Assembly (NCBI GenBank): GCA_003246255.1
Contig: QKAX01000105.1
Location: forward strand, 1 to 39,517
DNA: 39,517 nucleotides
Reading direction: 5' to 3'
From: Demequina lutea
Lineage (GTDB): Bacteria; Actinomycetota; Actinomycetes; Actinomycetales; Demequinaceae
In this document: positions 1 to 39,517 of the stretch, in pieces
How the letters are laid out: the number at the start of each line of letters is the position of its first letter
How positions within the stretch are numbered: position 1 is the stretch's first letter
Translations under genes and position numbers: made by a program
Notes under the pieces: generated by a model
Database searches by the model: none
The model's input: only the letters and a program-made list of their open reading frames with translations
Told to the model about the DNA's origin: nothing

Positions 1-1074
1 GCCGCCGATCGCGCCCCACACGATGCCCTTGCTGCTGCTCCTGGGGGCGGCGGGCTCGGACGATGCCTCTTGCCGACGCTGTGCGGACGTGAGCTGCTGA
101 GCCCGTGCCGCGCGCCGGGACTGGGGGTTCACGGTGGAGATCACGGGTCCGCGTGGCGCCTGGGACTCGAAGTCAACCGGAGCGGCAGCGGCCCACTCGT
201 TGCTCGCCACGTCGAGAGCCGTTGGCGGAAGGCCGAGGTCGTATTGCACCCATCGCAGCTCCTCGGCGAGCTCCAGCATCGATCCGAAGCGCGATGAGGG
301 ATTCTTCTCAAGGCAGCGTTCGAGCGCGGCCTCAAAGCGTTCGCCGATGTCCTCGCGTCCAGTTCGCACGTACTTGGACTTGATGATGCGCGCTTGAAGT
401 TGCTCGCGCGCGATCCTCTCGCCACTGGGCAGCTCGAATGGCGCCCGGCCTGCGAGCAGCGTGTAGAGCGTCGCTCCGAGACCCCACACCTCGGTGGGGA
501 CGGATCCGGCATCGGCCTCTTGCAGCACCTCGGGCGAAGACCACGGCACCGACATGGCAAACACCGACGGAGCGTCGGCGGTGGGGGCGGCCGATGCGGC
601 GATGCCGAAGTCGGCGAGCACCGGCGTGCCCATGGTGGTGATGAGCACGTTGGATGGCTTGATGTCACGGTGCAGCACACCCGAGCGGTGTGAGGTCTCA
701 AGCGCGGCGGCAATGCGTACGCCGGTATCCAGCACTTCTGCCGCAGACAATGGCGCCTTCTTGTAACGAGCGCTCATGTTGTCAGGGCAGTACTCCATGA
801 CAAAGTACGGCCTGCCGTCGGCGGAGATGCTGGCCTGGTAGATCGACACGATCGAGGGATGCGCGCTGAGGCGGGCAAGGATGTCGGCCTCGGCATTAAA
901 GGTGCGCAACACGTCGGGGTTCACGGCGTCATCCACCATGACCTTGACCGCCACCACGCGACGCGGCATGTCCTGCTCAAAGAGGTACACGTCGGCGAAT
1001 CCGCCGGAGCCGAGCGGCCGGATATACGTGTATCCGGGCAACACCGGTGGCGTAGCAGTCGCGCGCTTAGGCAT
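1..1074 (-). CDS. Ser/Thr protein kinase, C-terminus outside window
   Basis: Eukaryotic-type (Hanks) protein kinase that would phosphorylate Ser/Thr on target proteins. I translated 358 codons from ATG at 1074; the frame is still open at base 1. Visible parts: Gly-rich loop LGSGGFADVY (residues 21-30), ATP-anchoring Lys44 in VAVK, a likely helix-C Glu62, catalytic loop HRDIKPSN (135-142), DFG (155-157), an SPE version of APE (180-182) and VWGLG in the F-helix, where the usual preceding Asp is Glu. After the kinase domain comes a Ser/Ala/Pro-rich linker, and the window ends in what looks like the start of a membrane helix (residues KGIVWGAIGG). A strong Shine-Dalgarno (GGGGAGAGG) precedes the start. 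It lies 65 nt behind the FHA gene on the same strand, so the two are probably co-transcribed as kinase and phospho-reader. Substrate unknown. Confidence 0.93.
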   Translation of the reverse strand, partial: MPKRATATPPVLPGYTYIRPLGSGGFADVYLFEQDMPRRVVAVKVMVDDAVNPDVLRTFNAEADILARLSAHPSIVSIYQASISADGRPYFVMEYCPDNMSARYKKAPLSAAEVLDTGVRIAAALETSHRSGVLHRDIKPSNVLITTMGTPVLADFGIAASAAPTADAPSVFAMSVPWSSPEVLQEADAGSVPTEVWGLGATLYTLLAGRAPFELPSGERIAREQLQARIIKSKYVRTGREDIGERFEAALERCLEKNPSSRFGSMLELAEELRWVQYDLGLPPTALDVASNEWAAAAPVDFESQAPRGPVISTVNPQSRRAARAQQLTSAQRRQEASSEPAAPRSSSKGIVWGAIGG

Positions 1075-1139
1075 TGCGCGTTTCACCTCTCCCCCTCAGG
1101 ACGGATCGGGCCCTCACCCGTAGGGCCCCCGCTCCAGCG

Positions 1140-2219
1140 TCAGCGGCGTTCACCCACGACAATCTGGAAGCCCTCTCCGAGGTCGAGGGTATCTCCTTCA
1201 CCCAGGCTGACGCTACGCCCGTCTGTCAGGAGCCGCGGCGGCTTGTCGTGCGTGAGGAGCAACGTTCCGTTCGTCGACTCGAGGTCTCGCGCGCGAAGTT
1301 CGTCGCCTACGACTGAGAATTCGAGGTGCTTGCCCGAGATCTGCCTGCTGGGCGACGGGGCCAGGATGTAGTACGTCGACGTCTCGTCAGGGTCGTGGCG
1401 CCACGGGCGTCGTCCCACGACGATGCTGCTGCCGGCATCGAGCTCGTGGCCATCGGGAAGCTTGAGGGTCCAGGTCGCGGGCCGCATGAGGCTCGACAGG
1501 TCCACGCGCTGAGGGGCGAGGGAGGGGCGGGTTGGGGTGGCGCCGGCCTCGGACGCCCGCGGGGCCTGAGGAGATGCCTGGGTGTAGGCCGGGGGGACCT
1601 CTCGCGGCGTCAGGGGGGCGACGCCCGCGAGCCGCCTGGCCTCGTCGGCCTCGCGGGCCTTGGCCGCCTCGCGAGCGGCGGCGACTGTCTCCTCCATCAG
1701 CACTGTCAGTTCCACGTCGTCGACGTCCTCGGTAGCGAGCGAAGGCGCGGGCTGCTCGGCGGGGACGTCCATGGCGGAGGCGTGCACTACGAGGTCACGC
1801 GCGTAGACGACGCCGCCGTACATCGGCATCGACGGCTCGTCAGCGGGGGCATCACCAAGCGACAGGCGCACCAGGGCGACGTTCTCCGCGTCGGCAGTCA
1901 CCCAGGTCGCACCGTCGGGCCACGCGAAGCGGCTCGTGGCCGAGCCGAGGTCCACCCGTACATCGCCTCGGAGCGCGACCTTCGCGGTGCGTGACTCGTC
2001 GGAGGCGAGCTCCACGAAGGCGAACTGCCGCGCGACCGTTGACTCCCTCACGAGGTCAAGCGCGTCGGCCATGGGCACGCCCGGGTCCGACAACAGGTGA
2101 TGGACGGTGAGAGCGACGTCGAGTCCCGCCTCCGGCCCGAGGAGCGCCACTCGGCGTCCGGCGGCGATGGCAAAGCCTCCCCTGAGGGGCGAGTCAGGCG
2201 TATACGTGAGCACGGGCAC
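1140..2219 (-). CDS. FHA-domain protein next to Ser/Thr kinase
   Basis: About 359 residues. The last ~110 form an FHA phosphothreonine-binding domain: GRR near 269, a Ser-Arg...Lys-His segment near 291-298 and STNGT near 315-319. The N-terminal ~120 residues form an uncharacterised domain (hydrophobic, with GGFAIAAGRRVALLG). The middle is acidic then Ala/Pro-rich and contains MEETVAAAREAAK, a plausible phospho-accepting stretch. The frame stays open upstream to 2762, but that part overlaps rpsL antisense, so I reject the far ATG. GTG at 2219 has GGAGG about 15 nt upstream. GTG at 2249 is the main alternative but has no Shine-Dalgarno. FHA proteins commonly bind phosphorylated kinase or substrate, which suits its place immediately upstream of the kinase. 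The exact start is uncertain. Confidence 0.85.
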   Translation of the reverse strand: MPVLTYTPDSPLRGGFAIAAGRRVALLGPEAGLDVALTVHHLLSDPGVPMADALDLVRESTVARQFAFVELASDESRTAKVALRGDVRVDLGSATSRFAWPDGATWVTADAENVALVRLSLGDAPADEPSMPMYGGVVYARDLVVHASAMDVPAEQPAPSLATEDVDDVELTVLMEETVAAAREAAKAREADEARRLAGVAPLTPREVPPAYTQASPQAPRASEAGATPTRPSLAPQRVDLSSLMRPATWTLKLPDGHELDAGSSIVVGRRPWRHDPDETSTYYILAPSPSRQISGKHLEFSVVGDELRARDLESTNGTLLLTHDKPPRLLTDGRSVSLGEGDTLDLGEGFQIVVGERR

Positions 2220-2373
2220 ACCATAAACCCAACGCCTCCGCGGTGGCACTGGAAATGTGACAAGTTCGCTGGCGAGGGGCCGCTCTCGCGTGCGCGCGGG
2301 CGCGGCGGTAGACTGTAGCGGTTCACGCCGCCGTTCGGCGGGATCCCGTGCGGGCGATCTGCGAAAGATCGCT

Positions 2374-2402
2374 TTGACGGACTCGCAAGCGGCGGCTATC
2401 GT
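2374..2402 (+). promoter_or_regulatory. Putative promoter of the str operon (rpsL)
   Basis: TTGACG (2374-2379), 17-nt spacer, TATCGT (2397-2402). This fits the primary sigma factor pattern and would give a leader of about 120 nt before rpsL. A separate TAGACT at 2309-2314 has no matching -35 box. Confidence 0.55.
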
Positions 2403-2448
2403 AGATGCTCGTGCCCGCGTCGTCGGGCCCTCTCGCGTGCCCTTCATT

Positions 2449-2492
2449 GGGCGCCACCTCCCAGGTGCGACACGCCCGGGCGCGTGGGTCGG
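2449..2492 (+). promoter_or_regulatory. rpsL leader RNA element shared with the rpsJ leader
   Basis: GGGCG (2449-2453) can pair with CGCCC (2473-2477), enclosing a hairpin CACCT/AGGTG (2455-2459 with 2463-2467, loop CCC). The stretch 2466-2492 matches 8824-8850 upstream of rpsJ at 25 of 27 bases: TGCGACACGCCCG, one variable base, GCGCG, one variable base, GGGTCGG. It ends 39 nt before the rpsL start. Probably a regulatory or processing element of the r-protein mRNA leader; its function is unknown to me. Confidence 0.6.
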
Positions 2493-2531
2493 GCTGACGA
2501 CAACAAGCGATCGAAGACAGACGGAGAAGTA

Positions 2532-2909
2532 GTGCCTACCATTCAGCAGTTGGTGCGTAAGGGGAGGACCCCCAAGGCGTCCAAGACCAAGACGCCCGCC
2601 CTCAAGGGCAGCCCGCAGCGCCGCGGCGTGTGCACGCGTGTGTACACCACCACCCCCAAGAAGCCGAACTCGGCACTGCGTAAGGTCGCCCGTGTGCGCC
2701 TGTCGTCGGGCATCGAGGTCACGGCCTACATCCCCGGCGAGGGCCACAACCTGCAGGAGCACTCGATCGTGCTCGTGCGCGGCGGTCGTGTGAAGGACCT
2801 CCCCGGTGTGCGCTACAAGATTGTCCGCGGCTCGCTGGACACCCAGGGCGTGAAGAACCGCAAGCAGGCTCGTAGCCGCTACGGCGCGAAGATGGAGAAG
2901 AAGAAGTAA
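2532..2909 (+). CDS. rpsL: 30S ribosomal protein S12
   Basis: 125 residues starting [14 protein letters not shown] after a GTG start preceded by GGAGAAG. Decoding-centre protein of the 30S subunit. The TTTPKKPNS loop carries the ancestral Lys at the position where streptomycin-resistance changes occur, and [11 protein letters not shown] is also wild type, so the sequence predicts no S12-type streptomycin resistance. First gene of the str operon; its stop overlaps the rpsG start (TAATG). In-frame codons continue upstream to 2484, but the conserved N-terminus and Shine-Dalgarno fix the start at 2532. Confidence 0.98.
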
Positions 2910-3379
2910 TGCCTCGCAAGGGACCGGCGCCTAAGCGCCCCATCATCAACGACCCGGTCTTCGGTGCCCCCGTTGTCACGCAGCTGATCAACAAGGTGCT
3001 GCTCGACGGCAAGCGCTCCACGGCCGAGGCCATCGTCTACACCGCCCTCGAGGGCGTCCGTGAGAAGTCGGGTCAGGACCCCGTGACCGTGCTCAAGCGC
3101 GCCATGGACAACATCCGCCCCGCGCTCGAGGTCCGTAGCCGCCGCGTCGGTGGCGCCACCTACCAGGTGCCCGTCGACGTGCGTCCCAACCGCGCCACCA
3201 CGCTGGCCCTTCGTTGGCTGGTCGACTTCGCTCGCAAGCGTCGTGAGAACACGATGACCGAGCGTCTCATGAACGAGATCCTCGACGCGTCGAACGGTCT
3301 CGGAGCCGCGGTCAAGCGCCGCGAGGACATGCACAAGATGGCCGAGTCGAACAAGGCGTTCGCCCACTACCGCTGGTAG
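2909..3379 (+). CDS. rpsG: 30S ribosomal protein S7
   Basis: 156 residues, the usual length. Primary 16S rRNA-binding protein that nucleates the 30S head. Family signatures seen: [10 protein letters not shown] at the start, [34 protein letters not shown] and a C-terminal NKAFAHYRW. It overlaps rpsL by one base (TAATG), indicating translational coupling, and lies 54 nt before fusA. Nothing unusual. Confidence 0.98.
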
Positions 3380-3433
3380 TCGGCAACTCCGCGTTCGACG
3401 CACCCCCACCTCTACCCCAAGGGAGACCCACTC

Positions 3434-5548
3434 GTGGCACAGGACGTGCTGACGGACCTCACCAAGGTCCGCAACTTCGGCATCATGGCGCACATCGACG
3501 CCGGCAAGACCACCACCACCGAGCGCATTCTGTTCTACACGGGCATCACCTACAAGATCGGTGAGGTTCACGACGGCGCTGCGACGATGGACTGGATGGC
3601 TCAGGAGCAGGAGCGCGGCATCACGATCACGTCCGCCGCGACGACGTGCTTCTGGAACAACACCCAGCTGAACATCATCGACACCCCCGGTCACGTGGAC
3701 TTCACCGTTGAGGTGGAGCGCAACCTGCGTGTGCTCGATGGCGCGGTCGCCGTGTTCGACGGCAAGGAGGGCGTGGAGCCCCAGTCCGAGACCGTGTGGC
3801 GTCAGGCCGACAAGTACAACGTTCCCCGTATCTGCTTCGTCAACAAGATGGACAAGATCGGTGCGGACTTCTACTTCACGGTGGACACCATCAAGTCGCG
3901 CCTCGGTGCGAAGCCGCTCGTCATCCAGCTGCCTATCGGTGCTGAGTCCGACTTCCTCGGTGTGGTCGACCTGGTCGAGATGCGCGCCCTGGTATGGCCC
4001 GGCGACGCCAAGGGTGACGTGACCCTGGGTGCCAAGTACGAGATCCAGGAGATCCCGGCCGACATGCAGGAGAAGGCGGAGGAGTACCGCGCCGAGCTTC
4101 TGGAGACCGTGGCCGAGACCGACGAGGCGCTGCTCGAGAAGTACCTCGGCGGCGAGGAGCTGACGGTTGCGGAGATCAAGAAGGCGATCCGCAAGATCGT
4201 CCTCAACTCCGAGGCCTACCCCGTGCTGTGTGGCTCGGCGTTCAAGAACCGTGGCGTGCAGCCGATGCTCGACGCGGTCGTGGACTACCTGCCCTCGCCG
4301 CTCGACATGCCCGCCATCCAGGGCCACGCCCAGGGTGACGAGGAGACGATCATCGAGCGTCACGCCGACGCCGACGAGCCCTTCTCCGCTCTCGCGTTCA
4401 AGATCATGACGCACCCCTTCTTTGGTCGTCTGACCTACATTCGCGTGTACTCCGGTCGTGCCGACTCCGGCGCCGCCGTGCTGAACGCGACCAAGGACAA
4501 GAAGGAGCGCATCGGAAAGATCTTCCAGATGCACGCCAACAAGGAGAACCCGGTCGACTCCGTCACCGCTGGCCACATCTATGCGGTCATCGGTCTGAAG
4601 GACGTCACCACGGGTGACACCCTGGCGGACTCCAACAGCCCCGTCGTCCTCGAGTCGATGACGTTCCCCGAGCCCGTGATCCACGTGGCCGTGGAGCCCA
4701 AGACCAAGGGCGACCAGGAGAAGATGTCGCTGGCCATCCAGAAGCTCGCCGAAGAGGACCCCACGTTCCGCGTGCGCCTCGACGAGGAGTCGGGCCAGAC
4801 CGTCATCTCCGGCATGGGCGAGCTTCACCTCGACATCATCGTCGACCGCATGAAGCGCGAGTTCAAGGTGGACGCCAACGTGGGTAAGCCCCAGGTGGCC
4901 TACCGCGAGACGCTGCGTCGTGCCGTCGAGAAGTACGACTACACGCACAAGAAGCAGACCGGTGGTTCCGGCCAGTTCGCCAAGGTGCAGATCTCGCTCG
5001 AGCCGCTGCCCGCGGACTCCGAGGTCCAGTACGAGTTCGTGAACGCCGTCACCGGTGGTCGCGTGCCCAAGGAGTACATCCCCTCGGTGGACGCTGGTAT
5101 CCAGGACGCGATGCAGCTCGGCGTGCTCGCCGGCTACGCGGTCGTGGGTGTCAAGGCGATCCTCGTCGATGGTGCGTACCACGACGTTGACTCGTCGGAG
5201 ATGGCGTTCAAGATCGCCGGTTCGATGGCCTTCAAGGAGGCCGCACGCAAGGCCGACCCGGCCCTGCTCGAGCCGGTCATGGCCGTCGAGGTCCGTACGC
5301 CCGAGGAGTACATGGGCGACGTCATCGGCGACCTGAACTCGCGTCGTGGCCAGATCCGTTCCATGACGGACGCTGCCGGCGTGAAGGTCATCGACTCTTT
5401 GGTGCCGCTTTCGGAGATGTTCGGCTACGTCGGCGACCTGCGTTCAAAGACGCAGGGTCGCGCGGTGTACTCGATGACCTTCGACAGCTACGCCGAGGTT
5501 CCTCGCAACGTTGCCGAGGAGATCATTGCCAAGACCCGGGGCGAGTAG
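3434..5548 (+). CDS. fusA: Translation elongation factor G
   Basis: 704 residues, GTG start behind GGGAGA. Ribosomal translocase GTPase. G1 AHIDAGKT (residues 19-26), switch I region with [12 protein letters not shown]3 DTPGHVDF and G4 NKMDK are all present, followed by domains II-V; the domain IV segment includes [13 protein letters not shown]. Length and motifs match a complete EF-G. It sits between rpsG and tuf, the standard str order. No truncation or frameshift. Confidence 0.99.
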
Positions 5549-5667
5549 TCCCACCGGTCGAAAATAGGAAACAATAACGACCAGTAGGGGTCTCGACCCG
5601 GCGAAGGCCTCGGCCCCAGCTCATCAAGATCACTACCCGAGTCTCATTCAAACAGGAGGAAGCCAGC

Positions 5668-6858
5668 ATGGCTAAGGCCAAGTTCGAGCGGACCAAGCCG
5701 CACGTCAACATCGGCACCATCGGTCACGTCGACCACGGTAAGACGACGCTGACCGCTGCCATCTCGAAGGTGCTGCACGACAAGTACCCGGATGTGAACC
5801 CCTTCACGCCCTTCGCGGACATCGACAAGGCTCCCGAGGAGCGCGAGCGCGGTATCACGATCAACATCGCGCACATCGAGTACGAGACCGAGAAGCGTCA
5901 CTACGCACACGTGGACGCCCCGGGTCACGCCGACTACATCAAGAACATGATCACCGGTGCCGCCCAGATGGACGGCGCGATCCTGGTGGTCGCCGCGACC
6001 GACGGCCCCATGGCCCAGACGCGTGAGCACGTGCTGCTCGCCAAGCAGGTGGGCGTGCCCTACCTGCTGGTTGCGCTGAACAAGTCGGACATGGTCGACG
6101 ACGAGGAGATCCTCGAGCTCGTCGAGGTTGAGGTGCGCGAGCTCCTCTCCTCGCAGGGCTTCGATGGCGACAACGCCCCCGTGGTCCAGGTCTCCGCTCT
6201 CAAGGCCCTCGAGGGCGACGAGAAGTGGGTCAAGACCGTCGAGGCGCTCATGGACGCGGTGGACGAGAACGTCCCCGAGCCCGAGCGTGACATGGACAAG
6301 GCCTTCCTGATGCCGATCGAGGACGTCTTCACGATCACCGGTCGTGGCACCGTCGTCACTGGCAAGGTGGAGCGCGGCAAGCTCAAGATCAACTCCGAGG
6401 TCGAGATCCTCGGTATTCGCGAGCCCCAGAAGACCACGGTCACCGGTATCGAGATGTTCCACAAGCAGATGGACGAGGCGTGGGCCGGCGAGAACTGTGG
6501 CCTCCTGCTCCGCGGTACCAAGCGTGAGGACGTCGAGCGTGGCCAGGTTGTGGTTGCCCCCGGCACCACCACCCCCCACACCGAGTTCGAGGGCAAGTGC
6601 TACATCCTCACCAAGGATGAGGGTGGCCGCCACAACCCCTTCTACTCGAACTACCGCCCGCAGTTCTACATCCGCACCACGGACGTGACCGGCGTCATCA
6701 CGCTGCCCGAGGGCACCGAGATGGTCATGCCCGGTGACACCACCGAGATGACGGTTGAGCTGATCCAGCCCATCGCTCTCGAAGAGGGTCAGGGCTTCGC
6801 GATCCGCGAGGGTGGCCGCACCGTTGGTTCGGGCACCGTCACCAAGATCATCAAGTAA
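5668..6858 (+). CDS. tuf: Translation elongation factor Tu
   Basis: 396 residues, ATG start with a strong CAGGAGGAA Shine-Dalgarno. Delivers aminoacyl-tRNA to the ribosome. G1 GHVDHGKT (residues 19-26), RGITIN switch I, DAPGHADY with the catalytic His, and NKSD are present; domains II and III are complete. Near the C-terminus it reads [14 protein letters not shown], where many homologues as I remember them have GAG rather than GSG; I attach no function to this. The 119-nt gap after fusA holds an AT-richer patch (5560-5580) that could contain a separate tuf promoter, but no clear -35/-10 pair was seen. Confidence 0.99.
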
Positions 6859-6873
6859 CTTTCGTTACTAAGC

Positions 6874-6907
6874 CGAAGGGCCTCCACCGCAAGGTGGGGG
6901 CCCTTCG
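6874..6907 (+). terminator. Terminator after tuf
   Basis: Perfect 15-bp stem with one G-U pair: left arm 6874-6888, GCAA tetraloop 6889-6892, right arm 6893-6907, followed by TCGTTTCCTT. It lies 16 nt after the tuf stop and closes the str operon. Confidence 0.9.
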
Positions 6908-6976
6908 TCGTTTCCTTCTGCCGCGCACGACACCCGCGCCGCGCGTAGCCTGGTATTCCTGGCGAAGGGGGATGCA

Positions 6977-7456
6977 ATGTGGGGTTGGTTTCTTAGCGCG
7001 GCGGTGACCGGGCTCGTGTCTGCAATAGCAGGCCGCGCGGTGTGGCTCCGGCACCTGCCCCTGGGCGCGCGGGCGGCGGCGGCGGTCGCGGTCCTTTCTG
7101 GCGCGGCCTTTCCCCTCATCGCTGCTCTTCGCGAAGCCCACGGCGGAGACACTCTGTTCCCATCGCTGTTCGTCTTCCTGGGTGCGCTTGCCATCGGTTC
7201 CGTGCTCTCGGAGATCCGACAGCGGCGCGCGATCCCCGCCCCAACGCCCGAGGTGCGGACGGCCGGTCGCTGGGGCCTCGCGGCGTTCTACGTCGGGTCC
7301 GGTGTGGTCACGGGGATGCTTGCGAGCTGGCAGATCGATCAGACGCCGTGGTCCTGGCCGCTGTGGCTGCTGCTCTCCACGTGGTCCTATGCGACGGTGC
7401 TGGCGCTCGGCCGCGCGTCGGCAAACGCAGCGTCGGCGAGGCCCGCAACCAGCTAG
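6977..7456 (+). CDS. Small integral membrane protein, function unknown
   Basis: 159 residues with four predicted membrane segments at about 3-20, 33-50, 63-80 and 98-116, plus a further hydrophobic stretch at 126-145. The family was not recognised. ATG at 6977 is preceded by GAAGGGGG. The C-terminus runs through a Trp-rich segment to a polar end (RASANAASARPATS). That end faintly resembles the end of the next small protein (RASARTAP), so the two may be distant relatives. The stop codon lies inside a 44-bp sequence repeated at 7794-7837. Nothing in the sequence points to a substrate. Confidence 0.75.
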   Translation: MWGWFLSAAVTGLVSAIAGRAVWLRHLPLGARAAAAVAVLSGAAFPLIAALREAHGGDTLFPSLFVFLGALAIGSVLSEIRQRRAIPAPTPEVRTAGRWGLAAFYVGSGVVTGMLASWQIDQTPWSWPLWLLLSTWSYATVLALGRASANAASARPATS

Positions 7457-7491
7457 GCAGCCGCCGCGGTGTCGGCCCCATCCTCGGGACG
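7448..7491. repeat. Direct repeat copy 1 (44 bp)
   Basis: Matches 7794-7837 at 38 of 44 positions without gaps. Copy 2 encodes, on the minus strand, the last residues and stop of the TSUP permease (RPEDGADIATAA). Copy 1 would encode RPEDGADTAAAA and a stop, but no permease frame continues upstream of it. Copy 1 also contains the stop of the 6977 gene. Confidence 0.8.
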
Positions 7492-7542
7492 GAGGCCGCG
7501 ACAGCCAAGTACCCTGAGTGGAGCAACACAAGGGGGAACACA

Positions 7543-7791
7543 GTGGCAGAGTCAACGCAAGGACGCCGCAGGGCAACGGTCGCCGTCGCAGGCGTCGCAC
7601 TCGCATGGCTGTTGGCAGTGGCGAATATGATCGCAAGCGGCTATCGCGCCGACGCGAGCCCAGGCGCCACTCCAACGTGGCAGTTGTGGGCGGCTTGGGG
7701 CTTCCTGGCTGTGTCGTCGATCGCGCTGCTCACTGCGGGACTCGCGGCGATCGCTGCGTGGTCTCGAGCATCGGCCCGCACTGCGCCGTAA
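7543..7791 (+). CDS. Small two-helix membrane protein, function unknown
   Basis: 82 residues from GTG at 7543, which follows AGGGGGAA at good spacing. An earlier in-frame start exists at 7042 but would overlap the previous gene. Two membrane helices at roughly 13-32 and 46-70, an N-terminal basic patch (GRRRA) and a short C-terminal tail. The family was not recognised. The gene is bracketed by the two copies of the 44-bp repeat and converges on the TSUP permease with a 7-nt gap. Confidence 0.65.
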   Translation: MAESTQGRRRATVAVAGVALAWLLAVANMIASGYRADASPGATPTWQLWAAWGFLAVSSIALLTAGLAAIAAWSRASARTAP

Positions 7792-7793
7792 CC

Positions 7794-7837
7794 ACCAGCT
7801 AGGCCGCCGTCGCGATGTCGGCACCGTCCTCGGGCCG
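7794..7837. repeat. Direct repeat copy 2 (44 bp), at the TSUP gene end
   Basis: Partner of 7448-7491. It covers the last 12 codons and stop of the permease on the minus strand, plus a few bases beyond. Confidence 0.8.
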
Positions 7838-8602
7838 TCGGTGGGGCCGTAGCAGCGTGATCGTCAGGATCAGCGCGATGAGTCCCACGAAGGCCCAAGT
7901 AGCCGCAGCGGGGGAGAGGCGGTGAGCGATGAGCGCCCCGGGGAAGCTCGCCGCGAAGGCCGCCACCCCAATCGTGAGCCCCTCCGTCACCTTCACGGCG
8001 CCCTTGCGCGCATTGGTGACGGTGCCCACGAGCGCCGTGGGGATGATGGCGAGGAGCGAGGTGCCCTTGGCCACCACGTCGGACGCTCCCAGGATCAGGA
8101 TCATGAGCGGCACGGCCACCACGCCGCCGCCGATGCCGAGCAGGCCGGATGCGAAGCCCATGGCCACGCCGACGCCAAGCGTCGCGGTGCCGGTGAGCAG
8201 CGTGAGCGACAGTTCGGTGCCACGTTGGGGATGCGTGAAGATCGTGACGATCGCGATGGCCACAAGCGCCACCACAAAGAGCCCGCGCGCAAGCCTGGGC
8301 GAGATGCGGTGCAGCACCGCGGTGCCTGCGAACGAGCCGAGCACGCCACCGGCCGCAAGCACGATGCCCTCGACCCACGCAACGTTCCCGGACGAGCCAT
8401 AGGCGATCGCGCCGGCGACCGACGCAGGGAAGATGGCCGCAAGGGACGTGGCCACAGCGCGCCGGTGGTGGTAGCCCAGGAACCGCCCGATCATCGGCAT
8501 CATGACGATGCCCCCGCCGATCCCGAACGTGCCCGAGAGCACGCCGCCGGCCGAGCCGATCAGCAGCAAGGACAGGACGTGGGTCGCGCGGCGGGAGGTC
8601 AC
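7799..8602 (-). CDS. TSUP (TauE/SafE) family membrane transporter
   Basis: 267 residues from GTG at 8602. The two-fold repeat typical of TauE/SafE permeases is visible: GGVLSGTFGIGGGIVMMPM near the N-terminus and ASGLLGIGGGVVAVPLMIL in the second half, with about eight membrane helices. Family members move sulfite, sulfonates or related organic anions across the cytoplasmic membrane; the substrate here cannot be read. The frame stays open upstream to 8809, but the conserved repeat begins right after 8602 and the extra residues look non-coding. The Shine-Dalgarno is weak, so the start is moderately certain. The 3' end is duplicated at 7448-7491. Confidence 0.88.
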   Translation of the reverse strand: MTSRRATHVLSLLLIGSAGGVLSGTFGIGGGIVMMPMIGRFLGYHHRRAVATSLAAIFPASVAGAIAYGSSGNVAWVEGIVLAAGGVLGSFAGTAVLHRISPRLARGLFVVALVAIAIVTIFTHPQRGTELSLTLLTGTATLGVGVAMGFASGLLGIGGGVVAVPLMILILGASDVVAKGTSLLAIIPTALVGTVTNARKGAVKVTEGLTIGVAAFAASFPGALIAHRLSPAAATWAFVGLIALILTITLLRPHRRPEDGADIATAA

Positions 8603-8713
8603 CCGACCACTGTGGCACACCCGCGTCGGGACCCCGCTAGCCAAGCGGTGGCGGAGCACGTAGACTGTTCCGGCACGCCTGAACGGACGTGTCGCTGTCG
8701 TGCGCTGCGCGAC

Positions 8714-8743
8714 TTGTGATATTGCCCCCGTTTCTGGCACACT
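8714..8743 (+). promoter_or_regulatory. Putative promoter of the S10 operon
   Basis: TTGTGA (8714-8719), 18-nt spacer, CACACT (8738-8743). It would give a leader of about 140 nt. A TAGACT at 8661-8666 lacks a -35 partner. The rest of the 290-nt gap between the TSUP start and rpsJ holds the leader element below and no gene. Confidence 0.4.
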
Positions 8744-8801
8744 AGTGCGGTTGCCTTTTGGGGTAACCACACATCTGACCGCCTCCCACGAGAAATCGTC
8801 T

Positions 8802-8850
8802 GGGCGCACGCGCGTCGCGGATATGCGACACGCCCGAGCGCGGGGGTCGG
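8802..8850 (+). promoter_or_regulatory. rpsJ leader RNA element shared with the rpsL leader
   Basis: GGGCG (8802-8806) pairs with CGCCC (8831-8835) around a hairpin GTCGC/GCGAC (8814-8818 with 8825-8829). The stretch 8824-8850 matches the rpsL leader at 25 of 27 bases and ends 42 nt before the rpsJ ATG. The outer helix is the same in both leaders while the inner hairpin sequence differs, which suggests a selected RNA structure. Confidence 0.6.
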
Positions 8851-8892
8851 TCAGAGACCACAGATGTACGAGAGATAAGGCAGAACCACGCC

Positions 8893-9201
8893 ATGGCGGG
8901 ACAGAAGATCCGCATCCGGCTGAAGAGCTATGACCACGAGGTCATCGACTCCTCGGCTCGCAAGATCGTCGAGACGGTCACGCGCGCAGGCGCCTCGGTG
9001 GTGGGCCCCGTCCCGCTGCCCACGGAGAAGAACGTCTTCGTTGTGATCCGTTCGCCCCACAAGTACAAGGACTCCCGCGAGCACTTCGAGATGCGCACTC
9101 ACAAGCGTCTGATCGACATCGTGGACCCGACGCCCAAGGCTGTCGACTCGCTCATGCGTCTCGACCTGCCGGCCGACGTCAACATCGAGATCAAGCTGTA
9201 A
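8893..9201 (+). CDS. rpsJ: 30S ribosomal protein S10 / NusE
   Basis: 102 residues: [19 protein letters not shown] at the start, [32 protein letters not shown] in pieces through the middle and a [11 protein letters not shown] end. Component of the 30S head that also acts as NusE in antitermination complexes with NusB. First gene of the S10 operon, behind a long leader with an element shared with rpsL. GATAAGG upstream is the ribosome-binding site. Confidence 0.99.
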
Positions 9202-9215
9202 GGAACCCACTCATC

Positions 9216-9878
9216 ATGACTTCGACTTCCAATGCCCAGCGCGCCGTCACGGCGCTGCTCGGTACGAAGCTGGGCATGACGCAGGTGTGGGACGACCAGG
9301 GCCGCGTTGTGCCCGTCACGGTCGTCCAGGTTGACACCAACGTCGTGACCCAGGTGCGCAGCGCCGAGACCGACGGCTACGAGGCCGTCCAGCTCGCGTT
9401 TGGCGCCATCGACCCCCGCAAGGTGACCAACCCGCTCAAGGGTCACTTCGAGAAGGCCGGCGTCACGCCGCGCCGTCACGTCGCCGAGATCCGTACCGGT
9501 AACGCCGCGGACTTCTCGCTCGGTCAGGAGATCGCCGCTGACGTTTTCGAGGCTGGCCAGCTGGTGGATGTCACCGGCACCACCAAGGGCAAGGGCACTG
9601 CTGGTGTCATGAAGCGCCACGGTTTCAAGGGTGTGGGTGCCTCGCACGGTGCTCACCGCAACCACCGCAAGCCCGGTTCCATCGGTGGCGCGTCCACGCC
9701 TTCGCGCGTGTTCCGCGGCCTCAAGATGGCCGGCCGCATGGGTAACGCCACCAAGACTGTGCAGAACCTGCGCATCGAGGCGGTTGACGTCGAGAAGGGC
9801 CTCATCCTCGTCAAGGGTGCGGTCCCCGGTAACAAGGGCGGCGTCGTCGTGCTCCGCTCTGCTGTGAAGGGTGCGTGA
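9216..9878 (+). CDS. rplC: 50S ribosomal protein L3
   Basis: 220 residues; [15 protein letters not shown] opens the protein. The central extension has the [14 protein letters not shown] and [17 protein letters not shown] motifs that reach toward the peptidyl-transferase centre. Binds 23S rRNA early in assembly. An extra ~9 residues precede the usual start (MTSTSNAQR). 14 nt after rpsJ; the next gene begins 5 nt downstream. Confidence 0.99.
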
Positions 9879-9883
9879 CAACC

Positions 9884-10582
9884 ATGGCTGACACGCTGAC
9901 AGTCGACGTGGTCGACGCCAAGGGCAAGAAGGCCGGCACGGCCGAGCTTCCCGCCGACGTCTTCGACGTCGTGACCAACGTTCCGCTGATCCACCAGGTG
10001 GTCGTGGCGCAGCGCGCCGCCGCCCGCCAGGGCACGCACGCGACCAAGACGCGTGGCATGGTGTCCGGTGGTGGCCGCAAGCCCTACAAGCAGAAGGGCA
10101 CCGGTCGTGCCCGCCAGGGTTCGACCCGCGCTCCCCAGTTCGCTGGTGGTGGCACGGTGCACGGCCCCCAGCCGCGCGACTACTCGCAGCGCACCCCCAA
10201 GAAGATGAAGGCCGCCGCCCTGCGCGGTGCCCTGTCTGACCGGGCTCGCGCCAACCGCGTCCACGTGGTGAATGGCATCGTCTCCGGCGACGCCCCCTCC
10301 ACCAAGGCCGCGCTGACCGCCCTCTCGGGTGTCACGAACGGCCGCTCGGCCCTCGTGGTGCTCACCCGCAACGACGAGCTGTCGTGGAAGTCGCTGCGCA
10401 ACGCGGCGTGGGTCCACGTCATCGCCGTTGACCAGCTCAACACGTACGACGTCCTCATCAACGATGACGTCGTGTTCACCTCGGAGGCCCTCGCTGCCTT
10501 CCTCGCTGGCCCCGTCAAGGGCGCGTCGGCCAAGGCCGTCGCCACCTCGACCGAGGCTGCGGCCGAGGCGGAGGAGAACTGA
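9884..10582 (+). CDS. rplD: 50S ribosomal protein L4
   Basis: 232 residues from ATG at 9884. The loop region [19 protein letters not shown], which lines the exit tunnel, is intact. L4 assembles on 23S rRNA, and in other bacteria represses its own operon. An earlier in-frame GTG at 9875 overlaps the rplC stop; I prefer the ATG. The C-terminus ends in an Ala/Glu-rich tail ([18 protein letters not shown]). Confidence 0.98.
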
Positions 10583-10583
10583 C

Positions 10584-10886
10584 ATGACCATTGGTAAGGA
10601 CCCCCGCGACATCCTGATCCGACCCATCGTGTCGGAGAAGAGCTACGGGCTCATGGACGAGGGCAAGTACACCTTCGAGGTGGACCCCCGCGCGAACAAG
10701 ACCGAGATCAAGATCGCCGTTGAGCAGATCTTTGGTGTGAAGGTCGAGTCCGTGAACACGATCAACCGCAAGGGCAAGGCGCGTCGCACGCGCTTCGGCC
10801 TGGGCAAGCGCAAGGACGTCAAGCGCGCCATCGTCACCGTGGGTGGCGGCGAGGCGATTGACATCTTCAGCGGCCAGGCGAGCTAG
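10584..10886 (+). CDS. rplW: 50S ribosomal protein L23
   Basis: 100 residues from ATG at 10584, one base after the rplD stop. [20 protein letters not shown] and the [16 protein letters not shown] loop identify L23, which sits at the tunnel exit and docks trigger factor and SRP. Reading upstream in frame enters rplD, so the ATG is the sensible start. Confidence 0.98.
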
Positions 10887-10902
10887 GTAAGGAACAGGAA
10901 CC

Positions 10903-11742
<840 letters not shown>

Positions 11743-11755
11743 GGAGCCTGAAGAG

Positions 11756-12034
11756 ATGCCTCGTAGCCTCAAGAAGGGCCCGTTCATCGACGGCCACCTG
11801 CAGAAGAAGGTGGACGTTCAGAACGAAGCGGGTACCAAGAACGTCATTAAGACCTGGTCGCGCCGCTCGGTGATCACCCCGGATTTCCTGGGTCACACCT
11901 TCGCGGTGCACGACGGCCGCAAGCACGTCCCGGTGTTCGTCACCGAGTCGATGGTGGGCCACAAGCTCGGAGAGTTCGCTCCCACGCGTACCTTCCGTAG
12001 CCACGTCAAGGACGACCGAAAGGGCCGCCGCTAA
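11756..12034 (+). CDS. rpsS: 30S ribosomal protein S19
   Basis: 92 residues from ATG at 11756 ([19 protein letters not shown]), with [19 protein letters not shown] and the C-terminal [19 protein letters not shown]. Forms a complex with S13 in the 30S head near the A site. The frame is open upstream into rplB, but AAGGAGCC before 11756 and the conserved start decide it. Confidence 0.99.
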
Positions 12035-12062
12035 GGCGCGCCCCGCATAAGGAGTACACAAC

Positions 12063-12428
12063 ATGGAAGCCAAGGCGCAGACGCGGCACCTCCGCGTCAC
12101 CGCCCAGAAGGCGCGCCGCGTGGTGAACCTCGTGCGCGGCCAGAACGCTGTCGAGGCTGCTGCCTCGCTCAAGTTCCAGCCGCAGGCGGTCGCCCCCGAT
12201 GTGCGCAAGCTGATCGAGTCGGCCATCGCCAACGCGCGAGTCAAGGCCGACGCCGCTGGTGAGCGTTTCGACGAGCGCGAGCTCTTCATCACCGAGATCT
12301 TTGTTGACGAGGGCCCCACGATGAAGCGGATCCGTCCGCGTGCGCAGGGCCGCGCCAACCGGATCAACAAGCGCACCAGCCACATCACCGTCAAGGTCGC
12401 AACGAAGGTCAAGGAAGGGGCCAAGTAA
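12063..12428 (+). CDS. rplV: 50S ribosomal protein L22
   Basis: 121 residues; [21 protein letters not shown] and the C-terminal beta-hairpin [20 protein letters not shown] that reaches the exit tunnel, a site of macrolide-resistance changes in other species, are present and look wild type. Its stop overlaps the rpsC start (TAATG). GCATAAGGAG precedes the start. Confidence 0.99.
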
Positions 12429-13216
12429 TGGGTCAGAAAGTCAACCCTCACGGCTACCGCCTGGGCATCACGACCGACCACCGCTCGCGTTGGTTCGCGG
12501 ACTCGACCAAGAAGGGCGAGCGCTACCGCGACTACGTGGACGAGGACGTCAAGATCCGTGAGCTGATGAAGAAGGACCTGGAGCGCGCTGGCGTGTCAAA
12601 GGTCGAGATCGAGCGCACTCGTGAGCGCGTTCGCGTCGACCTGCACACCGCTCGTCCCGGCATCGTCATCGGCCGCCGTGGCGCCGAGGCTGACAAGCTT
12701 CGCGCCTCGCTCGAGAAGCTGACCGGCAAGCAGGTCCAGCTCAACATCCTCGAGGTCAAGAACGCCGAGATCGACGCTCAGCTGGTTGCCCAGGGCATCG
12801 CTGAGCAGCTCGCCTCGCGTGTCGCGTTCCGTCGCGCCATGCGCAAGGGCATCCAGTCGGCGCTGCGCGCCGGTGCGAAGGGCATTCGTGTCCAGTGCTC
12901 CGGTCGTCTCGGCGGCGCGGAGATGTCGCGCTCGGAGTTCTACCGCGAGGGCCGCGTGCCCCTGCACACCCTGCGTGCCAACATCGACTTCGGTCTGTTC
13001 GAGGCGCGCACCACGTTCGGTCAGATCGGCGTGAAGGTGTGGATCTACAAGGGCGACATGACGGAGAAGGAGTGGGCCGCTGAGCAGGCCAAGGCTCCTC
13101 GTCCGCAGCGCGGCCGTGGCGAGCGCGGTGCCCGTGGCCCGCGTCGCGACGACGCCCCCCGTAACGACGCTCCTGCAGCTGAGGCCCCCGCGGCCGACGC
13201 TGGGAAGGCGAGCTAA
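12428..13216 (+). CDS. rpsC: 30S ribosomal protein S3 with basic/Ala-Pro tail
   Basis: 262 residues. [14 protein letters not shown] start, a KH type-2 RNA-binding domain including [17 protein letters not shown], and the C-terminal S3 domain ending near the KVWIYKGD segment. The last ~45 residues form a low-complexity tail, first Arg/Gly-rich ([14 protein letters not shown]) and then Asp/Ala/Pro-rich, of a kind common in Actinobacteria. Part of the mRNA entry site of the 30S subunit. Coupled to rplV by a one-base overlap. Confidence 0.99.
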
Positions 13217-13219
13217 CTC

Positions 13220-13639
13220 ATGTTGATTCCCCGTCGAGTCAAGTACCGCAAGCAGCACCACCCGACCCGCTCGGGCGCTGCCACCGGTGGCACCGAGGTG
13301 TCGTTCGGTGAGTACGGCATCCAGGCGCTCGCGCCGGCCTACGTGACGAACCGTCAGATCGAGGCCGCTCGTATCGCCATGACCCGTCACGTCAAGCGTG
13401 GTGGAAAGGTGTGGATCAACATCTACCCTGACCGCCCGCTGACCAAGAAGCCTGCCGAGGTCCGCATGGGTTCCGGTAAGGGTTCGCCCGAGTGGTGGGT
13501 TGCCAACGTCAAGCCGGGCCGAGTTCTGTTTGAGCTCGCCGGTGTTCCCGAGGAGCTTGCTCGCGAGGCCATGCTTCGCGCGATGCACAAGCTCCCCATG
13601 AAGACCCGCTTCATCAAGCGTGAGGGTGGTGACATCTAA
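13220..13639 (+). CDS. rplP: 50S ribosomal protein L16
   Basis: 139 residues, [14 protein letters not shown] start, with the [21 protein letters not shown] and [14 protein letters not shown] signatures. Binds 23S rRNA at the A-site side of the 50S subunit. Three bases after rpsC, and its stop overlaps rpmC by one base. Typical length, nothing odd. Confidence 0.99.
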
Positions 13640-13878
13640 TGTCGATCGGTACCAAGAACCTCATGCCGACTGAGCTGGACGCCATGGAAGACGAGCGCCT
13701 CGTTGAGGAGCTCAAGAAGGCCAAGGCCGAGCTGTTCAACCTGCGTTTCCAGTCGGCCACCGGTCAGCTGGAGAACCACGGCCGCCTGAAGGCCGTCAAG
13801 CGCGACATCGCACGCATCTACACGATCATGCGTGAGCGCGAGCTCGGTATCCGCACGGCTCCGACCGCGAAGTCGTAA
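13639..13878 (+). CDS. rpmC: 50S ribosomal protein L29
   Basis: 79 residues; two-helix L29 fold with [20 protein letters not shown] and [16 protein letters not shown] followed by the [19 protein letters not shown] helix. Located at the tunnel exit beside L23. TAATG coupling to rplP. The C-terminus has about 10 residues beyond the common bacterial length ([10 protein letters not shown]). Confidence 0.98.
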
Positions 13879-13891
13879 GGAGATAGAGAGA

Positions 13892-14176
13892 ATGTCGACG
13901 AAGCACACCACCGCGACTGCGGAGCACCGTCCCTACCGTAAGACCCGCCGCGGCTACGTCGTGTCCGACAAGATGGACAAGACGATCACCGTTGAGGTTG
14001 AGGACCGCGTCAAGCACGCGCTCTATGGCAAGGTCATGCGCCGCTCGTCCAAGATCAAGGCGCACGACGAGGCCAACACGGCCGGCATCGGCGACCTCGT
14101 GCTGATCATGGAGACCCGCCCGCTTTCCGCTTCCAAGCGGTGGCGTCTGGTGGAGATCCTCGAGAAGGCCAAGTAA
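13892..14176 (+). CDS. rpsQ: 30S ribosomal protein S17
   Basis: 94 residues from ATG at 13892, preceded by [31 protein letters not shown] and the [21 protein letters not shown] region identify S17, a primary 16S rRNA-binding protein. An upstream in-frame methionine at 13832 lies inside rpmC and has no Shine-Dalgarno. A 62-nt gap follows. Confidence 0.98.
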
Positions 14177-14193
14177 CCGTACGTTCGACCAGG

Positions 14194-14215
14194 CTCGCGA
14201 CCTGAAAGCCGCGAG
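14194..14215 (+). other. Small hairpin in the rpsQ-rplN gap
   Basis: CTCGCG (14194-14199) can pair with CGCGAG (14210-14215) across a 10-nt loop. No U-tract follows, so it is not a terminator; it may be a leader or processing hairpin for rplN. Low certainty. Confidence 0.35.
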
Positions 14216-14238
14216 AACCAGACGACAGGAGAGAAGAA

Positions 14239-14610
14239 ATGATTCAGCAGGAGTCGCGACTGCGCGTCGCCGACAACACTGGTGCGAAGGAACTCCTTTG
14301 CATCCGTGTGCTCGGTGGCTCGCACCGTCGCTACGCCGGCATCGGTGACGTCATTGTCGCCACGGTGAAGGACGCCATCCCCGGCGGCAACGTCAAGAAG
14401 GGCGATGTCGTCAAGGCCGTGGTCGTGCGCACCGTCAAGGAGACGCGTCGCAACGATGGTTCGTACATCAAGTTTGACGAGAACGCTGCAGTGATCCTCA
14501 AGGGCAAGGACACGGACCCTCGCGGTACCCGTATCTTTGGCCCCGTGGGTCGCGAGCTGCGTGACAAGCGATTCATGAAGATCGTGTCGCTTGCTCCGGA
14601 GGTGATCTGA
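14239..14610 (+). CDS. rplN: 50S ribosomal protein L14
   Basis: 123 residues: [40 protein letters not shown] and a C-terminal [19 protein letters not shown]. Interface protein of the 50S subunit forming bridges to 16S rRNA and contacting L19. GACAGGAGAGAAG supplies the ribosome-binding site. Two bases before rplX. Confidence 0.99.
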
Positions 14611-14612
14611 TC

Positions 14613-14954
14613 ATGGCGAAGATCAAGAAGGGCGACCTCGTTGTCGTCATCGCCGGACGCGACCGTGGCCAGCAGGGCCGCGTGCTCGAGGTGCTGTCTG
14701 AGACCGACCGCGTGGTCGTCGAGGGCGTGCAGCGCGTGCAGCGTCACATCAAGCCGGGTACGCGCCGGGACAACATGGAGGGTGGCATCGTCACCGTCGA
14801 GTCCCCGCTGCACATCTCGAACGTGATGCTCGTGGACCCGGAGACCAAGAAGGGCACCCGTGTGGGCTACCGCACGGAGCAGGTCGAGCAGGACGGCCGT
14901 ACGCGCACCAAGCGCGTGCGTGTCGCCAAGCGCTCGGGTAAGGACATCGTCTGA
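14613..14954 (+). CDS. rplX: 50S ribosomal protein L24
   Basis: 113 residues with the KOW motif [20 protein letters not shown] at the N-terminus and [18 protein letters not shown] in the middle. An assembly initiator of the 50S subunit. Its TGA overlaps the rplE ATG by one base, so translation is probably coupled. Confidence 0.99.
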
Positions 14955-15517
14955 TGGCTACCGAAACCACCACGCTTCCCCGCCTCAAGGCGAAGTACCG
15001 TGAGGAGATTGTCTCCTCGCTCAACACCGAGTTCGGCTACGAGAACATCATGCAGGTCCCTGGCCTCGTGAAGATCGTCGTGAACATGGGTGTGGGCGAG
15101 GCAGCCAAGGACTCCAAGCTCATCGAGGGCGCTATTCGCGACCTCACCGCGATCACCGGCCAGAAGCCGCAGGTCACCAAGGCTCGCAAGTCCATCGCGC
15201 AGTTCAAGCTGCGTGAAGGTCAGGCCATTGGCGCCCACGTCACGCTGCGCGGCGACCGCATGTGGGAGTTCCTCGACCGTCTGCTGTCGACGGCGCTTCC
15301 CCGTATCCGCGACTTCCGTGGCTTGAGCCCCAAGCAGTTCGATGGTCGTGGCAACTACACCTTCGGTCTCACGGAGCAGTCGATGTTCCACGAGATCGAT
15401 CAGGACAGGATTGACCGCGTGCGCGGTATGGACATCACCGTGGTGACGTCCGCCACCACCGACGACGAGGGCCGCTCGCTGCTGACGCAGCTGGGCTTCC
15501 CCTTCAAGGAGAAGTAG
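14954..15517 (+). CDS. rplE: 50S ribosomal protein L5
   Basis: 187 residues; [36 protein letters not shown] and the C-terminal [15 protein letters not shown]. Binds 5S rRNA and contacts P-site tRNA. Full length; coupled to rplX, and two bases before the S14 gene. Confidence 0.99.
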
Positions 15518-15519
15518 CG

Positions 15520-15705
15520 ATGGCGAAGACCTCTCTTAAGGTCAAGGCCGCCGGCAAGCAGAAGTTTGCCGTCCGCGCCTACACCCGGTGCCAGAAGTGC
15601 GGTCGTCCGCACTCGGTGTACCGCAAGTTCGGCCTGTGCCGCGTGTGCTTCCGTGAGATGGCACACCGCGGCGAGCTCCCGGGCATCACGAAGAGCAGCT
15701 GGTAA
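15520..15705 (+). CDS. rpsZ: 30S ribosomal protein S14, zinc-binding short type
   Basis: 61 residues with two CxxC pairs (Cys24, Cys27, Cys40, Cys43: CQKCGRPH and CRVCFREM), so this is the zinc-requiring S14 form. Some actinobacteria also encode a zinc-free paralogue used under zinc starvation; none is seen in this window. Last residues [11 protein letters not shown] are typical. Confidence 0.99.
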
Positions 15706-15765
15706 ACAACTACGTCGCAGGTCCGCCCCCGGGCGGAAACCACGGCGAGGAAGAGTGACTCACTC

Positions 15766-16164
15766 ATGACAATGACCGACCCGATCGCAGACATGCTGAC
15801 GCGTCTGCGCAACGCGAACGCGGCGTACCACGAGCAGGTCTCGATGCCGCACTCGAAGCTCAAGGCGAACATCGCCAAGATCCTCGAGGAGCAGGGCTAC
15901 ATCGTCGGCTCGTCCACCGCGGACGCCGAGGTGGGCAAGACCCTGACCCTGACGCTCAAGTACGGCCCCAACCGTGAGCGCGCCCTTGCCGGTGTGCGTC
16001 GCGTGTCCAAGCCTGGTCTGCGCGTCTACGCGAAGGCGAACAACCTCCCCAAGGTCCTCGGTGGCCTTGGCGTGGCGATTCTGTCCACCTCCTCCGGGCT
16101 GTTGACCGACCGCGAGGCCGAGAAGAAGGGCGTGGGCGGCGAAGTCGTCGCCTGGGTCTGGTAA
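15766..16164 (+). CDS. rpsH: 30S ribosomal protein S8
   Basis: 132 residues; [20 protein letters not shown] start and a C-terminal [11 protein letters not shown]. Primary binder of 16S rRNA helix 21; in other bacteria it represses the spc operon by binding its mRNA. Two start codons (15766 and 15772) stand in frame and cannot be told apart by sequence. The 60-nt gap before it contains GGAAACC-type sequence but no clear terminator. Confidence 0.98.
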
Positions 16165-16186
16165 CCAGGAAAGGAGAGATTTAACA

Positions 16187-16726
16187 ATGTCTCGCATTGG
16201 CAAGATCCCCGTTCCGGTTCCCGCCGGAGTGGACGTGGCGATTGACGGCGCCGACGTGACCGTGAAGGGCCCCAAGGGCTCGCTCACGCACACCGTTGCC
16301 GCCCCCATCGTCGTGGAGAAGGGCGAGGGCGTCCTTGACGTCAAGCGCCCCAACGACGAGCGCCTCAGCAAGTCGCTGCACGGCCTGACCCGCACGCTGC
16401 TGGCCAACATGGTCACCGGCGTGACGGAGGGCTACGAGAAGAAGCTCGAGATCGTCGGTACTGGTTACCGCGTCGCTCTGAAGGACTCCTCGCTTGAGTT
16501 CGCGCTCGGCTTCTCGCACCCTGTGGTGGTGGAGGCCCCCGAGGGCATCACCTTCGCTGTGGAGTCGCCCACCAAGTTCTCGGTGGCCGGCATCAGCAAG
16601 CAGCAGGTGGGCGAGGTCGCCGCGAACATCCGCAAGATTCGTAAGCCCGAGCCTTACAAGGGCAAGGGTGTCCGCTACGCCGGCGAGCAGGTTCGCCGCA
16701 AGGCCGGAAAGACGGGTAAGAAGTAA
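16187..16726 (+). CDS. rplF: 50S ribosomal protein L6
   Basis: 179 residues; [17 protein letters not shown] start and the C-terminal [20 protein letters not shown] signature. Binds 23S rRNA near the sarcin-ricin loop and the factor-binding site. AAAGGAGAGA before the start. TAATG overlap with rplR. Confidence 0.99.
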
Positions 16727-17097
16727 TGGCTCTCACGATCAAGGGCAAGGGCACCGGCATTGCGCGCAAGCGTCGCCACTTCCGCTTGCGCAAGAAGATC
16801 GCCGGCACGGCCGCCCGCCCTCGCCTCGTTGTGACGCGTTCCGCGCGCCACATGGTGGCGCAGGTGGTGGACGACACGATCGGCAAGACCCTCGCCTCGG
16901 CGTCGACCCTCGAGGCCGACGTGCGTGCGCTGGATGGCGACAAGACGGCCAAGGCCTCCAAGGTCGGCCAGCTGGTTGCCGAACGCGCCAAGGCTGCGGG
17001 TGTTGAGGCTGTGGTCTTCGACCGTGGCGGTAACAAGTACCACGGCCGCGTCGCGGCGGTGGCCGACGGCGCCCGCGAGGGTGGCCTGGCCCTGTAG
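16726..17097 (+). CDS. rplR: 50S ribosomal protein L18
   Basis: 123 residues; basic N-terminus [20 protein letters not shown], then [13 protein letters not shown] and the C-terminal [20 protein letters not shown]. Carries 5S rRNA into the 50S subunit together with L5. Coupled to rplF by one base. 25 nt before rpsE. Confidence 0.99.
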
Positions 17098-17122
17098 CCG
17101 GGACGAGGAGTGAAGGAAAGAC

Positions 17123-17689
17123 ATGGCTGAGAACAACTCGCGCCGTGGCGGTGGCCGCGGCGGCAACGAGCCCGATAACAAGTTCATCGAGCGCGTCGTC
17201 ACCATCAACCGCGTCTCCAAGGTCGTGAAGGGTGGTCGTCGCTTCAGCTTCACCGCCCTCGTGGTGGTGGGCGACGGCGAAGGTAACGTCGGCGTCGGCT
17301 ACGGCAAGGCCAAGGAGGTCCCCGCAGCGATCTCGAAGGGTGTCGAGGAGGCGAAGCGTTCGTTCTTCCGCGTGCCTCGCATCCAGGGCACCATCCCGCA
17401 CGCTGTGCAGGGTGAGGCCGCTGCTGGCGTCGTGTTCCTGCGTCCTGCCGCCCCCGGTACCGGTGTGATCGCCGGTGGTCCGGTGCGTGCGGTCCTGGAG
17501 TGCGCTGGTATCCACGACGTGCTGTCCAAGTCGCTGGGTTCCTCGAACGCGATCAACATCGTCCACGCCACCGTGGACGCGTTGAAGCGTCTCGAGCAGC
17601 CCGAGGCGGTCGCGGCTCGCCGCGGCCTGCCTGTCGAAGATGTGGCGCCCGCAGCCCTGCTGCGCGCCAAGGCTGCAGGAGTGAACTAA
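17123..17689 (+). CDS. rpsE: 30S ribosomal protein S5
   Basis: 188 residues. N-terminal RGGGRGGNE-type low-complexity lead, the double-stranded RNA-binding S5 domain ([19 protein letters not shown]) and [15 protein letters not shown]. Contributes to decoding fidelity; the loop region shows no obvious spectinomycin-resistance deletion. GTGAAGGAAAG precedes the ATG. TAATG overlap with rpmD. Confidence 0.98.
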
Positions 17690-17871
17690 TGCCTCGTCTC
17701 AAGGTGACGCAGAAGCGTTCGGAGATCGGCACCAAGCCTCAGCACCGCGAGACGTTGCGCTCGCTGGGTCTGAAGCGCATTGGTGACATTGTTGTGAAGG
17801 AAGACCGTCCCGAGATTCGCGGGATGGTCAATGCGGTCAACCACCTGGTGACCGTGGAGGAGGTCGAGTGA
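17689..17871 (+). CDS. rpmD: 50S ribosomal protein L30
   Basis: 60 residues from ATG at 17689: [20 protein letters not shown], then [20 protein letters not shown] and the NHLVTVEEV end. A small 23S rRNA-binding protein. Overlaps rpsE and rplO by one base each, so it sits in a tightly coupled rpsE-rpmD-rplO block. Confidence 0.98.
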
Positions 17872-18614
17872 TGGCTGAGGACAAGAAGGAGGCGGCCGAG
17901 AAGGCGCCTGCCAAGAAGCCCGCTGCCAAGTCGACGGCTGCCAAGGCGACGACGGCGAAGGCTGCGGCTGAGAAGCCCGCCACCGCTGCCAAGACCACCA
18001 AGGCTGCTGCGGAGAAGAAGGCACCTGCAAAGGCCGCCGACAAGCCCGCCGCAGAGAAGAAGGCGCCGGCCAAGGCCGCCGCCGAGAAGGCTCCCGCCGC
18101 ATCGGCTGCGAAGGCGACGGCGAAGTCTGCCGCTGCCAAGGCCGAGGTCGTGGCTGAGCAGCCCAAGGTGACCACGCTGAAGATGCACCACCTGCGTCCT
18201 GCCCCGGGCGCCCACACCGCCAAGACCCGCGTGGGTCGTGGTGAGGGCTCCAAGGGCAAGACCGCTGGTCGCGGTACCAAGGGAACGGGCGCCCGTTACC
18301 AGGTGTCCGCCGCATTCGAGGGTGGCCAGACGCCGCTGCACATGCGCATCCCCAAGCTGCGCGGTTTCAAGAGCCCGTTCAAGGTTCGCTACCAGGTGGT
18401 GAACCTGGACCAGATCTCGGAGCTGTTCCCCAAGGGCGGCGACGTGACCAAGGCGGACCTGGTTGCCAAGGGCGCCGTGCGCGCCAACCAGCCCGTCAAG
18501 GTGCTGGGAGACGGCGATATTGCCGTTAAGGTGACCGTGGTTGACGCCGACGCCGTGTCGCGTTCGGCCAAGACCAAGATCGAGGCTGCCGGCGGCACCG
18601 TCAACGAAGGCTAA
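17871..18614 (+). CDS. rplO: 50S ribosomal protein L15 with ~100-residue Ala/Lys/Pro N-terminal extension
   Basis: 247 residues, far longer than the ~147 usual for L15. The normal L15 core starts near residue 103 ([20 protein letters not shown]) and carries [10 protein letters not shown] and [16 protein letters not shown]. Residues 1-100 are a histone-H1-like run of AAK, PAK and AEKK repeats without a fold signal. ATG at 17871 overlaps the rpmD stop (TGATG), supporting translation of the whole extension; an internal start at the Met near residue 105 has no Shine-Dalgarno. Other actinobacterial r-proteins carry similar tails, but an N-terminal extension of this size on L15 is notable. Confidence 0.96.
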
Positions 18615-18620
18615 GGTTGT

Positions 18621-18663
18621 CCGCGGGCCCGTGAGTTTCACGGGCCCGCGGCACCGCCTTTTT
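18621..18663 (+). terminator. Strong hairpin between rplO and secY
   Basis: Left arm 18621-18634, 3-nt loop, right arm 18638-18651: 14 perfect, mostly G-C pairs, followed 7 nt later by five T (18659-18663). It could end or attenuate transcription between the spc r-protein genes and secY. The offset of the U-tract makes full termination uncertain. Confidence 0.7.
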
Positions 18664-18673
18664 CGGAGGATTC

Positions 18674-19978
18674 ATGCTTTCAGGCTTTCTTAACGCGTTC
18701 CGTACGCCGGACCTGCGCAAGAAGCTGTTGTTCACGCTCGGAATGATTGCGATTTATCGCCTGGGCGTGTCCATCCCCACCCCTGGCGTGAGCTACGGCA
18801 ACGTCCAGGCCTGTCTGAATTCTCAGGCCACCGACACCGGTGGCCCGCTGCAGATCCTCAACCTGTTCTCGGGTGGGGCCCTGCTGCAGCTCTCGATCTT
18901 CGCGCTGGGCATCATGCCGTACATCACCGCGTCGATCATGGTGCAGTTGCTGCGCGTGCTGATTCCTCGCTTCGAGACCCTCCACAAGGAGGGCGCCGAT
19001 GGCCAGGCCAAGTTGACGCAGTACACGCGCTACATCACTCTCGGCTTCGCAGCCCTGCAGTCGGCCTCGTACGTCACGATGGCGCGCAACGGACTCTTCT
19101 TCCCCAACTGCACCTCGCCGATCATTCCGAACGAGTCGTGGAACGTCATCACCATCATGGTGTTGACCATGACCGCCGGCACCGTGTTCATCATGTGGCT
19201 GGGCGAGCGCATCACTGAGCGCGGCGTCGGTAACGGCATGTCGCTGCTGATTTTCACGTCGGTGGCCGCCTCGTTCCCCAATGCGATGACGCAGATCTGG
19301 AACTCGTCGGACCGCATCCGCAACACGACAGTGATTCTGTTGATCGTGCTCGCAGTGATCGCAGCAGTTGTGTACGTGGAGCAGTCGCAGCGTCGCATCC
19401 CTGTGCAGTACGCCAAGCGCATGGTGGGACGCCGCATGCTGGGCGGCTCGTCCACGTACATTCCGCTGAAGATCAACATGGCGGGTGTGATCCCCGTGAT
19501 CTTCGCGTCGTCGCTGCTGCAGATCCCCTACGTGATTGTGCAGTTCGCTGGCAACAACCCTGACGGCTGGGTGCTGTGGCTGCAGGACAACGTGACGCGC
19601 ACCAATGCGCCCATCCACATCGCGTTCTACATCCTGCTGATCGTCTTCTTTGCCTACTTCTACACGGCCATCACGTTCAACCCCACCGAGGTGGCGGATG
19701 ACATGAAGAAGTACGGCGGTTTCATCCCCGGTATTCGCCCCGGTTCGCCGACGGCCGACTACCTCGACTACGTGCTGTCGCGCATCACCGCGGCGGGTTC
19801 GGTCTATCTCGCCGTTGTGGCGCTCATCCCGACGCTCGCGCTGACGTTCTTGGGACTTAATACCTCGATTCCGTTGGGTGCGACCACCATTCTGATTCTT
19901 GTGGGTGTGGGTCTCGACACCGTGAAGCGCATCCAGGCGCAGCTTGAGCAGCGCCGCTACGAAGGGTTCCTGAAGTAA
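18674..19978 (+). CDS. secY: Protein translocase subunit SecY
   Basis: 434 residues, ten membrane helices. Channel-forming subunit of the Sec translocon in the cytoplasmic membrane. FRTPDLRKKLLFTLGMIAIY at the N-terminus, the plug region after LFSGGALLQLSIFALGIMPY, and the cytosolic loop with RRIPVQYAKRMVGRR that contacts SecA or ribosome. ATG at 18674 follows TTTTTCGGAGG, so the Shine-Dalgarno overlaps the end of the upstream hairpin's U-tract. TAATG overlap with adk. Confidence 0.99.
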   Translation: MLSGFLNAFRTPDLRKKLLFTLGMIAIYRLGVSIPTPGVSYGNVQACLNSQATDTGGPLQILNLFSGGALLQLSIFALGIMPYITASIMVQLLRVLIPRFETLHKEGADGQAKLTQYTRYITLGFAALQSASYVTMARNGLFFPNCTSPIIPNESWNVITIMVLTMTAGTVFIMWLGERITERGVGNGMSLLIFTSVAASFPNAMTQIWNSSDRIRNTTVILLIVLAVIAAVVYVEQSQRRIPVQYAKRMVGRRMLGGSSTYIPLKINMAGVIPVIFASSLLQIPYVIVQFAGNNPDGWVLWLQDNVTRTNAPIHIAFYILLIVFFAYFYTAITFNPTEVADDMKKYGGFIPGIRPGSPTADYLDYVLSRITAAGSVYLAVVALIPTLALTFLGLNTSIPLGATTILILVGVGLDTVKRIQAQLEQRRYEGFLK

Positions 19979-20544
19979 TGCGTCTTGTGCTGGTTGGTCC
20001 TCCCGGAGCAGGCAAGGGCACCCAGGCGGTGCGCATCGCGGAGCGCTATGGCATCCCCGCGATCTCCACGGGCGACATCTTCCGCGCCAACGTGAAGGGC
20101 GAGACCGAGCTCGGCAAGAAGGCGCAGGAGTTCATGAACGCTGGCCTACTGGTCCCGGACGAGGTGACGAACGCCATGGTGCGCGATCGCCTCGCACAGG
20201 ATGACGTGGCGCCGGGCTTCTTGCTCGATGGTTACCCGCGCAACCCCGGCCAGGCGGCCGAGCTTGAGGCGATGCTCGAGGACCTCGAGGCGACTCTTGA
20301 CGTGGTCCTGGAGATCACTGCCGACTTGGACGAGGTCACTGCGCGTTTGCTGAAGCGTGCCGAGATCGAGGGCCGCGCCGACGACACCGAGGACGTGATT
20401 CGCGAGCGTCTCAAGGTCTACGAGGAGTCCACGGCCCCCGTGGCTGCGTTCTACGCCGAGCACGGGCTGCTGGTGAAGGTCGACGGCATGGGCGCCGTGG
20501 ACGAGGTCACCGACCGCATCGTCACGGCACTCGACGCTCGCTAG
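19978..20544 (+). CDS. adk: Adenylate kinase, short-LID form
   Basis: 188 residues. Interconverts ATP + AMP and 2 ADP. P-loop GPPGAGKGTQ at residues 7-16, AMP-binding region ISTGDIFRANVKGETELGK, and DGYPRNPGQAAEL. The LID domain is the short type (about 215 residues would be expected for the long form), as in many actinobacteria. Coupled to secY by one base; two bases before map. The usual secY-adk-map order. Confidence 0.98.
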   Translation: MRLVLVGPPGAGKGTQAVRIAERYGIPAISTGDIFRANVKGETELGKKAQEFMNAGLLVPDEVTNAMVRDRLAQDDVAPGFLLDGYPRNPGQAAELEAMLEDLEATLDVVLEITADLDEVTARLLKRAEIEGRADDTEDVIRERLKVYEESTAPVAAFYAEHGLLVKVDGMGAVDEVTDRIVTALDAR

Positions 20545-20546
20545 GC

Positions 20547-21356
20547 ATGGCACGCGGCATCGAGTTCAAGACCCGCGAGCAGATGCGGGTCATGGCCCGC
20601 TCCGGGGTCATCACGTCCAAGGCACTCGCCGCGGCCACGGCTGCTGCAGTCCCGGGAGCGACTACCGCCCAGGTCGACGCTGCCGCGCGAGCGGTGATTG
20701 AGGCCGAGGGCGCCACTTCCAACTTCTTGGGTTATCACGGCTTCCCCGCCGTCAGCTGCGTCTCCGTCAACGAGGAGGTCGTTCACGGCATCCCGGGTGA
20801 CCGCGTCATTCAGGAGGGCGACGTCGTGTCGATCGACTGTGGCGCGATCGTCGATGGTTGGCACTCCGACTCCGCCGTCACGGTGATCGCGGGTGAGGCG
20901 CGCGGCGGCCAGGACATCCACCTGGTCGAGCGCACGCGGGCGAGCCTGTGGGCGGGCATTGCCGCCCTCGCCACTGCCCAGCGCCTCGACGAAGTCTCGG
21001 CCGCCATCGAGGACGTCGCCGACGAGGCTGGCCTGTTCCCGCTCTTGGGTTACGTGGGCCACGGCATCGGTACGGCGATGCACCAGGCTCCCGACGTCAT
21101 GAACTACCGCACTAGGGGACGGCAGCCCAAGGTCAAGGCAGGGATGTGCCTTGCCATCGAGCCGATGCTGGTGACGGGCACGTCCGAGTCCGACGTCCTG
21201 GCAGACGACTGGACGGTGGTGTCGGCAGACGGCTCGCGCGCTGCGCACTGGGAGCACTCCATCGCCGTTCACGAGGACGGCATCTGGGTGTTGACGGCGC
21301 CCGATGGGGGAGCGGCGGAGCTGGCGGCATTCGGTGTCACGCCGGTAGCCCCGTAG
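20547..21356 (+). CDS. map: Methionine aminopeptidase, type I
   Basis: 269 residues. Removes the initiator methionine from nascent proteins. All metal ligands are visible: Asp97, Asp108, His172, Glu205 and Glu236, with substrate-contacting His80, in SIDCGAIVDGWHSDSAV, GHGIGTAMHQ and AIEPM. No N-terminal zinc-finger extension. It closes the secY-adk-map block; infA, which in relatives often follows soon after, is here displaced by about 4.1 kb. Confidence 0.99.
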   Translation: MARGIEFKTREQMRVMARSGVITSKALAAATAAAVPGATTAQVDAAARAVIEAEGATSNFLGYHGFPAVSCVSVNEEVVHGIPGDRVIQEGDVVSIDCGAIVDGWHSDSAVTVIAGEARGGQDIHLVERTRASLWAGIAALATAQRLDEVSAAIEDVADEAGLFPLLGYVGHGIGTAMHQAPDVMNYRTRGRQPKVKAGMCLAIEPMLVTGTSESDVLADDWTVVSADGSRAAHWEHSIAVHEDGIWVLTAPDGGAAELAAFGVTPVAP

Positions 21357-21499
21357 CCCGAGGCCCAGCGGGAGGACCGCTCCACGCGGTGCGGACCGAA
21401 ATCGACCCGTTACTCGCGAGCCACGCACACGCAACCACGCCCGCTTAGTCTGGGACCTCAGACGCGAGAAGCGTCGGGGTGGTCTCCGAGGGAGCACGC

Positions 21500-21955
21500 A
21501 TGGCACGAGGGTTTTCTGCGGCACCGGGCGCGAGCCCGGACGTGGCGCTCGCATCCGATCCCGATCTGCCGCGCCTCCACCTGCTGCAGCTTGTCGAGTC
21601 GAAGAACTCGGTGGTGCGAGAGACCCTCGCGGCACGCAACGACTTGCCGCTGGGGGCGATGGTGAGCCTCGCGCATGACTCGTCCGGCGAGGTGCGGGCG
21701 GTCCTGGCGGCGAACCCCACGCTGGTGGAGTCGTTGGTGGACGTACTGGTGCGGGACAAGGACCACCACGTACTCGCCGCTCTGGTGCATCGCTCGGATC
21801 TGCCCTACAAGGCGCTGCAGTTGCTGGCCTTCCATAAGCGCAAGGACATCCGCGAGCTCGCCGCTGCGCGCCTCGACGCGGGCGAGGTGGCAAGAAAGCG
21901 CGGGAGCGACGAGCTCCTCCCGCCAGAGCTTCGCGAGCGAGAGCCGAGCGAGTAG
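21500..21955 (+). CDS. LrA: LRV/HEAT-like repeat protein, long form
   Basis: 151 residues from ATG at 21500 (Shine-Dalgarno GAGGGAG). Four repeats of exactly 26 residues, aligned on Val39, Val65, Val91 and Ile117: A (VVRETLAARNDLP), B (GEVRAVLAANPTL), C (RDKDHHVLAALVHRSDLP) and D (FHKRKDIRELAAARL). A charged linker and PPELRERE end the protein. The pattern resembles variant leucine-rich repeats (LRV; related to HEAT), which form curved helical scaffolds for protein or nucleic-acid contacts; the assignment is from memory of the pattern. No signal peptide, membrane helix or catalytic motif. First of six paralogues between map and infA; closest to LrB (shared MARG start and DLPLG). The 143-nt gap before it shows a TAGTCT at 21442-21447 area without a -35 partner. 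Confidence 0.82.
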   Translation: MARGFSAAPGASPDVALASDPDLPRLHLLQLVESKNSVVRETLAARNDLPLGAMVSLAHDSSGEVRAVLAANPTLVESLVDVLVRDKDHHVLAALVHRSDLPYKALQLLAFHKRKDIRELAAARLDAGEVARKRGSDELLPPELREREPSE

Positions 21956-22081
21956 AACGCCGTGGCACGCTAGCGGGAACTGCGTGCCCAGACCGCCCCC
22001 TGAAAGGGTGTCCCCCAGGCCGGTGCCCCCGGTGTGAGGGCCGTCATATGGGCGATTACCAGGTCATTTGTGGATCCGAGA

Positions 22082-22097
22082 TGTGAAGATTCTCACA
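22082..22097 (+). promoter_or_regulatory. CRP/GlxR-like palindrome upstream of LrB
   Basis: TGTGA AGATTC TCACA: two perfect 5-bp half-sites with a 6-bp spacer, the pattern bound by CRP-family regulators, including GlxR of corynebacteria. It lies 136 nt before the LrB start. The rest of the 278-nt gap between LrA and LrB holds no gene; a CATAGT at 22137-22142 could be a -10 box but lacks a good -35. Confidence 0.45.
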
Positions 22098-22233
22098 AGT
22101 GGGCCGCATTTCCTCGCAAACGCCCGAGGCCTGCCGCATAGTGAGTGGACAACGCACCAGGAGGGCACCTGGGGACCACCACACGACGGCGAATCGGGCT
22201 CCTGTGCCCCACTCGCCACCCCCAGGGGGACCG

Positions 22234-23082
22234 ATGGCACGAGGACTGTCGCCGAACCGCGGCGGGGCAGAGAGTGAGCTCGCTGACGCCCGCGCCCAGG
22301 GTCTGCATCGGACCCACATCGCCCTGCTCGCGCAGTCCCGTCATCGTGCGGTGCGCGAGGCCATTGCCAAGCGTGATGACCTGCCACTGGGCATCCAGGC
22401 GGCGCTCGCGAACGACGATTGGCACGAGGTCCGTGCGACCGTCGCCGCCAACCCCCGCATCGCTGGCTCGATTCTCGATGCGCTTGCCGATGATCGGCAC
22501 CACCTCGTGCTTCTCTCGTTGTTGTCGAATGACGCTGCCTCACGAGAGGCTGTACGCAAGCTTGAGAGTCACAAGCGCCCAGACGTGCGGATCGCTGCGC
22601 AGGCGCTCACCGAGCGCCTTTCCTCGGACGCCTCCAAGGGAGCAGCACGACAGCTGGCGGAGGACGGCGCGACGCCTGAGCTCCGCGAGCGAGCGGCCAC
22701 GCTGAGCGAAGCCGAGGCCTTCGAGCGGGACGCTCCGCCGGCCTTCCTGCTGGGCGCCTCGATCGCACGTAGGGCCGGAGAGGCCGACGAGCCGGGACCC
22801 AAGGTCGCCCCGCACATCGGCGAGCCCGATCTTCGTGACCCGATGTTCACGCCCGAGCCTGGTGTGGCCATGCCTCACCCGCTCGACGCGGAGCGAGGGC
22901 CGGCGCTGCGCCGGGATCCCGCGGTCGAGTACCTCGTGGTGTCCCTGCCGCCCGACGACGGGCAGGACGCCTTGAACCGTCCGGTCGTCGCGCTGGCCAC
23001 CCGCATTCCCTCGCCGCCGCCACGCATCGCGGCCGCGGTCCCTTCGGCCTCACGCGTCTTCCGCGTATCCGCCACCATCTAG
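22234..23082 (+). CDS. LrB: LRV/HEAT-like repeat protein with long C-terminal extension
   Basis: 282 residues from ATG at 22234, preceded by AGGGGGACC. Repeats A-D align on Val40, Val66, Val92 and Val118, again exactly 26 apart: AVREAIAKRDDLP, HEVRATVAANPRI, DDRHHLVLLSLLSND, SHKRPDVRIAAQALTER. The family motif TPELRERA follows at about 148-155. Residues 156-282 are unique to this member: Pro/Ala-rich, with no recognised domain and no membrane segment. The frame opens upstream at 22099, but that part is unlike the paralogues. Only 13 nt separate it from LrC, so the two probably form one transcript. Confidence 0.8.
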   Translation: MARGLSPNRGGAESELADARAQGLHRTHIALLAQSRHRAVREAIAKRDDLPLGIQAALANDDWHEVRATVAANPRIAGSILDALADDRHHLVLLSLLSNDAASREAVRKLESHKRPDVRIAAQALTERLSSDASKGAARQLAEDGATPELRERAATLSEAEAFERDAPPAFLLGASIARRAGEADEPGPKVAPHIGEPDLRDPMFTPEPGVAMPHPLDAERGPALRRDPAVEYLVVSLPPDDGQDALNRPVVALATRIPSPPPRIAAAVPSASRVFRVSATI

Positions 23083-23095
23083 GAACGAGAACCTC

Positions 23096-23410
23096 ATGGC
23101 CCTGCTGACGACCCGCACCTCGCCCGAGGATCGTGCGCGCGCGCTCGACCCCCTGACCTCCCGAGCCGACCTGGTCGCCCTCGCCGCTCACCGCGCCGCC
23201 GATGTCCGCGCGGCTGTCGCGTCGCGTCGCGACTGTCCGCTCGCCTCCATGCTTGCGCTGGTCAACGAGGATGATCCGCGCATTCTGCAGGCCCTGGCCT
23301 GCAACCCGAGCGCGCCGCTCACGGTGCTGGAGACCCTCGCCGGGCATCGGCGCCCGGTCGTGCGCGAGATTGCCAAGGCGAGGCTTCGAGCGGCCGCACA
23401 GGTCGCCTAG
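23096..23410 (+). CDS. LrC: LRV/HEAT-like repeat protein, short form
   Basis: 104 residues. Three 26-residue repeats aligned on Val37, Ile63 and Val89: A (DVRAAVASRRDCP), C (EDDPRILQALACNPSAP), D (HRRPVVREIAKARL). Relative to LrA, LrB, LrD and LrE, repeat B and the C-terminal ELR motif are missing. Starts with a RALDPLTSRADL segment shared with LrF. Co-transcribed with LrB by position, and followed by a terminator. GGAACGAGAA is the ribosome-binding region. Confidence 0.8.
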   Translation: MALLTTRTSPEDRARALDPLTSRADLVALAAHRAADVRAAVASRRDCPLASMLALVNEDDPRILQALACNPSAPLTVLETLAGHRRPVVREIAKARLRAAAQVA

Positions 23411-23475
23411 CGCCCCACTGACGTCCGACGCCCCTCGGCGACACGCCCCCTCAGCCGCGTCGCCCGCGTCGGGCG

Positions 23476-23512
23476 GACGGCGGTGGCCCCTCACGGGGCT
23501 GCCGCCGTCTTT
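23476..23512 (+). terminator. Terminator between LrC and LrD
   Basis: Outer arms 23476-23483 and 23502-23509, inner arms 23486-23490 and 23495-23499, joined by two G-U pairs; loop TCAC; TTT follows. It separates the LrB-LrC unit from LrD. The remaining bases to 23631 hold no gene. Confidence 0.7.
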
Positions 23513-23631
23513 GCGTGGCGACGACCCGGCGGCGCGAGGCGCGTAGCCGCGTTCCCCATGCCGCCACCCTTTCGCAACCTTTCTGTGAGGTGCGGCGGCT
23601 AACGTGCCGCCAGGAGCCGAGGAGGTGGCGC

Positions 23632-24246
23632 GTGGCCGGAGGAGACGGGAGCTCGTGGACGCGCGCGCTCATGGCATCGTCTGGCGTTGCCCTCGGCCAC
23701 GACAACGGTCCTCGACACGCGTCTGCTGAGTGGGTCGAGGCGTCCACCCAGGAGACGCCACTGAGGCGCCTGCAGGAGCTCGCGAGTTGCAGGGAGATCG
23801 CGGTGCGCGAGGTCGTCGCGCGGCGCCCGGATTGCCCGATGGGGCTGCTCGCGACGCTTGCCCACGACGCCCGGTCGGAGGTGCGCGCGGGCGTGGCAGG
23901 AAACCCGCGCATCACCCAGGCCGTCGCAGAGCACCTGGTCGCTGACAAGGACCCTCGGGTCTTGAAAGCGCTCTCGCGCAATCACGCGATTCCCGTGGGG
24001 CTGGTGCAGCGGCTCGCGTCGCACAAGAAGGACGACGTGCGTCGCGTCGCGCTGCGGCAGCTGCAAGAGCGCATGGAGCTCGGCTCCGCGGCGGCATCGT
24101 CGACGCGCGGCGGCGACCTGCCCTTTGAGTTGCGGGACCGTGTGTCGCCGGCAGCCCCCTGGGGGACCTCGCAGGCGTTGCGCGGCATCGAGTCATGGGC
24201 CGACGTCCCCCACGGCCTTGGTCGTGGCGCGCCGACCGGCGCGTGA
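23632..24246 (+). CDS. LrD: LRV/HEAT-like repeat protein, long form
   Basis: 204 residues from GTG at 23632, with GAGGAGG 5 nt upstream; an in-frame ATG at 23515 overlaps the terminator and is rejected. Repeats align on Val58, Val84, Val110 and Val136 (26-residue period): AVREVVARRPDCP, SEVRAGVAGNPRI, DKDPRVLKALSRNHAIP, HKKDDVRRVALRQLQER. DLPFELRDRV follows at 162-171, then a ~33-residue tail (SWADVPHGLG). Closest to LrE, sharing RPDCPMGLLATL. Function unknown; the basic face of repeat D could contact nucleic acid or an acidic partner. Confidence 0.82.
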   Translation: MAGGDGSSWTRALMASSGVALGHDNGPRHASAEWVEASTQETPLRRLQELASCREIAVREVVARRPDCPMGLLATLAHDARSEVRAGVAGNPRITQAVAEHLVADKDPRVLKALSRNHAIPVGLVQRLASHKKDDVRRVALRQLQERMELGSAAASSTRGGDLPFELRDRVSPAAPWGTSQALRGIESWADVPHGLGRGAPTGA

Positions 24247-24268
24247 CGTGGAAGGAGCCACGCGACCA

Positions 24269-24298
24269 TTGAAGACAGCGCTCGACAGGCTCTATCCT
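24269..24298 (+). promoter_or_regulatory. Promoter of LrE
   Basis: TTGAAG (24269-24274), 18-nt spacer, TATCCT (24293-24298), 49 nt before the LrE start. Good match to the housekeeping sigma pattern. Confidence 0.65.
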
Positions 24299-24346
24299 TA
24301 GGCCCACCAAGGGCGGTCAAAGGCGCCGCCGCTAAGGGGCTGGGGC

Positions 24347-24919
24347 ATGGCGACGTCCGACACGGGTCAGATCAAGAACGCTGCTGCGCAGCCGGACTAT
24401 CAGCCGGGTCGGCTGATTGGGGCCTCGGTGGCCGATCTCATGGCGCTGTCCGGCATGGACATCCGCGAGGCCCATCACGACGCCAAGGCGGAGGAGACCG
24501 CGGCGGCCCCGGAGCCGGCCACGCCGCATCGGCTGGTGGAGCTTGCGTCATCTAAGGACGTCAACGTGCGAATCGCCGTCGCGTCGCGCCCGGACTGCCC
24601 CATGGGCCTGCTCGCCACGCTCGTCTACGACCGCAAGCCCGAGGTGCGCATGGCGGTGGCGGCCAACCCCAACCTCGTCACAGCTGTCGCCGACCAGCTG
24701 GCGACCGACAAGGACCGCCAGGTGCTGATGGCGCTCGTGGCAAATCCCCGCGTCGAGGTCTCGGTGCTCCAGCAGCTGACCCAGCACCGCAAAGACGAGA
24801 TCCGCCTCACGGCCGCTGCGACGCTCGAGGAGCGCGCTCAGCGGCCCACCGACTGGTGGGACGATGCCGAACGCCTGCCCGCCGAACTGCGTGACCGTGC
24901 GGGAGGCCTCGGCGGCTGA
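24347..24919 (+). CDS. LrE: LRV/HEAT-like repeat protein, long form
   Basis: 190 residues. An N-terminal ~58-residue region of low complexity (GASVADLMALSGMDIREAHH) precedes four repeats aligned on Val74, Val100, Val126 and Ile152: NVRIAVASRPDCP, PEVRMAVAANPNL, DKDRQVLMALVANPRV, HRKDEIRLTAAATLEER. Then WWDDAERLPAELRDRA, the clearest copy of the C-terminal family motif. It has its own promoter (24269-24298) and an AAGGGGCTGGGG ribosome-binding region. One conserved Cys per protein (DCP) in LrC-LrF; no CxxC cluster, so an iron-sulfur centre as in Azotobacter LRV protein is unlikely. Confidence 0.84.
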   Translation: MATSDTGQIKNAAAQPDYQPGRLIGASVADLMALSGMDIREAHHDAKAEETAAAPEPATPHRLVELASSKDVNVRIAVASRPDCPMGLLATLVYDRKPEVRMAVAANPNLVTAVADQLATDKDRQVLMALVANPRVEVSVLQQLTQHRKDEIRLTAAATLEERAQRPTDWWDDAERLPAELRDRAGGLGG

Positions 24920-24945
24920 CGCTGTCGAGTTCTTCACATTCGTTC

Positions 24946-24973
24946 GAGACAAATGCCGCATACGACGTAATCT
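24946..24973 (+). promoter_or_regulatory. Putative promoter of LrF
   Basis: GAGACA (24946-24951), 16-nt spacer, TAATCT (24968-24973), 46 nt before LrF. The -35 match is moderate. Confidence 0.4.
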
Positions 24974-25019
24974 GTCCGCGTCGTTGTGGGGGCGTGGCCC
25001 CCGGAAGGGCAGGCACGAC

Positions 25020-25331
25020 ATGACTGATCTGTCTCACGCGCAGGATGCGTCCGAGGATGTGCGCCGCGCGCTCGACCCGCAGACGGCGGGCTCCGACCTC
25101 ATGCAGTTCGCTGTGCATCGCACGGCCGCCGTACGCGCGGCAGTGGCTGCGCGCCAGGACTGCCCCGTTGCCGCGCTGACGTCGCTAGGCTTCGACCACG
25201 ACCGCACGGTGCTCGAGGCGCTGTTGAGGAACCCCAAGACGCCGTCATCAGTGGTGCGCAAGCTTGCCGACAACCGCGATCCGCGGGTCAGCGACCTCGC
25301 CGTTCAGCGCCTACGCAACGCGTTCCGCTAG
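25020..25331 (+). CDS. LrF: LRV/HEAT-like repeat protein, short form
   Basis: 103 residues from ATG at 25020 behind GGAAGGGCAGG. Repeats align on Val38, Val64 and Val90: A (AVRAAVAARQDCP), C (HDRTVLEALLRNPKTP), D (NRDPRVSDLAVQRL). It shares RALDPQT and HR..AVRAAVA with LrC and, like LrC, lacks repeat B and the ELR motif. The open frame upstream (from 24864) runs into LrE and is rejected. Last gene of the array, 124 nt before infA. Confidence 0.82.
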   Translation: MTDLSHAQDASEDVRRALDPQTAGSDLMQFAVHRTAAVRAAVAARQDCPVAALTSLGFDHDRTVLEALLRNPKTPSSVVRKLADNRDPRVSDLAVQRLRNAFR

Positions 25332-25369
25332 GGTCAGGGGAGGGTACCTGCGCCTCCCACGATCCGTGG

Positions 25370-25398
25370 TTGAGACTCGCCGCAGGATGGTCTAAACT
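25370..25398 (+). promoter_or_regulatory. infA promoter
   Basis: TTGAGA (25370-25375), 17-nt spacer, TAAACT (25393-25398), 57 nt before infA. The best promoter match in the window; it would drive infA-rpmJ-rpsM-rpsK and onward, independently of the repeat-protein array. Confidence 0.8.
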
Positions 25399-25455
25399 TG
25401 TCCGTCGGGCGTTTTTGCGCGCCTACGTACCTATTCATCGACGTTAGCGGAGTTC

Positions 25456-25677
25456 ATGGCCAAGAAAGATGGCGTCATTGAGGTTGAAGGCACCGTGGTC
25501 GAGGCATTGCCGAACGCGTCGTTCCGTGTGGAACTGACAAACGGCCACCTCGTCCTTGCCCACATCTCAGGCAAGATGCGCCAGCACTACATCCGAATCC
25601 TCCCCGAGGACCGTGTGGTGGTGGAACTGAGCCCTTATGACCTGTCCCGCGGCCGCATTGTCTACCGCTACAAGTAA
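25456..25677 (+). CDS. infA: Translation initiation factor IF-1
   Basis: 73 residues; a single S1-like OB fold: [37 protein letters not shown] and [10 protein letters not shown]. Binds the 30S A site during initiation. Its own strong promoter lies upstream. ATG preceded by AGCGGAG. Usual actinobacterial position ahead of rpmJ. Confidence 0.99.
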
Positions 25678-25728
25678 CCCGTCGCCGACGCCACAGTCAG
25701 CGGCGCCGACGGCGAAGGAAAGCCAACC

Positions 25729-25842
25729 ATGAAGGTGAAGCCGAGCGTTAAGCCCATCTGCGACAAGTGCAAGGTGATTCGCCGCAATGGCCGCGTGATG
25801 GTCATTTGCGAGAACCTGCGCCACAAGCAGCGCCAGGGCTAA
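25729..25842 (+). CDS. rpmJ: 50S ribosomal protein L36
   Basis: 37 residues read directly: [14 protein letters not shown], then [18 protein letters not shown]. Zinc-ribbon ligands Cys11, Cys14, Cys27 and His32 are all present, so this is the zinc-binding L36. Shine-Dalgarno GAAGGAAAG. Lies 51 nt after infA and is a stand-alone small gene. Confidence 0.97.
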
Positions 25843-25870
25843 GCAACACAACAGAAGACCTCGTTCGGAA

Positions 25871-25905
25871 CCGGGAGACCGGTACCCACGGCTCGGAGGC
25901 CGTGG
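25871..25905 (+). other. Two hairpins in the rpsM leader
   Basis: CCGG-GAGA-CCGG (25871-25882) and a 7-bp hairpin CCACGGC/GCCGTGG (25886-25892 with 25899-25905). They lie in the 125-nt gap before rpsM. No U-tract follows. A possible alpha-operon leader structure. Confidence 0.4.
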
Positions 25906-25967
25906 CCCGCACTACAACCCGCGGGAACCGAGCGTCAGACCTCCGACTACTACTGGAGTAGAGAAAA

Positions 25968-26336
25968 ATGGCACGACTCGTAGGAGTCGATCTTCCGCGT
26001 GAGAAGCGCATGGAGATCGCCTTGACGTACATCTATGGCATCGGCCGCACCCGCGCCCAGCAGATCCTTGCTGAGACCGGCGTGTCGCCCGACCTTCGCG
26101 TGAAGGACGCCGACGACGACCAGCTGGTCACCCTGCGTGACTACATCGAGGCGAACTTCACCATTGAGGGTGACCTTCGCCGTGAGGTGGCCGCCGACAT
26201 TCGCCGCAAGGTCGAGATCGGTAACTACCAGGGTCTGCGTCACCGCAAGGGCATGCCCGTCCGCGGTCAGCGCACCAAGACCAACGCCCGCACTCGCAAG
26301 GGCCCCAAGAAGACCGTCGCCGGAAAGAAGAAGTAA
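25968..26336 (+). CDS. rpsM: 30S ribosomal protein S13
   Basis: 122 residues: [34 protein letters not shown] (helix-hairpin-helix) and the basic C-terminus [20 protein letters not shown] that contacts P-site tRNA. Part of 30S head and bridge B1. Normal length. Three bases before rpsK. Confidence 0.99.
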
Positions 26337-26339
26337 GCC

Positions 26340-26729
26340 ATGGCCGCTCCCACGCGCAAGCCGCGCAAGAAGATCAAGAAGACCGTCGCCCACGGTCAGG
26401 CGCACATCCAGTCGACCTTCAACAACACCATCGTGTCCATCACGGACCCCTCGGGTGCTGTCGTGTCCTGGTCCTCGTCCGGTCAGGTGGGCTTCAAGGG
26501 TTCGCGCAAGTCGACGCCCTACGCCGCGCAGATGGCCGCCGAGGCCGCTGCCCGCAAGGCGCAGGACGCCGGCATGAGCAAGGTGGACGTGTTCGTGAAG
26601 GGCCCGGGCTCGGGTCGCGACACCGCCATCCGCTCGCTGACGGCCGCCGGCCTCGAGGTGACCTCCATCAAGGACGTCACCCCCCAGGCCCACAACGGCT
26701 GCCGCCCGCCCAAGCGTCGCCGCGGTTAG
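26340..26729 (+). CDS. rpsK: 30S ribosomal protein S11
   Basis: 129 residues; [19 protein letters not shown] and the C-terminal [17 protein letters not shown]. Platform protein of the 30S subunit contacting mRNA and rRNA. It is followed by 156 nt and rpoA; rpsD, which lies at this point in many bacteria, is absent. Confidence 0.99.
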
Positions 26730-26735
26730 TGGCTA

Positions 26736-26767
26736 GGCCGCCGCGCTCCGTGTGAGCCGCGGCGGCC
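26736..26767 (+). other. GC hairpin in the rpsK-rpoA gap
   Basis: 10-bp perfect stem GGCCGCCGCG (26736-26745) with CGCGGCGGCC (26758-26767), 12-nt loop, no proper U-tract. It may pause or process the transcript. A TTGACT at 26814-26819 downstream has no convincing -10 partner. Confidence 0.5.
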
Positions 26768-26885
26768 CGCCGCTTTCCCTCTCGCGCCTCGCGCGCGATC
26801 CCAAATTTCAGACGTTGACTCCCTCCGGAACGGACAGCCAGAGGGCTCGAGCATCAAATAGTGGGTGCTCGGAAAGGAAGAGAAA

Positions 26886-27875
26886 GTGCTGATCGCACAG
26901 CGTCCCACCCTGACCGAAAAGGTCATCTCGGACAACCGCTCGCAGTTCTCGCTCAAGCCGCTGGAGCCGGGCTTCGGCTATACGCTTGGCAACTCGCTGC
27001 GTCGGACCCTGCTTTCCTCGATCCCCGGAGCGGCCGTTACCAGCGTGCGCTTCGAGGGCGTCCTTCACGAGTTCACCACCATCGAGGGCGTGAAGGAGGA
27101 TGTCACCGAGATCCTCCTGAACCTCAAGACGCTGGTGGTCTCGTCGGAGCACGACGAGCCCGTCATCATGTACCTGCGCAAGTCCGGTGCTGGCGCCGTC
27201 ACGGCCGCCGACATCGCGCCGCCCGCCGGTGTGGAGATCCACAACCCGGACCTGCACATCGCGACGCTGAACTCGAAGGCGAAGTTCGAGGTCGAGCTGA
27301 CAGTTGAGCGCGGCCGTGGCTACGTGCCCGCCGCCCTCAACAAGTCGTACGACTCGGAGATCGGCCAGATCCCCGTCGACTCGATCTACTCGCCGGTCCT
27401 GAAGGTCACCTACAAGGTCGAGGCCACGCGCGTTGCGCAGCGCACCGACTTTGACGAGCTGATCCTGGACGTCGAGACCAAGTCCTCCATCTCGCCCCGC
27501 GACGCCGTCGCGTCGGCCGGCTCGACCCTGGTCGAGCTGTTCTCCCTCGCCCGCAGCCTCAACGAGGCTGCCGAGGGCATCGAGATCGGCCCGTCCGACA
27601 CGGACGAGGCTCTCGAGGAGGACTTCAACATGCCCATCGAGGACCTCAACCTGACGCAGCGTTCGTACAACTGCCTCAAGCGCGAGGGCATCCACACCGT
27701 GGGTGAGCTCACTGCGCGCTCCGAGACGGACCTCATGGACATCCGCAACTTCGGCCAGAAGTCGATCACCGAGGTGAAGGAGAAGCTCGTCGAGCTGGGC
27801 TTCACCCTCAAGGACGGCGGTCACGATTACGACCCGTCGGTCTCCGGTGTGTACTTCTCCGGCGGCGACGAGTAA
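26886..27875 (+). CDS. rpoA: RNA polymerase alpha subunit
   Basis: 329 residues from GTG at 26886 behind GGAAAGGAAG. N-terminal assembly domain ([20 protein letters not shown], dimer interface) and C-terminal domain with the helix-hairpin-helix ([19 protein letters not shown] and [16 protein letters not shown]) that binds UP elements and activators. Complete. An in-frame alternative start at 26865 exists but lacks a Shine-Dalgarno. Followed 18 nt later by rplQ. Confidence 0.99.
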
Positions 27876-27893
27876 CAAGGAGAAACACTCACC

Positions 27894-28430
27894 ATGCCTA
27901 CGCCCACTAAGGGTCCCCGCCTCGGAGGCGGCCCCGCCCACGAGCGCCACATCCTGGCGAACCTGTCGCAGTCGCTCTTTGAGCACGGCCGCATCACCAC
28001 CACCGAGACCAAGGCCAAGCGCCTTCGTCCCCACGCTGAGCGCCTGATCACGCTCGCCAAGCGTGGCGACCTGGCCTCGCGTCGTCGCGTGATGGGTGTC
28101 ATCTCGGACAAGGGCGTGGTGCACACGCTCTTCACCGAGATCGCCCCCGGCTTCGCCGAGCGCGACGGTGGCTACACCCGCATCACCAAGATTGGTCCGC
28201 GCAAGGGCGACAACGCTCCCATGGCCGTGATCGAGCTGGTGGAGTTCGGTGCTCCCGCCAAGAAGGCCGTCAAGGCCGAGGCTGAGAAGGCCACCAAGAA
28301 GGCTGCCGCCCCCAAGGCCGAGAAGGTCGAGGAGGCTCCCGCCGAGGAGGTCGTCGAGGTTGAGGAGACCGTCGAGGAGGCCCCCGAGGCCGCCGCTGAC
28401 GAGGCTCCCGCCGAGGGCGACGACAAGTAG
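27894..28430 (+). CDS. rplQ: 50S ribosomal protein L17 with acidic C-terminal tail
   Basis: 178 residues. The core, about 1-120, has [37 protein letters not shown] and the ELVEFG end. Residues ~121-178 are an Ala/Lys then Glu-rich tail ([14 protein letters not shown], then [14 protein letters not shown]), net acidic at the very end. Sits at the tunnel-exit side of the 50S subunit. Tails of this kind are common on actinobacterial L17, but the role is unknown. Confidence 0.98.
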
Positions 28431-28460
28431 TTAGCGCCTGCGCTCACAAGGCGGGTCCGC

Positions 28461-29369
28461 ATGACTGAGGTGACTCTCGAGTCCACCGAGGTGGTGCGGG
28501 CCCGCCTTGACTTTTCTTACGACGGCACCGCATTCAGCGGCTGGGCGGCTCAACCGGGCCTGCGCACGGTGCAGGACGAGCTTGAGGCCGCGCTGCGGCA
28601 GGTGGTGCGCCTGCCCGACGGCACGGGCCTTTCGGTGGCCGACGCGCGGGTCACCGTCGCGGGACGCACTGACGCGGGCGTCCACGCGCGGGGCCAGGTG
28701 GCCCACGTGGATATGCCCGGGGCCGCCTGGGAGCGGCTTCCGGGGCGCTCCGACCGCAGTCCCGCCGACGCCCTGCGCGCGCGCCTCACGGGCGTGCTCC
28801 CTGCCGACGTGGTGGTGCGGGCCGTCACGATCGCGCCGCCGGGCTTCGACGCCCGATTCTCTGCCTCTGAGCGCCGCTACGCGTACCGCCTGTGCGATTC
28901 CCCAGAGCTGCGAGACCCCCTCACCCGCGGACACGTCGTGTGGCACGACAAGCCGCTGGATACTGAAGCGCTTGCCGCAGCATCGGCCACGCTGACCGGG
29001 CTGCGCGACTTCGCGGCGTTCTGCAAGGCGCGCGAGGGTGCGACCACTATCCGTGACCTCGTGGAGTTCTCGTGGGCGCGGCCGGTCGACGGGCCCGATG
29101 CCGGGCTCGTGGTGGCCACTGTGCGCGCCGATGCGTTCTGCCACTCCATGGTGCGCGGCCTCGTGGGCGCCGTGCTGGCCGTGGGGGAGGGGCGCAGGGA
29201 CATCGACTGGCTCTCGGCCATCGCGGGAGGGTCGGAGAGGTCGCAGGCCATCGCGGTGGCGCCTGCGCACGGACTCACCCTCGAGCACGTGAGCTACCCG
29301 GCCGATGATGAGCTCGCGGCCCGCGCCGACGCCACCCGCGCCCGGCGCACGCGCGACGAGCTGGCGTAG
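28461..29369 (+). CDS. truA: tRNA pseudouridine(38-40) synthase
   Basis: 302 residues. Converts uridines 38-40 of tRNA anticodon stems to pseudouridine. Catalytic Asp71 lies in AGRTDAGVHARGQVAHVD; ATVRADAFCHSMVRGLVGAV is the second family signature. A little longer than E. coli TruA because of insertions in the N-terminal half. Follows rplQ by 30 nt, the usual actinobacterial arrangement, so probably the last gene of the alpha-operon transcript. Confidence 0.97.
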   Translation: MTEVTLESTEVVRARLDFSYDGTAFSGWAAQPGLRTVQDELEAALRQVVRLPDGTGLSVADARVTVAGRTDAGVHARGQVAHVDMPGAAWERLPGRSDRSPADALRARLTGVLPADVVVRAVTIAPPGFDARFSASERRYAYRLCDSPELRDPLTRGHVVWHDKPLDTEALAAASATLTGLRDFAAFCKAREGATTIRDLVEFSWARPVDGPDAGLVVATVRADAFCHSMVRGLVGAVLAVGEGRRDIDWLSAIAGGSERSQAIAVAPAHGLTLEHVSYPADDELAARADATRARRTRDELA

Positions 29370-29428
29370 CCTTGGACCGACCGGCACCGGACGGGCCGCT
29401 ACCACGTCGGAACCGGCGTCGGCTGGAA

Positions 29429-29458
29429 TTGACCACGCGCGGCGCGTCCCGGTAGACT
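29429..29458 (+). promoter_or_regulatory. rplM-rpsI promoter
   Basis: TTGACC (29429-29434), 18-nt spacer, TAGACT (29453-29458). It predicts a ~115-nt leader before rplM. Confidence 0.7.
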
Positions 29459-29534
29459 TGCCGGTCGTTGTGCGTTCCCTGTGGACTGGTGTGATCCCAC
29501 TCGCCGCCGCTGGACCCGCCGACCGAAACTTCGT

Positions 29535-29548
29535 GGTGCTTCGGCACC
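29535..29548 (+). other. UUCG hairpin in the rplM leader
   Basis: GGTGC-TTCG-GCACC: 5-bp stem closed by a C(UUCG)G tetraloop, 31 nt before the GTG start. A possible part of an L13-type autoregulatory leader. Confidence 0.45.
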
Positions 29549-29578
29549 GCATACCGACTCTGAGTAGAAGGCTTTACA

Positions 29579-30022
29579 GTGCGTACGTATTCTCCCAAGC
29601 CGGGTGACGCTGCCAAGAACTGGTACGTCATCGACGCTACTGATGTGGTCCTCGGTCGTCTGGCCTCCCAGGCTGCTGTGCTGCTTCGTGGCAAGCACAA
29701 GGCGACCTTTGCCCCCCACATCGACAATGGCGACTTCGTCATCGTGATCAACGCCGAGAAGGTGGCGCTCACGGGCAAGAAGCTCACCGACAAGATGGTC
29801 TACCGCCACTCGGGCTACCCGGGCGGCCTCAAGACCAAGGCGATCGGCGAGCTGCTCGAGACGTTCCCCACGCGCGTCATCGAGAACGCCGTCAAGGGCA
29901 TGCTGCCCAAGAACAAGCTGGCCGGCGCCCAGCTGTCCAAGCTCAAGGTGTACGCGGGTCCTGAGCACCCGCACGCCGCCCAGCAGCCCAAGCCCTTCGA
30001 GATCACCCAGGTCGCGCAGTAA
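29579..30022 (+). CDS. rplM: 50S ribosomal protein L13
   Basis: 147 residues from GTG at 29579, with AGTAGAAGG upstream. [39 protein letters not shown] and [13 protein letters not shown] are L13 signatures. Early 50S assembly protein. Forms the standard rplM-rpsI operon with its own promoter and a ~115-nt leader containing a UUCG hairpin. Confidence 0.98.
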
Positions 30023-30047
30023 GCGCGCCGCACAAGGATTGAACGAC

Positions 30048-30533
30048 ATGACTGACGTCACCGCTGAGATCGAGAACGACACCGACACCCCCACGGAGTA
30101 CACCTCCGAGACCGCGCCCGTGCGCGGCAAGGGCGTCTCCGAGATTGCCCCCGGCGCCGGCCTCGGCCGCCGCAAGGAGGCTGTTGCCCGTGTACGCCTG
30201 GTGCCCGGCACCGGCAAGTGGACCATCAACGGTCGCGAGCTCGAGGACTACTTCCCCAACAAGGTGCACCAGCAGCTCGTGAACTCGCCGTTCGCGCTCC
30301 TGGACATCGAGGAGAAGTTCGACGTGCACGCCCGCATCGCGGGTGGCGGCCCCTCGGGCCAGGCCGGTGCGCTGCGCCTGGGCGTTGCCCGCGCGCTGAA
30401 CGCGATCGACCTCGAGCACAACCGTGCCGCCCTCAAGAAGGCCGGCTTCCTCACGCGCGACCCGCGCGTCGTCGAGCGCAAGAAGGCAGGTCTCAAGAAG
30501 GCCCGCCGCGCTCCTCAGTACTCGAAGCGTTAA
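30048..30533 (+). CDS. rpsI: 30S ribosomal protein S9
   Basis: 161 residues from ATG at 30048 (TTG at 30039 is in frame but less likely). An acidic ~30-residue N-terminal lead precedes the core, [19 protein letters not shown] to the basic C-terminal RRAPQYSKR, whose end touches P-site tRNA. The lead is common in actinobacterial S9. 15 nt before glmM. Confidence 0.98.
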
Positions 30534-30548
30534 TCGGGTACGGCGCGC

Positions 30549-31910
30549 GTGGCGCGACTGTTCGGCACGGACGGTGTCCGTGGACTTGCGAATCGAGACA
30601 TCACGGCCGAGCTTGCGCTCGACCTTGCTGTCGCGGCCACGCGAGTGCTCGTCGAAAGCGGCGAGATGTCCGGACACCGCCCGCGCGCCGTCCTCGGACG
30701 CGACACACGCCTGTCGGGTCAGTTCCTGTCGTCAGCAGTGGCGGCGGGACTGGCCTCGGCAGGCGTCGATGTTCTTGATGCCGGCGTGGTCCCCACGCCG
30801 GCTGTCGCATATCTGACGGGATCCACTGGCGCCGATTTTGGCGTGGTGATCTCCGCCTCCCACAACGCGATGCCCGACAACGGCATCAAGTTCTTTGCAC
30901 GCGGCGGCCACAAGTTGCCCGACGCTGTGGAGGACGCGATCGAGGCAAGCATCGGCGCCACGTGGGACCGTCCGGTGGGCGCCGCCGTGGGCGAGATTGT
31001 CGATTCCCGCGAGCTGGCAAAGGACTACCTGGCTCACCTTGAGTCAGCAGTCGAGGACTTCGCTGGCCGCCCCGCGCCGCTCACGGGACTCACGGTCATT
31101 GCCGACGGCGCCCACGGTGCCGCATCCGAGATTGGCCCGGCCGCTCTCGAGGCCGCCGGTGCCAAGGTGATCCGCCTGCACTGCGAGCCTGACCTTCGCA
31201 ACATCAATGCCGACGCCGGGTCCACTCACATGGAGGCCCTGCAGGAGGCGGTGGTCAGCCTGGGCGCCGACCTAGGTGTCGCGTACGACGGCGACGCGGA
31301 CCGCTGCCTCGCGGTGGACGGCACCGGCCAGCTCATCAACGGTGACCACATCATGGGTCTTCTCGCCGTGGCCATGCGCGACAACGGCTCGCTGTATCAC
31401 GACACGCTCGTGGCGACGGTGATGTCAAACCTGGGACTGCATCACGCGATGCGCGACGAGGGCATCGACATCGTGGAGACCGCGGTGGGCGACCGCTACG
31501 TGCTCGAGGCCATGCGCGAGGCCGGCTTCACCCTCGGCGGCGAGCAGTCGGGACACATCATTGCGTCTCGGTACGCGACCACCGGCGACGGCGTGCTGAC
31601 GTCTCTGATGCTCGGCGCCCTCGCCGCGGGCGAGCGCACTGTGGGCGAAATGGTGGCCGGCATCGAGACGTTGCCGCAGGTGCTCATCAATGTGGGCGGA
31701 GTGGACCGCACGCGCGTGCACACGGACCCCGCGCTTGCCAAGGCGCTCGACGTGGCCCGCGCCGATCTGGGTGACTCCGGCCGCGTGCTCTTGCGAGCAT
31801 CGGGCACCGAACCGCTTATTCGCGTCATGGTGGAAGCGGGCACGCTGGAGGACGCCCGCACCCATGCTGAGGCGCTCGCGAGCGTGGTCGCGGAACGCCT
31901 GTCACTCTAA
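30549..31910 (+). CDS. glmM: Phosphoglucosamine mutase
   Basis: 453 residues from GTG at 30549. Converts glucosamine-6-P to glucosamine-1-P for UDP-GlcNAc and peptidoglycan. Active-site phosphoserine Ser104 in VISASHNAMPDNG, metal loop AYDGDADRCLAVDG, sugar-binding GGEQSGHII and phosphate loop RASGTEPLIRVM all present. Standard place after rpsI. Works with GlmS, encoded 2.8 kb downstream in its own transcript. Confidence 0.98.
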   Translation: MARLFGTDGVRGLANRDITAELALDLAVAATRVLVESGEMSGHRPRAVLGRDTRLSGQFLSSAVAAGLASAGVDVLDAGVVPTPAVAYLTGSTGADFGVVISASHNAMPDNGIKFFARGGHKLPDAVEDAIEASIGATWDRPVGAAVGEIVDSRELAKDYLAHLESAVEDFAGRPAPLTGLTVIADGAHGAASEIGPAALEAAGAKVIRLHCEPDLRNINADAGSTHMEALQEAVVSLGADLGVAYDGDADRCLAVDGTGQLINGDHIMGLLAVAMRDNGSLYHDTLVATVMSNLGLHHAMRDEGIDIVETAVGDRYVLEAMREAGFTLGGEQSGHIIASRYATTGDGVLTSLMLGALAAGERTVGEMVAGIETLPQVLINVGGVDRTRVHTDPALAKALDVARADLGDSGRVLLRASGTEPLIRVMVEAGTLEDARTHAEALASVVAERLSL

Positions 31911-31997
31911 AGGTTCCCGCGGTGCGGACCTTCCGCTGAACGCGAATCAGGGGGTCACCCCATCGCGCGGTGCAGCAGGCCCTGACAGACTGTCCGC

Positions 31998-32741
31998 GTG
32001 AATGACGTTTGGGACTGGATCCTCCACATCTCTGGCAATCTGGAGACGGGCCTCCTGAACCTCGTCGACTCGTGGTGGATCTACCCCGGCATCTGGGCCT
32101 TTGCGCTCACGGATGCCGTGATCCCGGTGGTCCCCTCGGAGTCGGTCGTGATCCTCGTCTCCACCACCTCTCAGCAGGTGGGTCAGCCGCTGCTGCCGCT
32201 CATCTTTGTCGCCGCGGCGTTGGGAGCCTGGTGCGGCGACCAGATCGCCTATCTGATCGGCAACAAGGTCGACGTCCGCAACCTGCGCGTGTTCCGCCGA
32301 CCGCGGGTGCTGGCCGCGCTCGACTGGGCGGAGCACGCCCTCGAGCGCCGCGGCACGCTCTACATCATCGCTGGACGTTTCATCCCCATGGGGCGCCTCG
32401 CCGTCAACCTCTCCGCCGGCGCCCTGCGCTATCCGCATCGGCGGTTCATGGGCGTCGCCGCGATTGCCGCCGCGGTGTGGGCGAGCTGGTCCATCCTCAT
32501 CGGCACGGTCGCGTCGAGCCTCTTTGGCCACGACGCAAACCCGCTGCTGCCAGTGGTGGTGGGAGTGGTGGGTGGAGTGGTGATGGGCCTCGCAGTTGAC
32601 CGCGTGCTGCGCCTGTTTGGCCTGTCAGCGCCGGAGCTGCCCGACCTCGCCGACGAGATCGAGCACCGCGTGGAGGAGGAGCACCACCGCGCCGCTCCCA
32701 TCGAGAGCGGCGCCACCTCGCCTGAGGACGACAGGACATGA
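31998..32741 (+). CDS. DedA-family (SNARE-associated/VTT) membrane protein
   Basis: 247 residues from GTG at 31998. DedA proteins are membrane proteins linked to lipid carrier flipping and envelope stress. Seen: VIPVVPSESVVIL near the N-terminus, GAWCGDQIAYLIG, the family segment AGRFIPMGRLAVNLSAGALRY split by a basic turn, several membrane helices and an acidic His/Glu tail. The start is preceded by CAGACT 6 nt upstream and no Shine-Dalgarno, so the message may be leaderless. ATGA overlap with the next gene suggests coupling to the methyltransferase. Confidence 0.88.
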   Translation: MNDVWDWILHISGNLETGLLNLVDSWWIYPGIWAFALTDAVIPVVPSESVVILVSTTSQQVGQPLLPLIFVAAALGAWCGDQIAYLIGNKVDVRNLRVFRRPRVLAALDWAEHALERRGTLYIIAGRFIPMGRLAVNLSAGALRYPHRRFMGVAAIAAAVWASWSILIGTVASSLFGHDANPLLPVVVGVVGGVVMGLAVDRVLRLFGLSAPELPDLADEIEHRVEEEHHRAAPIESGATSPEDDRT

Positions 32742-33634
32742 ACGGGCAGCAGGTTCCGGCGTCTGTGGATGGCGTGCACGTCAGTTGGGGAGAGGCCGCT
32801 GCGGCAAACCTGGCCAACTGGGAGGACAGGGCGGCGCTGCACGTGGAGGCATACAACCTCGCGGCGCTGCGAGAGGATCCTCGGCATCTCAGCAGCGTGG
32901 TCGCCGAGGATCTGCCGGTGCTCCACCGCTTTGTGCCCGGTGGCACGCTGGCCGGACTCGACGTCTGCCACCTGCAGTGCCACATCGGCACCGACACCGT
33001 GTCGCTCGCCCGCGCGGGTGGCCGCCTGGTGGGAGTTGACTTCTCGCCCACAGCGCTCGGCGCCGCGCGAGAGCTCAGCGCGGAACTGGGGCTCGCGGCC
33101 GATTTTGTGGAGACGGACGTGCTCCGCGCAAAGGAGGCAGTCGACTCCGCACTGGGCCGCGACGCGCGCTTCGATGTGGTGTACACGAGCATCGGCACCG
33201 TGACCTGGCTCAACGACCTCGACACGTGGGCGGAGCAGGTTGCGGGGCTCCTGACTCCGGGCGGGGTGTTCTACTTCCGCGACGGCCACCCGATTCTCTA
33301 CGCGTTGGACGAGCACCGCGAGGAGCTGGTGCTGGGGTATCGCTACTTTGGCGACGGATCCGCGTTGCAATGGGACGACGAGGGCACCTACGCGGGCGAC
33401 GGCACTGTGTCGCACACGCGCACGTATGAGTGGCCGCACCCGGTCTCGGAGCTGGTGATGGCGCTGCTGAATGCCGGGCTCGAGCTCATCTTTATGGATG
33501 AGGGGCGCTCCCTGCCGTGGAAGTTCAGCGAGCTCATGGAGGTGGACGGCGACAGCTACGCGCTTCCCGAGCCGCTTGGGTCTCGCGTGCCTCTCACGGT
33601 GACGCTCGTCGCGCGCAAGCCGCTCGACGCGTAG
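32738..33634 (+). CDS. Class I SAM-dependent methyltransferase
   Basis: 298 residues. SAM-binding motif I at residues 75-87 (DVCHLQCHIGTDT) followed by acidic Asp101 in LVGVDFSPTAL; motif IV-like DVVYTSIGTVTWLND and GGVFYFRDGHP downstream. Substrate unknown. Overlaps the DedA stop by four bases (ATGA), so the two form a translationally coupled pair. The C-terminal third (residues ~200-298) is a likely substrate-recognition region. No metal-binding or radical-SAM motif. Confidence 0.88.
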   Translation: MNGQQVPASVDGVHVSWGEAAAANLANWEDRAALHVEAYNLAALREDPRHLSSVVAEDLPVLHRFVPGGTLAGLDVCHLQCHIGTDTVSLARAGGRLVGVDFSPTALGAARELSAELGLAADFVETDVLRAKEAVDSALGRDARFDVVYTSIGTVTWLNDLDTWAEQVAGLLTPGGVFYFRDGHPILYALDEHREELVLGYRYFGDGSALQWDDEGTYAGDGTVSHTRTYEWPHPVSELVMALLNAGLELIFMDEGRSLPWKFSELMEVDGDSYALPEPLGSRVPLTVTLVARKPLDA

Positions 33635-33637
33635 CGC

Positions 33638-34591
33638 TCACAGCTTGCGCATCTGGATGGATTGGATGGCGTGATCCGGTCCCTTGCGCAGGATGATCGT
33701 GGCCCGCGAGCGGGTGGGAGCGATGTTGCGCTCGAGGTTCACGGCGTTGATCGAGTCCCAGATTGACGACGCGCGCTCAGTGGCCTCGGCATCGGTGAGG
33801 TGCGCGTAGTTCTTGAAGTAGCTGTCCTCGCGGGAGAACGCGGTGCCGCGCAGCGACAGGAAGCGATCGATGTACCAGCGCCGCACGTCCTGCGGCTCCG
33901 CATCGACGTAGATCGACACGTCGAAGTAATCGGACACCGCCAGCGCGCGGGAGTCCTTGGTGCGCACGGCGGCGGGTTGTAGCACGTTGAGGCCCTCGAC
34001 GATCAGGATGTCGGGCTTGTGCACGGTGGCAACGGCTCCGGGCACGATGTCGTAGGTCACGTGCGAGTACACCGGCGCGTGGACCTCGGACGCACCCGAC
34101 TTCACTGCCGCCACAAACTCGCGGAGTGCGCGGCGGTCGTACGACTCGGGGAAGCCCTTTCGCTGCATGAGGCCGCGCTCGGCAAGCACTGCGTTGGGTA
34201 GCAAGAAGCCGTCGGTCGTGATGAGCTCGACGCGGGGCGACGAGGGCCAGCGGGCAAGCATTTCCCGTAGCACGCGTGCCGTGGTGGACTTGCCCACCGC
34301 CACCGAGCCGGCAATGCCGATGACGAACGGCGTGCGGGAGGCCACCTCTCCCAGGAACTCGCTCGTGGCGGTGTGGAGTCCACCGATCGCGTCCGAGTAC
34401 AACGTCAGGAGGCGCGACAGGGGGCGATACACCTGGTCGACCTCGCTCAGCTCGATCGGGTCGCCGAGCCCTCGCACGCGGCGCACGTCGCCTGCTGTCA
34501 ACGGCAGCGGGGTGGTGTCGGACAGCGCCGACCACTGCTCCCGGCTGAACGACACGAAGGGCGTCATCGCGTCGTTGTCGGTTCCGTTCAC
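33638..34591 (-). CDS. coaA: Pantothenate kinase, type I
   Basis: 317 residues from GTG at 34591. Phosphorylates pantothenate, the first step of CoA synthesis. P-loop GSVAVGKST (residues 95-103), then [39 protein letters not shown] and EGLNVLQPA, all typical of bacterial type I CoaA. Start choice: ATG at 34567 is the alternative; a CACAAT 6 nt before 34591 could be a -10 box of a leaderless transcript. Divergent from glmS; convergent with the methyltransferase gene (3-nt gap). Confidence 0.95.
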
Positions 34592-34657
34592 CGCTCCATT
34601 GTGGCGCATGCGCGGGCCGCGACCGACGCGCCGCGACAGTCGCAGGCATTCGCAACC

Positions 34658-34663
34658 TAGACT
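34658..34663 (+). promoter_or_regulatory. -10 element of a leaderless glmS transcript
   Basis: TAGACT, ending 7 nt before the glmS ATG, with no Shine-Dalgarno between. This places transcription start at or next to the A of ATG. Confidence 0.6.
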
Positions 34664-34670
34664 GTCTGCC

Positions 34671-36536
34671 ATGTGTGGAATCGTCGGTTACGTGGGCACT
34701 GGTGGCCCCGGCCCCCGTCCAGAAGGTGTTGTGCTGGGCGGACTTGAGCGTCTTGAGTACCGAGGCTACGACTCGGCCGGCATCGCGGTCGTGACGTCCG
34801 ATCCCGAGAAGCTTGCGATGGCGAAGAAGGCGGGCAAGCTCACCAACCTTGCGAAGGTGCTCGCTGAGTCGCCGTTGCCGGATGGCACGGCAGCCATCGG
34901 ACACACCCGCTGGGCGACGCACGGCGGGCCCACCGACTCCAATGCTCACCCTCACCTTGCCGCTGGCGGTCGCATCGCCATCATCCACAACGGCATCATC
35001 GAGAACTACCACTCGCTGCGCACCGAGCTCATGGAGCAGGGCGTCGAGTTCCAGTCGGAGACCGACACCGAGGCGGCGGGTCACCTGCTCGCCTCGTTTG
35101 TCGACAAGGGTCAGACGCTCGCGCAGGCGATGCGCTCCACCGCGCTGCGCCTCGAGGGGGCGTTCACGCTGCTGGCCATCGACGCGCGCGAGCCGCACAC
35201 TGTGGTGGGCACGCGCCGCAACTCGCCGCTCGTGGTGGGCCTCGGCGACGGTGAGAACTTCCTCGGCTCTGACGTGGTGGCGTTCATCGAGTACACGCGC
35301 ACAGCCCTGGAGCTCGACCAGGACGAGATCGTGGAGATCACGCCCGAGGGCGTCACGGTGACCACTCTGACCGGAGCCGTGGTGGAGCGCGAGCCCTTTG
35401 AGGTCACGTGGGATGCCTCCGCCGCGCAGAAGGGCGGTTTTGCGACGTTCATGGACAAGGAGATCCATGATCAGCCTGCGGCTGTCGCCGACACGCTGCG
35501 TGGGCGCCTCGACGACCACGGCCGCCTGAAGCTTGACGAAGGCACCATTCCCGAGGCACTCCTGGCGGCGGTCGACAAGATCATCGTGGTGGCATGCGGC
35601 ACAGCCGCGTACGCGGGCATGGTGGCCAAATACGCAGTGGAGCACTGGACGCGCATCCCCGTGGAGGTGGAGCTCGCGCACGAGTTCCGCTACCGGGACC
35701 CGATCCTCACAGCGCGCACCCTCGTGGTGGCGATGAGCCAGTCCGGCGAGACCATGGACACCATCATGGCGATCCGCCACGCGAAGCAGCAGGGCTCGCC
35801 CGTCGCCGCGATCGTCAACGTGCAGGGCTCCACGATCGCGCGCGAGGCCGACGCGGTGCTCTACACGCGCGCCGGGCCCGAGATTGCCGTGGCGTCCACG
35901 AAAGCGTTCCTTGCGCAGATCTCGGCCGCCTACCTGCTGGGCATCTATCTGGCCGAGCTGAGGGGAAACAAGTTCGCAGACGAGATTGCCTCGCTGCTGC
36001 GCGACCTTGACGAGATGCCGTCAAAGATTCAGCGCGTGCTGGACACTGCGGAGCCGCTGCGTGACCTCGCGCGCGACATGGCGTCGGAGAAGACTGTGCT
36101 GTTCCTCGGCCGCCACGTGGGCTATCCCGTGGCCCTCGAGGGCGCGCTCAAGCTCAAGGAGCTCGCATATATCCACGCCGAGGGCTTTGCCGCCGGCGAG
36201 CTCAAGCACGGCCCCATCGCTCTGATCGAGGAGGGCCAGCCGGTCTTCATCGTGCTGCCCAGCCCGCGCGGACGCGAGGTGCTGCACTCCAAGGTGATCT
36301 CCAACATTCAGGAGGTGCGCGCTCGTGGCGCCCGCACCGTGGTGATTGCCGAGGAAGGCGACGAGGCTGCGGCGCAATTCGCCGACCACCTGGTGACGGT
36401 GCCGCAGACGCCCACGCTGCTGATGCCGCTCGTGACGGTGGTGCCGTTGCAGATCTTTGCGCACGAGCTTGCGACGGCCAAGGGCTACGACGTGGACCAG
36501 CCTCGCAACCTCGCCAAGTCCGTCACCGTCGAGTAG
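34671..36536 (+). CDS. glmS: Glutamine-fructose-6-phosphate aminotransferase (isomerizing)
   Basis: 621 residues. Makes glucosamine-6-P from fructose-6-P and glutamine, the entry to amino-sugar synthesis. N-terminal class II amidotransferase with nucleophile Cys2 (MCGIVGYVG), GHTRWATHG and NGIIENY; two SIS domains with [11 protein letters not shown] and ASTKAF; C-terminal LAKSVTVE. The Met-Cys start fixes ATG at 34671 even though the frame opens at 34167. A -10 box 7 nt upstream and no leader mean a glmS ribozyme, as in Firmicutes, cannot be present. Heads glmS-acpS-alr-tsaE-tsaB-rimI. Confidence 0.99.
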
Positions 36537-36538
36537 CC

Positions 36539-36892
36539 GTGGCGGTCGTCGGCGTGGGCATCGACGTGGTCGAGCTCGAGCGCTTCGACCGCGCCGTTGC
36601 GAAGTCCTCAACCTTTGTGGAGCGCGTCTTCACGGAGGGTGAGCGCGGCCTTGGGCGCCACTCCCTTGCGGCGCGGTGGGCTGCGAAGGAGGCGCTTGCC
36701 AAGGCCCTGGGCGCGCCCGCCGGATTGGTATGGCACGACGCCGAGGTGGTGAAGGATCCCTCGGGTCAGCCGCGGTTGGTGATTCGTGGCACCGTAGCTC
36801 AGAGGGCGGCGGAGATGGGCATCGCTTCCCTCCACGTGTCGTTGTCCCACGACGCCGGTGTGGCGTCTGCTGTAGTGATTGCGGAGTCCTGA
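36539..36892 (+). CDS. acpS: Holo-[acyl-carrier-protein] synthase
   Basis: 117 residues from GTG at 36539, two bases after glmS. Transfers phosphopantetheine from CoA to acyl carrier protein. [12 protein letters not shown] with Asp9 and [13 protein letters not shown] with Glu51 are the metal/CoA-binding motifs; [15 protein letters not shown] ends the fold. Stop overlaps the alr start (TGATG). Confidence 0.97.
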
Positions 36893-37998
36893 TGTCTCGC
36901 CTGACAGTTGCTGTTGACGATGAGGCGATCGCCTCCAACGTCGCCTCCCTCGTGGCGCGCACCGATGCCGCCGTCATGGCGGTGGTGAAGGCCGACGCCT
37001 ATGGGCACGGACTCGCTCGTGCCGCGGCGGCCGCTCGCAGGGGCGGGGCCGCATGGCTGGGGGTCGCTCAGCCGCACGAGGCGCTCGAGCTGCGGCTCGC
37101 GGGCGACACGGGCCGCATCTTCACGTGGCTTTACGGCCCCGAAGTATCGGCTGCCACCCTGATCGCGGCCGACGTTGACCTGTCATTCAGCTCGCCCGAG
37201 GTGCTCGCGGTGATTGCGGCCGCCGCGAAGGAGGTGGGCGCGACTGCCCGCGTGCATCTCTCCGTGGACACGGGCCTCGCACGCGAGGGCTCGACGCCAG
37301 CCGATCTTCCGGCCCTGCTCGCCGCGGCCAAGGCAGCGCAGGACGACGGCCTGGTGACAGTCGTGGGCATGTGGTCGCATTTTGCGTGGGCGGACGCCCC
37401 CGGCCACGCCACGATCGACGCCCAGGCTGACGTGTTCCGCGCGGCGTGCGATGCCGCCGCCGCCGCGGGGCTCACGCTCGAGGTGCGCCACCTCGCCAAC
37501 TCCGCCGCGACGCTCACGCGCCCGGATCTGCACTTCGACCTCGTGCGACCCGGCATCGCGGTCTACGGGTTGCCCCCGGTCGAGGACCCGGACGGCAACA
37601 ACTGGGGCCTCACGCCAGCGATGGCGGTAACGTCGCGCATCGTGCTTGTCAAGGACGTCGAGGCGGGCCAGGGCGTGAGCTATGGCCACACCTACACCAC
37701 CTCCGAACCGACGACGCTTGGACTGGTGAGCGCCGGCTACAGCGACGGCATCTTCAGGTCCGTGGGCAACGTGGGCCAGGTGTCGGTGCGCGGACGCAGG
37801 TACACAGTGGCGGGGCGCATCTGCATGGATCAGTTTGTGCTCGACCTTGGACGCGGCACCGACGTGCAGGTGGGAGACGAGGTCACCCTGATAGGGCCCG
37901 GCGGCCCCACCGCGAAGGACTGGGCCGAGTACGCGGGCACCATCGACTACGAGATCGTGTGCAGGTTTGGCGGTCTGCGCCCCAAGGGAGTGTCATGA
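36892..37998 (+). CDS. alr: Alanine racemase
   Basis: 368 residues from ATG at 36892. PLP enzyme that makes D-alanine for peptidoglycan. PLP Lys33 in AVVKADAYGHG and the catalytic Tyr264 in GVSYGHTYTT are present; a C-terminal beta domain with GRICMDQFVLDLG follows. An upstream in-frame start lies in acpS and is rejected. In some actinobacteria an NAD(P)HX epimerase/dehydratase gene separates acpS and alr; here they are directly coupled. ATGA overlap with tsaE. Confidence 0.98.
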   Translation: MSRLTVAVDDEAIASNVASLVARTDAAVMAVVKADAYGHGLARAAAAARRGGAAWLGVAQPHEALELRLAGDTGRIFTWLYGPEVSAATLIAADVDLSFSSPEVLAVIAAAAKEVGATARVHLSVDTGLAREGSTPADLPALLAAAKAAQDDGLVTVVGMWSHFAWADAPGHATIDAQADVFRAACDAAAAAGLTLEVRHLANSAATLTRPDLHFDLVRPGIAVYGLPPVEDPDGNNWGLTPAMAVTSRIVLVKDVEAGQGVSYGHTYTTSEPTTLGLVSAGYSDGIFRSVGNVGQVSVRGRRYTVAGRICMDQFVLDLGRGTDVQVGDEVTLIGPGGPTAKDWAEYAGTIDYEIVCRFGGLRPKGVS

Positions 37999-38501
37999 AG
38001 TACACGGCGGCCGACGGCGACGCGATGCGCTCGCTCGGCGAGGCCTTCGCGCGCGTGCTGAGGGCTGGAGACCTGGTGATCCTGTCCGGCGGGCTCGGCG
38101 CGGGCAAGACGACGCTGGTGCAGGGCATCGGCGCGGGCCTTGGCGTGAAGGGGCAGGTGGCGAGCCCCACCTTCATCATCTCGCGCACGCATGCACCCGC
38201 GGCTGACGGCCCGTGGCTCGTCCACGTGGACGCGTATCGGCTCGGCACGCTGAGCGAGCTCGACCACCTGGACCTTGATGCCTCGACCGATGAGTCCGTG
38301 ACGATCGTCGAGTGGGGCGAGGGCAAGGCGGAGCAGCTGGCCGATGGCCACGCACTCATCGAGATCGAGCGCCCCCGCGGCGCGATCGAGGAGGGCGAGG
38401 ACGCGTCGGTAGGCGAGCGCGTCGTCACCGTGACCACCACTGGCGACGCGTGGGAGGGCCGTGAGTGGCCCGCAGAGGGCGCGTGGGAGGCGAACGCATG
38501 A
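37995..38501 (+). CDS. tsaE: tRNA t6A biosynthesis ATPase TsaE
   Basis: 168 residues from ATG at 37995. ATPase that cycles the TsaB-TsaD complex in t6A37 tRNA modification. Walker A GGLGAGKTT (residues 32-40), SPTFII and HVDAYRL, then VTIVEWGEG. A ~40-residue C-terminal tail goes beyond many homologues. Overlaps alr and tsaB by four bases each, so translation is coupled. Confidence 0.95.
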   Translation: MKYTAADGDAMRSLGEAFARVLRAGDLVILSGGLGAGKTTLVQGIGAGLGVKGQVASPTFIISRTHAPAADGPWLVHVDAYRLGTLSELDHLDLDASTDESVTIVEWGEGKAEQLADGHALIEIERPRGAIEEGEDASVGERVVTVTTTGDAWEGREWPAEGAWEANA

Positions 38502-39103
38502 TCGTGGCTATCGATACCTCATCGGCCATCTCCGTGGCCGTGACGGACGATCTGGCGAGCGAGGCGCTGGGGCGCCGCTCGGTGTTCGCGCCGCGCGGCC
38601 ATGCCGAGTTGCTGAGCGGGCTCGTCAAGGAGGCCATGGACGAGGCGGGAGCAGCTCGCGCCGCCATCACAGCCGTGGTGGTGGGCACGGGCCCCGCGCC
38701 GTTCACCGGACTGCGCGTGGGACTCGTGACGGCTCGCATGCTGGCGCTCGCGTGGAATGTGCCGCTGTACGGCGTGTGCTCGCTTGACGCACTGGGAGTC
38801 GCCCACCCCACCTCGCTCGTGCTCGCGGACGCGCGTCGCCGCGAGGTGTACTGGGCGCGCTACCGCGACGGCGTGCGCGTGGGGGGTCCCGATGTGGCTG
38901 CGCCCGCGGACCTCGTGGTGGAGGCGGGCGAGGCCCTGGTGGGCCGTGGGGGCGTGCTCTACCCGGAGGCCTTCCCGGGCGCCGTTGAGGCCGATCCCGA
39001 CCCGCTGCTGCTCGCGCGGGAGGCACTGCGCCGCCACGCCGCTGGCGAGGAGCTTCCCACCGAGCCGCTGTACCTGCGCAGGCCCGACGTCCACGGTGTC
39101 TGA
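38498..39103 (+). CDS. tsaB: tRNA t6A biosynthesis scaffold TsaB
   Basis: 201 residues from ATG at 38498. ASKHA-fold partner of TsaD. MIVAIDTSSAISVAV at the N-terminus, then GTGPAPFTGLRVGL and DARRREVYWARY. The start overlaps the tsaE stop (ATGA). An upstream in-frame ATG at 38465 lies in tsaE and would add residues unlike the family. TsaD would be expected beyond the window, after rimI. Confidence 0.95.
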   Translation: MIVAIDTSSAISVAVTDDLASEALGRRSVFAPRGHAELLSGLVKEAMDEAGAARAAITAVVVGTGPAPFTGLRVGLVTARMLALAWNVPLYGVCSLDALGVAHPTSLVLADARRREVYWARYRDGVRVGGPDVAAPADLVVEAGEALVGRGGVLYPEAFPGAVEADPDPLLLAREALRRHAAGEELPTEPLYLRRPDVHGV

Positions 39104-39104
39104 C

Positions 39105-39517
39105 ATGGCGTCCGACGCGTCGGCGGGGGAGGCGCGCCTGCGCGATCTCACGGCCGCGGACCTTCCCTGGATGGCCGAGGCCGAGCGAGAGATGTTCGGC
39201 GCGGGCGCGTGGTCCGCGGAGCTGATCGACCACGACTTCCGCTACGGCTACAACCGTTACCGCGGCATCGAGGTGGACGGCGAGCTCGCCGGCTACGCGG
39301 TCTACGGCTACGAGGGTGACGCGTTCCACCTCATGAACGTGGCCGTGTTGCCGCCGCATCGCAGGCGCGGGCTCGCGCGCATGGTGATGGAGGAGTTCCT
39401 GGCGGAGGCGACACGGCTCAAGGCGCCCGATGCGTGGCTCGAGGTCGCGGTGCCCAACGAGAGTGCGCGGGCGCTGTATGAGTCCTACGGCTTCGAGACC
39501 GTGCGCGTGCGGCGCAA
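39105..39517 (+). CDS. rimI: GNAT N-acetyltransferase, RimI type (3' end outside window)
   Basis: 137 residues in the window, open at the edge. ATG at 39105, one base after the tsaB stop. GNAT fold: LRDLTAADLPWMAEAEREMF, the acetyl-CoA loop HRRRGLARMV, then AWLEVAVPNESARALYESYGF. RimI acetylates ribosomal protein S18 in E. coli; by its place behind tsaB the RimI assignment is likely, though GNAT substrates are hard to infer. Confidence 0.9.
   Translation, partial: MASDASAGEARLRDLTAADLPWMAEAEREMFGAGAWSAELIDHDFRYGYNRYRGIEVDGELAGYAVYGYEGDAFHLMNVAVLPPHRRRGLARMVMEEFLAEATRLKAPDAWLEVAVPNESARALYESYGFETVRVRR

Follow-up and report, generated by a model that had tools for sequence, protein, structure and literature searches.

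The map–infA interval (positions 21500–25331) of the Demequina lutea DNA that we analysed (39,517 nt, contig QKAX01000105.1, assembly GCA_003246255.1, forward strand; hereafter the window) holds six paralogous open genes, all in the forward direction (Table 1). The array looks like a real set of putative binding proteins. We propose, with confidence and doubt in about equal measure, that this LRV set is a Demequinaceae-specific cassette of small cytoplasmic adaptors that bind peptides or partner proteins, the A and F promoters being under separate control.

Table 1. Array genes, flanking genes and candidate regulatory sites in the window (scores in bits, followed by the cut-off).
Feature	Position	Strand	Remarks
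map	20547–21356		flanks the array
LrA, type A LRV protein, 151 aa	21500–21955	+	ATG; LRV 22.5/21.6
Dyad like TGTGA-N6-TCACA, 9/10	22033–22048	+	upstream of LrB
Perfect dyad TGTGA-N6-TCACA	22082–22097	+	upstream of LrB; the genome has ten of these
LrB, second type-A-like LRV protein, 282 aa	22234–23082	+	ATG; LRV 18.4, under 21.6
LrC, short type C LRV protein, 104 aa	23096–23410	+	ATG; every match under cut-off
LrD, type D LRV protein, 204 aa	23632–24246	+	GTG; LRV_2 33.3/27, LRV 26.7/21.6
LrE, LRV protein, 190 aa	24347–24919	+	ATG; DUF2336 41.4/34.6, LRV 26.3/21.6
F-type operator-like site TGTCGAGTTCTTCACA	24923–24938	+	97 nt before LrF; alone, not above chance in the window
LrF, type F LRV protein, 103 aa	25020–25331	+	ATG; LRV 27.6/21.6; adjoins infA
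Promoter-like site TTGAGA-17-TAAACT	25370–25398	+	between array and infA; 1 found, 0.2 expected
infA	25456–25677		flanks the array

Paralogy and intact reading frames

The first-pass annotation had described six consecutive intact paralogues between map and infA, and the coordinates, homology searches and substitution ratios all bear this out. With LrE as query against its own genome, LrD was found at E = 8.4e-31, LrA at 1.7e-19 and LrB at 2.8e-15, while pairwise comparison gave 3e-22 for A–B, 1e-19 for C–F and 3e-8 for D–C. That annotation had allowed for there being no detectable similarity among the six; a profile built from F-type proteins only found the other five, all at E ≤ 6.5e-10 (C 1.3e-22, A 3.6e-14, E 1.5e-10, D 2.0e-10, B 6.5e-10). 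Judged by these non-circular comparisons, the paralogy is well beyond chance; E-values from a profile built from all six are circular, and that profile was used for gene finding only. Since LrE was matched in 43 of 43 relatives of the genus, and since dN/dS stayed below 1, as under purifying selection, when the ten pairs with the lowest dS were taken for each type (F 0.03–0.25, the lowest among the types; A 0.12–0.47; C 0.13–0.56; D 0.17–0.66), the six genes are coding. Homology and dN/dS also rule out six unrelated open reading frames in GC-rich DNA. The GTG start of LrD was our choice, guided by its GGAGG. The N-terminus of LrD has WTRALMASSG; that of LrE is similar to that of an LRV protein (L236) from another Demequinaceae genus.

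Frame-disrupted orthologues, the other outcome that had been allowed for, were sought by tblastn on the map–infA intervals with called genes masked. Ten matches were left, all at or before a called start, and we read them as start choices, one of them (L053) with a stop in its stretch. No convincing pseudogene was found, and a pseudogene array is thereby ruled out. A genome search also flagged stops within some matches; in the two that were translated (LrA of the window and a gene of G005) the match overruns the end of the gene. In G011 (L051) the A gene is apparently frame-shifted, which we take for an assembly fault because secY and adk are broken there as well and completeness is 50%.

Repeat family, predicted fold and C-terminal tag

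The expectation that all six would match one LRV-like family held for A, D, E and F, which pass a Pfam cut-off (LRV, LRV_2 or DUF2336), and did not hold for B and C (15.8 bits for LrC), which lie under that of LRV (PF01816) and are members as clear homologues only. In the profile search, the long C-terminal part of LrB matched no family, and no enzyme family reached its cut-off for any of the six, in agreement with the earlier remark that no catalytic motif is visible. Structures were predicted for two proteins, LrE and a type A protein of D. sediminis, and both models are helical repeats with high confidence over the repeats. Foldseek ranked 1lrv, a leucine-rich repeat variant structure, first for both, with modest TM-scores (0.34 and 0.46 by query length), and many of the later matches were HEAT or armadillo binding scaffolds; by profile comparison 1lrv was found at E = 9.9e-4, behind an engineered repeat protein at 3.8e-5. 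Pfam matches, models and the rank of 1lrv thus agree with the LRV/HEAT-like repeat plan noted at first sight.

The likeness to 1lrv (PF01816), from Azotobacter vinelandii, lies in the repeat profile and the helical solenoid. The chain of 1lrv is longer, however (233–244 residues), and its cysteine-rich iron-sulphur part has no counterpart in the six proteins; by cysteine count (0, 0, 2, 2, 1 and 1 in A–F), a cluster-binding part of this type is absent from all of them. We know of no tag or infA synteny for 1lrv. LrE resembles the DUF2336/SpbR group (PF10098, NF052659) in passing the DUF2336 cut-off across its repeats, but the profile is matched only in part, and scores for SpbR are far too low for membership (A 15.5 and E 19.2 bits against a cut-off of 400). 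We found nothing in the open-licence literature on LRV proteins in the Demequinaceae lineage, and nothing useful there on DUF2336, SpbR or variant LRR.

Each LRV protein would fold into a short solenoid, with some three to five repeats of two helices, which most likely binds a peptide or a partner protein, probably in the cytoplasm. Types C and F would be nearly bare solenoids, whereas type A would have a flexible linker as well, and in most genomes also a C-terminal tag that could recruit a second partner, making it an adaptor. The tag, R[ST]AP[VI]RG[FY], ends 30 of 45 type A proteins with varied synonymous codons, and is missing from the other 15, including both in the D. lutea window. LrA has 151 aa against 169–257 aa for its tagged orthologues, and QTAP, in frame past its stop, is perhaps a decayed tag, four letters being weak evidence. 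In its DNA form the tag occurs 29 times in 28 of the 47 family genomes; 27 of these occurrences are in the array, so that a general Demequina C-terminus was discarded. Of the other two, one ends an LRV protein encoded at the second locus of G004, and the one in G041 lies inside a spurious-looking frame. The idea that the tag docks onto the solenoid of the same protein found no support in the type A model, where the tail that carries it has a pLDDT of 53–62.

Distribution in the family and position beside infA

In all 47 Demequinaceae genomes examined, infA is preceded by one or more LRV genes, and no LRV gene stands there in 20 genomes from other families of the order, hand-picked and thus non-random among 138 non-Demequina entries. 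The expected recurrence of the array in relatives therefore stood for the Demequinaceae and not for Micrococcales at large, and as far as sampled it appears limited to the family. Of the 396 genomes of the order, at least 40 gave a match to the F-type profile (E ≤ 1e-8, 12 candidates scored per genome), including 35 Demequinaceae; order-wide presence was rejected, the five matches outside the family being weak and having no infA in the 9–17 kb around them. That map and infA are usually close neighbours applied to nine of the 20 outgroup genomes (gap 165–420 bp) and not to five with 1.6–4.0 kb, and in the remaining six no map lies in the stretch fetched around infA.

The array could also be a family of paralogues, neutral or of slight use, that grows and shrinks at a permissive operon boundary. 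Copy number does range from one to six (three in 24 of 42 intervals, the highest in the D. lutea window), and 4 of 42 closed intervals lack the F-type gene, which is thus not indispensable. However, presence in every family genome, dN/dS below 1 in the listed pairs, the conserved tag and upstream sites and the want of a convincing pseudogene all speak against such drift, which we regard as very improbable.

The place beside map and infA had suggested a role tied to growth or translation, with LRV proteins acting on the ribosome, on initiation or on nascent chains. In keeping with this, an LRV gene precedes infA in every family genome, even in G192 and G407, in which map does not intervene. On the other hand, secY-adk-map borders the array on one side and infA on the other, infA having its own promoter-like site, and related LRV genes stand at an unrelated second locus, near xseA-, pfkB- and fumC-like genes (named by reading). 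Because of these two findings the suggested tie is not supported; moreover, F and D genes can be missing, and a place between two operons can be passively inherited. We judge such a role quite unlikely.

Dyads upstream of the A and F genes

The preferred reading, a cassette of adaptors with its own promoters, draws on the DNA upstream of the genes. Dyads of at least 8/10 precede 28 of 45 A genes and 23 of 36 F genes (against an expectation of 1.1 in either case), often at a preferred distance, compared with none of 25 D genes, none of five C genes and two of 12 unassigned LRV genes; seven of 43 intervals have no dyad site. Intergenic DNA of the array had a dyad density of 2.78 per kb, compared with 0.164 per kb for the remaining intergenic DNA of the same 39 loci. 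DNA called coding held 25 sites in 76.5 kb of array against 55 in 463 kb elsewhere, an excess that arises because gene calls extend into the DNA upstream; loci of the second LRV site were intermediate (12 sites in 19.5 kb). LRV genes at other loci, a set that includes some array genes, had a dyad upstream in 23 of 53 cases against 2.8 expected. Enrichment was not claimed from the window alone, where 11 dyads with up to two mismatches were found against 11.7 expected by chance; with one mismatch there were three against 0.77, a number reached by 2 of 100 shuffles. Conservation of the half-sites is partly circular, since sites were chosen by those letters, whereas the counts against shuffles, the F centre and the contrast in intergenic density are not.

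According to PMC4254451, the GlxR consensus is TGTGANNTANNTCACA and GlxR is usually an activator. The TGTG and CACA of this operator recur in A-type sites with unchanged spacing, and these sites thus resemble Crp/GlxR operators, but the consensus of the array sites is without the TA centre; F-type sites differ further, with TGTC as left half and an invariant TT. A Crp-type protein (cNMP_binding, HTH_Crp_2) is encoded in the D. lutea genome, where perfect dyads number ten against none in the backward control, which gave none in five of six genomes and one in G012. Across genomes, enriched dyads thus stand upstream of A and F genes as a Crp-type regulon would have them, with a deviating left half in F, where position 4 is C rather than G in 91% of sites. 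Across 47 genomes the F consensus with zero mismatches occurs only 19 times, with 14 of these occurrences in the array, a rarity more in keeping with an array-specific element than with a global Crp site, and F-type dyads may be read by a different protein. A and F genes would each be transcribed from a promoter of their own, with a dimeric regulator of the Crp/FNR type probably acting as activator at the upstream dyad; D follows A and lacks such a dyad.

A Crp-type regulon for envelope structures, with LRV proteins in assembly or signalling at the surface or in biofilm, is another reading, which we consider unlikely. Perfect dyads elsewhere lie near genes for a GGDEF protein and an HlyD-like protein (G000), a SpaA-domain protein (G004), a GT2 glycosyltransferase (G000; a look-alike by reading in G034) and a signal-peptidase cluster (G000 and G034), and the G027 array holds genes for an alternate-signal-peptide protein, a lectin-domain protein and a SipW-like signal peptidase. 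This gene list is partial, covering in three genomes 17 of the 36 perfect dyads found outside the array and second locus in six; its dyad–gene links are putative, coming from a simple gene caller, with some sites almost at or inside called starts, and it also includes SRAP and an M1 peptidase, while inserts are present in only 2 of 42 closed intervals. The insert in the G037 array is similar by eye to that of G027.

For our preferred reading of an adaptor cassette, a more far-reaching form can be imagined, namely a family-specific system of tagged LRV solenoids in which a nearly genome-unique operator, TGTCNGNTTCNTCACA, and a dedicated dimeric regulator would couple cAMP or a related signal to a partner; we consider this doubtful. 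Present throughout the family at a fixed address, the LRV set combines conserved upstream sites with a short C-terminal tag, and the genus is rich in named type strains. With the tag as bait and the sites as a lead to the regulator, the question of what LRV proteins bind becomes experimentally approachable.

Repeat family and fold of the array proteins

The map-infA interval of the window holds six genes, all on the forward strand, in the type order A-A-C-D-E-F (the LrD start was taken as GTG by our choice); the window is the entire contig C67 of a draft genome that totals 2.65 Mb. The six proteins are mutually homologous, both in searches from which the target was absent in the query and in pairwise comparisons. 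LrA, LrD, LrE and LrF exceeded the Pfam cut-off for the LRV (leucine-rich repeat variant) family, with LrD also exceeding that for LRV_2 and LrE that for DUF2336. LrB and LrC reached no Pfam cut-off, and a search of NCBIfam gave zero matches above cut-off. A profile built from 24 D-, E- and A-type proteins, searched against solved structures, placed the engineered repeat protein 4rv1 first (3.8e-5) and 1lrv, the solved LRV structure, second (9.9e-4). AlphaFold2 models covered two proteins and predicted helical repeats in both, namely a type-A protein of D. sediminis (mean pLDDT 86.2, and at least 92 in blocks of ten over residues 11-130) and LrE (mean 81.4, and at least 96 over residues 61-160). 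The top Foldseek match was 1lrv for the former (E 4.8e-4, TM 0.34) as well as the latter (E 2.5e-3, TM 0.46), and for both models many of the next matches were HEAT and armadillo scaffolds. Two further weak LRV-like genes lie outside the array in the same genome, on contigs C36 (L082) and C172 (L083), with products of 282 and 183 aa by gene-caller lengths.

Distribution, types and C-terminal tag

The type-A profile matched 47/47 Demequinaceae genomes, and LrE was matched in 44/44 genomes of the genus. We retrieved the map-infA stretch for 42 of 43 genus relatives. In 41 of these 42, map and infA were both present with LRV genes in between; in G041 the stretch is split across contigs, with one LRV gene after map and another before infA. 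In the 43rd relative, G039, map and infA enclose a type-F gene. In other genera, two LRV genes lie within map-infA in G406, and the adk-infA interval contains one in G192 and two in G407, so that, with the window counted, all 47 family genomes carry an LRV gene at infA. Of the 42 closed intervals (window included), 24 have three copies, 8 have two and 7 have four, and there is a single interval each with six, five and one. To look beyond the family we searched 149 genomes of the order for infA, 11 of them Demequina, and from these hand-picked 20 outside Demequinaceae, none of which had an LRV gene near infA; the map-infA distance there is 165-420 bp in nine and 1.6-4.0 kb in five, and map was absent from the retrieved stretch in six. 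Across the order (396 genomes, 12 candidates scored in each), the type-F profile (E<=1e-8) matched at least 40 genomes, at least 35 of them Demequinaceae and at least five others weakly. Two relatives have inserts within the array (L067 in G027, L076 in G037, the latter judged by eye); that of G027 encodes an alternate-signal-peptide protein, a ricin-type lectin-domain protein and a SipW-like signal peptidase.

Types A, C, D and F separate in a tree built from 129 array proteins. Type A is map-proximal and mostly starts with MARGF, type F is infA-proximal, type C is short and type D starts with W[ST]RA. Labels assigned by motif gave 45 A, 38 F, 25 D and 9 C, leaving 12 unassigned that include LrE and are in majority D-like in the tree; type F is present in 38 of the 42 closed intervals. 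Nei-Gojobori dN/dS over the ten lowest-dS pairs per type was 0.03-0.25 for F, 0.12-0.47 for A, 0.13-0.56 for C and 0.17-0.66 for D. For the window's own genes dS was 0.92-1.71 or undefined (best four pairs listed per type), and their ratios are thus unreliable. One type-A gene (L051, in G011) seems frame-shifted near its end, probably an assembly error, since secY and adk also look broken in that draft. An LRV gene of G407 on a stretch without infA (L236) has an N-terminus, EELMGTPLEDLMAMAGADFR, like that of LrE, a resemblance which suggests that type E may predate this array.

Within their last 25 residues, 30 of 45 type-A proteins carry the tag AP[VI]RG[FY]; these proteins are 169-257 residues long, and synonymous codons vary at the tag. 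At the DNA level the motif was counted 29 times, spread over 28 of the 47 family genomes, and 27 of these copies lie in the array. The G407 type-A protein has two near-end look-alikes by our reading, GGARMRGIK and GGARMHGAK. The tag is absent from both A-like proteins of the window; the frame beyond the LrA stop codon reads QTAP, a stretch of four letters that may be a remnant of it. A loose pattern places a P-E-L-R-[DE]-R-like stretch after the repeats of 26 of the 45 type-A proteins, and LrA, LrB, LrD and LrE have one as well.

Upstream dyads and a candidate regulator

Dyads were scored at 8 or more of the 10 letters of TGTGA-N6-TCACA, and the tally covers genes whose own upstream DNA spans 60 nt or more. 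They precede 28/45 A and 23/36 F genes (shuffles expect 1.1 each), 2/12 unassigned genes, and none of 25 D or 5 C genes. The dyad starts 119-132 nt before the gene in 20 of the 28 A cases and 81-104 nt before it in 17 of the 23 F cases, and one or more dyads occur in 36 of the 43 intervals. In the intergenic DNA of 39 loci, 49 dyads fall within the array (17.6 kb) and 9 elsewhere (54.8 kb); beyond the family the count is 5 (22.9 kb). Over the whole window, with two mismatches allowed, the dyad count is at chance level.

Dyads located in the window
Feature	Position	Location
Perfect dyad	22082	Window
9-of-10 dyad	22033	Window
Variant dyad	24923	Window
9-of-10 dyad	5793-5808	Window, outside array

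The A-type dyads resemble Crp/GlxR half-sites, with the consensus taken from PMC4254451, and the genome encodes a Crp-type protein (L279) and has ten perfect dyads. Called with a simple gene caller, the genes near other perfect dyads in G000, G034 and G004 include a signal-peptidase cluster as well as those for GGDEF, GT2, SRAP, HlyD-like, SpaA and M1-peptidase proteins. Perfect dyads of G000 and of G034 have similar neighbours, namely genes for a GT2 glycosyltransferase and an SRAP-like protein and a signal-peptidase cluster (L273/L280, L275/L282 and L277/L284; GT2 and SRAP of G034 by reading only), and this likeness hints at a conserved Crp regulon. The F-type consensus is TGTC[GT]G-TTC-TCACA, with TT invariant. 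The 47 genomes contain 19 copies of the form TGTCNGNTTCNTCACA, and 14 of these are within this array, so F-type sites may be read by a protein other than the Crp-type one.

Synteny and proposed role

Other LRV genes of the family lie at a second Demequinaceae site (L081, L085, L089, L160), among neighbours that by our reading resemble xseA, xseB, pfkB and fumC. In six second-site loci (L084, L087, L088, L090, L170, L171) an LRV gene is preceded, at a distance of 97-100 nt, by a common TGAGACATATGCCACA-like site. Because infA is preceded by a promoter-like site of its own and LRV genes also occur elsewhere, the conserved position beside infA is most readily explained by inheritance at a boundary between operons.

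LRV proteins are of an already known kind. As far as searches of the open-licence literature show, the family-wide cassette with its tag and upstream sites is undescribed. Most likely, the array proteins would act as small solenoids with peptides or proteins as their ligands, to which type A would add a recruitment tag in most genomes, and the A and F genes would be transcribed from regulated promoters of their own; we infer the binding, its partners, the regulator and the direction of control.
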